DNA of 64,000 nt from the NCBI GenBank assembly GCA_030448245.1, contig JAUJNH010000004.1:248001-312000 (forward strand). Reading direction: 5' to 3'. The position numbers were made by a program, and so were the translations under genes. The stretch is from Acidimicrobiales bacterium (GTDB taxonomy: Bacteria > Actinomycetota > Acidimicrobiia > Acidimicrobiales > JAUJNH01). Positions 1 to 64,000 of this stretch are shown piece after piece (the first letter of the stretch is position 1; every line of letters starts with the position of its first letter). The notes under the pieces were generated by a model. That model saw only the letters and a program-made list of their open reading frames with translations. It was not told where the DNA came from and did not search any database.

Positions 1-651
1 GGTCCACGTGGTGGGGACCTCGAGCACCTCAACGCCCAGGAGCAGCGGCTTGAGCACCGTCTCCAGCAGGAACTCGTGGCGCAGCCCCTCCCACTGGATC
101 ACCTTCACCAACTCGGTGGGGAAGAGGCGGTAGCCGAAGGTGGCGTCGGTGAGCTGGGTCCGGTAGAGCAGGGAGGTCAGGTGCTGGAACACCCAGTTGA
201 GGGCGACGCGCACCCCGCCGTAGCCGGAGAAGCCGCCTGCGGCCGCCCACCGCGAGGCGGTGATGACTGCCGCCGGCTTCTCCTTGGCCAGCTCGACGAA
301 GGCCTGCACCAGGCTCGGGTCGGTCTCGAGGTCGCTGGCCATCATGACGACGTGGCTCCCGCTGGCCAGGTCGAATGCCTCGCGCATGGCGCCGCCCAGG
401 AACGGCAGCCCCTGGTGGTGGATGCGCAGGCGGTTGCCGGGGTCGCTGGCCGCCGCTTCACAGCGAGCCATGCTCTCCGGCGTGGTGCGGTCGCAGACCA
501 CGACGAGGATCTCGAGGATGTCGTCGCCGTTCGTCTCCCTCAGCACCCGGACGGTCTCGTCGAACGAGCTCGTCTCGGTGACGACGGGCAGGATGACGGT
601 CAGCCCAGAGAAGGAGCGGATCGGGAAGGTGGGGGTGGCCAAGTCTCTCAC
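1..651 (-). CDS. Glycosyltransferase family 2 (3' end outside window)
   Basis: Reading the minus strand from a GTG at 651 gives an open frame to the window edge (217 codons, C-terminus missing). It begins like a GT-A fold glycosyltransferase: a beta strand reading LTVILPVVTE near residue 15, an aspartate-containing VVVCDRTTPES segment near residue 45, and an ASDLETDPS stretch in the place of the DXD-like nucleotide-sugar/metal site. This is typical of GT2 enzymes that move a sugar from a nucleotide donor to a lipid or glycan acceptor at the inner membrane. Donor and acceptor cannot be read from the sequence. A TACGAT hexamer at 672-677 (minus strand) could be its -10 box, 20 bases before the GTG. 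It is divergent from the membrane-protein pair that starts at 765. The start is reasonably sure because upstream codons hold no better initiator. Confidence 0.8.
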   Translation of the reverse strand, partial: MRDLATPTFPIRSFSGLTVILPVVTETSSFDETVRVLRETNGDDILEILVVVCDRTTPESMARCEAAASDPGNRLRIHHQGLPFLGGAMREAFDLASGSHVVMMASDLETDPSLVQAFVELAKEKPAAVITASRWAAAGGFSGYGGVRVALNWVFQHLTSLLYRTQLTDATFGYRLFPTELVKVIQWEGLRHEFLLETVLKPLLLGVEVLEVPTTWT

Positions 652-671
652 TTCGTCTCGCAGTCGTCGAC

Positions 672-677
672 ATCGTA
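672..677 (-). promoter_or_regulatory. -10-like TACGAT for the GT2 gene
   Basis: TACGAT on the minus strand, 20 bases before the GTG at 651. It fits the TANNNT pattern seen elsewhere in the window but would leave a short leader. Confidence 0.3.
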
Positions 678-751
678 GCCGCAAGGTGCAGCCGGGCCCG
701 AAACCGTCCACCGGCCGGGGCGGGCACCAGCCGGGCCGTACATCGCACGCG

Positions 752-757
752 TACAGT
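752..757 (+). promoter_or_regulatory. -10-like TACAGT, leaderless type
   Basis: TACAGT ends seven bases before the GTG at 765. No Shine-Dalgarno sequence lies between, as expected for a leaderless message. Confidence 0.45.
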
Positions 758-764
758 TCAACCG

Positions 765-2333
765 GTGTCGAATGCCACGGTGACGGCAACCTCCGCGCGC
801 CGCAGGACCTCGCCTCGGCGACGGCGCCTCAGCATCGAGCTGGCTGTCGCCGCCGGGCTTGCGGCGCTCGGCACATCGATGGCCCTGGTGCAGCTGTTCT
901 GGGGGCAGGACGTTGGACTTGCCGACAACGGGGACGGCTTCCGGTTGATGTGTCACCTCGGGCTCCTCAAGACGGTCGATGTGATTGGCAGCCCACTGGT
1001 GCTCCAGTACGCCCCGGTGGGCTACGGCTGTGCGCCGGCCCTGGAGTACCTGTCATCACAGGAGTGGCTGGTCCGACCAGCACTCTGGGCGTACCGGCTG
1101 CGGTACGGCTCACAGGCCGGCTTTGACCTGCGGGCCCTGGGTCTCGCCCACGTTGCCCTGTTCGGAGCGCTCCTCGGCTCGCTTTACCTAGCTTTGCCAG
1201 GCCGCCGCCCGGCACGAGCGCTGGCAACCGCCATCGCGGGCTTCCTCCTTGCCGACATCACCTTCGTTACCTATTTCGTGTCACCGTTCAGCGAGCCCGC
1301 AACCTTCCTCGGGCTGCTGGCGGTGGCCGCAGCAACCGCGTGGTACGTCCGCTCCGAGCGCAGTCTCGGACTCCCGCTCGTCCTGCTCGTGGCCGCCACC
1401 GGTTTCCTGGTTCTGGCCAAGTCACAGACCTTCGTCTTCGCGCTGCTGGTAGCACCTGTACTGCTCTCGAGGAAGGTCGAGGTCAGGCGGCTGACGGGCC
1501 CGTGGTCAGGTCGAGCGATCCCGGCAGCTGCCTGCACGGTGCTCCTGGTGGTCGCCGGAGCCAACCTCGCGCAGCAGCCGGCGTTCTTCGCGAAGGTGAA
1601 CAAGCACCACGTGGTGTTCTTCACGCTGCTCGTCGACGCACCAGACGCCGGGTCGGCCCTCCGCTCGCTGGATGTGTCCCCCGCACTGATCCGATACCGC
1701 GGGACAGGGTTCTTCGATCCGGAGGTCGCCGACAAGGAGGAGGATGCCGACTACCAGGAGTTCCAGCGCATCGTCGACCGCCGGAAGCTGGTCACCTACC
1801 TCGCGACGCACCCGCGCCACTGGGGTCCCCTGCTGCAGTCCGGGGCCGAGGCCGTGTCCCAGCTGCGCACCGACTACCTGTCGAACTACCCGGCTCCGCA
1901 TCCCCAGGAACCGCTGCTCGCGTCACGACCGAACCCGACGGAGCGGCTGTTGTCGAGCGTGGGTCGTGTGAGCTGGCCCTTGCTGCCGCTCGTGTGGCTG
2001 GCGGCCATGATCGCCGGCGCCTTCGTCCTCCTCCGGCGTTCATCGAACCTAGAAGTCCGTGCGCTGGGTGCCATCTTCTATCTCCTTGGTGCCACCGCCC
2101 TGAGTCAGGTGCTCATCTCGCTTCTCGGCGACGGCTACTACGAGCTGGTCAAGCACACCGTCCTCGCCGGCTACGCCACTGCCGCACTGGTGGCGCTCGG
2201 GGTCGGCTACGGGGTGCCTAGCGTGGTCGAGCGCGTCTGTCGAGCTCGGAGGCCTCAAGAGCGGTCGCACGATCGGCGGCGGGTGCAGTCTGGCCGGAGA
2301 AGAACCCTCCCGGTTGGCGGCGGGTCGCTCTGA
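765..2333 (+). CDS. Polytopic membrane protein, GT-C-like, unassigned
   Basis: A 522-residue protein with a short basic N-terminus (about 25 residues rich in Arg) followed by many hydrophobic segments, beginning with one at about residues 27-45. A large non-hydrophobic stretch lies near residues 280-380, between two blocks of membrane helices. This layout, and its place between glycosyltransferase genes, suggests a GT-C-type or polymerase-like protein that uses a lipid-linked sugar outside the membrane. I see no diagnostic catalytic motif, so this is inferred from context. The GTG start is supported by a TANNNT box seven bases upstream. Its stop overlaps the ATG of the next gene by one base (TGATG), so the two are probably translated as a pair. 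Confidence 0.75.
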   Translation: MSNATVTATSARRRTSPRRRRLSIELAVAAGLAALGTSMALVQLFWGQDVGLADNGDGFRLMCHLGLLKTVDVIGSPLVLQYAPVGYGCAPALEYLSSQEWLVRPALWAYRLRYGSQAGFDLRALGLAHVALFGALLGSLYLALPGRRPARALATAIAGFLLADITFVTYFVSPFSEPATFLGLLAVAAATAWYVRSERSLGLPLVLLVAATGFLVLAKSQTFVFALLVAPVLLSRKVEVRRLTGPWSGRAIPAAACTVLLVVAGANLAQQPAFFAKVNKHHVVFFTLLVDAPDAGSALRSLDVSPALIRYRGTGFFDPEVADKEEDADYQEFQRIVDRRKLVTYLATHPRHWGPLLQSGAEAVSQLRTDYLSNYPAPHPQEPLLASRPNPTERLLSSVGRVSWPLLPLVWLAAMIAGAFVLLRRSSNLEVRALGAIFYLLGATALSQVLISLLGDGYYELVKHTVLAGYATAALVALGVGYGVPSVVERVCRARRPQERSHDRRRVQSGRRRTLPVGGGSL

Positions 2334-4270
2334 TGAGCTTGCGCATCCTTCGCCCGCCGTCAGGCGAGCCCCCGGCGACCCCCTCCGGCCCAGGTGTGCG
2401 GGTCGCCCAGCGTCTTGCGGTCACCCAACGCGTGGCGGTCGTGGCCGCGCTGGCGGCCGTGCTGTCGTTCTATACCTGGACCGCGTTCACCACCGACCGC
2501 AACTTCCCCACCCAGATGGACGTCGAAGGGCGCGACTACTTCAACCTCCTGGCCGACTCGTTCCGGCAGGGCCAGGCGAGCCTGCTGGTGAAGCCCAAAC
2601 CCGAGTTGCTCGCGCTCGAAGATCCCTACGACTCGACGAAGAACTACCTCGCCTATCGCGTCCACGACCTGTCGCTGTACCAGGGGAGGTACTACCTGTA
2701 CTGGGGTCCGACGCCGGTGCTGACGCTGTTTCTCCCAGCTCGGCTGCTGCTCCCAGGCGACCTGCCGGAGCGGGCGGCCATCGTCGTCTACGCCTTTGGC
2801 GGGCTGGTCTTCTCGCTCCTCCTGCTCCGGTGGCTCGTGCGCCGGTACCTCGATGGGAGCCCGTCGTGGATGCTCTGGTTCGGCGGGATGGCTCTGGCCA
2901 CCGGGAACGTCATGCCGTTCATCCTTCGAAGACCGACCGTGTACGAGGTGGCCATCACGGCCGGGTTCTGCTTCTCGATGGCCTCCATCTACCTCTTGCT
3001 GAGGGGTGCACTCGCAGATGAGCCCAACTTCTGGCGTCTCGCTGGAGGAAGCGGCTGCCTGGGGCTCGCGATCGGAGCTCGGCTGTCAACGGGCGTGCTC
3101 GGGCTCCTCTGCGTGGCGGTGCTGGTGCACCTCGTGCGACCCAGGTGGAGCGGTCGGCGCCTCGACGCCGTGCGCCTGACGGCGGCGGTGATGGGCCCTG
3201 TCGGGGTGTGTGGCGTGCTGCTGCTCGCGTACAACCAGGTGCGCTTCGGTTCCTTTACGGAGTTCGGGTTGCGCTACCAGCTCAATGACTTGCAGCTCGA
3301 TCCCGACGGGCTCGGCCACCTGTCGCGCAGCCCCTACTACTACCTGTTCGCCGCCCCGCGTCTCGACCTCGCCTTTCCCTTCGTCCACCTTCCGCCGCCG
3401 CCCTTCCCGCAGCCGGAGCTCCCCGGCTACCTCCTCGAACCCACGGGTGGCCTTTTGACGGCGTCACCGATAGCCCTGCTGGCGCTTGCTTGCCCCGTCG
3501 TCCTCCGCCGCAGCCCGCGGCGAGCCTTCGAGCTCGGTCTCGTGCTCTTCGGGCTCGCCGCCCTCGGCGGGCTGACGCTGGTGACCCTCGTCGTGCTGGT
3601 CAATGGCGTCGCCATGCGGTACTCGGCCGACTTCACGACGCTGTTCCTGGTGGCTGGGGTGATGACCTGGATCTGGTTGACGTGCACCATGGCTCGTGTG
3701 GTGACCCGTCGCGCCATGGCCGGGGCCGGTGCGCTCCTGATCCTCTCTGGGGCCGTGGTCGGTCTGGCGACCAGCTTCACGGGCAACACGGACGGTCTAC
3801 GGGAAGGAGATCCGGAGAGGTACGAGTCGTTCGTGGGGGCGACCGAAGCACTTCCCACCGCCGTCACCATGGTGCTGGGCCGGCCGGCCATCGCTGAGGT
3901 CTGGAGCCCGGGAACCGACAGCGAGGGGGAGGCCTACCGCGGCGTCACCCGCAGCAAGCGCTCGTTCTCGCTGGGGCCGACCCCCGTCATCATCCGGGTC
4001 GTCTCCCCGAACGACCGGAGCGCGATGCTTCGGGCGGTGGTCCCGCCGGGATCCCCGAGCGCTGCCGGCGATGTCCTGCTCGCCACCCGGTGGCAGTCGA
4101 TCTCCAGGCCGCTTCCTGTGCCTCCCGAGGGTGGGGTGGTGGATCTGCCGATCCGTCTGACGCGCGGGTCGAACCGACTCGAGCTGTACGTCCAGTCCCG
4201 CGACGCGACCGACGGGGCGCCTCGAGTGCGGATCACGGATCTGCGGGTGGCCTCTCCTGCGCCCGGCTGA
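2333..4270 (+). CDS. Polytopic membrane protein of glycan loci, unassigned
   Basis: A 645-residue membrane protein. After a first membrane segment (about residues 33-50) comes a conserved-looking extracytoplasmic stretch with GRDYFNLLADSF, then a DPYDS motif and YYLYWGPTPVLTLFLP. I recall this pattern from large unnamed membrane proteins in exopolysaccharide and glycan clusters of many phyla. About ten further hydrophobic segments follow. The last ~150 residues are soluble and could form a beta-rich domain outside the cell. The start is fixed by the one-base overlap with the upstream gene. Activity is unknown; a role in surface glycan assembly is inferred from neighbours. Confidence 0.75.
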   Translation: MSLRILRPPSGEPPATPSGPGVRVAQRLAVTQRVAVVAALAAVLSFYTWTAFTTDRNFPTQMDVEGRDYFNLLADSFRQGQASLLVKPKPELLALEDPYDSTKNYLAYRVHDLSLYQGRYYLYWGPTPVLTLFLPARLLLPGDLPERAAIVVYAFGGLVFSLLLLRWLVRRYLDGSPSWMLWFGGMALATGNVMPFILRRPTVYEVAITAGFCFSMASIYLLLRGALADEPNFWRLAGGSGCLGLAIGARLSTGVLGLLCVAVLVHLVRPRWSGRRLDAVRLTAAVMGPVGVCGVLLLAYNQVRFGSFTEFGLRYQLNDLQLDPDGLGHLSRSPYYYLFAAPRLDLAFPFVHLPPPPFPQPELPGYLLEPTGGLLTASPIALLALACPVVLRRSPRRAFELGLVLFGLAALGGLTLVTLVVLVNGVAMRYSADFTTLFLVAGVMTWIWLTCTMARVVTRRAMAGAGALLILSGAVVGLATSFTGNTDGLREGDPERYESFVGATEALPTAVTMVLGRPAIAEVWSPGTDSEGEAYRGVTRSKRSFSLGPTPVIIRVVSPNDRSAMLRAVVPPGSPSAAGDVLLATRWQSISRPLPVPPEGGVVDLPIRLTRGSNRLELYVQSRDATDGAPRVRITDLRVASPAPG

Positions 4271-4294
4271 GACAACGGTCGCGGACCAGCACGT

Positions 4295-6934
4295 TCAGCG
4301 TTGGTGGAAGCGGGCTTGCAGCGTCCGGCCCAGCTCGACCATCTTTCGAGCACGGGGGTAGGCGCGGCGGGCGATAGCCAGGGCCATCGAGGCGCGATCG
4401 CGCCCGGGCACCACACCCGGCGAGCTGGGCAGCCACCCGAACCCGATCTCCACCTCGGCGCGGTACACGTCCACCCCCCACTCGGGCGGGCACTCGTAGG
4501 ACAGCCGCGGGGCCCGATGGGATCCGAGGAGGAGGTTGCCGGACAGGAGTTCGCCGCCGTGGTAGCGGAGCCGACTGTCGCCGTCCGGCCAGCGGACGTC
4601 GACGATCACCGGCTCGGACCGTCCCCTGATCCCGAACAGCAGCCGCATCCAATCCAGCCGGACGAGGCCGGGACCCGGCGGGAACCCGATGCCCACGGCT
4701 CGCAACGGGTTGGCGTCCACCTGCTGGCGCAGGTAGTACAGGCCCCGGCTGTTGGCCCGCATCGGTGGCTGGCGCCGTGGGATGAGCCCGGCGCCGAAGT
4801 CGACGTAGAGGGTGCCGTGGGTGTCTTCGGCGCTGGTGAAGACATCGGCAGGCAGCTCACCAAAGGCGACGGAGGCGGCCGCCCGGGCTAGGGGCGGGTT
4901 GTGGAGCGCGGCCACTGCGAACGGCCAGAAGAGCCGGGTCATGGGCAACTCGAGCAGCTGGAGAGGCGTCATGTACTCGAGCCTCCCGGCCACCGCCTCG
5001 TCCAGCACCCTCTCGGAGGCGTTCGACCCCCAGTTGTCGTCATGGAGCCAGGAGCCGAAGAGGGCCGCCTCTTCGGGTGTGGGCTCGACGACGAAGCGCA
5101 TCAGGATGGCGCGAAGCAGCGGGCGGGCCAGGTCGTTCAGGGCGTGGTGCTCCTCCGGCACCACACCCGCATACCTGCCCCACGTGTCCTGCAGGGCCAA
5201 TATCCCACCCTGGACGGCACGACGCTCGGCATGGTGTTCGGGATCGCCAGAACCCGGCGCGGTCATCGGCCGGCCGTCGTCGTGGAACCCCACGAGAGAT
5301 CCCACCTCCGGCATACAAACCTGTTCGATGATCTCCGGGCTCCGCATGATCCAGCGCACGCTCGGTTCCGGCAGCCCGAGGGTCCCCAGGAAACCTTCGG
5401 CGACCACCCCATCGAGGACGCGCTCGACAGCGGCATCGTTGGTCAGCAGGTAGAGCCCCCGAGTTCGCAGCGCCACGCCCTCCGCCCGCAGCGCGGCGTC
5501 GAGGGCGGCCTGGATGGTGGCTCCCCATCCCAGGTCGACCAGAACGACCTCGCCGGTGTCGCGCCCCGCCGTCGCCACCACGTGCTCGACCAGCCGGCGC
5601 CGGGTCTGGGCGCAGTGGGCGATCACCACCGCCCGCAGCTCGCCATCTTCGGTCACCGACCGGATGAAGCGCTGCCGGAGGGCGGGGTCGTCGAGGAGGT
5701 CGGAGCCCCGTGCGGCCAGCCCGGGCAGCTGGTCCGGGGTGAGCCCGAGGCCTGCGCAGGCCGCGGAGAGCGTGGGTGGCAGGCGGCGGCGCAGGAACGC
5801 GTTGATCTCCCGCGCCGAACAGTTCGCCACGGCCGCCTGCGAGGACACGTACCGGGACAGCCATACGGTGGAGATGTCGACTCCACCGTCGGGACGCTGG
5901 CGCCCTGCGTTCTGCAGCAGGGGCGCCAGGAAGGCGCCCTCGCGCATCGCACAGAGAGCTTGGCCGGCGCCCGCCGCAGCTGCCCGTTCATGCACCCACG
6001 CCGCGAAAGCGGTGAAAACCGGCCCGAACACGGCGGCGCCGGTCATCCAGCACGCCCGCTGACGTTCGGGCAGCGAGGTGGTCACGGTCCCGCGCAGGGC
6101 CTTGGCCCGCAGCGCCGTGAGCCCGAGGTCCCTGCTCCCGTCCACCAGAGGAGCCCGACGCCGAGAGACGGCATCCCCGCGGGCGAAGCCTTCCCGGTGA
6201 AGCAGGGTCGGCAGCGGCTCCGGGCGGCGCGGGAGGAGGACGGCGTGGATCCCCAGCTTGGCCGGACAAGCGACGTCGGCATCGGGGTCATCCCCGAGGT
6301 GCACCACCTCGCCGCCGGTCACCCCCAGGTCTCGCAGAACCGTCTGGAACAGCCCGGAACCCTTGTGGCGCTTGTGCTCCGAGGACGTGAAGACAGCGTC
6401 CAGCCGGATGCCGGTGAAGGGAGGACGATCGAGGATCCGACACAGCTGCCCCCCCGAGAAGTAGGTGTTCGACACCAGCACCACCCGGACATCGCTCGAC
6501 GCCTGCAGGGACCGGGCCAGCTCCACCACCGCGAGGTCAGGAAAGGTGATCGACCGTTCCACCTCGACCTCGAGCGCGGCCAGCTCGGCGGGATCCCCTT
6601 CCCGTACCATGGCCGGAAGCTCCTCGTAGACCTCCTCCAGCGACACTTCGGGAGTTGATCGCGCCCGCTGGCTCCTGGCGCGGGCCCGCACCTCTGCCGC
6701 CTCCCGGAGAGCCGCGAAGGCTTCGGGCGGGCAGCTGAGCCGGCCGGCTCGGGCCAGGCCCCGCCCCACTTCCACAAAGGCGTCAACGGGCTCCGGCACG
6801 ACGCGCCAGACCAGAGTGTCGAACACGTCCAGCGAGAGGACCTTCACCGACTCCCGCTCCGCCACCAGCCGCGCCCGGGCTACTGCAGCGTCCTCGACTG
6901 GCCCTGCCGGCGCCGCAGCCCGCGGGCTGCTCAT
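4295..6934 (-). CDS. Large HAD-type protein with C-terminal extension (downstream copy)
   Basis: An 879-residue protein. An N-terminal HAD phosphatase-like domain carries motif I as DVFDT (residues 36-40), a motif II-like stretch reading VVLVSNTYFS, and an acidic motif III reading HLGDDPDAD. The remaining ~600 residues form a separate region with the signature VVLVDLGWGATIQ, which I recall from the COG5610-type predicted HAD hydrolases of capsule and O-antigen loci. The substrate is unknown; a phosphosugar or a glycan phosphate group is a reasonable guess. The ATG at 6934 overlaps the TGA of the upstream paralogue by four bases (ATGA), so the pair is translationally coupled. No signal peptide is seen, so it probably acts in the cytoplasm. 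Confidence 0.8.
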   Translation of the reverse strand: MSSPRAAAPAGPVEDAAVARARLVAERESVKVLSLDVFDTLVWRVVPEPVDAFVEVGRGLARAGRLSCPPEAFAALREAAEVRARARSQRARSTPEVSLEEVYEELPAMVREGDPAELAALEVEVERSITFPDLAVVELARSLQASSDVRVVLVSNTYFSGGQLCRILDRPPFTGIRLDAVFTSSEHKRHKGSGLFQTVLRDLGVTGGEVVHLGDDPDADVACPAKLGIHAVLLPRRPEPLPTLLHREGFARGDAVSRRRAPLVDGSRDLGLTALRAKALRGTVTTSLPERQRACWMTGAAVFGPVFTAFAAWVHERAAAAGAGQALCAMREGAFLAPLLQNAGRQRPDGGVDISTVWLSRYVSSQAAVANCSAREINAFLRRRLPPTLSAACAGLGLTPDQLPGLAARGSDLLDDPALRQRFIRSVTEDGELRAVVIAHCAQTRRRLVEHVVATAGRDTGEVVLVDLGWGATIQAALDAALRAEGVALRTRGLYLLTNDAAVERVLDGVVAEGFLGTLGLPEPSVRWIMRSPEIIEQVCMPEVGSLVGFHDDGRPMTAPGSGDPEHHAERRAVQGGILALQDTWGRYAGVVPEEHHALNDLARPLLRAILMRFVVEPTPEEAALFGSWLHDDNWGSNASERVLDEAVAGRLEYMTPLQLLELPMTRLFWPFAVAALHNPPLARAAASVAFGELPADVFTSAEDTHGTLYVDFGAGLIPRRQPPMRANSRGLYYLRQQVDANPLRAVGIGFPPGPGLVRLDWMRLLFGIRGRSEPVIVDVRWPDGDSRLRYHGGELLSGNLLLGSHRAPRLSYECPPEWGVDVYRAEVEIGFGWLPSSPGVVPGRDRASMALAIARRAYPRARKMVELGRTLQARFHQR

Positions 6935-9579
6935 GCCCGTGGCCGGAACCGGTCGGTCGCCTCTCGGCCTGCGGATGTCCAGGCCCTGCTGGCGCGGCGC
7001 CGAGCGATGCGGACCGCGTGCAGGAGCACCTCGGCCCTTCCGGCGGGTGGGCTGGCGAGGCGCGGCAGTGGCATCCACGCGAACGCCATCTCCACCTCGA
7101 CGGCGTAGACGCTCGACCCCCAGTCCGCTGGGCACCGGTACACCACCTCGGGCGCCGCCGCGTGAGAGAGCAGCACGTTGTCCGCGAGCGCAACCCCGCT
7201 CTGCAGCATGCTGGTCGGAAAACCGTCCGCTCCATTCAGCTCGACCACGAACGCAGCGTGATCCTGCCGGGCGAACACCAGACGCATCCAGTCGACGCGG
7301 AGCAGGGCGGGCCCCTCTCCGATGTTCAGCATGATCGCCTGGATGGGCCGACCCGTCACCTCCTGTCGGACATAGGACAGCCCGTTGGTGTTGGGCCCCG
7401 CGAAGAGCCGCGCCGCCTCGGCGAAGCCGGCTCCCCGATCGGCCAGCACTCGAACCTGGCAGGGGTTGCTCGGCTCCGCGGCCATCGCCGGGAGCCGGCC
7501 CTCGGCGATCGCCGCGGCAGACATGGCCAGGTGAGGATTGGAGAGCGAGGCGAGGGCGAACGTCCAGTAGGCCTTGTTCATGGGCAGCTCCAGCAGCTGG
7601 CACGGGGTCATGTGCCGCAGAGCCGTCACTGCTCCCGGCACGACCATGGTCTCGATCTCGGTGGAACCGAAGCCCTGGTCGTGCCCCCACCCCGCGAACA
7701 GCCCGATCTCCTCGGCCGTCGGTTCCACGATGAACCGGGTGATCATCTTCGTGAGCTGCGGCCGGGCCGGGGCGTCGAGGGTCCGCATGCGCGGCGGGAC
7801 GACCTCGCTGTAGCGCCCCCACTCCTCCTGGAAGGCGAGGATCCCAGCTTGGACGGCAGTGCGTTGGAGCGTCTGCGTGGGAGTGTCGTCACGAGGCCCG
7901 AGGATGGGCTCGCTGTCGCTGGAGAAGTCGACCAGGGAGCCCCGGTCGTGCATGCACACCTGCTCGAGGATCTCCGGGTTCCTGATGATCCAGTGCGCCT
8001 CCGCCGGCAGGCCACCATCGGCCAGGAAGCCTTCGGCCTGCAGGCCAGACACCATCCGGTCGAGGACGCCTTCGTTCGTGAGCAGGTACAGGCCGATGGT
8101 GCTGAGCTTGCAGCCGCTCTGCGTCAGCGCCTTGTCGAGGTAGGCCTGGATGGTCCCGCCCCACCCCAGGTCCACGAGCACCACCGGTTGATCATGGTGC
8201 TCGACCGTGTCCAGGAAGTAGTCGATCAGGCGGGTGCGCAGCTGGGAAGCACCGGCGATGATGGTGGCCCTGGCGGCAGGGTCGTCGACGAGGTGGTCCA
8301 CCACCCGCCGGACCAGCTCGGGATCGTCCATGGTCTGCCCGCCGCCGGTGTGGACCTCGGCCAGCTGGTCCATGCCGATGCCCACGCTGTCGCAGAAGTG
8401 CTTCAGCGTTGGCGGGACCCGCCGGGCGAGGAACCGCTCGAGCACGTCGCTGGTGACCTCGGCTATGGCAGCACGGGCGACGACCTGGCGGGAGAGCCAG
8501 ATCGGTCGGGCTCGGACGGGCGAGTCGAGATAGGTGCCGGCGCCGTTCACGAGCCGGGTGAGGAACTCGCCCTCGCGCATCATGCAGTAGACGGTGTCCA
8601 CCCCTTGGGCCTGCGCCCGGGCGTGGATCCACTCCGCGAACGCGACGAAGCTGGGGCCGAGGACGGACGCCCCGAAGCGCCAGTACGGGTCGGAGGCGCC
8701 ACCGCCGCGGCTCGGGACGGCCCGGCGCATGGACTTCGACCTGAGCGCCGTCAGCCCGAAGTCCCCGCAGCGGGGGTCGAGGGTCGGCTTCACCTCCTGG
8801 CGGTGGTCTCGCCGGCACAGGCCTTCGTCTTCGAGGATCCCAGGCAGCGAGCCGGTGAGCTTCTCGAGGTGAACGGCCCGCACGCCGCAGAGCTGCGCCG
8901 CCTCGACGTCGGCGGCACGGTTGTCGCCGATGTGGAGGACGGCGCCCGGTGTGACATCGAGCGACCGAATGACGATCGGGAACAGCCCTGATCCCTTTCC
9001 CACGCCGTACTGGTTGGAGGCGAAGACGCGCTCGAACTCCTCCGCGTGGAGCGGATCCTGGTCCAGGAGGATCCGCAGCTGCTGCTCGGAGAAGTAGGTG
9101 TCGGACACGAGGATCAGGCGGACCCCGAGCTGGCTCTTCGCCCAGCGGGCCAAGGCGAGCACGTCGAGGTCAGGAAAGGTGATCGACGTCTCGAGCTCGA
9201 CCTCGATGGCCTCAAGATCGGCGACCGAGCCCACGCGAGCGAGGTGGCCCGGAAGCTCCGCGTAGACCTCGGTGAGGGTGATCTCCGGCACGCGGCCCTG
9301 CTTGATCGCCTTGCCCCGAGCCTTCCACTCGGCTCGCTCCCGGAGGCGGGCGAACAGGTCGGGTGACACCTCCCGGTTGAGCCAATCGAGGTCGAGCAGG
9401 TGCTGGCCCAGCAGCACGAACGCGTCGACCGGCTCGGGAACCGCCCGCCACAGGAGGGTGTCGAAGATGTCGATCGACAGGACCTCGAAGGACTCCCGCT
9501 CCAGCAGCCGGGCGGCATCGGCCAACCCGGTGAGCCCGTGCAGCCGGGCATCGGCCTGGGTGCTCTCGGTGCTCACCAT
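6931..9579 (-). CDS. Large HAD-type protein with C-terminal extension (upstream copy)
   Basis: An 882-residue paralogue of the gene that follows it, with the same architecture: HAD motif I as DIFDT (residues 37-41), a motif II-like VSDTYFSEQQ, motif III HIGDNRAADV, and the C-terminal signature VVLVDLGWGGTIQ. Both share stretches such as EIGLFAGW or its equivalent and a PLQLLELPM-like motif, so the copies arose by tandem duplication but have diverged well beyond a recent event. I chose the ATG at 9579 because homology to the second copy begins soon after it; the open frame extends further upstream through low-complexity Arg/Pro-rich sequence that looks non-coding. Function is not known. Its setting in a glycan locus suggests a phosphatase-like step or regulation of glycan assembly. 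Confidence 0.8.
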   Translation of the reverse strand: MVSTESTQADARLHGLTGLADAARLLERESFEVLSIDIFDTLLWRAVPEPVDAFVLLGQHLLDLDWLNREVSPDLFARLRERAEWKARGKAIKQGRVPEITLTEVYAELPGHLARVGSVADLEAIEVELETSITFPDLDVLALARWAKSQLGVRLILVSDTYFSEQQLRILLDQDPLHAEEFERVFASNQYGVGKGSGLFPIVIRSLDVTPGAVLHIGDNRAADVEAAQLCGVRAVHLEKLTGSLPGILEDEGLCRRDHRQEVKPTLDPRCGDFGLTALRSKSMRRAVPSRGGGASDPYWRFGASVLGPSFVAFAEWIHARAQAQGVDTVYCMMREGEFLTRLVNGAGTYLDSPVRARPIWLSRQVVARAAIAEVTSDVLERFLARRVPPTLKHFCDSVGIGMDQLAEVHTGGGQTMDDPELVRRVVDHLVDDPAARATIIAGASQLRTRLIDYFLDTVEHHDQPVVLVDLGWGGTIQAYLDKALTQSGCKLSTIGLYLLTNEGVLDRMVSGLQAEGFLADGGLPAEAHWIIRNPEILEQVCMHDRGSLVDFSSDSEPILGPRDDTPTQTLQRTAVQAGILAFQEEWGRYSEVVPPRMRTLDAPARPQLTKMITRFIVEPTAEEIGLFAGWGHDQGFGSTEIETMVVPGAVTALRHMTPCQLLELPMNKAYWTFALASLSNPHLAMSAAAIAEGRLPAMAAEPSNPCQVRVLADRGAGFAEAARLFAGPNTNGLSYVRQEVTGRPIQAIMLNIGEGPALLRVDWMRLVFARQDHAAFVVELNGADGFPTSMLQSGVALADNVLLSHAAAPEVVYRCPADWGSSVYAVEVEMAFAWMPLPRLASPPAGRAEVLLHAVRIARRRASRAWTSAGREATDRFRPRA

Positions 9580-9687
9580 CGGTCTGAACCGCCTGCCTTT
9601 GTAGCCTCGACCTCTGCACGTTAGTGGTGGCGGCCATCCCGCCCCCCTGGAGTGGCGTGAGGTGGGGGCGCGGGGACGGTGTTGGTC

Positions 9688-9693
9688 TACGCT
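9688..9693 (+). promoter_or_regulatory. -10-like TACGCT upstream of the methyltransferase
   Basis: TACGCT lies 41 bases before the CTG chosen as start at 9735. If real, it excludes the earlier in-frame GTG codons at 9624 and 9657. Confidence 0.3.
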
Positions 9694-9734
9694 TCCGACG
9701 CCGCCGGGCGACCGGCGAGAGCGGAGGAGCGGTT

Positions 9735-10904
9735 CTGGACGGGACAAAGGAGAGCGCGCCGACGGAGGTTGGTGAGGAGTTCACCCCCAACGAGGAGGAG
9801 GTCCAGCCCCCCCTGCTGCTGCACTCCCTGGCCGAGTTCCGCGAGCTGATCCAGGCTTGTCTCGACGCCTCGGGCGCGAAGACGGTCGCCGAGATCGGCT
9901 CGCAGGACGGCAGTTCGACGCAGCAGCTCCTGGAGTGGGCCGAGGCTCGCGACGCCCACCTCTTCTGCATCGATCCTGCACCGACACCCGAGCTCGTGGA
10001 GCTTGTCGCAGGCTCACCACGAGCGGACCTCATCCTCGAGCTCAGCCTGCATGCGCTGCCGCACCTCGAGCCGTGCGACGCCTACCTCATCGACGGCGAT
10101 CACAACTACTACACGGTAGACCGAGAGCTGCGGGCCATCGCCGCACAAGCCGACGCTGAGGGCCGGTATCCGCTGGTCTTCCTGCATGACGTGGCGTGGC
10201 CGTGGGGGCGCCGAGACATGTACTACGCCCCGGACACCATCCCGCCGGAGGCGCGCCGCGAGCACACGTATGACAAGGGAACGGTCCCTTGGCGCGCCGA
10301 CGTGGTCGAAGGAGGCTTTCGAAGCGAAGGGCACTTCGCCCTGGCGCTGCGCGAGGGCGGGCCTCGCAACGGCGTCCTGACCGCGGTGGAGGACTTCCTG
10401 CGCGATCACCCCGACCTGACGTTCGCGAAGGTCCCCTGCGTCTTCGGGCTCGGCGTCGTGTACTCGTCGTCGGTGCCGTACGCCGCGGCCGTGGGCCAGA
10501 TCCTCGAGCGCTACGACGGCGACGTGCTGCTTCGCCGGCTCGAGGACAACCGCCTGGCCCTGTACGTGCGGCTCCTGCAGCTGCAGGACGACATGGTCGA
10601 GCTGCACCGCGTCCGGCACGACGACCTCCGCGAGCTGCACCGGGAGCTCGAGAAGTCCTGGCTCTACGTCCGAGACGTGGAGGTCGAGAACCGCGCCCTG
10701 CGGGGCCGGATCGGCGAGCTGGAGGAGCAGGCACGGGTGGCGGCGCACCGCCACGACGAGCTGGTCCAGGAGGTGCGGGCGGTCGTCGGGTCTCGATCGA
10801 TCGTTGCTGCCGAGTTGACCTCACGGCTGCTCGGGCGCCTCAGGAACCAGCCCAGCCTGTCCTTCGGACGCCTTCGGGCCCTGGCCGAGCAGGACGGCGC
10901 CTAG
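9735..10904 (+). CDS. Class I SAM-dependent methyltransferase with C-terminal coiled coil
   Basis: The core has a Rossmann-type SAM site reading VAEIGSQDGSST, an acidic CIDPAP at the end of strand 2, and DAYLIDGDHNYY, the pattern of Methyltransf_24-type enzymes of glycan clusters. A central insert precedes a C-terminal part (about the last 120 residues) with heptad-like leucines that should form a coiled coil. It probably methylates a sugar or a glycan end; the target is not known. Start choice is difficult. In-frame GTG codons at 9624 and 9657 sit in Arg/Gly-rich sequence, whereas a CTG at 9735 follows a strong GGAGGAG (9723-9729) with five-base spacing, and no in-frame ATG, GTG or TTG lies nearby downstream. 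I therefore use 9735; the longer forms remain possible. Confidence 0.75.
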   Translation: MDGTKESAPTEVGEEFTPNEEEVQPPLLLHSLAEFRELIQACLDASGAKTVAEIGSQDGSSTQQLLEWAEARDAHLFCIDPAPTPELVELVAGSPRADLILELSLHALPHLEPCDAYLIDGDHNYYTVDRELRAIAAQADAEGRYPLVFLHDVAWPWGRRDMYYAPDTIPPEARREHTYDKGTVPWRADVVEGGFRSEGHFALALREGGPRNGVLTAVEDFLRDHPDLTFAKVPCVFGLGVVYSSSVPYAAAVGQILERYDGDVLLRRLEDNRLALYVRLLQLQDDMVELHRVRHDDLRELHRELEKSWLYVRDVEVENRALRGRIGELEEQARVAAHRHDELVQEVRAVVGSRSIVAAELTSRLLGRLRNQPSLSFGRLRALAEQDGA

Positions 10905-10911
10905 GCGCGAC

Positions 10912-10931
10912 CGGCAGGTCGGTGCCTGCCG
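10912..10931. terminator. Hairpin between convergent genes
   Basis: CGGCAGG and CCTGCCG form a seven-base-pair stem with a six-base loop in the gap between the methyltransferase and cofD stops. There is no T-tract. It could stop both convergent transcripts. Confidence 0.45.
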
Positions 10932-10932
10932 C

Positions 10933-14151
<3,219 letters not shown>

Positions 14152-14158
14152 TGCGAGG

Positions 14159-14164
14159 ACCCTA
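14159..14164 (-). promoter_or_regulatory. -10-like TAGGGT before wzt
   Basis: TAGGGT on the minus strand, seven bases before the ATG at 14151. Confidence 0.45.
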
Positions 14165-14255
14165 CCCCTGGCCGCGGAGGGGGCACGCGGGAGGCGGCCA
14201 CCGTGGACCGAGCCCGATGTGCAGAGCGTGCGCCCGCGTCGGCCGGCCGCTCCGG

Positions 14256-15377
14256 TCAGACCGTCGGGACGAAGCGGAAGATCTGGTTCTTCACGGCGAC
14301 CGGCTCCCACAGCTGGACCGCGGCGCCAGACCCACCGGCCCCTCGCACGTCGAGGCGCAGGCCAGACGCGGAATGCACGATATGACGTTCGTGGGGCTCC
14401 ACCTGCTCGAACCGGAAGCGCTGGGCGGCGGACCAGTTGATCGCCGAGACGTGCAGGCCCGCACCGAGGAAAGCGTTGTTGCCCGGCACCTCGAGAGCAA
14501 GGGTCCCGTTGAGAGTGAGGAACGACACCTCGCCTGTGCTGTGGGACACGATGCGCCACCGCTGGTCGATCCCGCCATCACTGGGATAGGTCAAGACCGG
14601 GTCCCCCTGCTTCCCCTGCCAAGGAAGGTCCCACAGCAGGCCGGAGTGAGCGGCAGAGATGTGGGCGGTCGGCTGGTTCTGGGGCTTGAACAACTCGTCC
14701 TCCTGCGGTGGGGGGGGAGCGGCCGGGAGGCAGGGAGCGTTGTGGGTGACCGTGCGGTTGTCGGTACGGCTCGTGGTCGTGCATCTCGAGCTCCACACCC
14801 ATGGGGGCGTGCAGAGAGCGACGCGGCACACGACCGGGCCGGCGCAGGCGATCTGGGTGTTGCACTGCCCGTACCGGAACTGGTTGCAGCACACCCTGCG
14901 CTGATCGCAGGTGCCGGACGCGCAGTAGCACCTGCACTGGGTCGGGCAGGTCGCGTTGCAGTCCACGATGTAGCGCGCGCTGCCGTTGCAGAACGGTGAG
15001 GAGTCGATCTTCCACCACCCTGCTGCGAACGAGTACGGGGGGCATGTGTTCGAGCCGTGAACCGTGCAGCAGAACGCGGTCCACCCGGAGCTGCACGAAG
15101 CGCCGTCGCCGCAGACTGATGCATAGGCGGTGCCGGGCCGGAGGATGAATCCGAATCCTCCGGTGGCCAAGGCGGAGCCCACGAGCGCAGCGCTCTCCAG
15201 GACGCTGCGGCGGTTGGTCCGCCGTTCGAGGACCAAGGAGGCTCTCTGCACCAGTCGCTCGGTCAGGGCCCGGCTCGGGGTGGGCTCGGCGGTGTCACCA
15301 GTGGCAGTGCCGGCATCCTGTGCAGCCGTGCCGGAACTCACCGGGTCCTCGCGACGACCGATCGCTCGAAGCGACAT
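14256..15377 (-). CDS. Tat-exported Cys-rich protein with C-terminal ricin-type beta-trefoil
   Basis: A 373-residue protein in three parts. Residues 1-85 end in a twin-arginine-like signal (RTNRRSVLESAALVGSALA). Next comes a ~130-residue block with 20 cysteines, including GWTAFCC, NTCPP and RVCCNQFRYGQCN. I recall this pattern from actinobacterial proteins grouped with the methylamine dehydrogenase light chain fold, which is held by six disulfides; that link is from memory. The last ~140 residues form a beta-trefoil with three QxW-like repeats (QRWRI, QRFRF, NQIFRF), typical of R-type lectins, and resemble the domains of the next gene. It is probably folded in the cytoplasm or with disulfide help, exported by Tat, and binds glycan at the surface. 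No enzymatic partner subunit is seen nearby. Start supported by TAGGGT at 15385-15390. Confidence 0.75.
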   Translation of the reverse strand: MSLRAIGRREDPVSSGTAAQDAGTATGDTAEPTPSRALTERLVQRASLVLERRTNRRSVLESAALVGSALATGGFGFILRPGTAYASVCGDGASCSSGWTAFCCTVHGSNTCPPYSFAAGWWKIDSSPFCNGSARYIVDCNATCPTQCRCYCASGTCDQRRVCCNQFRYGQCNTQIACAGPVVCRVALCTPPWVWSSRCTTTSRTDNRTVTHNAPCLPAAPPPPQEDELFKPQNQPTAHISAAHSGLLWDLPWQGKQGDPVLTYPSDGGIDQRWRIVSHSTGEVSFLTLNGTLALEVPGNNAFLGAGLHVSAINWSAAQRFRFEQVEPHERHIVHSASGLRLDVRGAGGSGAAVQLWEPVAVKNQIFRFVPTV

Positions 15378-15384
15378 CGGCGCC

Positions 15385-15390
15385 ACCCTA
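15385..15390 (-). promoter_or_regulatory. -10-like TAGGGT before the Cys-rich lectin gene
   Basis: TAGGGT on the minus strand, seven bases before the ATG at 15377. Confidence 0.45.
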
Positions 15391-15484
15391 CCCGAGTGCA
15401 CTTCTCGCCGTTCAGGCACTTGCCCGAACCCCACCGTCATCGATCGAGCGCGATGACTTCTCGGGTCTGCTCGAGGCAGCTGGC

Positions 15485-16942
15485 TCAGACGGTGAGGATC
15501 AACCGGAAGACCTGGTTGGCCACGTTGACCGGTGACCACAGCTGGAGGCGGTCGCCGGCGCCGCCGGCGGCGTGGACGTCGAGGCGCAGGCCGGAGGAGG
15601 GGTGCACGATGCGGTGTTCTTGGGGTTCGATCTGTTCGAGCCGGAAGCGCTGGGCGGCGGACCCGTTGACTGCCCAGACTCGCAGGTTGGCTCCCGGGTA
15701 GGCGTTGTTGCCGGGCACCTCCAGGGCGAGGTTGCCGTCGTGGGTGAGGAAGGACACCTCGCCGTTCGGGTGGGTCACGATGCGCCACCGCTGGTCCCAG
15801 CCGCCGTCGCTGAAGTAGGTGGCGACCCCGTCGCCGTGGGCGCCCAGCCACGGGAGGTCCAACAGCAGGCCCGAGTGGGCCGCAGACACGTGGGCGGTCG
15901 GGGCGGCCGATCTTGCGATGGTGCTCTTCCACGGGACGGTGGGGAGGAACCGGAAGACTTGGTTGGCCACGTTGACCGGTGACCACAGCTGGAGGCGGTC
16001 GCCGGCGCCGCCGGCGGCGTGGACGTCGAGGCGCAGGCCGGAGGAGGGGTGCACGATGCGGTGTTCTTGGGGTTCGATCTGTTCGAGCCGGAAGCGCTGG
16101 GCGGCGGACCCGTTGACTGCCCAGACTCGCAGGTTGGCTCCCGGGTAGGCGTTGTTGCCGGGCACCTCCAGGGCGAGGTTGCCGTCGTGGGTGAGGAAGG
16201 ACACCTCGCCGTTCGGGTGGGTCACGATGCGCCACCGCTGGTCCCAGCCGCCGTCGCTGAAGTAGGTGGCGACCCCGTCGCCGTGGGCGCCCAGCCACGG
16301 GAGGTCCAACAGCAGGCCCGAGTGGGCCGCAGAGACGTGGACCGTCGGGCCGGCGGCGGGTTTCGGGGCGGCGGTGTACCAGGAGGTGCGGGCGTTGGCG
16401 CCGTCCCAGCTCAGCGAGAAGTGGACGTGGTCGGTGTGGGGGTTGGCCCCGGTGTAGGTCTGCCAGCCCCGGTTGGTGCCGTAGGACTTCCAGACCTGGC
16501 GGTTCCAGATCACGTACATGATGCCCAGCCGGCGAGCCATGGCGTTGACGTTGCCGTAGGCGTCCGTGGCGAGGAGCCAGGTCAGCAGGTCGGTGGCCAT
16601 GGCCTTCTGGGCGGGGTCGAAGGCGTTGACCCCCCAGTCGTAGGCTCGACCCTCCTTGTGCTCCGACGTGCCGCCGATGGAGCAGTCGCGCCCGATGGCG
16701 ATGGGCGTGGTCGCAGGATAGGTGGCCTCGAGAAGGTCCCGCAGCGCGATGGCCCCCGGCTTGGGCGTCGGATCGCACGTCGTCTGGCCGACGTAGGCGG
16801 CGAGCGAGTCGATGGCCGGCCCGAACTGGGGCGTGGCCGGAGCTGCCCGGGCACCGGTGGCGCTTAGGGCGAGGCCACCGGCGAGTACCGACACGACCAG
16901 TACGACCCTCGTCAGGACTGGACGAAGGCGGAGCATCATCAT
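15485..16942 (-). CDS. Secreted M15-like metallopeptidase with two near-identical beta-trefoil domains
   Basis: 485 residues. A Sec-type signal peptide (hydrophobic VVLVVSVLAGGLALSATGARA) is followed by a ~150-residue domain with GTSEHKEGRAYDWGV and HTDHVHFSL. These fit the SxHxxGxAxD and HxH zinc ligands of D-Ala-D-Ala carboxypeptidase / extensin-like folds (M15-type), so peptidoglycan peptides are a likely target. Two ricin-type beta-trefoil domains follow, joined by a short linker; each has QRWRIV and QRFRLEQ repeats and the two are almost identical because the DNA is duplicated. The likely role is a cell-wall hydrolase or binding protein anchored to glycan. I chose the ATG at 16942 (first of three ATGs in a row); a GTG at 16969 is the alternative and neither has a clear ribosome site. 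Confidence 0.75.
   Translation of the reverse strand: MMMLRLRPVLTRVVLVVSVLAGGLALSATGARAAPATPQFGPAIDSLAAYVGQTTCDPTPKPGAIALRDLLEATYPATTPIAIGRDCSIGGTSEHKEGRAYDWGVNAFDPAQKAMATDLLTWLLATDAYGNVNAMARRLGIMYVIWNRQVWKSYGTNRGWQTYTGANPHTDHVHFSLSWDGANARTSWYTAAPKPAAGPTVHVSAAHSGLLLDLPWLGAHGDGVATYFSDGGWDQRWRIVTHPNGEVSFLTHDGNLALEVPGNNAYPGANLRVWAVNGSAAQRFRLEQIEPQEHRIVHPSSGLRLDVHAAGGAGDRLQLWSPVNVANQVFRFLPTVPWKSTIARSAAPTAHVSAAHSGLLLDLPWLGAHGDGVATYFSDGGWDQRWRIVTHPNGEVSFLTHDGNLALEVPGNNAYPGANLRVWAVNGSAAQRFRLEQIEPQEHRIVHPSSGLRLDVHAAGGAGDRLQLWSPVNVANQVFRLILTV
15501..15886. repeat. Tandem direct repeat, copy A (386 bp, period 447)
   Basis: Matches 15948-16333 with a single visible mismatch (C at 15512, T at 15959). 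It encodes the second beta-trefoil domain of the M15-like protein. Confidence 0.9.
15948..16333. repeat. Tandem direct repeat, copy B (386 bp, period 447)
   Basis: Partner of 15501-15886. The period of 447 bases is exactly 149 codons, so the reading frame is kept. It encodes the first beta-trefoil domain. Confidence 0.9.
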
Positions 16943-17098
16943 GGTCTGTTTCGGCGCGGACGCGGGCACCTTGACGACGTGCCCCGCTGTGCGTCGTGCA
17001 CCCTACCGGCTGGCTCCACCGCCGGCTCAAACTGCGAGCTGCGGCAGGTGCCCACCTCCTACCGGGCGGAGGCCCCAGCCGGCCGACTTCAAGGGGGG

Positions 17099-17141
17099 CT
17101 ACAGCTCCTCGGCGAAGTTGCCTTCGACCCGTCGGAAGAGA
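17099..17141 (-). pseudogene. Scar of a second wzm 3' end
   Basis: On the minus strand this stretch ends LFRRVEGNFAEEL-stop. The intact permease at 18878 ends FFRRVEGNFAEEL-stop. The nucleotide match (17103-17140 against 18882-18919) has about five differences, most of them silent, so the scar descends from a diverged wzm and not from a fresh copy. Similarity stops abruptly upstream. It lies before the start of the membrane protein at 17210 and probably marks where an older permease gene was cut away. Confidence 0.7.
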
Positions 17142-17195
17142 TCTGGGGCCCGTGCGACGGTCGTCGCTGTCGCGGGGCCGAGGGAGGCGTTCCAC

Positions 17196-17201
17196 TACCG
17201 T
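17196..17201 (+). promoter_or_regulatory. -10-like TACCGT
   Basis: TACCGT ends eight bases before the GTG at 17210 and supports that start over the much longer open frame. Confidence 0.45.
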
Positions 17202-17209
17202 GCTGCTCC

Positions 17210-18865
17210 GTGCGGGCTGGGACAGCGGGACGAGGACCCGGGCCAACGAGAGCTGCCCTCTCACCGCGTCGAAGGGGTCACCACAGGCGGCCGACGACGG
17301 CTCGGCCAGCGTGGTGGCCGGGCGCCGTCGCCGTCGTCGCGGTGTTCGGGCTCTCCAGGCTGGCGATCAGCGCGGCCGGCGTGAGCTTCGACGACACCGC
17401 TCTGGTCACGGGCTTCCAGATGCTCCAGCTGACCGACCTGCGCAACGACCTCTTCGGCAGCCTGGCGCACCTTCATTCTCAGCCGCCGTTGTTCAACCTC
17501 TTCATCGGGTGCGTGCTGCGTCTGCCGCACGCGTGGGAGGAGCCTGCACTACGCCTGGTCTACCTGGGCGTCGGGCTCGCGCTGGCGCTGACCATCTTCA
17601 CCGTCCTCGTCCGCCTGGGGTCGCGGCGCTCGGTGGCGGTGGTCCTTACCCTCGTCCTGACGCTGAGCCCTGCCAACATCCTCTTCGAGAACTGGTCGCA
17701 CTACGACTACCTGGTCGTCCTGTTCCTGAGCCTGTCGGTCCTGGCTCTTCAGCGTTACGAGGAGGCCCACCGCCTGCGGCACCTCGCACTGTTCCTAGGC
17801 CTGCTGGGTGTGCTCGTCCTGACCAGGAGCACGTTCCAGCTGGCCTGGTTCGTGGCCTGGGTTGCCGTGCTCCTGCTGCACCGCAAGCGGGCTGACTGGA
17901 AACAGGTCGCCGTCGTCGCGACGGTGCCACTGCTCGCCATCATCGCCGTCTACGCCAACACCTTCCGTGTCGCCGGCACGTTCACGTCCAGCACCTCCCT
18001 CGGGATCAGCTTGGCCAAGATCACGACCTTCCAGCTCTCGGAGGCAGAACGGCGCACCCTGGTCGAAGAGGGTGAGCTGTCACCGTTCGCCTTGATCCCC
18101 CCCTTCACGCCGGTTGCCGACTACGAAGGCGTCCTTCCGGCAGGGCCGACGACCGGCGTGCCCGTCCTCGATGACGAGGTGAAGATCTTCCCGCCGGGGG
18201 AGAGCTTTCCTCCGGGGACCATCTCGATCAACTTCAACAACCTCCTCTACGCGGACATCTCCGACGCGTACCTCGACGATGCTCTCCGGACGATCCGCAA
18301 CCGTCCCGATGCCTACGTCCGTGGTGTGGCCACCGGAACCGAGACGTTCTTCCGACCTCCCAGTGACTTCTTCACACTCCGAGACAACCGCATGCAGATC
18401 GGAGGCTTCAACCGGATGTACAACCGCGTGATCTATGGCGTCGTCGCGAGCGGCGACCCCGTCTCCACCTTCCCGGACGTCGGTCAGCGCTACCGGCAGG
18501 GGCCGCCTCGCACCGCGTGGTTCTCCGTCCTTCTCTACGCCGTCGTCCTCGTCGGCGGAGCACGCGAGCTGTGGTCCCGGCTCCGCCGTCGGCGCCGAGC
18601 GTCTGGCCCGAGCTCGCTCCTGCTGGCCTTCCTCTGGTCGACCGTCCTCTACGTCATGCTCGTCAGCAACCTCCTCGAGGTCGGGGAGAACGAGCGCTTC
18701 CGTCTATATACCGACCCTCTCATCGTGTTGCTGGCCGCCGCCCTCGTCACGGCATGGATCGGTCGGCGCCGCGGCCACCCTCCTGTGACGGCTGACGAAG
18801 ATGGTGGTCGGCCGCAGCGCGATCGGCGTCGCGACGTCGTCGGCGCCCTCAGCCAGCAACGCTGA
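17210..18865 (+). CDS. Polytopic membrane protein, GT-C/PMT-like
   Basis: A 551-residue membrane protein whose first hydrophobic segment follows a short basic N-terminus. A stretch reading LAHLHSQPPLFNLFIG after helix 1 resembles the acceptor-side loop of PMT/ArnT-like GT-C glycosyltransferases, and SHYDYLVVLFLSLS follows in a later helix. About ten hydrophobic segments are visible, with a large hydrophilic section around residues 270-430. A role as a lipid-linked-sugar-dependent transferase is inferred, not shown. The frame is open from 16979, but that part covers a scar of another gene; the GTG at 17210 has a TACCGT box eight bases before it. It converges on wzm with a 12-base gap and separates wzm from wzt. 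Confidence 0.72.
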   Translation: MRAGTAGRGPGPTRAALSPRRRGHHRRPTTARPAWWPGAVAVVAVFGLSRLAISAAGVSFDDTALVTGFQMLQLTDLRNDLFGSLAHLHSQPPLFNLFIGCVLRLPHAWEEPALRLVYLGVGLALALTIFTVLVRLGSRRSVAVVLTLVLTLSPANILFENWSHYDYLVVLFLSLSVLALQRYEEAHRLRHLALFLGLLGVLVLTRSTFQLAWFVAWVAVLLLHRKRADWKQVAVVATVPLLAIIAVYANTFRVAGTFTSSTSLGISLAKITTFQLSEAERRTLVEEGELSPFALIPPFTPVADYEGVLPAGPTTGVPVLDDEVKIFPPGESFPPGTISINFNNLLYADISDAYLDDALRTIRNRPDAYVRGVATGTETFFRPPSDFFTLRDNRMQIGGFNRMYNRVIYGVVASGDPVSTFPDVGQRYRQGPPRTAWFSVLLYAVVLVGGARELWSRLRRRRRASGPSSLLLAFLWSTVLYVMLVSNLLEVGENERFRLYTDPLIVLLAAALVTAWIGRRRGHPPVTADEDGGRPQRDRRRDVVGALSQQR

Positions 18866-18877
18866 AAAGCGCCAGAT

Positions 18878-19801
18878 TCAGAGCTCTTCGGCGAAGTTGC
18901 CCTCGACCCTCCGGAAGAACGCCATGGCGCCCACCAGGAGGGCGACGCCGACGGCCAGCAGCGCGGTCAGGAGCAGCAGGTGGTAGCCGAGGCCGACCTC
19001 GGGGAGCAGCTTCATGTTGCCCCTCTCGACCGTGGTCCGGTTGTAGATGGCCCGCTGAAAGGTGACGACGACGGGCGTCAGAGGGTTGAGCATGAAGAGC
19101 CACTGGGGCAGGCCGTTCTCGACGAGCTTGTCGCCCGCCTGGCGGAACGGGTAGATGATCGGCGTCATCCAGAACCACGCGAGCAGGGCCAGGTCGAGCA
19201 GGTGCTGCGAGTCGCGAACGTAGACGTTCAGGGCGGCGAGGAAGATGGCCAGCGCGGAGGTGAGCACCACCAGGGCGACCATGGCGTACGGCAGGAGGGC
19301 GAGGAACGCAAGGTCGACACCGTGGCGGAAGACGAGCAGGGCTGCCAGCAGAACCGATCCCTGCAGCGCGAAGTGGACCATGCCGGCACCCACGCTGGCC
19401 AGTGGCAACACCTCGCGTGGGAACGAGACCTTCTTGATCAGCGCGCCATTGCTGACGATCGCCACCGTCGCGCTCGGCAGCACGGACGAGAAGAAGTTCC
19501 ACACCAGCAGGCCGCAGAGGAGCCAGATGGGGAACAGGGGGATCCCGTTGTCCAAGATCGTGGAGAACACCAGGTAGAAGATCACCAGGTACATCACCGG
19601 GTTCAGCATCGACCACACGAACCCGACGGCCGAGCCCTTGTACTTGACCTTCAGCTCCTTGCGCACGAGGGCGACGAGCAGCTCCCGGGCACCCCAGATC
19701 TCGCGCAGGCGCCGGCCGAGGGACACCTGGGCCGTGACCACGCGCGACAATCCGTCTCCATCGGGACCGACGGCGGGCTCGCGCCTGAGGGAGAGGGTCA
19801 C
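18878..19801 (-). CDS. wzm: Polysaccharide ABC exporter, permease subunit (Wzm-like)
   Basis: 307 residues. An N-terminal amphipathic part (REIWGARELLVALVRKELKV) leads into six hydrophobic segments. WSMLNPVMYLVIFYLVFS, the helix around SNGALIKKVSFPREVLPL, and MLNPLTPVVVTFQ are all typical of ABC-2 permeases of the Wzm/TagG group. It would form the channel for a lipid-linked glycan, driven by the ATPase encoded at 12904-14151. The two genes lie on the same strand but are separated by the lectin genes and by an oppositely oriented membrane-protein gene. GTG start with TAGCCT eight bases upstream. The gene converges on the membrane protein that ends at 18865. Confidence 0.92.
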   Translation of the reverse strand: MTLSLRREPAVGPDGDGLSRVVTAQVSLGRRLREIWGARELLVALVRKELKVKYKGSAVGFVWSMLNPVMYLVIFYLVFSTILDNGIPLFPIWLLCGLLVWNFFSSVLPSATVAIVSNGALIKKVSFPREVLPLASVGAGMVHFALQGSVLLAALLVFRHGVDLAFLALLPYAMVALVVLTSALAIFLAALNVYVRDSQHLLDLALLAWFWMTPIIYPFRQAGDKLVENGLPQWLFMLNPLTPVVVTFQRAIYNRTTVERGNMKLLPEVGLGYHLLLLTALLAVGVALLVGAMAFFRRVEGNFAEEL

Positions 19802-19809
19802 GCCGGCCG

Positions 19810-19815
19810 AGGCTA
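19810..19815 (-). promoter_or_regulatory. -10-like TAGCCT before wzm
   Basis: TAGCCT on the minus strand, eight bases before the GTG at 19801. Confidence 0.45.
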
Positions 19816-19853
19816 CCGGCGGGCCTCTCTCGAGCAGCCATCATGGAGCCGGG

Positions 19854-20990
19854 ATGCCACAGCCCCGCCTTCGCGTCGCCCTCGACGGGACCCCGCTGGT
19901 GACGCTCGGAGGCCAGCGCAGCGGGGTGGGGACGTTCGTGTCCGCGGCGCTCGAAGCCCTGGCGGCCCGAGGCGATCTCGACGTGGTGGCGTACGCCCTG
20001 ACGTTCCGGGGCCGGGCGCGGTGGCGGGAGGTCCTGCCTGCAGGTGTCGCCCCGGTTGGCGTGGCGGTCCCGGCCCGGCTCGTGCGGGCGGCGTGGCTGC
20101 GATCGTCGCTGCCGCCCCTCGAGTGGTTCGGCGGCCGGGTCGACGTCGCCCACGGCACCTGCTTCGTGGCCCCGCCGCTGCGGCGCGGGGGGGTCGTCGT
20201 CACCGTCCACGACCTGACGCCCCTCCGCTTCCCGGAGATGGTTGAGCCGGACGCCGCCTCCTTCCCGAGCCTTGTCCGGGCCGCCGTCGACCGCGGCGCC
20301 TTCGTCCACACGCCGTCGCGCTACGTCGCCGACGAGGTGGTGGAGCTGCTGGGGGTCCCGGCCGAGCGGGTGGTGGCCGTGCCCCATGGCACCCCGGCGG
20401 CAGCCGGCGGCGACCCGCTCCGAGGCCGTGCCGCGGCTGGCGCCGACCGCTACGTCCTGGCCATCGGCACCGTCGAGCCGCGCAAGGCCTATCCCGACCT
20501 GGTGCGGGCCTTCGCACCCCTCGCCGCCGACGACCCCGAGGTGCGGCTGGTGGTGGTCGGCCGCACCGGATGGGGAGCCGAGGCGTTCACCGAGGCGCTG
20601 GCCCAGCTGCCCCCGGAGGCGAGGCGGCGGGTGCGGGTCACCGGCTGGCTGTCGAACCGGGAGCGCGACGACCTGCTGGCGGGCGCTGCCGTCCTGGCCT
20701 ACCCGTCCCGCTACGAGGGGTTCGGGCTGCCGCCGCTCGAGGCCATGGCGGCTGGGGTCCCGGTGGTGGCCAGCGACGCCGGCTCGCTGCCGGAGGTGCT
20801 GGGCGCCGCCGCGACCCTGGTGCCGGTGGGTGACGTCGACGCGCTGGCGGACGCCCTGGCCGCCGCCCTGTCCCTCCAGGGCCCGGCCCGCGAGGCGGTC
20901 GCCGCCACCGGGCGGTTGCATGCCGCCTCCTTCACCTGGGAGCGTTGCGCAGCAGGTCTCGCACAGCTGTACCGCGTGGCTGGCACCTAA
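19854..20990 (+). CDS. Glycosyltransferase family 4
   Basis: 378 residues with the GT-B layout. The N-terminal half has a glycine-rich GGQRSGVGTFV near the start and VVTVHDLTPLRFP. The C-terminal half has VLAIGTVEPRKAYPDLVRAF, and near the end YPSRYEGFGLPPLEAMAAGVP, the EX7E-type donor site of GT4 retaining enzymes. Many relatives use GDP-mannose or another nucleotide sugar; with gmd and a reductase nearby, a rhamnosyl or mannosyl transfer is a fair guess. I chose the ATG at 19854 because the fold starts right after it; the longer frame runs antisense through wzm. It is divergent from wzm, with only 52 bases between starts. Confidence 0.9.
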   Translation: MPQPRLRVALDGTPLVTLGGQRSGVGTFVSAALEALAARGDLDVVAYALTFRGRARWREVLPAGVAPVGVAVPARLVRAAWLRSSLPPLEWFGGRVDVAHGTCFVAPPLRRGGVVVTVHDLTPLRFPEMVEPDAASFPSLVRAAVDRGAFVHTPSRYVADEVVELLGVPAERVVAVPHGTPAAAGGDPLRGRAAAGADRYVLAIGTVEPRKAYPDLVRAFAPLAADDPEVRLVVVGRTGWGAEAFTEALAQLPPEARRRVRVTGWLSNRERDDLLAGAAVLAYPSRYEGFGLPPLEAMAAGVPVVASDAGSLPEVLGAAATLVPVGDVDALADALAAALSLQGPAREAVAATGRLHAASFTWERCAAGLAQLYRVAGT

Positions 20991-21021
20991 GGGGTCTCGA
21001 CTGCCAGCATGTTCCACCACC

Positions 21022-22470
21022 ATGGCTCCAGAAGTGACCAACGAGCTCCCTCGCGAGGTCGTCATCATCGGCGCCGGCCCCGCGGGCCTCACCGCCGCCT
21101 ACGAACTCGGCAAGGCTGGCGTCGCCTCCACCATCCTCGAGGCCGACACGGTCGTCGGCGGCATCAGCCGCACGGCCAAGCGCGACGGGTGGCGCTTCGA
21201 CATCGGAGGACATCGGTTCTTCACCAAGGTCGGCCGCGTCGAGAAGCTCTGGCACGAGATCCTGCCGGACGAGGACTTCCTGATGCGTCCCCGCATGAGC
21301 CGGATCTTCTACAAGGGCAAGTTCTACGACTACCCGCTGAAGCCGATGAACGCCTTGGCGAACCTCGGCATCGTGGAGGCCGTGCGCTGCGTCCTGTCGT
21401 ACCTGTGGGTGCGGGTCCGCCCGCCGAAGGAGACCTCCAGCTTCGAGGGCTGGACCGCCAACGCGTTCGGCTGGCGGCTGTACCGCACGTTCTTCAAGAC
21501 CTACACCGAGAAGGTGTGGGGGGTGCCGGCCGACAAGATCCAGGCCGACTGGGCCGCCCAGCGCATCAAGAACCTGAACCTGATCAGCGCCATCTTCAAC
21601 GCCCTGCTGCCGAGGCGCAACCAGACGGACATCACCTCGCTGATCGAGGAGTTCCAGTACCCGAAGTACGGCCCCGGCCAGATGTGGGAGAAGTGCACCG
21701 AGCTGGTGCAGGCCCAGGGGTCCAAGGTCGTCTTCGAGACCAAGGTCGCCAAGATCCGCCACGAGGGCGGCCGGGCCACCGCGGTCGTCGGCTCGACCAA
21801 GGGCGGGGGCGAGACCGACTACCCGTGCACCGACGTCGTGTCGTCGATGCCCTTCACGGCGCTGCTCAAGGCGATGGACCCGCCGCCCCCCGCTGACGTC
21901 ATGGCCGCCGTTGAGCGGCTCACCTACCGCGACTTCCTCACCGTCGCCCTGGTGGTGCCCGAGGCGTCCGGCTTCCCCGACAACTGGATCTACATCCACG
22001 CGCCCGAGGTGAAGGTGGGCCGCATCCAGAACTTCGGGTCGTGGTCGCCGTACCTGGTGAAGGACGGCCGCACCTGCCTCGGGCTCGAGTACTTCGTCTT
22101 CGAGGGCGACGAGCTGTGGACCGCCGCCGACGAGGACCTCATCGCCCGGGGCAAGCGGGAGCTGCAGCAGCTCGGCCTGGTCGACCCGTCGGTGGTCGAG
22201 GCCGGGTACGTGGTGCGGATGCCCAAGGCGTACCCCTTCTACGACGCCACCTACAAGGCCAACCTCGAGGTGATGCGGAACTGGCTGGCCGCCAACGCCT
22301 CCAACGTCCACCCGGTCGGGCGCAACGGCATGCACAAGTACAACAACCAGGACCACTCGATGCTGACCGCGATGCTGAGCGTCGAGAACATCCTCGGCCA
22401 CCAGCCGCCCCACGACGTGTGGGTGGTCAACGTCGAGAAGGACTACCACGAGGAGAAGGCGGCGTCCTGA
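21022..22470 (+). CDS. NAD(P)/FAD-dependent oxidoreductase, amine oxidase/UGM-like
   Basis: 482 residues. The FAD-binding motif IIGAGPAGLTAAYELGKAG lies at residues 14-32 and is followed by ILEADTVVGGISRT and DIGGHRFFT, which closes the dinucleotide fold. C-terminal parts include NNQDHSMLTAMLSVENI, the usual second FAD contact. The group is often found in polysaccharide clusters beside GT4 genes. Relatives include UDP-galactopyranose mutase and protoporphyrinogen oxidase-like proteins, but the specific UGM motifs are not evident, so the substrate is open. Same strand as the GT4 gene (31 bases apart) and followed after 42 bases by the reductase gene, so these may be expressed together. Confidence 0.85.
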   Translation: MAPEVTNELPREVVIIGAGPAGLTAAYELGKAGVASTILEADTVVGGISRTAKRDGWRFDIGGHRFFTKVGRVEKLWHEILPDEDFLMRPRMSRIFYKGKFYDYPLKPMNALANLGIVEAVRCVLSYLWVRVRPPKETSSFEGWTANAFGWRLYRTFFKTYTEKVWGVPADKIQADWAAQRIKNLNLISAIFNALLPRRNQTDITSLIEEFQYPKYGPGQMWEKCTELVQAQGSKVVFETKVAKIRHEGGRATAVVGSTKGGGETDYPCTDVVSSMPFTALLKAMDPPPPADVMAAVERLTYRDFLTVALVVPEASGFPDNWIYIHAPEVKVGRIQNFGSWSPYLVKDGRTCLGLEYFVFEGDELWTAADEDLIARGKRELQQLGLVDPSVVEAGYVVRMPKAYPFYDATYKANLEVMRNWLAANASNVHPVGRNGMHKYNNQDHSMLTAMLSVENILGHQPPHDVWVVNVEKDYHEEKAAS

Positions 22471-22498
22471 ACCAGCCCGAGCCGATCGGGCGCAGACC

Positions 22499-22504
22499 TA
22501 GGGT
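22499..22504 (+). promoter_or_regulatory. -10-like TAGGGT
   Basis: TAGGGT ends eight bases before the ATG at 22513. Confidence 0.45.
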
Positions 22505-22512
22505 CGCAAGCG

Positions 22513-23418
22513 ATGCGCGCCCTTGTCACCGGCGCCGGCGGTTTCGTCGGCCGGCACCTCACGGCCCACCTGGCGGCCGAGGGCGACGAGGTGGCGACGC
22601 TTCCCGAGGGGGTCGACATCGGTGACGAGGCGGCGGTCGCCGCGGCCGTGGCCGAGGCGGCGCCCGACGTCGTGTACCACCTGGCCGGCTGGGCCCACGT
22701 CGGCGACTCCTGGAAGCACCCGACCGAGGTGGTCCGCGTCAACGTGGGGGGCACGGCCGTGGCGCTCGAGGCCTGTCGGGCCGCAGGCGTCGAGCGCATC
22801 CTGGTCGTCGGCTCGGCCGACGCCTACGGTGAGTTCTCCCCGGACGACCTCCCGCTGCACGAGGACGTCCCCCTCCGGCCCGTCACGCCGTACGGGGCCT
22901 CCAAGGCGGCAGCCGAGGTGCTGGCCCTCCAGGCCCACCGCTCAGGCGTGGCTGGCGTGGTGCTGACCCGGTCGTTCAACCACACCGGGCCCGGCCAGCA
23001 CCCGTCGTTCGTCGTCCCCGCCCTGGCCCGCCGCATCGTGGAGGCCGAGCTGGCCGGCGGCGGCGAGGTGAGGGTCGGCAACCTGTCGGCCCAGCGCGAC
23101 CTGCTGGACGTCGAGGACGTGGTCCGGGCGTACCGGCGACTGGCGCTGGCCGGTGAGGCGGGGACGGCCTACAACGTGTGCTCCGGCGTCCCGGTGGCCA
23201 TCGAGGAGGTGGCTGGGCTCCTGGCTCAGATGTCCGGAACCGAGCTCGAGCTGGTGGTGGACCAGGAGCTGGTCAGGTCGGTCGACGTCCCGGTCGTGGT
23301 CGGTGACGGCTCGAAGCTGCGGGCGCTGGGCTGGCAGCCGCAGGTGACGCTGGTCGAGACCCTCCGCCGAGTCCTGGACGACCAGCGGGTCCGGCACGGG
23401 GCGGCCGCCGAGCGCTGA
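22513..23418 (+). CDS. rmd: NAD-dependent epimerase/reductase, RMD-like (GDP-4-keto-6-deoxymannose reductase)
   Basis: 301 residues. The Rossmann motif VTGAGGFVGRHL lies at residues 5-16, the catalytic pattern is YGASK, and the stretch RSFNHTGPGQHPSFVVPALARRI closely follows the signature of RMD, the GDP-6-deoxy-D-lyxo-4-hexulose reductase that forms GDP-D-rhamnose from the Gmd product. Gmd is encoded at 11874-12848, so both steps are in this locus. Alternatives are another GDP- or dTDP-sugar epimerase/reductase of the extended SDR group. Start supported by TAGGGT eight bases upstream. Soluble; follows the FAD oxidoreductase. Confidence 0.78.
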   Translation: MRALVTGAGGFVGRHLTAHLAAEGDEVATLPEGVDIGDEAAVAAAVAEAAPDVVYHLAGWAHVGDSWKHPTEVVRVNVGGTAVALEACRAAGVERILVVGSADAYGEFSPDDLPLHEDVPLRPVTPYGASKAAAEVLALQAHRSGVAGVVLTRSFNHTGPGQHPSFVVPALARRIVEAELAGGGEVRVGNLSAQRDLLDVEDVVRAYRRLALAGEAGTAYNVCSGVPVAIEEVAGLLAQMSGTELELVVDQELVRSVDVPVVVGDGSKLRALGWQPQVTLVETLRRVLDDQRVRHGAAAER

Positions 23419-23421
23419 GGC

Positions 23422-23748
23422 TCAGGCCGCCAGGAGCGAGCGGACCTGCGAGGCCGCGGCCTCGGCGGCCTGGCGGGCTGACGCGACGACCGGCTCGAGC
23501 ACCTCCTCGAGGTTCGACGCAGCCTTGCCCAGCTGCACCCTGACCTCGCTCAGCTGGGTCTCGAGCACGGCCGAGAGGTCGTCGACCTGGGCCTTCATCG
23601 ACGCCTCGAGCCGCTCCCGGTCGGCGGCCAGGTTGGTGGCCAGCTCGCGGCGGGCAACCTGGGCGTGCTGGAAGCCGAGCACACCGAGGCCGACGGCGAC
23701 GTAGGCGGTGTCCTTGAGGTTCTGGCTGAGGTTCTGGCTGACGTCCAT
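23422..23748 (-). CDS. Small coiled-coil protein with a membrane-like segment
   Basis: 108 residues, unnamed. Residues 8-30 (LKDTAYVAVGLGVLGFQHAQVAR) could be a short membrane or surface-associated helix. The rest is almost all helix with a heptad pattern of Leu, Val and Ala (about residues 35-100), which predicts a coiled coil. I recall similar small proteins in other actinobacteria but know no function. The ATG at 23748 was chosen because coding-like sequence starts there; an upstream GTG-type extension seems unlikely. It converges on rmd (three bases between stops) and is divergent from the GT2 gene at 23847. Confidence 0.6.
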   Translation of the reverse strand: MDVSQNLSQNLKDTAYVAVGLGVLGFQHAQVARRELATNLAADRERLEASMKAQVDDLSAVLETQLSEVRVQLGKAASNLEEVLEPVVASARQAAEAAASQVRSLLAA

Positions 23749-23829
23749 GCGTGCAACGGTACGACGAACCGCTAACCCTTGCAAGCAGTTGAGCCCGGGG
23801 GTGTCCGCCAGGGGCGAGGACGCGAGGTC

Positions 23830-23835
23830 TAGCCT
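23830..23835 (+). promoter_or_regulatory. -10-like TAGCCT
   Basis: TAGCCT ends eleven bases before the ATG at 23847, with no Shine-Dalgarno sequence between. Confidence 0.45.
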
Positions 23836-23846
23836 GGCCTACCCGT

Positions 23847-26800
23847 ATGGACGACCTCGCCGCCGGTCAGCCGGCGCTCGAAGAGGCCCCGCCCGTCGTC
23901 GCCGTCATGGTCGTCCGGAACCCGGGCCCGTGGTTCGAGGACGCCCTGGTGGCCCTGGCCGCCCAGGACTATCCCGCCTTTTCGATCCTGGTCATCGACG
24001 CCGCCAGCAAGGACGACCCGACCGACCGGGTGGCCGCCGCGGTCCCATCGGCCTTCGTCCGCCGGCTGCACAACGACCCCGGCTACGCCGCCGCCGCCAA
24101 CGAGGTCCTGAAGGTGGTGAAGGGGGCGTCGCACCTGCTCTTCGTGCACGACGACGTGGCCCCGGCCCCCGACGCCGTGCGCCTGCTGCTCGAGGCGGCG
24201 TACCGGGGCAACGCCGGCATCACCACACCGAAGCTCGTCGACTGGGACGACCCCGACGTGCTCCTCGCCGTCGGCGAGTCGGCCGACCTGCTGGGCCGGC
24301 CGGTCCCCATCGTCGACCCGGGCGAGCTGGACCAGGGCCAGCACGACGGCGAGCGCGACGTGCTGGTCGCGCCCGGCGCATGCCTCCTGGTGCGGGCCGA
24401 CCTGTTCCAGCGGCTCGGGGGGTTCGACAGGGCCGCCACCCTGGGCGGCGAGGACGTCGACCTGTGCTGGCGGGCGGGCGTCGCCGGTGCCCGCACCATG
24501 ACCGCGCCCGCGGCCCTGGTGCGCCACCGTGCCGCGCTGGCCAACGGGCAGCGACGCAGCGCCCGGGGGGACCTCCGCGAGCTCGAGGCCCGGCACCGGC
24601 TGCGGGCGGCCCTGGTGGCCGCCCCGAGGCTCGGCTTCCCGATCACCCTGGCCGTGGCCATCGGCACGTCCGTGCTCGAGGCGGTCGTGTCCACCGCTCT
24701 CGGCCGCAGGGCGGCCGGCCGCCTCGCTCTCGGCACCCTCACCTCCAACCTGGGCTCGATGGGCAGCATCCTGGGCTCACGCCGCCGTCTCGCCGCCTTG
24801 CGCAACGGCGGCGACGAGGTCAGCGTTCGGCGGCTGGTGGCCCGCCGGGGCAGGTTCAGCGCCTTGATGCGCAAGGCGGCCGGCGACGACGGCTCGCAGT
24901 CGGGCGCCGAGCTGCTGCGCAACGGGCTCGGCGAGTGGTGGTTCGTGGGGTTGCGCCGCCACGTCCTGGCCCTTGCCGCCCTCGCCTTCGTCCTGCTCGT
25001 GGGGAGCCGTCACCTGGTCGGGGGAGCCATGCCACAGCTCGGCACGCTGGCCGCCCTCCCCGACGACCCGCTCCACCTGCTGCGCAGCTACCTGGGCGGG
25101 GCCCGCCTCGCTGGTCTCGGCGGTGGTGGGGTCGTCCCCGCCGCCTTCCCCCTCCTCGGGCTGGCAGGCGTCGCCCTCCTCGGCGGCACCGGGCTGGTCT
25201 CCACCCTCCTGGTGCTGGGCTCCTTGGCCGCCGGGGTGATCGGGGCTGCCCGGCTGGCTCGGCCCATCGGCAACGGCCGGGCCACGGCCGCCGCCGCCAT
25301 CGCCTACGCCGCCGTGCCACTGTGGCCCGACGCCCTGGCCCGAGGCCGCCTGGCCGGGCTGGTGGCCTACGGCGCCGCACCCTGGCTGCTCCTGCGCCTG
25401 TTCCGGGCCAGCCGGCTGCCCCCCTGGGGCGCCGCCGCACCCCCCGAGGACGGGGGCACCACCGACGTCGGTATGGCGGAGGCGGCCCGCCGGGCCCGCC
25501 GGCGGGCGGAGGTGCGCCAGCCGGCTCCGGCCCTGGTGGGCGCTGGTGTGGGGGGTGGCGGAGCGCTTCCGTTCGAACCCTTCGCGCCGGGCGAGCTCGA
25601 GGGCCTCGACGGAGCGCCCCTCAGCGCCCTCGACCGGGGCACGACCAGCGGTGAGGCCCTCACGGAGGTGGGGGCCCAGCACGCCCTCGACGAGATCGGA
25701 GCCTTCGAGGACGACGTGGAGCTCGACGACCTCTCGCGGGCCCGGGTCCGCCACCGGGGTGCGGTCGCCCGCCGTCTCGATCCTCCGCCCGCGCCCGTCC
25801 GCACGCCCCTCCACCAGGCGGCTGCGCTGGCGATCGTGCTGGCCGTCTGCACCGCCCTGGCCCCGTCGATCCTGCCGGCCGCCGCCGTCGCCACCCTGGG
25901 GCTGCTGGCCAGCGTGGCCCTCGCGGGCGGGGCGCCCGCCATGCTCCGAGCCGCCCGCACGGCGGCGCTGGGAGCGCTCGGGGCCCTGGTGCTGCTCGCC
26001 CCGTGGAGCCTCGGCCTGCTCGGCTCGGGCCAGTGGTCGGCGCTGACCGGCCCCGGCGGTCCTGCGGCCGACGCCCCCCGGGCCGTCGACCTGTTGCGCT
26101 TCTCGACGGGTCCCCTGCCCGTCGGCCCGCTGCCGCTCCTGCTCCTGGGGGCGGCCCTCCTGCCCCTGGCCACCGCCAAGTCGTGGCGGGCCACGTGGGC
26201 CATCCGCTGCTGGGTGGTGGCCCTGGCGTGCCTCGCCGTCGCCTACGTCAGCGGCCGGGGGTGGCTGGCCGTCAGCCCGCTCGAGCCAGGCGTGCTGCTG
26301 CCGTTCGCCGCCGCCGCCGTGGCGCTGGCCATCGCCCTGGGTGTCGCGGCCTTCGAGGTCGACCTGCGGGGCCATGCCTTTGGGTGGCGCCAGCTGGCCT
26401 CGTTGACGGCCGCCGGCGCCGTCGCGCTGGCCTGCGTCCCCATGCTGATCGGCACCCACGGCGGGCGGTGGGGGGCACCCAGCCGCAGCCACGCCGACGT
26501 CCTGTCCTGGATGTCGGACAAGGTGGGCGAGGGGCCGTTCCGCGTGCTCTGGCTGGGCGATCCGGCCGCCCTTCCCCTGACCGGCTGGGCGCTGGGCGAC
26601 GGGTTGGCCTTCGCCACCTCCCGCAACGGCCCCCCGACCGCCGCCGACCAGTGGGCCGGCCCGCGCCACGACATCGACGACCGGCTCGCTGCCCCCGTCC
26701 GCGGCGCCCGCAGCAGCGAGGTCGTCGACCTCGGCCACCGCCTCGCTCCGCTCGGGGTGCGCTACGTCGTCGTCCCGCTGCAGGCTGCCCCGGGCGGAGG

Positions 26801-27608
26801 CCCCGAGCGACCGGTGCCGGCCGATCTGCCCGCCGCCCTCCGGGCTCAGATCGACCTCCGCCAGATCGACACCAACCGCTCGCTGCTCGTGTTCGAGAAC
26901 GCGGCCTGGGTCCCGGCCCGGGCCCAGCTGCCCGGCCAGGCGGCCGAAGCGGCCCGTCGGGGCGGCGACGCGGCCACCGCCGACCTCAGCGGGGCCAAGG
27001 CGGTGCTGGCCCCCACCAAGCCCGGGTCGTCCCGCTTCCGCGGCGACGTCGAGGCCGGCGAGGTCCTCCTGGCCGAGGCGCCGGGCTCGAGGTGGCAGCT
27101 GAGGGTCGCCGGACAGCGCGCTGACCACCATCCGGCCTTTGGTGTCACCGGGTTCACGGTGGCGTCATCGGGCTCGGGGACGCTGCGCTTCGGGACCCCC
27201 CTCCTGCACCGGGCCGCCGTGCTCGGCCAGGCGCTGCTGTGGCTGGCCGCCCTCGCCCTGGTCGCCCGCGGACGCCTCAGGCGGGACCAGCCGTCGGCCC
27301 CGTCCCCGAGCCGCCGACCGGCCGACCCGGTGGCTGCGGGTGACCCCGGCCGCTCCGGCGTCGTGCTCCTCGAGCCGGTCGGTGCGACGCAGGGGGATCC
27401 GGCCCCGGCCGCCGACCTGCCGGCGCCGGACCTTGGCGTGGCCGAGGGGCCCGATGGCGGCGAGCCGGCCGGCGCCAGGCAAGCCACGATCGGGGTCGAG
27501 GACGACAGCGAGCGTTCGGCCCAGCCCGAGACGGCCGAGGCCGAGGCGACCGCCTCCCGCCGGGGCGACGTGGGCGACGTCGCCGCCGACGGCGAGGGCG
27601 GCCACTGA
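23847..27608 (+). CDS. Large GT2 glycosyltransferase with C-terminal membrane domain
   Basis: 1253 residues. An N-terminal GT-A domain (about residues 12-240) has VVAVMVVRNPGPWF, ILVIDAASKDD, FVHDDVAPAP in the place of the DXD site, and GGEDVDLCWRAG. Blocks of hydrophobic helices follow, broken by a ~150-residue Ala/Glu/Arg-rich linker near residues 530-640, and the last ~300 residues form an outer-face domain ending in an acidic, disordered tail. I recall this architecture from actinobacterial GT2 proteins encoded upstream of a DUF5719 gene. It probably transfers a sugar to an envelope glycan; substrate unknown. Start supported by TAGCCT at 23830. The stop overlaps the next ATG by one base, so the two are coupled. 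Confidence 0.85.
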   Translation: MDDLAAGQPALEEAPPVVAVMVVRNPGPWFEDALVALAAQDYPAFSILVIDAASKDDPTDRVAAAVPSAFVRRLHNDPGYAAAANEVLKVVKGASHLLFVHDDVAPAPDAVRLLLEAAYRGNAGITTPKLVDWDDPDVLLAVGESADLLGRPVPIVDPGELDQGQHDGERDVLVAPGACLLVRADLFQRLGGFDRAATLGGEDVDLCWRAGVAGARTMTAPAALVRHRAALANGQRRSARGDLRELEARHRLRAALVAAPRLGFPITLAVAIGTSVLEAVVSTALGRRAAGRLALGTLTSNLGSMGSILGSRRRLAALRNGGDEVSVRRLVARRGRFSALMRKAAGDDGSQSGAELLRNGLGEWWFVGLRRHVLALAALAFVLLVGSRHLVGGAMPQLGTLAALPDDPLHLLRSYLGGARLAGLGGGGVVPAAFPLLGLAGVALLGGTGLVSTLLVLGSLAAGVIGAARLARPIGNGRATAAAAIAYAAVPLWPDALARGRLAGLVAYGAAPWLLLRLFRASRLPPWGAAAPPEDGGTTDVGMAEAARRARRRAEVRQPAPALVGAGVGGGGALPFEPFAPGELEGLDGAPLSALDRGTTSGEALTEVGAQHALDEIGAFEDDVELDDLSRARVRHRGAVARRLDPPPAPVRTPLHQAAALAIVLAVCTALAPSILPAAAVATLGLLASVALAGGAPAMLRAARTAALGALGALVLLAPWSLGLLGSGQWSALTGPGGPAADAPRAVDLLRFSTGPLPVGPLPLLLLGAALLPLATAKSWRATWAIRCWVVALACLAVAYVSGRGWLAVSPLEPGVLLPFAAAAVALAIALGVAAFEVDLRGHAFGWRQLASLTAAGAVALACVPMLIGTHGGRWGAPSRSHADVLSWMSDKVGEGPFRVLWLGDPAALPLTGWALGDGLAFATSRNGPPTAADQWAGPRHDIDDRLAAPVRGARSSEVVDLGHRLAPLGVRYVVVPLQAAPGGGPERPVPADLPAALRAQIDLRQIDTNRSLLVFENAAWVPARAQLPGQAAEAARRGGDAATADLSGAKAVLAPTKPGSSRFRGDVEAGEVLLAEAPGSRWQLRVAGQRADHHPAFGVTGFTVASSGSGTLRFGTPLLHRAAVLGQALLWLAALALVARGRLRRDQPSAPSPSRRPADPVAAGDPGRSGVVLLEPVGATQGDPAPAADLPAPDLGVAEGPDGGEPAGARQATIGVEDDSERSAQPETAEAEATASRRGDVGDVAADGEGGH

Positions 27609-28996
27609 TGGCACGCCGGCGCCTGCTGGTGCTGGTCCTCGCGGTGGCCGCGCTCGCGGCCGGGATCGCCGTCGACCGGCTCGACCGGCCTCCGCGACCG
27701 ACGGCCTTGGCCGCGGCCGACCCACCCCAGGCGCCGACCATGGCGCCGGCAGATGCCGCCTCGGCCGCCTGGTACTGCCCCGGGGGGCCGCTCGCCCGGA
27801 TCGACCAGGCCGACGTCAGCGTGTCCCTGGCCAACACCACCGCTCGCCCCGTCGAGGCCCAGGTCACGGCGCTGCCGCTCGCCGGGGTCGCCGACCCGGT
27901 CGAGCGACGGGTGCGGGTGCCGGCCCTGGGCTCGATGGCCGTCCGGCTCTCCGACCTCCTCGGCGGGTCCAAGCCGGCCGGGGCCAGTGTCCTCGGCCCT
28001 GGCGGGCTCGTGGCCCAGCAGAGCATCAGGACGCCCGAGGGCACCTCCGTCGGCCCCTGCGCCTCGACGGCCTCGGACCGCTGGTACACCGCGGTCGGGT
28101 CCACCGCCGCCGGGTCCAGCCTGCTGCTGACGCTGCTCAACCCGTTCCCCGACGAGGCCATCGTCGGCCTCGCCTTTTCCACCGATCAGGGGCGAACCGT
28201 GCCCGGCGGGCTCCAGGGCGTCGTGGTGCCGGGGCGGTCGCTGCTGGTGGTGGACGTCGACGACCACGCACGCCGACGCGAGGCCGTGGCCGCGGAGGTC
28301 GTGGCCCGCCGGGGCCGGCTGATCGTGGGTCGGAACTTCCGCAAGGGCACCGGCAGCAGCACCTCGCTGGCTGCCCCCTCGCCGGCGCCGACGTGGTACC
28401 TGCCGGGCGGGGTGCGGGCCGACGGGGTGGCCAACCGACTGGTGGTGGCCAACCCGTCCGACCAGGACGCCGAGCTCAGCGTCGAGCTGCGCCTGCAGGA
28501 GGGGGCGGTCGAGCCCTTCACGCTGGCCGTGCCGGCGCAGGAGCGGGCCGAGCTGAACCTCGACGACGGGCGGGTGCCGAAGGGTGTGCCCTACTCGGTC
28601 GCCGTCCGGTCGCTCGAGGAGGTGCCGATCGTCGCCGAGCGCTCCATCGAGAGCCGGTCAGGCAGGAGCGACGTCCTGGGCGGACGGACCCCCGACAGGG
28701 CGTGGGTGGCCGGCCCGGTCGGGTCGGGCCAGGACGCCCTCGCCATCTACAACGCCGGTGAGGGCCAAGCCGAGGTCACCGTCACCCCCCTCGACGGGGA
28801 GGGCGTCGCCCTGGCCGGCAGCGCCCTGCGCGTCGAGCCCGGCGCTCGTGGCACGTTGCGCCTCGACGACAAGCCACCCACCAGGACCAAGGCGGTGCTG
28901 GTCGAGTCGAACCAGCTCCTCGTCGTCGAGCGCCACAGCGGCGAAGGCGCCTCCGCCCAGGGTGGCGCCGTGGCCGTCGCCCTCGGGCGTCGCTGA
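27608..28996 (+). CDS. Secreted DUF5719-type protein
   Basis: 462 residues. An N-terminal signal or anchor (ARRRLLVLVLAVAALAAGIAV) is followed by repeated beta-strand units with small residues: one near SVSLANTTARPVEAQVT, another near LLLTLLNPFPDEAIVGL, another near RLVVANPSDQDAELSVEL and a last one near DALAIYNAGEGQAEVTV. The repeats look like tandem immunoglobulin-like folds, and the family is known to me as DUF5719. It should lie outside the membrane. Coupling to the large GT2 gene (TGATG overlap) suggests that the two work together, perhaps in glycan display. No catalytic residues recognised. Confidence 0.75.
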   Translation: MARRRLLVLVLAVAALAAGIAVDRLDRPPRPTALAAADPPQAPTMAPADAASAAWYCPGGPLARIDQADVSVSLANTTARPVEAQVTALPLAGVADPVERRVRVPALGSMAVRLSDLLGGSKPAGASVLGPGGLVAQQSIRTPEGTSVGPCASTASDRWYTAVGSTAAGSSLLLTLLNPFPDEAIVGLAFSTDQGRTVPGGLQGVVVPGRSLLVVDVDDHARRREAVAAEVVARRGRLIVGRNFRKGTGSSTSLAAPSPAPTWYLPGGVRADGVANRLVVANPSDQDAELSVELRLQEGAVEPFTLAVPAQERAELNLDDGRVPKGVPYSVAVRSLEEVPIVAERSIESRSGRSDVLGGRTPDRAWVAGPVGSGQDALAIYNAGEGQAEVTVTPLDGEGVALAGSALRVEPGARGTLRLDDKPPTRTKAVLVESNQLLVVERHSGEGASAQGGAVAVALGRR

Positions 28997-29007
28997 CCGG
29001 GATCGCG

Positions 29008-29466
29008 ATGCAGCGGCTGCTGGTGGCGGCGGCGCTCGTGGCGTTGGTCGCCGTCGTGGCCCTCGCGGTCGGGCGCCGCCAGCGAGCGGACGCCCCCTCG
29101 CAGCCGCGTCGCTGGCCGGTGCCGGCCCAGCTCGACCGCAGCGACTTCGAGGGGGCCTCCGCCGCCTGGCTCGGCGCGCTCTTCACCTCGGCCACGTGCG
29201 ACTCGTGCGCACGCATGGAGCAGATGGTGCGGCCGCTCGCCTCGCCGAACCTGGCCGTCACGGTGCTGCCCTGGCAGGACCACAAGGCGCTCCACGACCG
29301 GTACGGGATCCAGGCCGTGCCGTGCTTCGTCCTGGCCGACGAGCAGGGCGTCGTGCGCTACGGCGCCGTCGGCCGTGACGTGACCGCCACCGACCTCTGG
29401 GCGGCCGTGGCCGAGGCCCGCTCGCCCGGCTCGACCCCCGGGGATCCCGGCCTCAGCTCGGCGTAG
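29008..29466 (+). CDS. Membrane-anchored thioredoxin-like protein
   Basis: 152 residues. A single N-terminal hydrophobic segment (about residues 3-21) anchors a thioredoxin-fold domain with the active-site CDSC (in TSATCDSCARMEQ) and the cis-proline loop AVPCFVLADEQG. The fold faces the outside of the membrane, so it probably reduces or shuffles disulfides of exported proteins, or delivers electrons. The Cys-rich lectin protein is one possible client in the locus, which is inference. The gene follows the DUF5719 gene closely (11 bases) and its stop abuts the ftsH stop without a gap. Confidence 0.75.
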   Translation: MQRLLVAAALVALVAVVALAVGRRQRADAPSQPRRWPVPAQLDRSDFEGASAAWLGALFTSATCDSCARMEQMVRPLASPNLAVTVLPWQDHKALHDRYGIQAVPCFVLADEQGVVRYGAVGRDVTATDLWAAVAEARSPGSTPGDPGLSSA

Positions 29467-31524
29467 TCAGTGGGCGGCCGGCCACGCCGGGTCCCGCTCG
29501 GCGTCGTAGGGACCGGAGGGCCGCGACACCGGCGCCGGCGCCGGCGCCTGGGCCGGCGTCGGGTAGCCGTGCTCGGGGCGGCCGTCGTGCCGCTTCCCGT
29601 CCGCCGGCGCCGGGGCGAACCGGGGGACCTGGAGCGGCTTGGAGCCGGCCGGGTGGACGGGCCGGCCGGCGGCGGCGTCGACCAGGCGGGCCACCTCGGC
29701 CCCGTCGATGGTCTCCTTCTCGAGCAGGGCGGCGGCCACGGCGTCGAGACCGGCCCGGTGCTCGCTGAGCAGCCGCAGCGAGCGCTCCTCGGCCGTCCGC
29801 AGGATCTTCTCGACCTCCTGGTCGATCACCCGGCTGGTGTCGTCCGAGTAGTCCTTGGTGTGGAGCAGGTCCTCACCGAGGAACACCTGGTCCTGCGACC
29901 CCCAGGCCATCGGGCCGATCCGCTCGCTCATCCCGAACTCGCGCACCATCCTCCTGGCCATCTCGGTGGCCTTCTGCAGGTCGTTGCCCGCTCCGGTCGA
30001 CAGCGACCCGATCACCAGACGCTCGGCGCAGCGGCCGCCCATCATCACGGCCAGCGAGTCCTCCAGGTGCTCGATCCAGTAGGTGTGGCGCTCCTCGAGC
30101 GGCAGCTGCTGGGTGGCGCCGAGGGCCATGCCGGTCGGCAGGATCGTGACCTTGTGGACCGGGTCGGCGTCGGCCAGGACGTAGGCGGTGACCGCATGGC
30201 CCCCCTCGTGGAAGGCGGTGGCCTCCTTCTCCTTGTCGCTCAGCATCACCGACTCGCGGCGCTGGCCCATCAGCACCCGGTCGCGGGCGGCCTCGAAGTC
30301 GGCCATGGCCACCTCGGAGGCCCCGCGGCGCACGGCGTGGAGCGCCGCCTCGTTGACGAGGTTGGCCAGGTCGGCGCCGGCCATGCCCGGGGTGCCCCGG
30401 GCCACGACGGCCAGGTCCACGTCGGGCCCGATGCGCTTGCCCTTGCAGTGGACCTCGAGGATCGGGAGCCGCTCGTTGAGGTCGGGCAGCGGCACCACGA
30501 TCTGGCGGTCGAAACGGCCGGGCCGGAGCAGGGCCGGGTCGAGCACGTCGGGCCGGTTCGTGGCGGCCAGGATCACGACGCCCTCGGACGTCTCGAAGCC
30601 GTCCATCTCGGAGAGCATCTGGTTCAGCGTCTGCTCGCGCTCGTCGTGGCCGCCGCCCAGGCCGGCGCCCCGCTTGCGCCCGATCGAGTCGATCTCGTCG
30701 AGGAAGATGATCGAAGGCGCCTGCTTGCGGGCCGTCTGGAACAGGTCCCGCACCCGCGAGGCGCCGACCCCCACGAACATCTCCATGAAGTCGGAGCCGG
30801 TCACCGACAGGAACGGCACCCCGGCCTCGCCAGCCACGGCCCGGGCCAGCAGCGTCTTGCCCGTGCCCGGCGGCCCCACCAGCAGCACGCCCTTCGGGAT
30901 CTTCGCCCCGATCTCCTTGAACGTGCTCGAGTTGCGCAGGAAGTCGACGACCTCGGTGATCTCCTGCTTGACGCCGGTGTAGCCGGCGACGTCGCCGAAG
31001 GTCGTCTTCGGCCGCTCGGTCGTGTACACCTTCGCCCGGCTCCGCCCGATCGACATCACCCCGCCCATCTGGCTCTGGGCCTTGCGGCCCATCCACACGT
31101 ACAGGCCGATGACGGCGCCGAGCATCAGCCCCAGCGGCAGGAGGGACAGCAGCGGGTTGGGGGAGGTGGTCCGGAACGAGACGTCGGCGCCGGAGTCGCG
31201 CAGCGCCTTGACGTCGCCCTCGATCGCCGGCTGCGGCCCGTCGCTGGCGAAGCGGGTCCCGTCGGCCAGCTCGCCCGTGATGCGACCGGACCCGTTGTTG
31301 ACGACGGCCTTGGCCACCTGGCGCTCGGGCACGAGCCGCCCGAGCAGCTCCGAGTAGCCGATGGTGCGGCGCCCGCCGTCGCCACCGCCCCTGGCCAGGA
31401 GGAGGGCCACCACGACCAGCAGCCCCAGGGCGACCGCGGCCCAGCGCCAGCCGGTCGACCGGGCCGGCGTGGACCCGAGCGGAGGTGGCCGGCTCGGGCG
31501 CAGGTCGTTGGGGACTCGGGCCAC
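29467..31524 (-). CDS. ftsH: ATP-dependent zinc metalloprotease FtsH
   Basis: 685 residues, a normal FtsH length. Two membrane segments (about residues 27-44 and 125-145) flank a small outer domain. The AAA module has Walker A GPPGTGKT (217-224) and Walker B FLDEID (274-279). The arginine-finger and second-region-of-homology motif [20 protein letters not shown] lies at about 321-340. The zinc site is HEGGH (439-443); most FtsH proteins have HEAGH, and Gly should be tolerated. It degrades misfolded membrane and some soluble proteins in a hexamer. The C-terminal ~60 residues are Pro/Ala-rich and likely disordered. GTG start, with TAACAT six bases upstream. Convergent with the thioredoxin-like gene. 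Confidence 0.96.
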
Positions 31525-31530
31525 GGGCCG

Positions 31531-31536
31531 ATGTTA
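31531..31536 (-). promoter_or_regulatory. -10-like TAACAT before ftsH
   Basis: TAACAT on the minus strand, six bases before the GTG at 31524. Confidence 0.45.
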
Positions 31537-31609
31537 GGCGCCGCCCCCTGCGCCAAAGGCGTCTTCGGCGGCGCCGCAACCATCCACGGCCGCCGGCCGG
31601 CCGCCGGCC

Positions 31610-31615
31610 TATCGT
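31610..31615 (+). promoter_or_regulatory. -10-like TATCGT before the DUF3499 gene
   Basis: TATCGT ends seven bases before the GTG at 31623. Confidence 0.45.
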
Positions 31616-31622
31616 GAGGATC

Positions 31623-31844
31623 GTGGCCGACCCGATGCGGTGCTGCAAGCCCGGTTGCGGGGGTCCCACCGCGGCCCGGCTCACCTACGACCACGCTGGC
31701 GCCACCGCCTGGGTCGACGATCCCGGCGGCGACGGCGGATGGTCGCTCTGCGCCCGCCACGCCGACCGGCTGGGCCTGCCCAAGGGCTGGACGATGGTCG
31801 ATCGGCGGGTCGCGCGCCCCGCTCGCGCCCTGATGGCCTCCTGA
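31623..31844 (+). CDS. DUF3499 family zinc-ribbon-like protein
   Basis: 73 residues. CCKPGC near the N-terminus and LCARHADR later give a CxxxC ... CxxH-type set of metal ligands, with ARLTYDHAGATAWV between. I recognise this as DUF3499 (Rv3258c-like), which in mycobacteria sits near manB, the PGI/PMI-like gene and sahH. All of those types are found further along this window. No biochemical role is known. GTG start at 31623 fits the TATCGT box; the ATG at 31635 is an alternative. Confidence 0.8.
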   Translation: MADPMRCCKPGCGGPTAARLTYDHAGATAWVDDPGGDGGWSLCARHADRLGLPKGWTMVDRRVARPARALMAS

Positions 31845-31864
31845 GGTTCCCCCACCCGGGGCCA

Positions 31865-31870
31865 TACCCT
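31865..31870 (+). promoter_or_regulatory. -10-like TACCCT before the CPBP gene
   Basis: TACCCT ends six bases before the ATG at 31877. Confidence 0.4.
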
Positions 31871-31876
31871 GAGGTG

Positions 31877-32668
31877 ATGGTCGCACCAGCCGATGCCGGG
31901 GCCGAGGTCGCGCCTGCGCCCGAGCCCGAGCCCGAGCTCCGGGGTCCTGCGGCTCGCCGGCTCGGGTGGGCCGGCCTGGGCGTCTTCGCCGGCTCCTTCC
32001 TCGTCGCCCTGCTGGCCGCCTCCAGCCTCGGCCTGGCCTGGGCCGGGGCCCGGGGGCTCGATCAGGCCGAGGTGCCACGGGACCTCGGCTTCGCCGTCCT
32101 CACCTCGGTGGGGCTGTGGGTCGGGTTCCTCGGCCTGCCCCTCCTGTGGTCCCGGTGGGCGGGCGGCCCCGTGCGCCTCCTCGGCCTGCGGGCCCGATGG
32201 GTCGACCTCCCCCTGGGGCTGGCCGTCGGGCTCGGCTCGACCCTCGTGACGTTCGTCGTCTCGTCCATCGCCCTCAGCGACCAGGAGCTGGAGGCGCTCG
32301 AGTCCAAGGCCCGCGAGACCGTCGACCGGGCCTCCGGGCCGGCGGCAGCCGCCCTCCTCGTCCTGGTGCTGTGCGTGGCGACCCCCCTCGCCGAGGAGGT
32401 CTTCTTCCGCGGCCTGCTGTTCCGGTCGCTCCACCGCGTTGCCGGCCTCGTCGTTGCCGTGCCGCTGGCCGGCCTGGTCTTCGGGCTGGTGCACTACGAC
32501 CCCGACCCGGTCCCTGCGGTCGTCGTGGCGGTCCAGCTCGGCCTCCTGGCCCTGTTCGGCATGGCCCTGTGCGTCCTCGTCCACCGCACCGGCCGGCTGG
32601 CAGCCGGCATCGTGGCCCACGCGGCCTTCAACTCGGTGACCGTTCTCAGCATCCTCGCCCAGCGTTGA
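31877..32668 (+). CDS. CPBP family intramembrane metalloprotease
   Basis: 263 residues with about seven hydrophobic segments. The family motifs are in order: EEVFFRGLLFR (motif 1), FGLVHYD (motif 2 His) and HAAFNSV (motif 3 His and Asn). This is the catalytic set of the CAAX-processing/bacteriocin-processing (CPBP, ABI) glutamic-type intramembrane proteases. The substrate is unknown; in other bacteria members modify exported peptides or signal proteins. It follows the DUF3499 gene by 32 bases and has its own TACCCT box. The first ~35 residues (Ala/Pro/Glu-rich) are likely disordered in the cytoplasm. Confidence 0.88.
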   Translation: MVAPADAGAEVAPAPEPEPELRGPAARRLGWAGLGVFAGSFLVALLAASSLGLAWAGARGLDQAEVPRDLGFAVLTSVGLWVGFLGLPLLWSRWAGGPVRLLGLRARWVDLPLGLAVGLGSTLVTFVVSSIALSDQELEALESKARETVDRASGPAAAALLVLVLCVATPLAEEVFFRGLLFRSLHRVAGLVVAVPLAGLVFGLVHYDPDPVPAVVVAVQLGLLALFGMALCVLVHRTGRLAAGIVAHAAFNSVTVLSILAQR

Positions 32669-32715
32669 GCGGCGCTGACACCGCCAGAGCGGCGGCGGTG
32701 CGCCAGGATGGGCCG

Positions 32716-35676
32716 GTGCCCCGCAGGACCCGCGGCCTGCAGCCGCCCACGACCCGGCAGCTCGTCACGCTCGCCAACGTCGCCGTCGTCGTCTGCTGCT
32801 GCGTCTTCGTCTGGCTGCACCTGGAGCCCCACCTGCTGCTGCGCAACACCACGCCGGCTGGCGGCGACATGGGCGCCCACGTCTGGGGCCCGGCCTACCT
32901 GCGCGACACGCTGCTGGCCGATGGCCGGCTCACGGGCTGGACCATGGACTGGTACGCAGGCTTCCCGGCGCTCACCTTCTACTTCCCCCTGCCGAGCCTG
33001 TTCATCGCCCTCCTGAGCTACCTGGTGCCCTACGGCATCGCCTTCAAGCTCGTCACCGTCCTGGGCCTCGTCAGCCTGCCGGCGGCGGCGGCGGCCTTCG
33101 GGGCCCTCAGCGGGATGCGCAGGCCCTACCCGGCCTGCCTGGCCGTGGCCACCGTCCCCTTCCTGTTCGACCGGGGCTGGACGATCTACGGCGGGAACGT
33201 GGGCAGCACCCTGGCCGGCGAGTTCTCGTTCTCGATCAGCCTGTCGTTCGCCCTGCTCTTCCTCGGCGTGCTGGCCAGGAGCCTCGACACCGGCAAGCAC
33301 CGGGGCTGGGCCATCGTGCTGCTCGGCTTCACGGTCCTCTGCCACATCCTCCCGACGATCTTCGCCATCGTCGCAGCCGTCGTGATGGTGCTCATCAAGC
33401 CGCAGGTGAAGCGCTTCGCCGTGGCCGCCACCGTGGGGGTGCTCGGCATGGCCCTGGCCGGGTTCTGGCTGTTGCCGTTCGCCGTGCGGCTCCCGTTCAC
33501 GAACGACATGGGCTGGGAGAAGATCGAGCGGTACGGGCTGCCGCTGTTCGGGCGGTCGCTGGGCGGCGTCGAGGAGGCGCTCCTCTGGCTGTCGGTGCCG
33601 GTGGCGGTCGCCATCGCCACCTTCACCGCCGCGGTCCTGCGCTACCGCTGGTACCTGGCCGTCAGTGCCGCCCTGGGGGTTGGGGCGTTGATGGCCGGGC
33701 TGGGGACCAGCGACCCCATCGTCCAGGCCCTCGACCAGACCGGGACCGATGCCGACCTGACGGCGGTGGGCCAGAGCGGCCTCGACCCGCTGGCCCTGCG
33801 CTGGCTGTTCTATGCCGCCGTCGCCGGCGCCCTCGTCTCGCTCCTGCGGGGCCGGCGGATCGGGACCATCCTCACCTACACCGCGGCGATGGCCGCCCTC
33901 GGCTTCCGGTTCATGCCGGGCCCCAGCGCGGTCGACCCCAACGCCGCGGGCAAGCTGTGGAACGCCCGGATGCTGCCGTTCTGGTACCTGTGCCTCTACC
34001 TCCTCGCCGCCTGCCTGGTGGCCGAGATCGCCCTCGGGCTCATCGCGCTGTGGCGACGGTTCAACCCCTCCCTCGGCCCGGCTTCCACCGCGCAGGCCCA
34101 GGAGCACGCCCGGCAGGCTCGGATGCTCGCCTACCTCAGCACGGCCATGGGGCTGCGGGGTGGTCCGAGCCTGCACCTCGTGGCCGACTCGCTCGACCTG
34201 CGGGCCGACGACGTGCGCGAACGGGCCGCGAGCTACCGCGCCGTCCCCCAGATCCTGGTCCCCACCATCGCCGCCTTTGTTGTGCTGGGCTGGGTGGCCC
34301 TCCCGTTCGGTCACTCCTGGCTCGACCAGCCCAGGCTCGGGCTCGACCTGAACGCGACCTCCACCTACATCGACGACTGGGCCAAGTGGAACTACGTCGG
34401 CTACGAGGGGACCGGTGACGGTCCGGAGCGGACCGGCGAAAAGGCGCGCAAGGCCGAGTACTTCGACGTCGTCAACACCATGAAGCGGGTGGGCCTCGAT
34501 CGGGGCTGCGGCCGGGCCATGTGGGAGTACGAACCCGAGCTCGACGCCATGGGGACGCCGATGGCCCTCATGCTCCTGCCGTACTGGACCGACAGCTGCA
34601 TCGGGTCCTCGGAGGGGCTCTACTTCGAGTCGTCCCCCACCACCGCCGCCCACTTCATGAAAGCAGGATCGGTGTCGAAGACGCCCTCGAACCCGCAGCG
34701 CGGCCTGCCCTACACCGCGCTCGACCTGAAGGGGGTCGGGATCCCGCGCATGCAGCTGATGGGCGACCGGTACTACATGGCGATCTCACCTGAGGCCCAG
34801 GCCCAGGCCGACGCCGACGACCGCCTCGACCTGGTCGTCGAGACCCAGCCCCACCAGGTGCGCTACGGCGACGTCGTCGAGGACCGCACCTGGAAGGTGT
34901 ACGAGGTGCAGGGGTCGGACCTGGTCCAGCCGCTCACCACCAACCCCGTGGTGCTGCGGGGCGTGCCCAACGCGGAGCGGGCGTGGAAGGCGCTGGCCAT
35001 GCGGGGCTGGTTCGCCGACCCGGCCCGCAGCGACGTCCTGCTCGCCACCGACGGCCCGGCGGGCTGGGCCCGGGTCTCGCCCCCGCCGGCCGACCCCGCC
35101 GACCCCGATCCCGAGGAGCGCTTCCGCCGCCTGGGCGCCGAGACCCCGCTGCCCACCCAGCCCGTCGAGCGGCCGCCGGTGGTCACCGGGGTCCGCACCG
35201 ACCACAGCTCGCTCGAGTTCGACGTCGACCAGGTCGGCAAGCCGGTCCTCGTCAAGGTGTCGTACTTCCCCAACTGGAGGGTGAAGGGTGCCGACGGGCC
35301 CTACCGGGTCACCCCCAACCTCATGGTCGTGATCCCGACCAGCAACCACGTCGAGCTGTCCTACGGCTACACCTGGGCGGAAGGCCTGGGCTGGGCGCTC
35401 ACGCTGGGGGCGCTGGCCGGCGCCGTGGCGCTCAACCGGCGCCGGGCCGACACCGGACCGCTGGCCTGGCGCCCGCGGTGGCGACTGTCGCCGGCCGGTG
35501 GCGACGAGCCGCCCGGCCCGGCCCCGGAGCCGGCGCTGGCCCCGGGAAGCGACGGTGCCGAGCAGGAGCGGGAGCTGGTGCCCGTGGGCTCAGGGCCGCT
35601 CGAGCCACAGGGCGACCCGGAGGCGCACGAGCCCCGCGAGCGTCCGGGGGATGCGGCGGGCGATCGGGGTCCGTGA
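32716..35676 (+). CDS. Large membrane protein, PTPS-related / YfhO-like
   Basis: 986 residues. The first hydrophobic helix is followed by AGGDMGAHVWGPAYLRDTLL and WYAGFPALTFYFPLPSLF. This loop pattern (acidic residue, His, then a WxxGxPxxxYYPL-like stretch) is one I recall from the membrane domain named for 6-pyruvoyl-tetrahydropterin-synthase-related proteins and from YfhO-type GT-C-like proteins. About 11 helices are followed by a large soluble domain (residues ~560-870), one last helix and an acidic tail. A glycosyltransferase-like role outside the membrane is inferred. The GTG at 32716 lacks a TANNNT box. Its last 87 bases overlap the convergent GT2 gene. Confidence 0.8.
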   Translation: MPRRTRGLQPPTTRQLVTLANVAVVVCCCVFVWLHLEPHLLLRNTTPAGGDMGAHVWGPAYLRDTLLADGRLTGWTMDWYAGFPALTFYFPLPSLFIALLSYLVPYGIAFKLVTVLGLVSLPAAAAAFGALSGMRRPYPACLAVATVPFLFDRGWTIYGGNVGSTLAGEFSFSISLSFALLFLGVLARSLDTGKHRGWAIVLLGFTVLCHILPTIFAIVAAVVMVLIKPQVKRFAVAATVGVLGMALAGFWLLPFAVRLPFTNDMGWEKIERYGLPLFGRSLGGVEEALLWLSVPVAVAIATFTAAVLRYRWYLAVSAALGVGALMAGLGTSDPIVQALDQTGTDADLTAVGQSGLDPLALRWLFYAAVAGALVSLLRGRRIGTILTYTAAMAALGFRFMPGPSAVDPNAAGKLWNARMLPFWYLCLYLLAACLVAEIALGLIALWRRFNPSLGPASTAQAQEHARQARMLAYLSTAMGLRGGPSLHLVADSLDLRADDVRERAASYRAVPQILVPTIAAFVVLGWVALPFGHSWLDQPRLGLDLNATSTYIDDWAKWNYVGYEGTGDGPERTGEKARKAEYFDVVNTMKRVGLDRGCGRAMWEYEPELDAMGTPMALMLLPYWTDSCIGSSEGLYFESSPTTAAHFMKAGSVSKTPSNPQRGLPYTALDLKGVGIPRMQLMGDRYYMAISPEAQAQADADDRLDLVVETQPHQVRYGDVVEDRTWKVYEVQGSDLVQPLTTNPVVLRGVPNAERAWKALAMRGWFADPARSDVLLATDGPAGWARVSPPPADPADPDPEERFRRLGAETPLPTQPVERPPVVTGVRTDHSSLEFDVDQVGKPVLVKVSYFPNWRVKGADGPYRVTPNLMVVIPTSNHVELSYGYTWAEGLGWALTLGALAGAVALNRRRADTGPLAWRPRWRLSPAGGDEPPGPAPEPALAPGSDGAEQERELVPVGSGPLEPQGDPEAHEPRERPGDAAGDRGP

Positions 35677-36411
35677 CGGGCGCAGCTCCTCTACCGTGAC
35701 CGGGAGCTCGGCGGTGGGCAGCCCGGCCCGCTCGGCCCGGAGCACCAGCTCGGTGTCGAACAGGTCCGTCCCGAATCTGCAGGCGGCGACCAGCGGGAGG
35801 AGGGGCAGCCGCCGCATGGCCTTCATCCCGTGGGTGTCGCTGACCCGGAGCCGGAAGCCGTAGCGGAGGACCAGCGAGAAGACGGCCGTCACCAGGCGCC
35901 GGGGGATGGCCCGCTCGTCCTGGGCTCCCGCCCCCCGCTTGGAGCCCACCACGATGACGGGGCCGGCGTCGGCGGTCACCGCGGCGACGGCTGCGTCGAG
36001 GAAGTCGAGGTCGGTGTAGTCGACGTCGAAGTTGACGACGACCGTCCCGGTGGCGGCCAGGAAGCCGCCGCGCAGGGCCCGCCCGTAGTCCGCTTCGGGA
36101 GCGCTGAGGAAGCGGACCTCGTCCACGTCCTCGGCCAGAGCGTCGGCGATGGCGGCCGTCCGGTCACTGCTTCCGTTCTCGGCGATGATCACCTCGAACG
36201 GGAGCGACCGGTCGCGGAGGCCGTCGACCACGGCGTGCACCGCCTTGTCGAGGAGGTCCTCCTCGTTGTGCGCGGGCATCACGATCGACAGCTCGGCTTC
36301 CGGCACTGGTGCTCCATCCTTGCCGACCAACCTGGCCAACAGCCAGCGGTCGGCACCCGATCGGAGCGGCCGGCCTCGCTCGCCGTCCTGCCCGCTGACT
36401 AGGGTCAACAC
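35590..36411 (-). CDS. GT2 glycosyltransferase, dolichyl-phosphate-sugar synthase-like
   Basis: About 273 residues. The GT-A start SIVMPAHNEEDLLDKAV lies near residue 43, then VIIAENGSSDRTAAIAD and NFDVDYTDLDFLDAAV, the DXD-type metal site, followed by GSKRGAGAQDERAIPRR, a pattern close to DPM1-like polyprenyl-phosphate sugar transferases. It may charge a lipid carrier with mannose or another sugar for the GT-C-like proteins encoded around it. The start is not sure: TTG at 36441 overlaps the divergent manB start, GTG at 36411 does not, so I use the latter. Its 3' part overlaps the convergent membrane-protein gene by 87 bases. Confidence 0.85.
   Translation of the reverse strand: MLTLVSGQDGERGRPLRSGADRWLLARLVGKDGAPVPEAELSIVMPAHNEEDLLDKAVHAVVDGLRDRSLPFEVIIAENGSSDRTAAIADALAEDVDEVRFLSAPEADYGRALRGGFLAATGTVVVNFDVDYTDLDFLDAAVAAVTADAGPVIVVGSKRGAGAQDERAIPRRLVTAVFSLVLRYGFRLRVSDTHGMKAMRRLPLLPLVAACRFGTDLFDTELVLRAERAGLPTAELPVTVEELRPSRTPIARRIPRTLAGLVRLRVALWLERP
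36400..36405 (+). promoter_or_regulatory. -10-like TAGGGT before manB
   Basis: TAGGGT ends ten bases before the manB ATG at 36416. Confidence 0.45.
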
Positions 36412-36415
36412 CGAG

Positions 36416-37768
36416 ATGCTGCCCCTCGATCCGATCTTCAAGGCCTACGACATCCGGGGGACGGTGCCAGAGCAGCTCGACGCCGAGGTGGCCCGTGCCG
36501 TCGGCGCTGCGTTCGCCGCCTTCACCGCGGCGTCCCGGGTCGTCGTCGGCCGTGACATGCGGCCGTCGGGCACAGATCTCGTCGAAGCGTTCACCGACGG
36601 CGTGCTCGACCAGGGCGTCGACGTCGTCGACCTGGGCCTGGCCTCCACCGACTACCTGTACTACGCGGCGGGCAACCTCGACGCCCCCGGCGCCATGTTC
36701 ACGGCCAGCCACAACCCCGCGAAGTACAACGGCATCAAGCTGTGCCTGTCGGGAGCCCGCCCGGTCGGCCAGGACACCGGACTGGCCGACATCAAGGAGT
36801 CGGCGGCCGACGGCGGACCGCCCTCCTCCGGCAGGCGGGGCAGCCGCACCGAGCAGGACCTCCTGCCGGCGTTCGGCGATCACGTCCGCGGGTTCTTCGG
36901 CTCCGGCCCGATCCGTCCCCTCAAGATCGTGGCCGACTGCGCCAACGGCATGGGCGGGCTCATCGCCCCGATGGTGTTCGGCGAGCTGTCCTTCGAGGTC
37001 GAGTACCTGTACCCCGAGCTCGACGGCACCTTCCCGAACCACCCCGCCGACCCGATCAACCCGGAAAACATCGTCGACCTGCAGGCGCGGGTCAGGCAGA
37101 CGGGCGCCGACCTGGGGCTCGCCTTTGACGGTGACGCCGACCGCGTCTTCCTGGTGGACGACGAGGGGGTCGGGGTCAGCGGCTCCACCACCACCGCCCT
37201 GGTGGCCGCCGCGCTCCTCGACCGCAACGGTGGCAGCGGCACCGTGATCTACAACCTGATCTGCTCGAAGTCGGTGCCCGAGGTGATCGAGGAGCACGGC
37301 GGCACGCCCCTGCGCAGCCGGGTGGGCCACAGCTTCATCAAGACGACGATGGCCGACAGCGGCGCCATCTTCGGGGGTGAGCACTCAGGCCACTACTACT
37401 TCGCCGACAACTACCGGGCCGACTCGGGGATCATCGCGACGATGGTCATCCTCGGGGTGCTCTGCGAGGGCGACGTCCCGATGTCCCAGCTGCGCAAGCC
37501 CTTCGAGCGCTACGCCTCCAGCGGCGAGATCAACAGCGAGGTCGACGACCCGAAGGCCACCCTGGAGGCGGTCGAGCCCAAGCTGGCCGAGCTGCCGGAC
37601 GCCACCGTCGACCACCTGGACGGCCTCACCGTCGACTGCGGCGAGTGGTGGGTCAACCTGCGCCCGTCGAACACCGAGCCCCTCCTGCGCTGCAACCTCG
37701 AGGCCGCCGACGAGGCCATGTGCAAGGAGAAGACCGAGCTCGTCCTCAACTTGGTCAAGGAGGCGTGA
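36416..37768 (+). CDS. manB: Phosphomannomutase/phosphoglucomutase
   Basis: 450 residues with the full alpha-D-phosphohexomutase set: FKAYDIRG near residue 7, the active-site serine loop TASHNPAKYNGIK (~100-112), the metal site DGDADRVFLVD (~240-250), the sugar loop GGEHSGHYYF (~320) and the C-terminal phosphate loop RPSNTEPLLR (~418). It interconverts mannose-6-P and mannose-1-P (and perhaps the glucose forms), feeding GDP-mannose for gmd and for lipid-linked mannose. The two genes after it, Trm112-like and PGI/PMI-like, share its strand and overlap or nearly touch, so this is an operon that resembles the mycobacterial Rv3257c-Rv3256c region. Confidence 0.95.
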   Translation: MLPLDPIFKAYDIRGTVPEQLDAEVARAVGAAFAAFTAASRVVVGRDMRPSGTDLVEAFTDGVLDQGVDVVDLGLASTDYLYYAAGNLDAPGAMFTASHNPAKYNGIKLCLSGARPVGQDTGLADIKESAADGGPPSSGRRGSRTEQDLLPAFGDHVRGFFGSGPIRPLKIVADCANGMGGLIAPMVFGELSFEVEYLYPELDGTFPNHPADPINPENIVDLQARVRQTGADLGLAFDGDADRVFLVDDEGVGVSGSTTTALVAAALLDRNGGSGTVIYNLICSKSVPEVIEEHGGTPLRSRVGHSFIKTTMADSGAIFGGEHSGHYYFADNYRADSGIIATMVILGVLCEGDVPMSQLRKPFERYASSGEINSEVDDPKATLEAVEPKLAELPDATVDHLDGLTVDCGEWWVNLRPSNTEPLLRCNLEAADEAMCKEKTELVLNLVKEA

Positions 37769-38004
37769 TGGCGCTCGACCCGCTGCTCCTCGACATCCTG
37801 GCCTGTCCCGAGGACAAGGGCCCTCTCCTCTACTTCGAGGACGAGGACAGCCTCTACAACCCGCGGCTCAAGCGCCGCTACCCGATACGGAGCGGCATCC
37901 CGGTCATGCTCCTCGACGAGGCCGAGCAGGTCGACGACGCCGAGCACGAGCGCCTGATGGCCAAGGCCGAGACCGAGGGCGTCCCGCCCACCTTCGAAGC
38001 CTGA
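37768..38004 (+). CDS. Trm112-like (UPF0434) small protein
   Basis: 78 residues. LDILACPEDKGPLLYF near the N-terminus and RRYPIRSGIPVMLLDEAE match the Trm112/YcaR-like fold. Only one Cys is visible (ACPED), so the zinc-binding form is not present. In other organisms Trm112-type proteins activate methyltransferases, but bacterial members of this type have no settled role. The ATG overlaps the manB TGA by one base, so it is coupled to manB. Confidence 0.85.
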   Translation: MALDPLLLDILACPEDKGPLLYFEDEDSLYNPRLKRRYPIRSGIPVMLLDEAEQVDDAEHERLMAKAETEGVPPTFEA

Positions 38005-38009
38005 CGCCT

Positions 38010-39035
38010 GTGCCCCGCCTCGACACCCTGGGCCTGTGGGACGCCACGCTGGGCCTGCCCGAGCAGGTGGCCGAGGCCATCATCCCGCCCGACAGCCTCG
38101 ACCTCCCCTCGGCCGAGAGCATCGAGCACGTCGTCGTCGTCGGCTCTGGCCCCGGCGGGCTCGCCGGTGATGCCGTCATCGCCGCTGCGGGGGCGCTCCT
38201 GCCGCTGCCGGTGGTGGTGGTCCGCTCGTATGTCATGCCGCCGTTCGTGAGCCGGGCCACGCTCGTCTTCGCCCTCTCGGTCGACGGTGAGACCGAAGAG
38301 GTGCTGGAGGCGGCGCAGGAGGCCGCCCTGGCCGGCGGGACCGTCGTCGGCGTCAGCGGCCCGGGCCGCCTGGCCGCCCTGTGCCGCGAGTGGGGCTCGC
38401 CGCTGGTGTCCCTGCCGCCGGACCTGCCGCCGGCTCGCGCCGTCATCGGGGACCTGCTCGTCCCCACGCTCTGCCTGCTCGAGGACGTCGGCCTGTTCCC
38501 CGGCGCCCGGTCGTGGGTGTACAGCGCCGTCGAGCAGCTGCTGCGCCGCCGGGACAAGCTCGCCCGGCCGGGCAACGACATGGAGGCGCTGGCCCGCCGC
38601 ATCGGCCGCACCTTCCCGGTGGCCCACGGGGGCGGCAACATCGGTGACGTGGCCGCCCACCGGTTCAAGAGCCAGGTGAACGCCAACGCCAAGTCGCCGG
38701 CCTTCTTCGCCACCCACCCCGACCTGGCCTACGACGAGCTTCTCGGCTGGGGCCAGCACGGCGACGTCACCCGCCAGCTCCTCACGCTGGTCGACTTCCG
38801 CCACGACGAGGAGCACCCCCAGGTGGCCCGCCGGTTCGACCTGGTGGCCGAGCACATGGGCGAGGTGGTGGCCGGGATGGAGGAGGTGCGGGCCGAGGGC
38901 GAAGGCGACCTGGCCCAGCTCCTGGACCTCGTGTTCCAGGGCGACGTGTGCTCGCTGCACCTGGCCCAGCAGGAGGGGCTCGACCCCGGGCCGGCGCCGG
39001 CGGTCGACCACCTGGTGACGGCCCTGCGGGCCTGA
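38010..39035 (+). CDS. SIS-domain bifunctional phosphoglucose/phosphomannose isomerase-like protein
   Basis: 341 residues. The N-terminal SIS-like part has VVVVGSGPGGLAGDAV in the sugar-phosphate loop position, then RATLVFALSVDGETEEVLEA. The C-terminal half has KSQVNANAKSPAFFATHPD and DFRHDEEHPQVARRF, which match the C-terminal domain of the bacterial PGI/PMI enzymes. It should interconvert fructose-6-P with glucose-6-P and/or mannose-6-P and so supply ManB. The SIS glycine loop reads SGPGG where characterised enzymes have SGxS-type residues, so activity could be weakened; the mycobacterial homologue Rv3256c is likewise unproven. GTG start, five bases after the Trm112-like stop. Confidence 0.82.
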   Translation: MPRLDTLGLWDATLGLPEQVAEAIIPPDSLDLPSAESIEHVVVVGSGPGGLAGDAVIAAAGALLPLPVVVVRSYVMPPFVSRATLVFALSVDGETEEVLEAAQEAALAGGTVVGVSGPGRLAALCREWGSPLVSLPPDLPPARAVIGDLLVPTLCLLEDVGLFPGARSWVYSAVEQLLRRRDKLARPGNDMEALARRIGRTFPVAHGGGNIGDVAAHRFKSQVNANAKSPAFFATHPDLAYDELLGWGQHGDVTRQLLTLVDFRHDEEHPQVARRFDLVAEHMGEVVAGMEEVRAEGEGDLAQLLDLVFQGDVCSLHLAQQEGLDPGPAPAVDHLVTALRA

Positions 39036-39064
39036 GCCTGCAGGTTCGCGGCCCCCGGAGGCGC

Positions 39065-39730
39065 TCAGCCCGGGTGGGGTGGCGGGTCCGGTGGACGGGT
39101 GCCGCGGCCACGGACGAGGCGGGTGCACCAGACCAGCCCCTGTTGGATCACCGGGCCGACCAGCACGGCCCAGACCACCGTCCCGGCGCCGACCGTGCCG
39201 CCCAGCAGGAGGCCGAGGGCCAGCGCCGTGAGCTCGATGCACGTCCGCACCAGCCGGACGCTCGGGCCTCGGGCCGCGAGCGCGGTCATGAGGCCGTCAC
39301 GCGGCCCGGCCCCCAGGCGCGGCACCAGGTAGAGGGCGGTGCCCAGGCCGCCAAAGGCGACACCGCCGAGGAGCAGCGCCCACCGCAGCCCGATGGGCTC
39401 CACGTCGGGCACCAGGGCGAGCGTCGACTCGATGACCAGCCCGACGAAGACGACGTTGACCAGGGTCACCACCCCGATCCGAGCACCGAGCGGGTAGGAG
39501 ATGGCCATCACGACGAAGCCCACCAGGATCCCGGCGATGCCGATGCCGATCCCCGCCCGCTCGGCGACGCCCTGGTGGAGGACGTCCCACGGACCCAGGC
39601 CCAGCCGGGCCCGGACCGTCAGCGCGACCCCGAAGCCGAGGCCGACCATGCCGAGCACGGCCCACGGCAGGCCCCGCCGCAGCGGCATCGGCGCCAAGCT
39701 GGCAAGGGCGGGCGTCGGCAGCGTCGGCAC
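39065..39730 (-). CDS. YczE/YitT-type membrane protein
   Basis: 221 residues with about six hydrophobic helices. The first helix ends in RARLGLGPWDVLHQG, the hallmark of the YczE/YyaS group; GLGTALYLVPRLGAGPRDGLM is a second, internal copy of the same motif, showing the two-fold repeat of this family. No transport substrate is known. I chose the GTG at 39730 because TACCGT (39739-39744) ends eight bases upstream; the ATG at 39688 is a shorter alternative. It is divergent from the ComF-like gene. Confidence 0.8.
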   Translation of the reverse strand: MPTLPTPALASLAPMPLRRGLPWAVLGMVGLGFGVALTVRARLGLGPWDVLHQGVAERAGIGIGIAGILVGFVVMAISYPLGARIGVVTLVNVVFVGLVIESTLALVPDVEPIGLRWALLLGGVAFGGLGTALYLVPRLGAGPRDGLMTALAARGPSVRLVRTCIELTALALGLLLGGTVGAGTVVWAVLVGPVIQQGLVWCTRLVRGRGTRPPDPPPHPG

Positions 39731-39738
39731 GCGGGGCC

Positions 39739-39744
39739 ACGGTA
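39739..39744 (-). promoter_or_regulatory. -10-like TACCGT before the YczE-type gene
   Basis: TACCGT on the minus strand, eight bases before the GTG at 39730. Confidence 0.45.
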
Positions 39745-39783
39745 CGCGGCGGTCGCCGTCACGCCCACCGAGATGATGGCGGC

Positions 39784-40422
39784 ATGCTCCTGCTGCCCGC
39801 CCGGTGCGGGGCCTGCCACCGGCCCAGTGCGTCGCCCTGCCCGGGGTGCCTGCCGGGCCTGCCCGTGGCGCCACCGATCGAGGCGCCGGCGCCGCTGTCC
39901 GGCCTGGCGGCCCTGCTCGCCTACGAGGGGGCCGCCCGGCCCATCGTGGCCGGGCTGAAGGTGCGCCACAACCGCGGCGCCCAGAGGTGGCTGGCCGACG
40001 GCCTTGCCCTGCTGGTGCCAGCCGGCACCGACCTCGTCACCTGGGCGCCCACGTCAGCGGCCCGCGTCGCCGCCCGGGGCGTCGACCACGCCCGGCTGCT
40101 GGCCGAGGCGACCGCTCGGGCCGCCGGGGTCCGTGGCCACGGCACCCTCACCCGCCTGCCCGGACCGCCGCAGACCGGCCGCACCCGGGCGGCCCGAGTG
40201 GGCGACGGGCCGTCCTTCACCGCCCGCTACGACCTGGCGGGGCTCGACGTGGTGGTCGTCGACGACGTCACCACCACGGGCGCCACGTTGGCCGCCGCCG
40301 GCCGGGCCCTGGTGGCCGCCGGGGCGGCGTCGGTCGTGGGCCTGGCTGCCGCCGTCACCCTCGCGCCACCGGCCCCCCGATCGTCCGGCGATCGTGCCGC
40401 GACCTCCCGTCTGGCCGGTTGA
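39784..40422 (+). CDS. ComF/GntX-like phosphoribosyltransferase family protein
   Basis: 212 residues. Four cysteines at the N-terminus (CGAC at 8-11, CPGC at 19-22) form the small zinc ribbon of ComFC/GntX proteins. VVVVDDVTTTGATLAAAG near residue 155 is the PRPP-binding loop of type I phosphoribosyltransferases. In naturally competent bacteria ComFC helps take up DNA; in others the role is not known, and no other competence gene is visible here. It starts at an ATG 53 bases from the divergent YczE-type gene and precedes the response regulator by 23 bases. Confidence 0.85.
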   Translation: MLLLPARCGACHRPSASPCPGCLPGLPVAPPIEAPAPLSGLAALLAYEGAARPIVAGLKVRHNRGAQRWLADGLALLVPAGTDLVTWAPTSAARVAARGVDHARLLAEATARAAGVRGHGTLTRLPGPPQTGRTRAARVGDGPSFTARYDLAGLDVVVVDDVTTTGATLAAAGRALVAAGAASVVGLAAAVTLAPPAPRSSGDRAATSRLAG

Positions 40423-40428
40423 GGCCGA

Positions 40429-40434
40429 TATGCT
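40429..40434 (+). promoter_or_regulatory. -10-like TATGCT before the response regulator
   Basis: TATGCT ends eleven bases before the GTG at 40446. It is the closest to the classic TATAAT among the boxes in the window. Confidence 0.5.
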
Positions 40435-40445
40435 CCCGCGGGACT

Positions 40446-41147
40446 GTGAGTGACCAGCCTGCCCCCAGCCCCCCCGGCACGCCGGTCAGGGTCCTCATCG
40501 CCGACGACCAGCCCCTGTTCCGCCGGGGACTCTGGGTGGTGCTCGGCACCGATGAGCGCATCGAGGTGGTGGCCGAGGCCGAGAACGGCGAGGAGGCCAT
40601 CGCCCGGGCGGTCGAGCTCGTGCCCGACGTGGTGCTGATGGACGTGCGCATGCCCAAGGTCAACGGGATCGAGGCGGCGCGGGTCATCAGCCAGCAGGTC
40701 CCGACCACCAAGATCATCATGCTGACCGTCTCCGACGAGGAGGACGACCTCTACGAGGCCATCAAGGCGGGCGCCACCGGCTACCTCCTGAAGGAGATCT
40801 CGGTCGAGGAGGTGGCCGAGGCCATCCAGGCGGTGGTGCAGGGCCAGAGCCTCATCACCCCGTCCATGGCCTCGAAGCTGCTCTCCGAGTTCCAGAAGCT
40901 GTCGACCCGCACCGAGGAGACGGCCCAGTTCCCCTCGCCGACGCTCACGCCCCGTGAGCTCGAGGTGCTGAAGCTGGTGGCCAAGGGCATGTCGAACCGA
41001 GAGATCGGCGACGAGCTGTTCATCAGCGAGAACACGGTCAAGAACCACGTCCGGAACATCCTCGAGAAGCTGCACCTCCACTCCCGCATGGAAGCCGTGA
41101 TCTATGCCGTGCGCGAGCGCCTCCTCGACATCCGGGGCGACGGCTGA
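40446..41147 (+). CDS. NarL/LuxR-type response regulator
   Basis: 233 residues. The receiver domain has the acidic pair in VLIADDQPLFRRG (Asp20-Asp21), the phospho-acceptor Asp66 in VVLMDVRMP, and Lys in GYLLKEIS. After a ~25-residue linker, the LuxR-type helix-turn-helix (LTPRELEVLKLVAKGMSNRE and ENTVKNHVRNILEKL) fills the C-terminus. It should bind DNA as a dimer when phosphorylated. No histidine kinase gene is adjacent, so it is an orphan here. The position directly before secA is notable, but a regulatory link is not shown. Confidence 0.93.
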   Translation: MSDQPAPSPPGTPVRVLIADDQPLFRRGLWVVLGTDERIEVVAEAENGEEAIARAVELVPDVVLMDVRMPKVNGIEAARVISQQVPTTKIIMLTVSDEEDDLYEAIKAGATGYLLKEISVEEVAEAIQAVVQGQSLITPSMASKLLSEFQKLSTRTEETAQFPSPTLTPRELEVLKLVAKGMSNREIGDELFISENTVKNHVRNILEKLHLHSRMEAVIYAVRERLLDIRGDG

Positions 41148-41182
41148 TCAGCGCTGCAGGCGCCCCAAGGTGAGGGCGCCGG

Positions 41183-41188
41183 TAGGCT
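41183..41188 (+). promoter_or_regulatory. -10-like TAGGCT before secA
   Basis: TAGGCT ends ten bases before the secA ATG at 41199. Confidence 0.45.
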
Positions 41189-41198
41189 GGATGGCGCC

Positions 41199-43946
<2,748 letters not shown>

Positions 43947-43956
43947 CGCCGGGGCC

Positions 43957-43962
43957 TAACCT
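43957..43962 (+). promoter_or_regulatory. -10-like TAACCT upstream of the ahcY leader
   Basis: TAACCT ends 83 bases before the ahcY start. Initiation a few bases downstream would place the stem at 43974-44014 at the 5' end of the message. Confidence 0.4.
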
Positions 43963-43969
43963 GGGTCGG

Positions 43970-44040
43970 CGGAACGAGGTTGCACCGCGTCGGGCCTGCT
44001 GGTCCCAGCCTCGTCAGGACCACACCCATCAACCAAGGAG
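43970..44040 (+). promoter_or_regulatory. Possible SAH-responsive leader of ahcY
   Basis: ACGAGG at 43974-43979 pairs with CCTCGT at 44009-44014. Inside, GGGCC (43992-43996) pairs with GGTCC (44001-44005) over a TGCT loop. The 3' side reads CCCAGCCTCGT, close to the CCCAGGCUCGU of the known SAH riboswitch, and the 5' side ACGAGG plus a GC-rich internal loop also fits. The downstream pseudoknot partner is not evident, so this may be only a structured leader. A ribosome site AAGGAG (44035-44040) follows. Confidence 0.3.
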
Positions 44041-44045
44041 CAGCA

Positions 44046-45479
<1,434 letters not shown>

Positions 45480-45517
45480 TCCGGGAACGCGCACCCGGCA
45501 CGACGGGCGGAGGCCGG

Positions 45518-46339
45518 CTAGAGGTCGGTGATGAGGCGGGTGACGCGGTCGATGACCGGCCTGGGCAGGACTCGGTCGGCCAGGTTCCAGGCCTGGGCGT
45601 CGAGGCCGACCAAGTAGCGGTCCCGGGGATTGCGGGCGTCGAGGGCGCCCCCCACCACCCTGGCCACCTGCTCGGGGTTGCCCATGAGCGGGTGGGCCAG
45701 CCGCAGGATCTGAGCGAAGCGTTCGTGGCTGGTCTCGTAGACGCTCTCGTCCCGGCCGGTCATGGCCTCCCGGGCCTGGGTGAAGATGTCGGTGCGGAAG
45801 GCGCCGGGCTCGACCAGCACGACGGCGATCTTGTCGCGGGCCACCTCCATGCGCAGGGCGTCGCTGACGCCCTCGAGCCCCTGCTTGGCGGCCTGGTACC
45901 AGCCCGTGAGGGGAGTCGACAGCCGCCCGTAGATGCTGGACATGTTGACGATCCGGCCCCGCCCCTGCGTGCGCATGGCGGGGAGCGCCAGGCGGGCCAG
46001 GCGCATCGGCGCCACCAGCATCGTCTCCAGCACCTCCCGCAGCTCGTCGTCCCCGACGTCCTCGACCGCTCCCATGCGGCCCACGCCCGCGTTGTTCACG
46101 AGCCCGGTGAGGGGCCCCACCTGCTTGATCACCTCGGCGCAGCGCGCCGCGTCGGTGACGTCGAGCAGCACGTGGTCGACCTCCACCCCGGCGTCGGCGG
46201 CCGCCTTGTGCAGCACATCGGCCTTCTCGTCGCTCCGCACGCTGCCGATCGCGGCGTAGCCCCGCCGGGCCGCCTCGATGGTGGTGGCCAGCCCGATCCC
46301 GCTGTTCGCGCCCGTCACCAGGACGGTTCCCTTGGTCAT
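45518..46339 (-). CDS. Short-chain dehydrogenase/reductase
   Basis: 273 residues, classical SDR. The cofactor loop VTGANSGIGLATTIEAARRG lies at residues 8-27, NNAGVG in the middle, catalytic Ser in VNMSSIYG and YQAAKQG (YxxxK) after it. The Arg in GSVRSD after strand 2 suggests NADP preference. Substrate unknown. The ATG at 46339 shares a CATG with an ATG of the prfB frame on the other strand; the prfB start is more likely at 46362. Confidence 0.88.
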   Translation of the reverse strand: MTKGTVLVTGANSGIGLATTIEAARRGYAAIGSVRSDEKADVLHKAAADAGVEVDHVLLDVTDAARCAEVIKQVGPLTGLVNNAGVGRMGAVEDVGDDELREVLETMLVAPMRLARLALPAMRTQGRGRIVNMSSIYGRLSTPLTGWYQAAKQGLEGVSDALRMEVARDKIAVVLVEPGAFRTDIFTQAREAMTGRDESVYETSHERFAQILRLAHPLMGNPEQVARVVGGALDARNPRDRYLVGLDAQAWNLADRVLPRPVIDRVTRLITDL

Positions 46340-46345
46340 GGCCGG

Positions 46346-46351
46346 TAGCCT
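46346..46351 (+). promoter_or_regulatory. -10-like TAGCCT before prfB
   Basis: TAGCCT ends ten bases before the GTG at 46362 and supports that start over the ATG at 46338. Confidence 0.45.
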
Positions 46352-46361
46352 TACCCACCCG

Positions 46362-47468
46362 GTGCGCAACTTCGCCGACGATCTCGCCACGCTGGGCCTC
46401 CGGCTGAAGGAGGCCGAGGACTACCTCGGGCTCGAGTCGCTGCGCGCCCGCCTGGCCGACCTCGAGCAGCAGGCCGGGGCCCCCGATCTCTGGGAGGACC
46501 AGGACAGGGGGCGACGGGTCACCGCCGAGTACGCCGAGGTCAAGGGAGACGTCGAGGTCCTCGAGTCGCTGCGGGCCCGGTTCGAGGACGTCGAGGTGCT
46601 GCACGAGATGGCGCGCGAGGTCGACGACGAGACCCAGGAGGCCGAGATCGGCGCCGAGATGGTCGGCCTGTCGATCGCCCTGAACGAGCTCGAGCTCCGC
46701 AGCCTGTTCACCGGCGAGCACGACCAGCACGACGCCGTGTTGTCGATCAGCGCCAAGGACGGCGGCACCGACGCCCAGGACTGGGCCGAGATGCTGGAGC
46801 GGATGTACCTGCGGTGGGCCGAGCGCCGCGGCTTCACCGTCGAGCCGGTCGATCGTTCCGAGGGCACCGAGGCCGGCATCCTCTCGACCGAGTTCATCGT
46901 GCGGGGCCGCTACGCCTACGGGCTCCTGACCAGCGAGAAGGGCGTGCACCGCCTGGTGCGCAACAGCCCCTTCGACTCCCAGCACCGCCGCCAGACCTCG
47001 TTCGCCCTCGTCCAGGTGGTCCCGTTCCTCGAGGACGCCCTGAAGGTCGTCGACATCGACGACAAGGACATCCGCCTCGACACCTACCGCTCGTCGGGGG
47101 CCGGGGGCCAGCACGTCAACAAGACCAGCTCGGCCATCCGGATCACCCACTTCCCGAGCGGGATCGTCGTGCAGTGCCAGGACGAGCGCTCCCAGCTGCA
47201 GAACAAGGAGCGCGCCTTCCAGCTGCTGGCCGTCAAGCTGCTGGAGCTGCGCGAGGAGGAGCGGCGCCAGGAGCTGGCCCGGCTCAACGGTGAGGTGGCC
47301 AAGACCCAGGCCTGGGGCAGCCAGATCCGGAACTACGTCACCAGCCAGTACAACCTGGTGAAGGACGACCGCACCAAGCACGAGACCAGCAACGTCCGAG
47401 CCGTCTTCGACGGCGACCTCGACGACTTCGTCGAGGCCTACCTCCGCTGGCGGCGCGCCGCGAACTAG
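46362..47468 (+). CDS. prfB: Peptide chain release factor 2
   Basis: 368 residues. The stop-codon recognition motif is SPF (in [15 protein letters not shown]), which defines RF2 (UGA and UAA). The peptidyl-tRNA hydrolysis motif GGQ is in [15 protein letters not shown]. The N-terminal helical domain starts [15 protein letters not shown], the usual family start, so I take the GTG at 46362; an ATG at 46338 adds eight residues and would overlap the divergent SDR start. There is no in-frame stop near the N-terminus, so the autoregulatory +1 frameshift known in E. coli and many other bacteria is absent. Upstream of ftsE, as in many bacteria. Confidence 0.96.
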
Positions 47469-47509
47469 CCAACGTGCCGGGGATGCCCTGGTGCGGCAGG
47501 GGTCACTGG

Positions 47510-47515
47510 TACCCT
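47510..47515 (+). promoter_or_regulatory. -10-like TACCCT upstream of ftsE
   Basis: TACCCT lies 47 bases before the ftsE ATG, in the prfB-ftsE gap. Confidence 0.3.
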
Positions 47516-47562
47516 GTCACGGTCCCTCGGCAGGCTCGGCCCGCTCGGCGATCCCCCTCCTC

Positions 47563-48261
47563 ATGATCAGACTCGAGAACGTCACCAAGACCTACAAGAA
47601 CGGCACCGTTGCCCTGCGGAACACCTCCGTGGACATCGCCAAGGGCGAGTTCGTCTTCATGGTCGGGTCCTCCGGGTCCGGCAAGTCGACGTTCCTGCGC
47701 CTCGTCACCATGGAGGAGCAGCCGGAGGTCGGCCAGATCTGGGTGGCCGGCAAGGACCTCTCCACCCTCACCCCGTGGAAGGTCCCGTTCCTGCGCCGCA
47801 ACGTCGGCTGCATCTACCAGGACTTCAAGCTGCTGCCCAACAAGACCGTGGCCGAGAACGTCGCCTTCGCCCTCGAGGTCATCGGGCGGCCGAAGTCCGT
47901 CGTGCGCACCCAGGTGCCCCAGATCCTCGACCTGGTCGGCCTCGGCAAGAAGGCCCAGAACCTGCCGACCGAGCTGTCGGGCGGCGAGCAGCAGCGCGTT
48001 TCCATCGCTCGCGCCTTTGTCAACCGGCCCCTGATCCTGCTGGCCGACGAGCCCACCGGGAACCTCGACCCCACCACCACCATCGGCATCATGCGCCTGC
48101 TCGACCGCATCAACCGGACGGGCACCACGGTTGTCATGGCCACCCACGACCAGGGCATCGTCGACCAGATGCGCCGCCGGGTCATCGAGCTCGACCGGGG
48201 CACCGTCATCCGCGACCAGGCCCGCGGCGTCTACGGCTACGACGCCAGCGCCGGCCACTAA
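47563..48261 (+). CDS. ftsE: Cell division ATPase FtsE
   Basis: 232 residues. Walker [10 protein letters not shown] (35-43), Q-loop YQDFKLLP, signature [14 protein letters not shown], Walker [14 protein letters not shown] and switch His in MATHDQG are all present. FtsE drives the FtsX membrane protein, which in other bacteria activates cell-wall hydrolases during division. The 15-base gap to ftsX contains AAGGAG, so the two are one operon. The ATG at 47563 is the natural start; the frame before it is not conserved-looking. Confidence 0.96.
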
Positions 48262-48276
48262 GGAGAACCCCTTCGC

Positions 48277-49164
48277 ATGGCACTGTCCGCCGGCTACGTC
48301 TCGCGTGAGACCGCCACCAACCTCAGCCGCAACGGCTTGATGAGCGTGGCCGCCATCGTCACCATCGCCGTCGGGCTCCTGTTCTTCGGCGCTGCGATCA
48401 TGTGGCAGCAGGGCGTCGACCGCCAGACCGCCCGGTGGCGGGGAGGCATCGAGCTCAGCGTGTTCATGCAGCCGTCGGCCGCCGACCAGCAGATCGAAGC
48501 GGTGAACCAGGAGCTGAACAGCGCCCCCGAGGTGAAGAAGGCCACCTTCGTCGACAAGGCGTCGGCCTACGCCGAGATGAAGGAGCTGTTCGCCGCCCAG
48601 CCCGAGGTGGTCGACGCCGTCGGCGAGCAGGACGCGCCGCCGTCGTTCCGGGTCGTCCCGAACAAGGCCGAGCAGGTCGAGGACGTCGGGGCCCGCTTCA
48701 AGGACAAGCCCGGCGTCCTCAACGTCGTCTACGCCAAGGAGACGGTCGACGTGCTCATCAAGAGCACCGCCAAGAAGCGCAACCTCTCGCTCGGCGTCGC
48801 CTTCCTGGCCGGGGCGTCGGCCCTGCTGGTGATCCTGAACACGGTGCGCATGGCCATCTTCAGCCGCCGGAGGGAGGTGGCGATCATGAAGCTCGTCGGC
48901 GCCACCAACTGGTTCATCCGGGTCCCCTTCATGCTCGAGGGCATGGTGCAGGGGATCCTCGGGGCGGCCGCCGCCTTCCTGCTCATCTTCGTGGCCCGCG
49001 ACCAGATCATGAGCTTCGTGAACGACGCCGCCATCAACCAGTTCACCAACCTCTACGCCACGACCGGCGAGACCGTGAAGACCGGCATCCTGCTGCTCGT
49101 CGTCGGCGCAGGCATGGGCGCGGTCAGCTCGGCCGTCGCCGTCCGCCGCTTCCTCGACGTGTAG
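48277..49164 (+). CDS. ftsX: Cell division protein FtsX
   Basis: 295 residues with the FtsX layout: a first helix (about residues 22-45), a ~110-residue outer domain with LSVFMQPSA and a later [17 protein letters not shown], then three helices, with [30 protein letters not shown] marking the inner loop typical of the family. It passes the FtsE ATP cycle to a periplasmic/extracytoplasmic hydrolase; an endopeptidase partner is not adjacent in this window. Often smpB-ssrA follows ftsEX; here smpB and ssrA lie about 5 kb away on the other strand. Confidence 0.95.
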
Positions 49165-49170
49165 TCGCCA

Positions 49171-49194
49171 GGGGGAGGCGCGAGCGCCTCCCCC
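49171..49194 (+). terminator. Strong hairpin after ftsX
   Basis: GGGGGAGGCG and CGCCTCCCCC form a ten-base-pair stem around CGAG, seven bases after the ftsX stop. No T-tract follows. Confidence 0.65.
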
Positions 49195-49237
49195 CGGACC
49201 CCCCTCCTGGCGCGGCTCCTCCTGCGTCCCGGTTGTC

Positions 49238-49256
49238 GGGCCGGCGAAGCCGGCCC
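49238..49256. terminator. Second hairpin between ftsX and the next gene
   Basis: GGGCCGGC and GCCGGCCC make an eight-base-pair stem with a GAA loop. With the stem at 49171 it may end transcripts from both sides. Confidence 0.5.
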
Positions 49257-49283
49257 TCGGGCGGCCACGGTGCCTGCCAACTG

Positions 49284-49889
49284 CTACGTCGTCGGGGAGT
49301 CGCCTTCGCCAGGCGTGGAGGCGGGGGATGCTGGGCCTTCAGTGGCGGTCTGCTCGAGGTTCTTCAGGGCTTCCTTCAGGCGGGACAGCCAGGCCTCCTC
49401 GTTCTGGCGGACGAGGTCGACGCACCAGGCCAGCGCCTGGCCGCGGTGCTCGGCGATGCCGGCCGCCACCAGGTGGTCGAGGACCTTGCGCTGGTCGAGG
49501 TCGAGGCGGGCGGCCACCGTGGCCCGGACGGTGGTGAAGCGCCGGGTGGTGGCGCCGGCGGTGGCGCCCCAGCTGATGGTGCGGCCGTAGCGGGCCTCGG
49601 CCTGCTGGGCCACCGCGATCCTCCGCTGGCGGGTCTCCTCGCGGAAGCGGGCGATCCTCGCCTGCTCGGCGGCTGCGATTCCCTCGGCATCGAGTCCCTC
49701 GGGCACCTCGGGAACGCCGATGTCGCCGATCACGAGGATCTCGTTCCGGTCGACCTCGATGGTCGGCACGGCGCTGAACAGGTTGGGGGGCAGGGCGCCG
49801 CTGACCCAGCCGGTGATCTCACTGGACGAAGCGCCGGCGCCAGGGCTGCGGCGGTGGTGGTCGGTTCCATGCATGGAGCCAGTCTGCAT
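49284..49889 (-). CDS. Hypothetical protein, helical C-terminus
   Basis: 201 residues, not recognised. The middle has beta-like [20 protein letters not shown], then a strongly helical charged stretch ([24 protein letters not shown]) and a conserved-looking C-terminal half with [43 protein letters not shown] and an acidic tail. No signal peptide or membrane segment. The ATG at 49889 was used; an ATG at 49874 is possible. A perfect inverted repeat lies five bases upstream, so the gene may be under repressor control. It follows capA on the same strand. Confidence 0.6.
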
Positions 49890-49893
49890 CTGC

Positions 49894-49907
49894 GTAATGA
49901 CAATTAC
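49894..49907. promoter_or_regulatory. Operator-like palindrome GTAAT-N4-ATTAC
   Basis: GTAAT at 49894-49898 and ATTAC at 49903-49907 are perfect inverted repeats around GACA, in an AT-rich patch between the capA stop and the start at 49889. MarR- or TetR-type regulators bind sites of this size. Confidence 0.4.
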
Positions 49908-49914
49908 AAGCCCT

Positions 49915-51156
49915 CTACTTCGTCAACCCCGTGCACCCCCGCAGCGACTCCCAGGCGGCCCGCGCCGTCCGGGCGGCCTCGCCACTCAGCGGCCGGGGCG
50001 ACTGGCCGACGAGGCGGGCGGGCGCCCACGTGTAGCCGTCGACGTCGCGGCCGGTGACCGTGACGGTGAGGACGCCGGTCTCGACGCCCGGTCCGGTGTC
50101 GGAGTAGAAGACGAAGTTGCCGAGGCCGTACGCCACAAAGGCCGCCCCCAGGCGCCCCGCGCCCTGCAGGCGGTGGGCGTGGCCCCCGACGATCACGTCG
50201 GCGCCGGCCTCAACCAGGGCGCGGGCCAGGACCGGCTGGGCCTCGTTGGGGCAGGTCTGGCCCTCGGTGCCCCAGTGCAGGAACACGACCACGGTGTCCG
50301 CCTGCTCGCGAGCGGTGCGCACGGCGGCGGTCAGCCGGGCGACGTCCTTGGCCGAGGCCAGACCGGGCTGGCTGTCGGTCGCCGTCCAGGCCGCCCGCAG
50401 GTCGTCGTCCAGCACCTGGGTGGCGCCGATCACGGCGATGCGCTGGCCCTTGACCTCGCGCACGAAGGGGCGGTAGGCCTCGGCGGCGTTCCGGCCGATG
50501 CCGACGACCGGCACACCCCCGGATGCTGCCGCCTCGAGGCTGTCCTCGAGGCCCACGCGTCCGTAGTCCATGCCGTGGTTGTTGGCCATGCTCGCCACGT
50601 CGACGCCGCCGGCGCGCAGGGCCGCGAAGGCCGACGGCGGCGCCCGGAAGGCGTACTGCTTGGTCGGCGGCTTGGTGCCGCGGGTGGTGACCGCGGTCTC
50701 GAGGTTGACGACGGCGATGTCAGCGCTGCTCAGCAGAGGGGCCACCCCAGCCATCACGCTGGCCGGGTCGGCCTGCAGGCGGGCACGGATCTGGCCTTCG
50801 AAGTGGACGTCACCGCCAAACGCGAGCGTGATGGCCTGCCCGCTGCCGCGCCGCCCCCCATCCCGGCTCGTCGGCGCGGCCGCCACCGTGGTTTCGCCGG
50901 TTGCGCCGGTGGTCGGCGGGCTCGTGCTCCCAGCACGGTCCCCACCTCCCAGCGCAACCGTGGTCGCTGGCTCGCCCGGGCCGGTGGCGGCCACCCGCTC
51001 GTTCCGGCTGCCCGTCACCAGGGTCAGCACGAGGGCGAGGACGCCCACGGCCACCACCACGGCGCCGCCGGCGACGACCCGGTTGCGCCGGACCCGGCTG
51101 CTCGCAGGTCGGGGGGCGAGATGAGCGGCGCGGCGACGACCCATGGCTCCGGCCAT
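49915..51156 (-). CDS. CapA family metallophosphatase-like protein
   Basis: 413 residues. A membrane anchor near residues 20-45 (VVAGGAVVVAVGVLALVLTLVTG) is followed by a ~65-residue Thr/Gly/Pro linker and a CapA/PgsA domain with ITLAFGGDVHFEG, VVNLETAV, SMANNHGMDYG, VVFLHWGTEG and VIVGGHAHRLQG. These Asp, Asn and His residues are the metal ligands of the calcineurin-like group. CapA-like proteins take part in poly-gamma-glutamate or capsule formation, but here no capB/capC partner is seen. It should sit on the outer face of the membrane. ATG at 51156 chosen; the frame extends upstream through Arg/Ala-rich sequence, and an ATG at 51144 is also possible. Confidence 0.85.
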   Translation of the reverse strand: MAGAMGRRRAAHLAPRPASSRVRRNRVVAGGAVVVAVGVLALVLTLVTGSRNERVAATGPGEPATTVALGGGDRAGSTSPPTTGATGETTVAAAPTSRDGGRRGSGQAITLAFGGDVHFEGQIRARLQADPASVMAGVAPLLSSADIAVVNLETAVTTRGTKPPTKQYAFRAPPSAFAALRAGGVDVASMANNHGMDYGRVGLEDSLEAAASGGVPVVGIGRNAAEAYRPFVREVKGQRIAVIGATQVLDDDLRAAWTATDSQPGLASAKDVARLTAAVRTAREQADTVVVFLHWGTEGQTCPNEAQPVLARALVEAGADVIVGGHAHRLQGAGRLGAAFVAYGLGNFVFYSDTGPGVETGVLTVTVTGRDVDGYTWAPARLVGQSPRPLSGEAARTARAAWESLRGCTGLTK

Positions 51157-51548
51157 CGTCGCACGGCTGCGCGCCGCAGCGAAGGCATGACCCGCAGCCC
51201 GCCGCCCGAGTCCGGCTCTGGGATCATCTTCCGCTTGACGCCTCAGTCCGGCTGCTGGTCCTTGCGTGGTAGCAGCCGGTGTGCCCGATCGACCATCCGA
51301 GGAAGCGGAGGCCGGTGGCGTGCTTGCCGGTTGCATCGAACATCAGGCCGTTGACGATCGCCTCGAGACCCTTGAGGACTGGCTCGAACCGGCGCTGCCA
51401 CGGTCCGGGTTGGCGGGCACTGGTGTCGCGGAAAGCGTGGAGAGCCTCGGTCTGGGCAGGCTGGTCTACCAGTGATAGGAAGAAGATGGCCTGCCGCCAC
51501 GCGTATGCAGGGCGGCTGGGGCCAGCAGAGCGAAGCGGCGCCGCACGG
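51157..51548. other. Gene-poor gap, nothing recognised
   Basis: About 390 bases between the capA start and the broken HTH gene. Open frames on both strands are short or unlike known families. I see no RNA gene or clear repeat. Confidence 0.4.
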
Positions 51549-51796
51549 TCAGTCCACGGCCGGGGTCCGGGGCGGCCGGCCGGGCCGCCGATCCCACTCC
51601 TCGAGGGAACCTGGTGAGGGTGGCAGCTGACCAGACGGGCCCGGACGCGAGACTCGGCGAGCGGGGGGCAGGCCACGCCGCTGGCGGCCAGGGCCGAAAC
51701 CCGCTGCCGGCTCGTGCCACACGCGGCGGCCAGCTCGGCGACCCCCATGAGCTTGGGGTAGGTCGGCGCCGCCAGCTCGGCCTCGACCTCGGTCAT
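51549..51796 (-). pseudogene. Frameshifted HTH DNA-binding protein gene
   Basis: On the minus strand, from an ATG at 51796, MTEVEAELAAP leads into LMGVAELAAACGTSRQRVSALAASG, a helix-turn-helix of the MerR/excisionase-like kind. The expected continuation, LASGPVWSAATLTRF, is in the next frame and LEEWDRRPGRPP in a third. One extra base near 51652 and another in a C-run near 51605-51609 explain this. Either the gene is dead or two sequencing errors occurred. It lies beside the ssrA island region. Confidence 0.65.
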
Positions 51797-51899
51797 GGCC
51801 TCGGCCCGCACGACAGGCCAGGCAGCCACTGAGACGTGTGCGGTCTGGGGTCTCAGTGACAGAAACATGCATTCTCTGTGAACATCGGCCTAGTCGTGA

Positions 51900-52727
51900 T
51901 CACGTCCGCGCGGAACGCGCTCGGTAGCGCGAGAACAGGAGGACGCTGGCGGCCGCCGAGACGTTGAGCGACTCGACCGTCGGGGTCATGGGTATCCGAC
52001 ACCGGAGGGCAGCAGCGGCATTCAATTCCGGGCTACACCCGCGCGACTCGCTTCCGAGCACGATGGCGAGCCGCTCCGGGGATGCGACCACCTCATCGAA
52101 CGTCTCTTCACGGGCATGCGACGATGTCGTGACGATGCGCGTTCCGGTGGCCTGGCAGAAGCGAAAGAATTCCGCGTTCTTTGCCGCCACGATCGGCAGC
52201 GCGAACATGGTGCCGGCCGTCGCCCGCACGATGCCTCGCCGATAGATGTCGTTGTGGTGCTGGTTGAGGGCCACGATGCCCCCAGCACCGAAAGCCGTCG
52301 CCACTCGAATGATGGACCCGATGTTTCCCGGTCCATCGACCCCGTCCAGCACGACGATGTCACCGGTTGTCGCTGCGAAGGCACGGAACCGCTTCTTCTC
52401 TGGCAGGCGGGCGATGGCGAAGACGTCGGGAACCCGCGAACGCTGAAAAGCCTGCGCCCGAACCTCGTCGGAGATGACGGCGACGGAAGTGGAGCCGACG
52501 ACGTCTTGGACGAGACCCTGCTCGATGAGCTTCGGCGACACGACGAGGTGCAGCAGCTCGACACCGGCCGCCCGCGCGGCCACGATGTTGACTTCGTTCT
52601 CGATGATGATTTCGTCGCGACCGCGGCGATGCTCGCCCTCCGCCACCGTGCGGATCCGAACGGCCAACGGATCCTCCGGCGTGGAGATGACCTCCATCTC
52701 CGACATGACACCGCCCGGTCCGTCCAT
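51900..52727 (-). CDS. TsnR-type 23S rRNA 2'-O-methyltransferase (thiopeptide-resistance family)
   Basis: 275 residues. The N-terminal part (EIIIENEVNIVAARAAGVELLHLVV) and the SPOUT core with VVLDGVDGPGNIGSIIRVATAFGAGG, LAIVLGSESRGCS and IPMTPTVESLNVSAAASV closely follow the thiostrepton/nosiheptide-resistance methyltransferases that I know from Streptomyces. Those methylate 23S rRNA (A1067, E. coli numbering), blocking thiopeptide binding. So the gene may give resistance or methylate another rRNA site. The three SPOUT motifs that tie the knot are complete. The ATG at 52727 is favoured by a TAGCCT box nine bases upstream; an ATG at 52706 is the next choice. It lies alone in a degraded island, with base usage that looks less GC-biased than neighbours. 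Confidence 0.85.
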   Translation of the reverse strand: MDGPGGVMSEMEVISTPEDPLAVRIRTVAEGEHRRGRDEIIIENEVNIVAARAAGVELLHLVVSPKLIEQGLVQDVVGSTSVAVISDEVRAQAFQRSRVPDVFAIARLPEKKRFRAFAATTGDIVVLDGVDGPGNIGSIIRVATAFGAGGIVALNQHHNDIYRRGIVRATAGTMFALPIVAAKNAEFFRFCQATGTRIVTTSSHAREETFDEVVASPERLAIVLGSESRGCSPELNAAAALRCRIPMTPTVESLNVSAAASVLLFSRYRARSART

Positions 52728-52736
52728 GGACCGGTC

Positions 52737-52742
52737 AGGCTA
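52737..52742 (-). promoter_or_regulatory. -10-like TAGCCT before the TsnR-type gene
   Basis: TAGCCT on the minus strand, nine bases before the ATG at 52727. It indicates that the gene may be active. Confidence 0.45.
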
Positions 52743-53034
52743 CCAGCGGCCTGTCACGTGTCCCGCCGACGCTCCGCCCCTATCCCGGCTCGGAGTTGAT
52801 CCCAAGAGGCTGTCGGCGGCGGGATGACCCGCTACCGGGTAGCCGAGTGCGTGCGCACCAACTGGGACCGGTTAGTGGCGGCTCCGCAACGCAACGGGCG
52901 CTGCCGCCGCCGCTGCCTGACTGACCGAAGCACTGGCTTGGGTCCGAGGGGAACCGTTCGGCGGGCGAGGTCCTGCCCTGCGTGCTGGCGAACATCAGAG
53001 ATGGGATGCGCCACCGATGATGCCACCCACCGCC
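52743..53034. other. Gene-poor gap before the IS3 remnant
   Basis: About 290 bases upstream of the TsnR-type gene. Only short frames are found; no RNA gene or repeat is visible. It may be part of the decayed island. Confidence 0.4.
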
Positions 53035-53260
53035 TGCCCAGCCTCCGCCTCGAGTCGGGTGATGGGGGTGTCGACCTCGGGGTTCCACGCCTGGCGGGCC
53101 GACCCGGTCTCGGACCGGGAGTGGGCGGACGGGCTGACCAACGAGATCGTCGCCATCCACCGCTCCTCCCGCCGTTCCTACGGTCGCCGAGGGTGCACGC
53201 CGATCTCCGCCTCGGTGAGGGGATCCGCTGCTCCCGCAAGACCGCCAGCAGCAACGGCAT
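53035..53260 (+). mobile_element. IS3-family transposase (orfB) remnant
   Basis: One frame reads RVMGVSTSGFHAWRADPVSDREWAD then LTNEIVAIHRSSRRSYG, the start of IS3-family OrfB (the GVSxSGFYAWR and I..IH..SR.TYG patterns). The next part, SPRVHADLRLGEGIRCSRK, is in a different frame, so a base is missing near 53183. Similarity ends soon after; the catalytic DDE part and the inverted repeats are not seen. This is a dead fragment. Confidence 0.7.
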
Positions 53261-53936
53261 GTGGACTCCGCGCCGGGAGCTTGCTTCTGCGAGATAGGCG
53301 GCCAGCCAACCCACAGCGTCCAGCGACCATTCGGCAAGCGTGCCGTCGAGACTGCGCGGTGCTGAGGTGACCAGGGCCTCATTGCAAGAAAGTTCCAACC
53401 GAAGAAGTGGCAGCCGCAATCCCTTCTTTCGTTGCGTGGTCGTCTTTTCGGAAGCTGGGCGACCGGCATCTCCAAACTCCATCACGGTCCGGGAACAGGG
53501 CCAGCCAGGCACCACGGATCGCAGCTCCCCTGAAGAACGGTGCCGGGCAGCGCGTAACAGTTCACGTCGTCCTGACCGCCAAGGCTTTTGCCGCGCGGCC
53601 CAACCCGTGCGTCCTGGGGTGGACCTGTCGGCAAACGACGGGTTGAGGCAAGTTCGCCCTCTCGACTTCGGCTGGCGCGGCACGGCCGCCCGGTATGCAG
53701 CGATATGTGGGTGGCCTGGCTGCGGCTTCGGCTCATAAGGAGGCGACCATAAAGTCGGCCTGGCGCGTATGGGTGGTGCTGAGGTGGGGCGCGTCGCGCA
53801 CACCCGGGTGCCACGTCGCGCTGCACATCCGGGTCTTGAGGGTCCAGTCAGTCCTGCTTGGGGGCCCCGGCGAAACTCTGGGTGCTTCGGGTTTGGACCT
53901 GGCGCGCACCGCATCTGACCTGCATGTATGTGGTGG
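53261..53936. other. Gene-poor stretch next to the ssrA 3' end
   Basis: About 675 bases with no frame that resembles a known protein. This lies directly downstream of ssrA, the common attachment site of genomic islands. I looked for a second copy of the ssrA end in the window and did not see one. Confidence 0.5.
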
Positions 53937-54281
53937 TGGTGGAGGTGCCGGGATTCGAACCCGGGTCCTTCAGCGTGTTGACGGGTCTTCTCCGGGCGCA
54001 GCCGGTGGAAGGTCTCGGACCCGCCTTCGCCACCGGCGCCGGTGGCGGGTCCCAGCCCGCTGTTGGTGTTCCCGGCTAGCCCGTGGGCTCGGCTAGCAGG
54101 GTGAGCCCTCTTGATGACGCCCAGACCCGGCCCAAGGGGCGGAGACCGGAAGGACGTGGCTATGCAGCCAGGGTGAGCTTAGGCTCGGCAATTATTTTGG
54201 TTCCGGCTCTTTAACGTGGTTCCGGAGACCACGACCCGCTTCATCCGTCTCGACGTCCAAAGTCGAAACCAGATCACCCCC
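53937..54281 (-). ncRNA. ssrA: tmRNA
   Basis: On the minus strand the 5' end GGGGGTGATCTGGTTTCGAC (from 54281) and the 3' T-arm GGGTTCGAATCCC with CACCTCC then ACCA (to 53937) pair as the tRNA-like acceptor stem; 345 bases in all, with CCA encoded. The tag frame runs from 54189 to 54160: GCC GAG CCT AAG CTC ACC CTG GCT GCA TAG, encoding AEPKLTLAA, with the LAA end used by proteases. It rescues stalled ribosomes with SmpB. The resume codon is inferred from the pattern around it. Several pseudoknot-forming GC-rich segments are visible. Confidence 0.95.
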
Positions 54282-54304
54282 GTGAGCGTGCAGGGGGCGG
54301 TGCG

Positions 54305-54320
54305 TGTCAAGCGATGTCAA
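54305..54320 (-). promoter_or_regulatory. Two TTGACA -35-like boxes before ssrA
   Basis: TTGACA on the minus strand at 54310-54305 and 54320-54315, 24-39 bases before the ssrA 5' end. No good -10 is seen, but a longer precursor is possible. Confidence 0.35.
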
Positions 54321-54337
54321 GGAGCAGGGAGTCAACC

Positions 54338-54823
54338 CTAGCTTCGGGTCCGGTGTTCCCGGGCGGCTTCACGCTCGACGTCGCGCTTGGCGATGGCGTG
54401 GCGCTTGTCGTAGGTCTTGCGGCCCCGGCAGAGGGCGATCTCGACCTTGGCCCGGCCGTCGGCGTTGAAGTAGATGCTGAGGGGCACCAGGGTCAAGCCG
54501 TCCTGGGCCACCCGGGCGCCCAGCCGCCGGATCTCGTTGGCGTGGAGGAGCAGCTTGCGGGCCCGGTCGGGGTCGGGCCGGTCGAAGCTGTTGGCGTGCT
54601 CGTAGGGGTTCAGGTGGACCCCGTGCAACCAGCACTCCGACCCCTGCACCCGGGCGTGAGCGTCGCGCAGCTGCACCTCGCCCGCCCGCAGCGACTTCAC
54701 CTCCGCGCCGGCCAGCACGATGCCAGCCTCGACCGATTCGAGGATCTCGAAGTCGTGGCGGGCCTTGCGGTTCGAGGCCACCACCTTGGATCCCGCCGAC
54801 AGCGCGTGCTTCTTCGGCGGCAT
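54338..54823 (-). CDS. smpB: SsrA-binding protein
   Basis: 161 residues. The N-terminal ASNRKARHDFEILESVEAGIVLAGAEVKSLR is the SmpB beta-barrel start, followed by HLNPYEHANSFDRPDPDRARKLLLH and the C-terminal basic tail GRKTYDKRHAIAKRD, which acts in the decoding site. It binds the tRNA-like part of tmRNA, whose gene lies 56 bases downstream on the same strand. The ATG at 54823 has a TAGCGT box nine bases upstream (54833-54838), between it and the lipoprotein gene. Confidence 0.96.
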   Translation of the reverse strand: MPPKKHALSAGSKVVASNRKARHDFEILESVEAGIVLAGAEVKSLRAGEVQLRDAHARVQGSECWLHGVHLNPYEHANSFDRPDPDRARKLLLHANEIRRLGARVAQDGLTLVPLSIYFNADGRAKVEIALCRGRKTYDKRHAIAKRDVEREAAREHRTRS

Positions 54824-54832
54824 GGGAGGGCG

Positions 54833-54838
54833 ACGCTA
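54833..54838 (-). promoter_or_regulatory. -10-like TAGCGT before smpB
   Basis: TAGCGT on the minus strand, nine bases before the smpB ATG. Confidence 0.45.
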
Positions 54839-54841
54839 TCG

Positions 54842-55432
54842 CTAGGTGGCCCAGCGGAGGAGGCCGGCGCCCGAGTCGTACGTGATCGACTCGATGTGGC
54901 CCTCGCCGGCCACCAGGTAGGCCACCGAGCCCTCCACGCACGTGCTGGCCGCCACCGCGGTGCCGGCGACCAGGGGTCCCGGGGCCAGGGCCGGGGCCTC
55001 GGGGGTCGGGGCCACGTAGCCCTGGCCCGGCACCTCGACCCGGAAGCGGCCCGGGTCGACGAGGCTCCCGTCGATCGGGCTCTCGGCGCCGGCGCAGAAC
55101 CGCACGTTGAGCACGGCCCAGGCCTGGCCGGCGGGCGGCGGGGCCACCCCCCGCGGGGGCCGCACGCCCACCCGTGGGTACGAGGCGGCCAGGGTGCCGC
55201 CGGGGAGCGGGTGCTTCATCCCGGGCGACAGGTACGCCGAAGCCGTGGTGGCCGGCCCCCCGGTGGTGACCGCCCCTGCGGTGGTGGTGACCAGGCTGTC
55301 GGCGACGGGGGGCACGGTCTGGAGCGGCGGGGCCGGGTCGACGCTCGCCGGCAGCTCGGTCCGCACCGAACCGCACGCCCCGAGGGAGGCGGCGGCGGCC
55401 AGCGCAGCCGTGACGACTCCGAGCCTGGGCAC
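54842..55432 (-). CDS. Putative lipoprotein, DUF4352-like
   Basis: 196 residues from the GTG at 55432. A lipobox-type signal (VVTAALAAAASLGAC) puts the lipid cysteine at about residue 20. A Thr/Pro-rich linker follows, then a beta-rich domain (AWAVLNVRFCAGAESPI, DPGRFRVEVPGQGYVAP, GTAVAASTCVEGSVAYLV) of the kind seen in DUF4352-type secreted proteins, with two Cys that may bridge. No function is known. An open frame upstream (to 55483) holds another GTG at 55450. It precedes smpB by 18 bases but smpB has its own promoter-like box. Confidence 0.65.
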   Translation of the reverse strand: MPRLGVVTAALAAAASLGACGSVRTELPASVDPAPPLQTVPPVADSLVTTTAGAVTTGGPATTASAYLSPGMKHPLPGGTLAASYPRVGVRPPRGVAPPPAGQAWAVLNVRFCAGAESPIDGSLVDPGRFRVEVPGQGYVAPTPEAPALAPGPLVAGTAVAASTCVEGSVAYLVAGEGHIESITYDSGAGLLRWAT

Positions 55433-55493
55433 CGTCGACGAGTGTGGCACGCACGCACCTGGGCGGCCGGGAACCCCCTCCACAGGCGGCCGC

Positions 55494-55499
55494 TACGGT
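55494..55499 (+). promoter_or_regulatory. -10-like TACGGT before mec
   Basis: TACGGT ends nine bases before the ATG at 55509. Confidence 0.45.
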
Positions 55500-55508
55500 C
55501 GCGGGCCC

Positions 55509-55919
55509 ATGACGGGGCCGCTGCTGCTGGACCGGGACGCGTACCTGCAGCTGGTGGCCCACAGCTACGACGGCCTCCCCCTCGAGGCCTGCGGTCTGCT
55601 GGCCGCCGAGCCGGCCACCGGGCGGGTCTCCCGCTGCTACCCCACCGAGAACGAGGCGGCCTCGGCCCGGATCTACACCGTCCCGTCGAAGGCGATGCTG
55701 CTGGCCGACCGAGACGCCGAGGAGCGCGGCCTCGTCCTGGCCGGCGTCTTCCACTCCCACACCCACACCACCGCCTACCCGTCGCCCACCGACGTGGCCC
55801 AGGCCCCCGACCCGGCGTGGCACTACGTCCTGGTCGGGCTGGGTGAGGGAGCGCCGGTCGTGCGGTCGTACCGGATCGTCGGGGTCACGGTCGAGGAGGA
55901 GCCGATCGTCCTCGTGTGA
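55509..55919 (+). CDS. mec: JAMM/MPN metalloprotease, Mec-like
   Basis: 136 residues. The JAMM zinc motif HSHTHTTAYPSPTD (HxHx7Sx2D) is complete, and Glu is in GLPLEACGLL. In M. tuberculosis, Mec (Rv1334) cuts cysteine from the C-terminus of CysO after sulfur transfer. The next two genes are CysO-like and CysM-like in the same order as in that species, so the assignment rests on both motif and context. Cytoplasmic. Confidence 0.93.
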   Translation: MTGPLLLDRDAYLQLVAHSYDGLPLEACGLLAAEPATGRVSRCYPTENEAASARIYTVPSKAMLLADRDAEERGLVLAGVFHSHTHTTAYPSPTDVAQAPDPAWHYVLVGLGEGAPVVRSYRIVGVTVEEEPIVLV

Positions 55920-55950
55920 GGGGCGGGAATCGGCTGGTGCGGGGCGGGGT

Positions 55951-55956
55951 TAGGAT
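55951..55956 (+). promoter_or_regulatory. -10-like TAGGAT upstream of cysO
   Basis: TAGGAT lies 36 bases before the GTG at 55993, in the mec-cysO gap. This gives a short leader that contains the GAGGAG ribosome site. Confidence 0.35.
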
Positions 55957-55992
55957 TCCTGACGAGTCCAGTCGCCTTTGAGGAGCTCCGCC

Positions 55993-56265
55993 GTGCCCGC
56001 TGTCCGCCTGCCCACCGTGCTCCGCTCCCACGCCGGAGGCGCCGCCGTCGTCGTGGCGGAGGGCGAGACGGTGGCCGACGTCCTGTCCTGGCTCGAGGCC
56101 ACCTACCCCGGCATGGCCGGTCAGCTTCGAGCGCCGGGCGGCGAGGCCCACCGGTTCGTCAACGTGTACGTGGACGACGACGACGTCCGGTACCTCGACG
56201 GCCTGGCCACCAAGGTGGGGGAGGGCACCGAGGTGACCATCCTCCCTGCGGTCGCCGGGGGCTGA
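55993..56265 (+). CDS. cysO: CysO-like sulfur carrier protein (MoaD/ThiS fold)
   Basis: 90 residues ending in GG, the diglycine that becomes a thiocarboxylate in ThiS, MoaD and CysO. VRLPTVLRSHAGG begins the beta-grasp fold; VADVLSWLEATYPG and RFVNVYVDDDDVRYL are the helix and central strands, followed by VTILPAVAGG. In M. tuberculosis CysO-thiocarboxylate gives sulfur to O-phosphoserine on CysM. The GTG at 55993 has a GAGGAG site (55980-55985); a TTG at 55978 is less likely. Ends two bases from the cysM start. Confidence 0.93.
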   Translation: MPAVRLPTVLRSHAGGAAVVVAEGETVADVLSWLEATYPGMAGQLRAPGGEAHRFVNVYVDDDDVRYLDGLATKVGEGTEVTILPAVAGG

Positions 56266-56266
56266 C

Positions 56267-57214
56267 GTGGCTGTCTACGAGTCGGCCCTCGACCTCATCG
56301 GGAACACCCCCATCGTCGACGTGTCGGCCCTGTCACCCAACCCGCGGGTGCGGATCCTGGCCAAGCTGGAGGGCCAGAACCCCGGCGGCAGCGTCAAGGA
56401 CCGGGCTGCGAAGTACATGATCGAGGAGGCCGAGAAGGACGGCCGGCTGCGGCCAGGCTCGGTGCTCATCGAGTCGTCCTCGGGCAACACCGGCATCGCC
56501 CTCGCCATGATCTGCAAGGTCCGGGGCTACCACCTGAAGGTGGTGCTGCCCGAGAACGTGTCGATCGAGCGGCGCCAGCTGCTCGAGGTGTGGGGAGCCG
56601 AGATCATCCCGTCGCCGGGCGGGGAGGGCTCGAACGGGGCCATGCGCCGGGCCATCGAGCTGGCCGGCGAGCACCCCGAGTGGGTCTTCCTGCACCAGTA
56701 CTCGAACCAGGCCAACGCCAAGGCGCACTACGAGGGCACCGGGCCCGAGATCTGGCGCGACTGCCCCGAGCTCACCCACTTCATCGCCGGCCTCGGCACC
56801 AGCGGCACCCTGATGGGGGCGGGCCGGTTCCTGAAGGAGCAGAACGCCGCCGTGCAGGTGTGGGCGGTCGAGCCTCCGGTCGGCGAGATGGTGGACGGGC
56901 TCAAGAACCTCGACGAGGGCTACGTCCCCGAGCTGTTCACCGCCAACGACGGCTTCGACCTGCTCGACCGCAAGATGATCGTGCGACCCCGGGAGTCGAT
57001 CGAGTGGACCCGCCGCCTCACCGAGGTCGGGGTGTTCTCGGGGATCTCGTCGGGAGCGATCATGGCGGCGGCGGTAAAGGCGGCCAAGCTGCTCGACGAG
57101 GGCACCCTGGTCACGATCGTCTGCGACGGCGGCTGGAAGTACCTCTCCACCGGTGCCTGGACCGACGGCCTCGACGAGGTCGAGGCCCGGGCCAAGGGGA
57201 TCATCTACTTCTGA
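56267..57214 (+). CDS. cysM: CysO-dependent cysteine synthase CysM
   Basis: 315 residues. PLP lysine Lys44 is in NPGGSVKDRAA, the substrate loop is SSSGNTGIALAM and the phosphate cup lies in GLGTSGTLMGAGRFL. The C-terminal GGWKYLSTGAW and GLKNLDEGYVPELF resemble M. tuberculosis CysM, where an Arg near the latter segment picks O-phosphoserine; here the corresponding residue looks to be Lys. It should make cysteine on CysO from O-phosphoserine, with Mec releasing the amino acid. GTG start two bases after the cysO stop. Confidence 0.95.
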   Translation: MAVYESALDLIGNTPIVDVSALSPNPRVRILAKLEGQNPGGSVKDRAAKYMIEEAEKDGRLRPGSVLIESSSGNTGIALAMICKVRGYHLKVVLPENVSIERRQLLEVWGAEIIPSPGGEGSNGAMRRAIELAGEHPEWVFLHQYSNQANAKAHYEGTGPEIWRDCPELTHFIAGLGTSGTLMGAGRFLKEQNAAVQVWAVEPPVGEMVDGLKNLDEGYVPELFTANDGFDLLDRKMIVRPRESIEWTRRLTEVGVFSGISSGAIMAAAVKAAKLLDEGTLVTIVCDGGWKYLSTGAWTDGLDEVEARAKGIIYF

Positions 57215-57224
57215 CGGCGGCGGC

Positions 57225-57230
57225 TACGGT
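57225..57230 (+). promoter_or_regulatory. -10-like TACGGT before the MBL-fold gene
   Basis: TACGGT ends eight bases before the GTG at 57239. Confidence 0.45.
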
Positions 57231-57238
57231 GCCGCCGC

Positions 57239-57961
57239 GTGGGGCTCTCGGTCACCGTGCTCGGCTGTGACGGCAGCTACCCAGGGCCCGGTGGCGCCGG
57301 CAGCGGCTACCTCATCCGGGGCGGTGGGGCCACCGTCTGGCTCGACTGCGGTCCCGGGGCCCTGGCCGCCCTGCAGACCCACGTCGGGCTCGACGAGGTC
57401 GACGCCGTCGTCGTCAGCCACGAGCACCCCGACCACCGCAGCGACCTCGAGGGCTTCTCGGTGGCCTGCACCTACGTGGTCCGCCGCCACGGCGTTCCCG
57501 TCCACGCGCCGGCCGGGGTGCGCGAGCACGGCTACCACACGGGCCCGCCGGCCCTGGCCTTCTGTGACCTGGTCGACGGCAGCCGCTTCGCCGTCGGTGC
57601 GATGGCGTTTCGCGCCAGCCGCACCGACCACGACCCGCACACGCTGGCCCTGCGGGTCGAGGCCGAGGGCCGCAGCCTGGGCTACACCGCCGACACCGGA
57701 CCCGAGTGGTCACCGCTCCAGCTGGGGCCGCCCGTCGACCTGCTCCTGAGCGAGGCCACCTACACCGCCGAGCACGAGGGGGAGGCGCAGCACCTGTCCG
57801 GCCGCCAGGCTGGCCGCCTGGCGCACGACGCCGGCGCCCGCCGGCTGCTGCTCACCCACCTGTGGCCGGTCACCGACCGGGTGGCGCTTCAAGCCGAGGC
57901 CGAGGCCGCCTTTGGTGCGCCCGTCGAGATGGCCGACCCCGGCCGCACGTACCAGGTCTGA
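57239..57961 (+). CDS. MBL-fold metallohydrolase (Rv1339-like)
   Basis: 240 residues. The metallo-beta-lactamase fold shows SHEHPDHRSDLEG (HxHxDH variant with Asp and Arg in line), a second-shell DTGPEW, and a later His in LLTHLWPV. In mycobacteria the gene in this position (Rv1339) is linked to cyclic-nucleotide phosphodiesterase activity; I recall this rather than show it. The His pattern HEHPDH is complete, but the site after it (HRSD) differs slightly from the RNase Z type. It lies between cysM and rph, as in mycobacteria. GTG start supported by TACGGT eight bases upstream. Confidence 0.85.
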   Translation: MGLSVTVLGCDGSYPGPGGAGSGYLIRGGGATVWLDCGPGALAALQTHVGLDEVDAVVVSHEHPDHRSDLEGFSVACTYVVRRHGVPVHAPAGVREHGYHTGPPALAFCDLVDGSRFAVGAMAFRASRTDHDPHTLALRVEAEGRSLGYTADTGPEWSPLQLGPPVDLLLSEATYTAEHEGEAQHLSGRQAGRLAHDAGARRLLLTHLWPVTDRVALQAEAEAAFGAPVEMADPGRTYQV

Positions 57962-57975
57962 ACTGAACGGGATCA

Positions 57976-57998
57976 GCCGATCTTCAACGACGATCGGC
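57976..57998. terminator. Hairpin at the end of the MBL-fold gene
   Basis: GCCGATC and GATCGGC make a seven-base-pair stem with a nine-base loop. It lies at the end of a broken gene on the other strand. No T-tract. Confidence 0.4.
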
Positions 57999-58324
57999 CT
58001 CGTCGGTCGCCGTACCCTTGACCGCGCCAGCCGCGCCCTTGATGACCTGGGACAGGTCGGCCTGGATCCCGCCGGGGAGGTCGGTGTAGCCGACGGTGTA
58101 GGCCTTGTTCTTGCTCTCGCTCGTGTACAGCACGAGGGTGAGCGGACCGGCTGCGGACTGGGCGGTCTCCGTCGACCGCTTCGGCGAGCCGGGCATGCGC
58201 ACCGAGAACCCTTCGCCCTGGAAGGGGGCCAGGGCCTTGTCGGCTCACCTCCCGAGCACGAGGGCAGGGCCAAGCCGACGAGGAGGGGGAGGAGGAGGAA
58301 GGCCAGGAGGTGGGGTCACCGCAT
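57984..58324 (-). pseudogene. Broken secreted lipoprotein gene
   Basis: The minus strand has a lipoprotein signal (HLLAFLLLPLLVGLALPSC) just after an ATG at 58324, but the third codon after that ATG is TGA where TGG would give Trp. After the lipid Cys, the rest of the protein (GEGFSVRMPGSPKRST, then GPLTLVLYTSESKNKAYTVGYTDLP) is in another frame; one lost G near the SGGE codons explains it. The second half matches a known kind of small secreted protein (FSVxMPGxP). Two lesions in one gene suggest real decay rather than one reading error. Confidence 0.65.
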
Positions 58325-58388
58325 GGCAAAGGATGCCATGACCGCAGCGAGCCGGGCTGAGGCCACGAAGCGCAGGTCGGGCCCCGGC

Positions 58389-58394
58389 TACCGT
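58389..58394 (+). promoter_or_regulatory. -10-like TACCGT before rph
   Basis: TACCGT ends eight bases before the rph ATG. Confidence 0.45.
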
Positions 58395-58402
58395 CGCCGG
58401 CC

Positions 58403-59140
58403 ATGACCGCCCGCTCCTTTGCGAGGAGCTCCGACGAGCTTCGGCCGGTGGAGCTGCTCCGCGACTGGACCGAGCTTCCCCTCGGTTCGTGCCTGGTGTC
58501 GTTCGGGCGCACCCGGGTGCTGTGCACGGCTTCCCTTGAAGAGCGGGTGCCCGGATGGTTGAAGGGGCAGGGGCGGGGGTGGGTCACCGCCGAGTACTCG
58601 CTGCTCCCCGGCTCGACCGCCGACCGGGCCAGCCGCGAGGCGGCCAAGGGGCGCCAGGGCGGGCGCACCCACGAGATCCAGCGGCTCATCGGGCGGTCGC
58701 TGCGCGCCGTGGTCGACCTCGAGGCCCTCGGCGAGCAGCTGATCACCCTCGACTGCGACGTGCTGCAGGCCGACGGCGGCACCCGCACCGCGTCGATCTG
58801 CGGCGCCTACGTCGCCCTCCACGACGCCTGCACCCGCCTGCAGCAGCGGGGCGCAGTCGGCACCCACCCGCTGGTCGACGCGGTGGCCGCGGTCAGCGTC
58901 GGCGTGGTGGCCGGGGCGCCGATGCTCGACCTCGACTACGTCGAGGACGCCGGCGCCGACGTCGACATGAACGTGGTCATGACCGGCGCCGGCGGCTTCG
59001 TCGAGGTGCAGGGCACGGCCGAGCGCTCGCCGTTCGACCGGGCTGCCCTCGACGCCCTCCTCGGCCTGGCGGCCACGGGGATCACCCGGCTGCTCGACCT
59101 CCAGCGGGCCGTGCTGGCCGAGCCGCCGGCGCCCCGCTGA
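58403..59140 (+). CDS. rph: Ribonuclease PH
   Basis: 245 residues. RNase PH marks are [21 protein letters not shown] near residue 28, [32 protein letters not shown], and the C-terminal [24 protein letters not shown]. It trims the 3' ends of tRNA precursors with phosphate. The position between the MBL gene and rdgB matches mycobacterial rphA. ATG start with TACCGT eight bases upstream. The 11-base gap to rdgB indicates a two-gene operon. Confidence 0.97.
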
Positions 59141-59151
59141 GGCCCGGGCCC

Positions 59152-59751
59152 GTGGAGGTGGTCCTGGCCTCGGCCAACCCGCACAAGGCCGCCGAGATCC
59201 ATGCCATCCTCGCCGCCGCCGTCCCCGGGCTGGTCGTCCACCCCCGGCCGGCCGACGTGCCCGACGTCGAGGAGGACGCCCCCGACCTGGTCGGCAACGC
59301 CCGCCTCAAGGCGGTGGCCCTGGTGGAGGCCACGGGCCTGCCGGCCGTGGCCGACGACACCGGGCTCGAGGTCGACGCCCTCGGCGGCGCCCCCGGGGTC
59401 ATCAGCGCCCGGTGGGCGGGGGAGGGGGCGACCTACGCCGACAACGTCGCCAAGCTCCTGGCCGAGCTCGCCCGGCGCGACGGCGCCGCCCGAGCCGCCC
59501 GGTTCCGCACCGTGGCCCTGTGCCGGTTCCCCGACGGGCGCGAGCTCGCCGCCGAGGGCGCCTGCACGGGGACCGTGCCCCTCGAGCCGGCGGGCGCCGG
59601 CGGCTTCGGCTATGACCCGGTGTTCGTGCCCGACGAGGGGGACGGCCGCACCTTCGCCCAGATGTCGGCCGAGGAGAAGCACGACGTCTCCCACCGCGGC
59701 CGGGCCTTCCGCGCCCTTGGCGAGCGCCTGGCCGGGTTCTGCCGGGAGTAG
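59152..59751 (+). CDS. rdgB: Non-canonical purine NTP pyrophosphatase
   Basis: 199 residues. The Ham1/RdgB motifs ASANPHKAAEI (start), GLPAVADDTGLEVDALGG, and GFGYDPVFVPDEG then SAEEKHDVSHRGRA are complete. It hydrolyses ITP, dITP and XTP to the monophosphate, protecting DNA and RNA. GTG start at 59152, 11 bases after rph. The gene ends before a strong hairpin and the convergent murL-like gene. Confidence 0.96.
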   Translation: MEVVLASANPHKAAEIHAILAAAVPGLVVHPRPADVPDVEEDAPDLVGNARLKAVALVEATGLPAVADDTGLEVDALGGAPGVISARWAGEGATYADNVAKLLAELARRDGAARAARFRTVALCRFPDGRELAAEGACTGTVPLEPAGAGGFGYDPVFVPDEGDGRTFAQMSAEEKHDVSHRGRAFRALGERLAGFCRE

Positions 59752-59767
59752 GCCTGGCCAGGCGACG

Positions 59768-59796
59768 CTGACCCCCGACAGGAACGTGGGGGTCAG
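59768..59796. terminator. Bidirectional hairpin between rdgB and the murL-like gene
   Basis: CTGACCCCC and GGGGGTCAG form a nine-base-pair stem with an eleven-base loop. It lies 16 bases after the rdgB stop and reaches the murL-like stop, so it can serve both genes. Confidence 0.6.
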
Positions 59797-61154
59797 GGGG
59801 GTGTGACCGCGCGGGCCAGCTCGTCGACGACTGGCCGGTGGGCCGGCGGGACCAAAAAGGCGAGGTCCAGCTCGGGGTGCAGGGCCCGGGCGACGTCCTC
59901 GTCGGACGGCCAGGTACCGTCGGCCCGCAGCCGGTCGGCGATGGTGGCCAGGGCGCGGGCGTCGGCCCAGCCCGGCCGCTCACCGGCCAGCCGCACGGCC
60001 ACCCGGCTCTCGGCCACCTCGCCGACGCACTCGAACGGCTTGGGCTGGCCCGCCTCGACCAGCCCCGCCAGCCCGTCCACCTGACGCAGGTCGTCCAGCA
60101 CGTCACCGCCCTGGATCCCCAAGACCTCGTCCCGGTCCAGCCAGGGGGCCAGAGCGAGGGCGACGAAGCGGCACTTGGGGCAGTCGCGGTCCCATCCGTC
60201 GACCCGCCGGCTGTCGTCGAGGCGGAAGGCGGCGTTGCACGAGGAGAAGTCGCCGAAGAAGCGGCGTCCCCGGTCGGCGAACAGGCGGCAGATGGCCAGC
60301 TCGCTGAACGGCCGCAGCAGGCTGAACCACGACAGCTGGGGCCCGACGGCCGAGGCCAGGACGCCGGCCAGCAGCTCCTCGGCGGCCAGCGACTTCGACC
60401 ACTGGTGGTTGACGGCCGCGCCCCGCCAGTTCCGGGTGGCCTCGGAGGCCGACCGTTCGTTGGACATGACGACGCTGTCGCAGCCGGCCCGCACGGCCAC
60501 CAGGCACAGGACCAGGCTGACGAACGCGGTGACCGGGACGTGGCCGTTGCGGGCCCCCCGGCCGTTCAGCTCGAGCAGCTGGGGGTCGAGGGTCCGCCCG
60601 ACGCGGACGGCGTCGCCACCGGCGCGAGAGAGCACGGCGTCGATCACCGGGAAGCGGCGCACGCTCGCCAGGAGAGGGTCCTCACCGGCTTCCTGCAGCG
60701 CCTCGATCGTGACGCACGAGTCCTTGCCGCCGCCGACCGGGACCAGGCTGCGGCGGTCGAGGCCCAGGTCGGCCACGGGCCCGTCGGCCCGCTCGGCGGC
60801 CTCGACCGCAGGCCCGGCGGGATCGAGGCCGTTGACGAAGTACAGCTCGCCCAGCCCCGGCCCGAGCAGGGCGTCGAGCAGGCGCCGCTCCGGGCGGCTC
60901 AGACCGCCGACGACGGCGACGCTGGGTGGGGTCGCCGCCTTGTAGTACGACGGCGCGGCCGCCAGCCACAGCAGCCGCAGCAGGGCCTCGTCGGCGGCCG
61001 TCGCCTGGCCCGGGGGCAGCTGGACCAGCTCGGTCAGGGCCAGGTCGTCGAGGGCGTACGACAGCCGCACCGTGCCCGTGGCGGCGTCCAGGTCGAACCC
61101 GGTCAGCGAGAACACCTCGACCCGCTCGGGGAGGAAGACCTCGGGCACGGGCAC
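59793..61154 (-). CDS. murL: MurL-type UDP-MurNAc-L-Ala-L-Glu epimerase
   Basis: 453 residues. The key stretches are [16 protein letters not shown] (residues 138-153, a pyrophosphatase-like ATP loop), [57 protein letters not shown] and [17 protein letters not shown] recognise these from the MurL family, which epimerises the terminal L-Glu of UDP-MurNAc-L-Ala-L-Glu to D-Glu in Xanthomonas and some actinobacteria, replacing glutamate racemase. A matching MurD2-type ligase would be expected elsewhere. GTG start with TAGGGT ten bases upstream. Convergent with rdgB. Confidence 0.78.
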
Positions 61155-61164
61155 GGCGCCGTGG

Positions 61165-61170
61165 ACCCTA
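61165..61170 (-). promoter_or_regulatory. -10-like TAGGGT before the murL-like gene
   Basis: TAGGGT on the minus strand, ten bases before the GTG at 61154. Confidence 0.45.
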
Positions 61171-61207
61171 CCGCCCGGGTCCTGCCGGCTTTGCCATGCT
61201 GACCGGC

Positions 61208-61648
61208 GTGCGGGGCCTGGTGCAGCGGGTCACCGAGGCGTCGGTGACGGTGGGCGACGAGGTGGTCGGCGCCATCGGTCCCGGCCTGTGCCTCCTGGTC
61301 GGCGTCACCCACGACGACACCCTGGCCACCGCCACAACCCTCGCCGAGAAGGCGTACCACCTCCGGGTGCTCGACGACGGTGCCGGGAGGGCCGACCGCT
61401 CCCTGGCCGAAGCCCCGCACCCGGCCGTGCTGGTCGTGAGCCAGTTCACCCTGTACGCCGACACCAGCCGGGGCCGGCGGCCGTCGTGGCTGGCCGCGGC
61501 CCCGGGGCCCGTGGCCGAGCCCCTGGTGGAGGCGGTGGCCCGGCGCCTGGCCGAGCTGGGCTGCACCGTCGCCACCGGCCGCTTCGGGGCCCACATGCTG
61601 GTCCGGCTGGTGGGGGACGGGCCGGTCACGGTGCTGCTGGAGGTGTGA
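61208..61648 (+). CDS. dtd: D-aminoacyl-tRNA deacylase
   Basis: 146 residues. The DTD fold begins [21 protein letters not shown] and has the active-site [18 protein letters not shown] (SQFTL motif) and a late variant of the second NxPxD/GxPVT motif, [11 protein letters not shown]. It removes D-amino acids from mischarged tRNA. The GTG at 61208 gives the usual family start; an ATG at 61196 would add four residues. Convergent with the lipoprotein gene (27 bases between stops). Confidence 0.93.
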
Positions 61649-61675
61649 CACGCCGGGCCCCGGCTCGCGGGAACC

Positions 61676-62821
61676 TCAGACGGTCGGGCCGCCGCCGCCC
61701 CCGCCGCCGCCGCAGTTGCACGCCCCGCCGGCGGTGACCGCGATCGCTCCCCAGGGGTCCAGCTCGAACGGGAACCTGACCGGCTCGGCGGTGGCCAGGC
61801 GCACGCCCACCAGCTCGGCCGGGCCGAGGCGGGTGAACGCCCAGCGGCCCTGGGCGTCGGTCGCCATCGGGGGCGGACCGGCCTCGGGCGGTAGGTCGAC
61901 CATCACGTCCTTCACCTCGCCGCTGGTCAGGTCGAGGACGTAGAGGTGGCGGGGCCCGCCGGCCTGGCGCCCGACGAAGAGCACGGCCGAGCTGGCCACC
62001 GCAGCCGCACCCGCTTCGGGCCTCAGGCCGGCGGCGAGCGGGAAGGTCCGGTCGCCGGCGGGGCCCGCCACGAGCACCGAGCAGGCGGTCGGGCAGGCCG
62101 CGTCGGCGACGACCACGGCCCGCTGCCCGTCGGCCCCGAGGAAGGTGCCGTTGGCCGCCAGCGTCCTCGTCGTCGACCCCCGCACCGGGTCGACCAGGTC
62201 GATGCGGCCTCCCGGCTCGGCCGGGGCCACCACCAGGCTCCCGGCGCCGAAGCCGGCGAGGGAGCGGCCCGGCACCAGCTGCTGGCGCAGCGGCGGGACC
62301 TCCTTGCCCAGGTCGACGCGCCGCACCTCGGACACCGCGTCGGGGGCGCCGGCGCTGGCCACCCAGGCCTCGCCGACCGCACCGCCGGCGATCGCTCGGA
62401 CGCCGGTGCCGAGGCTGCGGGGAAGGTGCTCGTTGTCGTTGAGCACGTACACGGCGCCGGCGTCCTGGGGCAGCGGGCCGCGGACCAGGACCATCGCCCC
62501 GTGCGCCCGGTCGAGGAGGCCGACCACCTCGAGTCCGTTCTCCAGCCGGGGGTTCGGGATGTCGGTCGGCTGGCCGCTGGCCAGCTCGACCGACGTGAGC
62601 TTCGCCCCGCCGAGGAGCACGGCCCTGGGCAGGTCCTCCGGGAGGGGTGCGGCGCCGGGCCGGTTGGGCGCGCCTGGCGCGTTCCCCCGAGCGGTGGTGG
62701 TCGTGGAGCCGCGGGCGGTGGTCGTGCTGGTCGAGCCCCGGCGGGTGCCGCCATCCTGCGGGCAGCCGGCCAGGACGAGGGCGGCCACGAGGGCGAGGAG
62801 GAGCGAGAGGGGCCGCCGCAT
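61676..62821 (-). CDS. Lipoprotein with Ser/Thr-rich linker, beta-propeller-like
   Basis: 381 residues. Signal MRRPLSLLLALVAALVLAGC gives the lipid Cys at residue 20. A low-complexity Thr/Arg-rich linker (TTTARGSTTTTARG) leads to a series of short beta units (AVLLGGAKLTSVEL, VVGLLDRAHGAMVLV, GAVYVLNDNE, SLVVAPAEPGGRIDLV, HLYVLDLTSGEVKDV), which looks like a beta-propeller. The tail ends in NCGGGGGGGG, a glycine run. Secreted and lipid-anchored; function unknown. It lies between dtd and the rhomboid gene, divergent from the latter. No TANNNT box. Confidence 0.7.
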   Translation of the reverse strand: MRRPLSLLLALVAALVLAGCPQDGGTRRGSTSTTTARGSTTTTARGNAPGAPNRPGAAPLPEDLPRAVLLGGAKLTSVELASGQPTDIPNPRLENGLEVVGLLDRAHGAMVLVRGPLPQDAGAVYVLNDNEHLPRSLGTGVRAIAGGAVGEAWVASAGAPDAVSEVRRVDLGKEVPPLRQQLVPGRSLAGFGAGSLVVAPAEPGGRIDLVDPVRGSTTRTLAANGTFLGADGQRAVVVADAACPTACSVLVAGPAGDRTFPLAAGLRPEAGAAAVASSAVLFVGRQAGGPRHLYVLDLTSGEVKDVMVDLPPEAGPPPMATDAQGRWAFTRLGPAELVGVRLATAEPVRFPFELDPWGAIAVTAGGACNCGGGGGGGGPTV

Positions 62822-62895
62822 CCCGCAGAGCCTGCCAGCCGCAGCCGCCAAGCCGGGCGCGCCGGGCCTGCCCTCGGGTAGCCGAACGCCCTCAC

Positions 62896-62901
62896 TAGCC
62901 T
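62896..62901 (+). promoter_or_regulatory. -10-like TAGCCT before the rhomboid gene
   Basis: TAGCCT ends ten bases before the ATG at 62912. Confidence 0.45.
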
Positions 62902-62911
62902 GAGCCGGGCG

Positions 62912-63862
62912 ATGTCCGCTCCTTGGCCGCCCCCGCCGCCGGTGGCACCCGCTCTGGCCTGCTACCGCCACCCCAAGCTCCCCGCCCCGGTCACCTGCAC
63001 CCGCTGCGACCGCCCGATCTGCACCGACTGCATGGTCAGCGCACCCGTCGGCTGGCAGTGCCCGGGCTGCCTCAAGGGCGCGCCGGCGGTACGGCGGATG
63101 CGCGACGTCCAGGGTGGCGGCCTGGCCGGCGGCACCCCGTACGCCACCTACGCCCTCCTGGCCAGCTGCGTGGCCCTCTACGTCGGCCAGCAGGTGTCGA
63201 ACCTCACCGAGCGGGGCGTGGTGGTGGCCACCATGGTCTCCCAGGGCGAGCTGTGGCGGGTGGTCACCTCCGGCTTCCTGCACGGCAGCCCGATCCACCT
63301 GCTGTTCAACATGCTGATCCTGTACCAGCTCGGCACGGCCGTCGAGGGGCGCCTGGGGCGGGCCCGCTACCTGGGCGTCTACTTCCTCTCCCTCGTCGGC
63401 GGCTCGATCGGCGCCCTGCTCCTCCAGCCCCCGGCCACCGCTTCGCTCGGTGCCTCGGGCGCGGTGTTCGGACTGATGGGCGCCGTGGTCGTGCTCTCCA
63501 AGCGTGGCCGCTCGCCCGTCGAGTCGGGCGTGGCCGGGCTGCTCGTCGTCAACCTGTTCATCACCTTCCTCTTCCCGGGCATCTCCATCGGCGGCCACCT
63601 GGGTGGACTGGCCGCCGGCGTGCTGGCCGGCCTCGTCATCCGGGCCTTCGGCGAGGGCGCCGACCAGCGGCGGGTCGTGCTGACAGCAGTCGTGCTGGTC
63701 GTCCTCACCGTCGGGCTGTTCGCGGCGTCGGCTCCCGTGGCCCGGTGGCGGTGCAGCACCCAGAGCTCGTCGGCCCTGAGCCGCGACCGGAACCCGGCCC
63801 GGCCGTTCGACCCCGAGGTGCTCCAGGCCTTCCGAGACCGGGCGGAGCAGCTCTGCGAGTGA
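62912..63862 (+). CDS. Rhomboid family serine protease with N-terminal zinc finger
   Basis: 316 residues. Cysteines at about 17, 29, 32, 37, 40, 50 and 53, with a His at 20, form a B-box-like zinc finger. The rhomboid part has six helices: HLLFNMLILYQLG in the second, GASGAVFG with catalytic Ser182, and SIGGHLGGLAAG with His229. It cuts membrane helices of unknown targets. In mycobacteria a rhomboid (Rv1337) lies beside cysM and murI in the same region as the rph-rdgB genes, so this matches the wider neighbourhood. ATG start supported by TAGCCT ten bases upstream. Confidence 0.93.
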   Translation: MSAPWPPPPPVAPALACYRHPKLPAPVTCTRCDRPICTDCMVSAPVGWQCPGCLKGAPAVRRMRDVQGGGLAGGTPYATYALLASCVALYVGQQVSNLTERGVVVATMVSQGELWRVVTSGFLHGSPIHLLFNMLILYQLGTAVEGRLGRARYLGVYFLSLVGGSIGALLLQPPATASLGASGAVFGLMGAVVVLSKRGRSPVESGVAGLLVVNLFITFLFPGISIGGHLGGLAAGVLAGLVIRAFGEGADQRRVVLTAVVLVVLTVGLFAASAPVARWRCSTQSSSALSRDRNPARPFDPEVLQAFRDRAEQLCE

Positions 63863-63906
63863 GCCCTCGCCGAGCGGGCCCGGACGTCCCGGCGCGCGCA
63901 CGGCAG

Positions 63907-63981
63907 GCCGGCGTAGCCCAATCGGCAGGAGGCAGATGGTTTAGGGCCATCCCAGTGCGGGTTCGAATCCCGCCGCCGGCA
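63907..63981 (+). tRNA. tRNA with UAG anticodon (Leu by code), class I shape
   Basis: Acceptor stem GCCGGCG/CGCCGGC (63907-63913 and 63974-63980), anticodon stem GATGG/CCATC with loop TTTAGGG, T-arm GCGGG-TTCGAAT-CCCGC, and a three-base-pair D stem. The anticodon by position is UAG (63942-63944), which reads CUA (leucine). The variable loop has only five bases, but tRNA-Leu normally has a long class II arm. The 3' CCA is not encoded (CCC follows the discriminator A). Amino-acid identity is uncertain. Confidence 0.8.
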
Positions 63982-64000
63982 CCCAACTTCCAGGTATGAC

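Follow-up and report, generated by a model that had tools for sequence, protein, structure and literature searches.

A possibly MauA-like, cysteine-rich surface protein family of Acidimicrobiia-related actinobacteria and its orphan lectin fusion

What is a protein with a twin-arginine leader, 20 cysteines and a lectin likely to be doing outside the cell? The gene that raises this question lies in a stretch of 64,000 nucleotides from an Acidimicrobiales genome, which we call the window, and we put the probability at a little under 60% that its Cys block is a MauA-like, disulfide-rich surface module that lacks TTQ and is served by a dedicated operon, the window copy being an orphan fused to a lectin. 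The block defines a family with an almost perfectly co-occurring partner gene, and the second TTQ tryptophan is absent from every member, as are matches to the heavy chain MauB and to MauG from the genome itself. The descent of the block from a common ancestor with MauA, its role at the surface and the way in which the window copy would be matured are argued below from predicted structure, gene context and sequence comparison.

The window gene and its family

The original prediction described a Tat-type signal, a 20-cysteine block and one ricin-B-type lectin in a single protein, and all three are present in one ORF of 373 residues that begins with ATG (Table 1). Arg56-Arg57 is followed by a hydrophobic stretch and by AYAS in the cleavage region, a leader layout that matches those of the relatives and of MauA; with TIGR01409, the paralogue on contig C22 of the same genome scores 15.4 of 16.7 bits, which is sub-threshold. 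The 20 cysteines of the protein all fall within the block, whose residues are covered by no Pfam or NCBIfam model. RicinB_lectin_2 (PF14200) matches residues 234-302 (4.5e-14, 53.3 bits against a cut-off of 25.6), and gives 2.8e-15 against the C-terminal 155 residues alone.

Table 1. Features of the fusion-protein gene and of its neighbor, in window coordinates
Feature	Position	Strand	Basis
Fusion-protein gene: leader, Cys block, Pro-rich linker, ricin-B-type lectin (373 aa + stop)	14256..15377	minus	ORF and Pfam
N-terminal extension and twin-arginine leader, residues 1-86; RR 56-57 at 15207-15212	15120..15377	minus	sequence
20-Cys block, residues 89-216, probably MauA-like by fold and family context	14730..15113	minus	
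Trp121-Trp122, invariant pair, one being the likely counterpart of TTQ Trp57	15012..15017	minus	alignment columns 48-49, hhalign MAC alignment
Ala177, taken as the counterpart of TTQ Trp108	14847..14849	minus	alignment column 104; register from hhalign and structural-alignment end points
Single ricin-B-type (beta-trefoil) lectin, residues 234-373	14259..14678	minus	Pfam PF14200
Neighbor gene with two ricin-B-type lectin copies, likely donor lineage of the Cys-protein lectin	15485..16969	minus	Pfam and DNA comparison

The block is far from chance, because the genome (3.26 Mb in 22 contigs, 92.8% complete) contains another copy, on C22, that is 89% identical over the block, relatives elsewhere are 42-70% identical, and 26 columns are invariant in an alignment of 110 Cys blocks, including 13 cysteines, Trp-Trp, RY..DC and FRYG.C. 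The C22 protein has no lectin and stops 27 residues past the block. Across the family the block measures about 130-170 aa. Matches occur in 87 of the 395 genomes sampled from the class and in 31 of 396 from the phylum. Named genome contigs yielded 29 loci (one a fragment) on scanning, most of them from MAGs, with titles naming Acidimicrobiales, Ilumatobacteraceae, Aquihabitans, Nitriliruptoraceae, unclassified Actinomycetota and, once, Mycobacterium. There were no matches in 72,556 plasmid records. Pfam and NCBIfam searches with the 110 blocks returned scattered chance-level matches only, and a search of the openly licensed PMC literature found no paper on the family. Selenocysteine was considered for the in-frame TGA of L015 and L174-L177 and rejected, as this TGA simply terminates the reading frame right behind the Cys block.

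How did the window copy acquire its lectin? The neighboring gene had been described as a peptidase with the same lectin domain; the lectin type is indeed the same, in two copies, but no Pfam peptidase family matches at E<=10. By eye, an H-DHVH-like motif can be seen in the N-terminal part of its product. Its two lectins are 98.3% identical to each other in DNA, and the tandem appears to be a very recent duplication, whereas the lectin of the Cys protein has 76.7 and 76.9% DNA identity to the two. The Cys parts of the window and C22 copies are 84.4% identical in DNA over 546 aligned bases. On these comparisons the simplest history would be duplication out of the operon, after which the copy was joined to a lectin like those found locally. 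Since all 20 cysteines and the Trp-Trp pair are kept, the window gene does not look decayed, and it is best read as an orphaned paralogue carrying a fused lectin.

Resemblance to MauA and capacity for TTQ

The original prediction likened the Cys block to the MADH light chain and named PF02975-type profiles and structure prediction as means of comparison. In sequence profiles the likeness was not borne out: PF02975 matches none of the 110 Cys blocks at E<=10 and nothing in the genome itself, no genome of the 396 from the phylum exceeds the cut-off, hhalign finds no significant similarity between the Cys profile and MauA (E 0.02-0.04, probability 1-2%), and a search of PDB sequences with the Cys profile retrieved none. 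PF02975 scraps at E<=0.1 in 35 of the 396 phylum genomes were discarded as noise, being sub-threshold, often short or stop-interrupted, and matched by controls as well; a 10-column end match from hhalign in global mode was discarded as meaningless.

Predicted structure speaks weakly for the likeness. AlphaFold models of the window Cys block (pLDDT 86) and of the distant relative L199 (pLDDT 83), two proteins that are 48% identical and whose models were built on overlapping alignments, were compared with the PDB. Foldseek gave no match at E<=0.001 for either model. When the models were re-aligned to the chains that Foldseek ranked highest (54 and 52), 9 of 54 and 13 of 52 reached Z>=2 and, counted as one row per entry, every one of these is an AADH or MADH light chain (8/8 and 13/13). 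The light-chain alignments have Z of 2.2-2.8, values that may reflect no more than a shared arrangement, with rmsd 3.0-6.9 over 67-81 residues. Because the two models converge on one family and on no other, homology of the Cys block to MauA is likely, as far as predicted models can indicate. The light-chain resemblance proposed at the outset is partly supported, by the weak Z>=2 rows of both models and by the MauE/MauD-like genes in the operon of the relatives, and gains no support from the PF02975 profile.

We also looked at co-variation of cysteines. Positions 71 and 105 co-vary modestly, with phi 0.53, with 16 of 110 members discordant and in a gappy region; their pairing is what we take the MADH disulfide C78-C109 to predict. 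Positions 75 and 90 co-vary at 0.98, which is uninformative about MADH. Both the missing profile match and the weak structural Z would be expected if the block were a disulfide-rich surface or binding protein with a fold of its own, unrelated to MauA by descent, and with MauE and MauD acting as a general oxidation system. We consider this possible but unlikely, as it leaves unexplained why the Z>=2 rows of two models contain only TTQ light chains and why the 71/105 pair co-varies; the gene context that bears on it is taken up below.

Could the block, if homologous to MauA, form TTQ? We set the residue register to MADH by hhalign and by the structural-alignment end points. The end points pair window-model residue 118 with AADH 178 and L199 residue 132 with MADH 128, and together with the hhalign accuracy alignment they agree in placing block Cys111 on MADH Cys121. 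In the same register FRYGQCNTQIAC falls on YRPEFANDIIWC, so that Ala104 pairs with Trp108, with column 110 as an alternative by eye. The number Trp108 for the second TTQ residue is the one we assume here, as are the number of Asp76 and the AADH numbering. At the second TTQ position, whether taken as column 104 or as column 110, tryptophan occurs in none of the 110 members. The first position looks different, as the Trp-Trp of columns 48-49 is present in 110/110 and aligns near TTQ Trp57, in a register that is not certain. The two TTQ residues are named beta-Trp57 and beta-Trp107 in one published account (PMC6405878). Of the two tryptophans that the original prediction proposed to look for, the second is absent from all 110 members and the first may have a counterpart in the invariant pair.

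The genome, which is 92.8% complete, has no match to the heavy chain MauB (PF06433) at E<=10 and none to MauG (PF03150) at E<=1. Because the second tryptophan, the heavy chain and MauG are all missing, the Cys block, judged by its sequence and gene complement, cannot be an ordinary TTQ dehydrogenase, and the earlier guess that the protein is not an amine dehydrogenase agrees with these results. The missing features place the block outside the TTQ light chains as a class; they do not disprove common descent.

The operon and the partners of the Cys block

Operon genes were found by all-against-all comparison of neighboring ORFs at 129 loci, followed by profile searches. Counted on crude six-frame ORFs from contigs that are often cut, with 7 duplicate loci removed and other near-duplicates kept, the 122 loci have p160 in 114, a mauD-like gene in 111, mauE in 110 and a DsbD-like gene in 87, in varying order. 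At L061, the C22 locus, the four genes lie head to tail ahead of the Cys gene. The MauE protein there matches PF07291 (7.7e-13, 49.3 bits against a cut-off of 27). The membrane-anchored CxxC thioredoxin has MauD TIGR02661 as its sole NCBIfam match (1.1e-5), missing the equivalog cut-off with 25.1 of 188.6 bits; 14 of 31 relatives of this thioredoxin match the same model at E<=0.01, the best at 1e-9. A membrane protein of 203 aa shows weak DsbD_2 similarity, and DsbD_2 is matched by 19 of 30 membrane proteins of the family operons, at best with 2.1e-7. The fourth gene, p160 (L061:8355-8840), encodes about 160 aa with residues that are invariant across relatives; it falls into no family, and the one PDB match of its profile, at E 1.5, is not convincing. 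Ahead of the operon, at L061:5032-6204 on the plus strand, is a gene whose product, by eye, resembles a HypD-like hydrogenase maturation factor.

At the genome level the association is nearly complete. Among 395 genomes the Cys block occurs in 87 and p160 in 88, with both in 85 (Fisher 4e-80); the exceptions number two on one side, G144 and G006 (a weak match interrupted by stops), and three on the other, G072 and G282 (both partial matches) and G345. Beside the window copy the operon genes are absent, in a locus comparison covering window bases 1-30000, and genome-wide searches place p160 on C22 only and give no MauE match inside the window. The original prediction noted no heavy-chain or maturation gene close by. 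This holds within the window, but genes of the maturation type do sit beside the Cys-block copy on C22.

Two further MauE homologues were noted in the genome. The best match to PF07291, at 76.8 bits, is at 9018-9599 (plus strand) of L228 (G000:C12:110000-128500), and the remaining operon genes were not found on that stretch of C12. At L229 (G000:C3:15500-34000), at about 6400-8960 on the minus strand, a MauE-like sequence, a double thioredoxin and a Tat-leader Cys-rich protein stand in a row. The MauE-like sequence spans two frames, perhaps through a sequencing frameshift; the double thioredoxin has CGPC and CGFC motifs; and the Tat-type leader protein carries many Cys-rich repeats, different in kind from the Cys block. 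The C3 set fits with MauE/MauD serving Tat-exported Cys-rich proteins generally, which accords with a TTQ-less module served by such an operon; it also favors the block having its own fold, since here MauE and thioredoxins are paired with repeats that are apparently unrelated. Published work on Streptomyces points the same way, describing candidate RiPP clusters that carry MauE/MauD homologues without the rest of the mau cluster (PMC7794033). Against a separate origin is the arrangement in Paracoccus and its relatives, where mauD also lies directly 5' of mauA.

The same Streptomyces clusters might suggest that the Cys block is the precursor of a processed, RiPP-like Cys-rich peptide that is freed from a large carrier. 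We find this exceedingly improbable for a block of 130-170 residues that retains its invariant columns across divergent genomes and is predicted, with the pLDDT given above, as a folded domain, in an operon where no peptidase or other RiPP enzyme is conspicuous.

What lies behind the Cys block differs from member to member. The C-terminus is complete in 105 members, 97 of which run for at least 40 residues past the block, and Pfam finds in these 97 C-termini LGFP (24), SLH (12), FG-GAP (6), DUF4214 (4), CWB2 (3), RCC1 (3) and ricin-B (2), with many lacking any Pfam match; three Ribosomal_L24e matches and several singletons are probably spurious. By eye, the second ricin-B member is L122, equal to L008. 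Given this variety, the lectin is an interchangeable C-terminal module, drawn from a wide range of wall- or glycan-binding modules, and not a defining feature of the family.

Seven of the 12 loci that lack a C-terminal module have instead a separate gene for a secreted PD40 beta-propeller downstream of p160, and two of the seven propeller proteins also resemble SLH, one scoring above the cut-off and the other below it. A phmmer search of all 131 loci with three propeller queries (the propeller parts alone) matched those seven and L113, where the match is weaker, on the opposite strand and in a locus that does have a C-terminal module. No propeller was found at L061, L139 and L226, which lack the module, and at the near-duplicates L200 and L201, also among the 12, the sequence ends before the propeller position. 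A neighbor family of 31 ORFs was abandoned as a single group, being a mixture of SLH proteins and PD40 propellers. By eye, genes downstream of p160 at L083, L084, L086, L089, L111, L115 and L117 encode secreted proteins with SLH-like repeats, the SLH similarity at L083 being sub-threshold in Pfam; such proteins behind the operon fit a surface-layer role.

The heavy chain of MADH is also a propeller, so that the parallel with the PD40 partner is suggestive, by analogy. Might the block then be a redox enzyme after all, using a protein-derived cofactor that is not TTQ (made, for instance, from the Trp pair or the PPW Trp) and with the propeller in place of the heavy chain? W48, W49 and D66 are invariant in 110/110 and W120 is kept in 96/110 (alignment columns); the separate propeller gene and an unexplained p160 with invariant residues could be accommodated too. 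Set against this are the recurrent neighbors, among which no cytochrome, cupredoxin, MauG or flavin enzyme is conspicuous by eye, a genome devoid of MauG and heavy-chain matches, and the glycan- or wall-binding modules that most members carry where a propeller would be expected, and we judge such an enzyme improbable. The invariant WW, R62, Y63, D66 and FRYG could nevertheless mean that the block is more than a passive scaffold.

A surface module compared with known systems

In the reading that we prefer, a MauA-like surface module without TTQ, the Cys block would be a distant, cofactor-less relative of the TTQ light chain (MauA or AADH beta). Its protein would be exported by the Tat route, and about ten disulfides would be oxidized by the dedicated MauE, the anchored CxxC thioredoxin and the DsbD-like protein, together with p160. 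The fused glycan- or wall-binding module, or the separate propeller in members that have none, may then anchor the block to the surface. Because TTQ cannot form and there is no heavy chain or electron acceptor, the block, locked rigid by its disulfides, would serve as a surface or binding module and not as a dehydrogenase. The window gene would be a duplicate outside the operon that took a ricin-B lectin of the neighboring lineage, presumably for attachment to polysaccharide. Since the operon genes are absent next to the window copy, its maturation in trans by the C22 operon is an assumption.

The TTQ light chain is hardly known outside its role as active subunit in two amine dehydrogenases. 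A family with the helper genes and without the cofactor would imply that MauE and MauD are a general oxidative-folding system for Tat-exported Cys-rich proteins, would offer a test case for their working free of the complication of TTQ, would name a substrate for many actinobacterial MauE/MauD-like genes, and would explain why one Cys block is combined with many unrelated surface modules. It would suggest that an old enzyme scaffold has been reused as a cell-surface protein. A bolder and rather doubtful proposal is that Acidimicrobiia-related actinobacteria possess a TTQ-less surface system resembling light chain plus propeller, made up of a MauA-fold module, an oxidative-folding operon and either a fused glycan or wall module or a separate propeller, which would be a non-enzymatic or differently modified sister lineage and the source of, or a parallel to, MADH and AADH.

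Compared with MauA and AADH beta (PF02975; 2bbk_L, 1mg3_B, 3orv_C, 2agy_H), the family shares a twin-arginine-type leader with an N-terminal extension, a small Cys-rich domain with a CPPG...W core and a D-C motif, and an operon with MauE and MauD genes, the latter being MauD-like and below the equivalog cut-off in the family and at the C22 paralogue. Unlike them, the Cys proteins have 20 cysteines in the block against 12 in MADH, long swappable C-terminal modules, no PF02975 match and no second TTQ tryptophan. The MADH beta subunit has six disulfides (PMC7876137). With the MauE/MauD maturation of Paracoccus the operon has in common a MauE that exceeds the Pfam cut-off and an anchored CxxC thioredoxin; it differs in that the MauD-like protein stays under its cut-off, in the addition of the DsbD-like protein and p160, and in a substrate without TTQ. 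The LGFP, SLH, CWB2 and ricin-B modules behind the Cys block are the same Pfam domains as elsewhere, whereas the block itself lies outside the tested Pfam and NCBIfam models. The candidate RiPP clusters of Streptomyces (PMC7794033) have short peptide precursors, unlike the Tat-exported folded domain and surface modules of the family described here.

Follow-up and report, generated by a model that had tools for sequence, protein, structure and literature searches.

A class I tRNALeu(UAG) that probably serves in place of the class II form in Acidimicrobiales

The tRNA gene near the end of the window, by which we mean the whole stretch of 64,000 nucleotides analysed here, very probably encodes a genuine tRNALeu of class I form, one that would be charged by the single LeuRS of the cell and would decode CUA and, by wobble, CUG. 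We give this reading a probability of about 0.92. It is built on the sequence and fold of the gene, on its leucine identity core, on a one-for-one replacement of class II tRNALeu(UAG) in related genomes, on leucine at CUA sites, and on the presence of one LeuRS gene in each genome examined.

ARAGORN calls tRNA-Leu(tag) at 63907–63983 on the plus strand, within the last 100 bases of the window, and cmscan with permissive filters matches RF00005 at 63907–63981 with 53.5 bits (E 6.9e-10). Since the gathering score is 29 and the gene has a covarying cloverleaf, it belongs to the tRNA family RF00005. Its parts are:

63907–63981, plus strand: class I tRNALeu(UAG), from G1 to discriminator A73 (ARAGORN; RF00005, 53.5 bits; homologues by models R1 and R3)
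63907–63913, plus strand: 5′ half of the acceptor stem, GCCGGCG, pairing with 63974–63980; the helix covaries and is 98.7% paired in homologues
63916–63933, plus strand: D arm of leucine type, parsed from the sequence and also present in the class II leucine tRNAs of the same genome; 3-bp stem, 13:22 unpaired (C.A), A14 and A15, G18G19, C20 and A20a
63935–63951, plus strand: anticodon arm of 5 pairs, each changed on both sides among homologues
63942–63944, plus strand: anticodon UAG (T63942-A-G63944), called by ARAGORN and recomputed from the sequence
63952–63956, plus strand: 5-nt variable loop CCAGU (CCAGT in DNA) where a long arm is expected, read and recomputed from the sequence; its last base is U48, which pairs with A15
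63957–63973, plus strand: T arm, 99.1% of cells paired in homologues
63974–63980, plus strand: 3′ half of the acceptor stem, pairing with 63907–63913
63981–63981, plus strand: discriminator base A73, from the sequence; in E. coli this base is the chief determinant of leucine identity (PMC9976931)

The 3′ end is encoded as A73-CCC, not CCA. The free energy of the gene taken alone is only moderately low (z −2.07); the real structural evidence is comparative. Across 22 diverse homologues 98.0% of cloverleaf cells are paired, 14 of the 20 pairs have changed on both sides, and 0/500 shuffles reached the paired percentage or the covariation score of the homologues. The UAG anticodon, five-base variable loop and well-paired cloverleaf of the original prediction are thus confirmed by ARAGORN, the RF00005 score and covariation. 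At 5 nt, the variable loop is shorter than the class II arm (≥10 nt), and the 7-bp acceptor stem and short loop also separate this gene from allo-tRNAs and selC-like tRNAs, which have an 8- or 9-bp acceptor stem and an extended variable arm (PMC7609411).

A rhomboid-family gene (62912–63862, PF01694) ends 44 bases before the start of the tRNA. No sigma-70-like promoter or terminator was found near the tRNA, but in a GC-rich actinobacterium this negative result carries little weight. About 4.8 kb downstream of the tRNA and outside the window, a transposase with a DDE_3 domain (PF13358; L039:6781–7581) probably belongs to an insertion sequence. Elsewhere in the window are a tmRNA gene on the minus strand (53937–54281) with a short predicted tag, AEPKLTLAA, and a gene for a 938-aa protein on the minus strand (6931–9747), of which residues 74–405 match PDB Bcs3 entries with E 6e-8.

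The identity elements of E. coli tRNALeu are A73, the A15-U48 pair, G18G19 and A20a (PMC9976931), and the long arm is dispensable for E. coli LeuRS, which still charges a minimal tRNALeu without the arm (reviewed in PMC9976931). Our identity test used these four features and the unpaired 13:22 of the leucine D arm. In a comparison that parsed every distinct tRNA found in the window's own genome, all five features were present in 4/4 leucine tRNAs (two class I and two class II) and in 0/37 of the other distinct tRNAs detected. Among homologues, they were present in 174/179 class I and 43/45 class II leucine tRNAs and in 1/129 non-leucine tRNAs; the D arm is part of the pattern or model with which many of these homologues were retrieved, so these counts are partly circular, and the own-genome comparison is free of this circularity.

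A tRNA that carries another amino acid was one of the possibilities named in the original prediction; CUA (or CUG) would then have a meaning other than leucine. The class I size agrees with this alternative, and tRNALys of the own genome has A15-U48 and A73 as in leucine, so that these features alone are not unique to leucine tRNAs. However, this tRNALys is without the A20a insertion and its 13:22 is paired. A20a was kept apart from A21 in our identity test, and a simpler test merging both lets tRNALys pass. A covariance model of class II leucine tRNAs only gives the window gene 56.6 bits and class I UAG genes 57–64, against 50.0 bits for the best non-leucine tRNA of the test set; two class I UAA genes score 49.7 and 51.5 with this model, level with the best non-leucine tRNAs. 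Outside the members of the class I UAG model, the highest score with it, 55.6 bits, belongs to a class II tRNALeu(UAG).

Anticodons and codons also argue against another amino acid. Model R1, a covariance model of five UAG genes that requires no anticodon, was searched in the order, and every tRNA read among its matches has a leucine anticodon (UAG, UAA, CAA or CAG). Class I leucine-type genes occur with all five leucine anticodons (UAA, CAA, UAG, CAG and GAG), and leucine is the only amino acid common to UUR and CUN. In filtered predicted genes of class I-UAG genomes, leucine stands opposite CUA in 72% of aligned residue pairs (24 sites, 110 pairs), compared with 68–73% for other leucine codons and 8% for GUG or AUC; CUA thus behaves as a leucine codon in this lineage. 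CUA is very rare (4/12,460 codons in the window's predicted genes), which leaves 24 sites for this test. Relatives carry leucine at the CUG sites of the window genome's LeuRS just as often as at its CUC sites. Neither the CUA test with its 24 sites nor the CUG sites of this LeuRS gave a sign of codon reassignment. Charging with another amino acid is therefore contradicted by the leucine core, the leucine-only anticodons of an anticodon-free model, the replacement of class II UAG described below and the CUA test, and we consider it very unlikely.

To follow the replacement of the class II gene, 396 genomes of the same order were surveyed with two patterns, one for each class of UAG tRNA. Class I UAG was found in 45/396 and class II UAG in 260/396, and both together in 0/396 versus 29.5 expected (mutual exclusion, hypergeometric p 4.6e-24, not corrected for relatedness). 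At least seven families (f7, f10, f14, f24, f30, f41 and f47) contain both kinds, in different member genomes, so the switch between class I and class II UAG occurred at least twice, or else its inheritance was uneven. Complete or near-complete relatives have exactly one tRNA, of class I or class II, for each of the five leucine anticodons:

G006 and G125: class I UAG and CAA; class II UAA, CAG and GAG
G002 and G242: class I UAG; the other four class II
G292: class I UAA; the other four class II
G032 and G084: all five class II

Under standard wobble rules, the class I UAG tRNA is the only tRNA found able to read CUA in G006, G125, G002 and G242, and, as the sole CUA reader, its gene should be needed for translation in these genomes. 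This bears on a non-translational job, such as that of an amino-acid donor for cell-wall or lipid synthesis. CUA is so rare that a dedicated tRNA looks little used, which would be in accordance with such a job, but the complete genomes contain no other CUA tRNA, and the anticodon and T arms are conserved, with covariation. The special non-translational role suggested originally finds no support here, and its chance is just as slight as that of another amino acid.

Four leucine-type tRNAs are present in the own genome, for which the assembly has 3.26 Mb and is 92.8% complete: class II CAA and GAG, and class I UAG and UAA. The second class I leucine tRNA, UAA, lies outside the window (contig C16:90225–90300; L047:101–176), has a 6-nt variable loop and belongs to the family of the window gene. 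Class II UAG, UAA and CAG were not found in this incomplete assembly, in which other expected tRNAs such as Arg(ACG) are also missing. Hence, these three absences from the own genome are weak alone, and for class II UAG the complete relatives carry the point. A normal class II tRNA-Leu(UAG), proposed originally as something to look for, was found neither here nor in any of the 45 class I UAG genomes (own included). We rejected the argument that the missing tRNALeu(CAG) forces the window tRNA to read CUG, because the assembly is also without Arg(ACG).

All genomes searched for LeuRS (8/8) have one LeuRS gene. Two LeuRS architectures exist within the order, with and without a leucine-specific insertion before the KMSKS motif. 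Among loci L301–L308, the insertion and KMGKS occur in the own genome (G000), G006 and G242, and no insertion, with KMSKS or KMSKT, in G032, G084, G045 and G292. The insertion is present in 32/45 class I UAG genomes versus 92/351 others (Fisher p 5.8e-9, not corrected for relatedness), an association from which we draw no conclusion. Nevertheless, class I UAG co-occurs with both architectures, and a requirement of the insertion for class I tRNALeu was rejected on account of class I genomes without it, e.g. G045. Since LeuRS of the class I tRNALeu genomes G045 and G292 is unlike that of the window genome in architecture, class I tRNALeu may not be recognised by every LeuRS type.

The window tRNA has lost the long variable arm but retains the parts needed by LeuRS in E. 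coli, namely A73, A15-U48, G18G19, A20a and the shape of the D arm. By analogy with E. coli tRNALeu, LeuRS most likely recognises A73 together with the tertiary core and copes without the arm. The single cellular LeuRS would then charge class I tRNA(UAG), and the charged tRNA would read CUA, and CUG by wobble, as leucine; the window tRNA is presumably expressed and modified. In this lineage, class I UAG has taken the slot of the ordinary class II tRNALeu(UAG), and sister class I tRNAs have done likewise for UAA and CAA; class I tRNAs with CAG and GAG are rarer. The suggestion of a leucine tRNA of unusual shape, also made in the original prediction, is strongly supported by the identity core, the one-for-one replacement and the CUA test. 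As a speculative and improbable extension, class I leucine tRNAs could form a separately handled pool, through LeuRS kinetics, modification or toxin sensitivity, making rare CUA and UUA a regulatory switch that is bldA-like (Streptomyces) in effect.

Class I leucine tRNAs are spread widely in the phylum Actinomycetota and stand in for the normal form in a large part of it, including Mycobacterium and Corynebacterium. A pattern scan of GTDB genomes, which allowed anticodons NAA/NAG only, gave among the matches listed Corynebacterium, Mycobacterium, Nocardia, Gordonia, Amycolatopsis, Micromonospora, Microbacterium, Arthrobacter, Nocardioides, Thermobifida, Bifidobacterium and many others; the GTAGCCCAAT-type tRNA genes mentioned for other actinobacteria in the original prediction do exist. 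The named assemblies closest in sequence, among the matches listed, are of Ilumatobacteraceae and Acidimicrobiaceae (L206, L254), so that the order surveyed is probably Acidimicrobiales. With the broader model R3, about 100 of 317 genomes of the phylum have strong class I matches (about 70 bits or more, counted by listed scores; other tested tRNAs score 64 or less), and 28/28 loci read from this search have leucine anticodons. A single origin of the family is what we infer. A few assemblies among the GTDB matches listed are labelled as other phyla, including Rokuibacteriota, Deltaproteobacteria, Acidobacteria and Phycisphaeraceae (L193, L207, L252 and L258), and may reflect transfer, deeper origin or mis-binning.

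Class I tRNALeu(CAG) at L130, L148 and L149 (family f30) and at L140 is closely clustered with unusual Ala, Pro and Cys tRNAs, and these arrays resemble those of mobile elements or phages. Similar tRNA-Leu genes are encoded by actinobacteriophages, e.g. Streptomyces phage SparkleGoddess and Rhodococcus phage Dorin. Phage relatives and the arrays with odd tRNAs speak for the possibility that the window gene is a degenerate tRNA or was carried in by a mobile element or phage. However, its stems are intact, its score is well above the cut-off, no second copy of the 3′ end, the mark of an attachment site, was found in the surrounding 18-kb stretch (L039, mostly downstream), and no other gene fills the decoding slot in relatives. 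Decay or passage is, in our view, extremely improbable, and we retain the functional class I tRNALeu.

According to reviews, a long variable arm typifies bacterial tRNALeu, and bacterial tRNAs are uniform in structure (PMC7609411, PMC4033280, PMC9976931). Yet in the phylum of Mycobacterium, Corynebacterium and Nocardia, many genomes do without the arm in one or two of their five leucine tRNAs, which provides a natural test of its dispensability as found for E. coli LeuRS. This bears on isotype models for annotation, on tRNA-targeting toxins that sense the arm and on the design of orthogonal tRNAs in these bacteria. A search of the open-access literature, with subscription papers largely outside it, gave no description of a bacterial class I tRNALeu family, and its spread and replacement pattern appear undescribed. 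The genes themselves are already known, as phage relatives are annotated tRNA-Leu and ARAGORN calls the family tRNA-Leu; new are the pattern and its interpretation.

Compared with class II bacterial tRNALeu (RF00005, isotype Leu), the window tRNA has the same anticodon, A73, A15-U48, G18G19, A20a, three-pair D stem with unpaired 13:22 and decoding slot, whereas its variable loop has 5 nt instead of about 15, with A9 for G9 and C12-G23 for G12-C23 in the D stem. In M. tuberculosis, tRNALeu-2, -3 and -5 are named as those with a long loop (PMC11541572), which suggests that the remaining tRNALeu are without it; that paper does not discuss the point, and the anticodons there are UAA/CAA, not UAG. 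We found class I CAA in a Mycobacterium genome and UAA and CAA in further genomes of that type. The cluster tRNALeu(TAG) of the Mycobacterium mucogenicum/neoaurum clade shares UAG, a short variable loop and an actinobacterial host (PMC6582537), but it lies in a tRNA array and is additional to a normal class II UAG (PMC6582537), whereas the window gene is the only UAG tRNA found in its genome. Human mitochondrial tRNALeu(UUR) is likewise a leucine tRNA without a long arm, recognised mainly via A73 and A14 (PMC9976931). It is organellar, was reduced separately and has a partly unfolded anticodon branch, whereas the window tRNA is bacterial, has a stable cloverleaf and shares its cell with class II leucine tRNAs.
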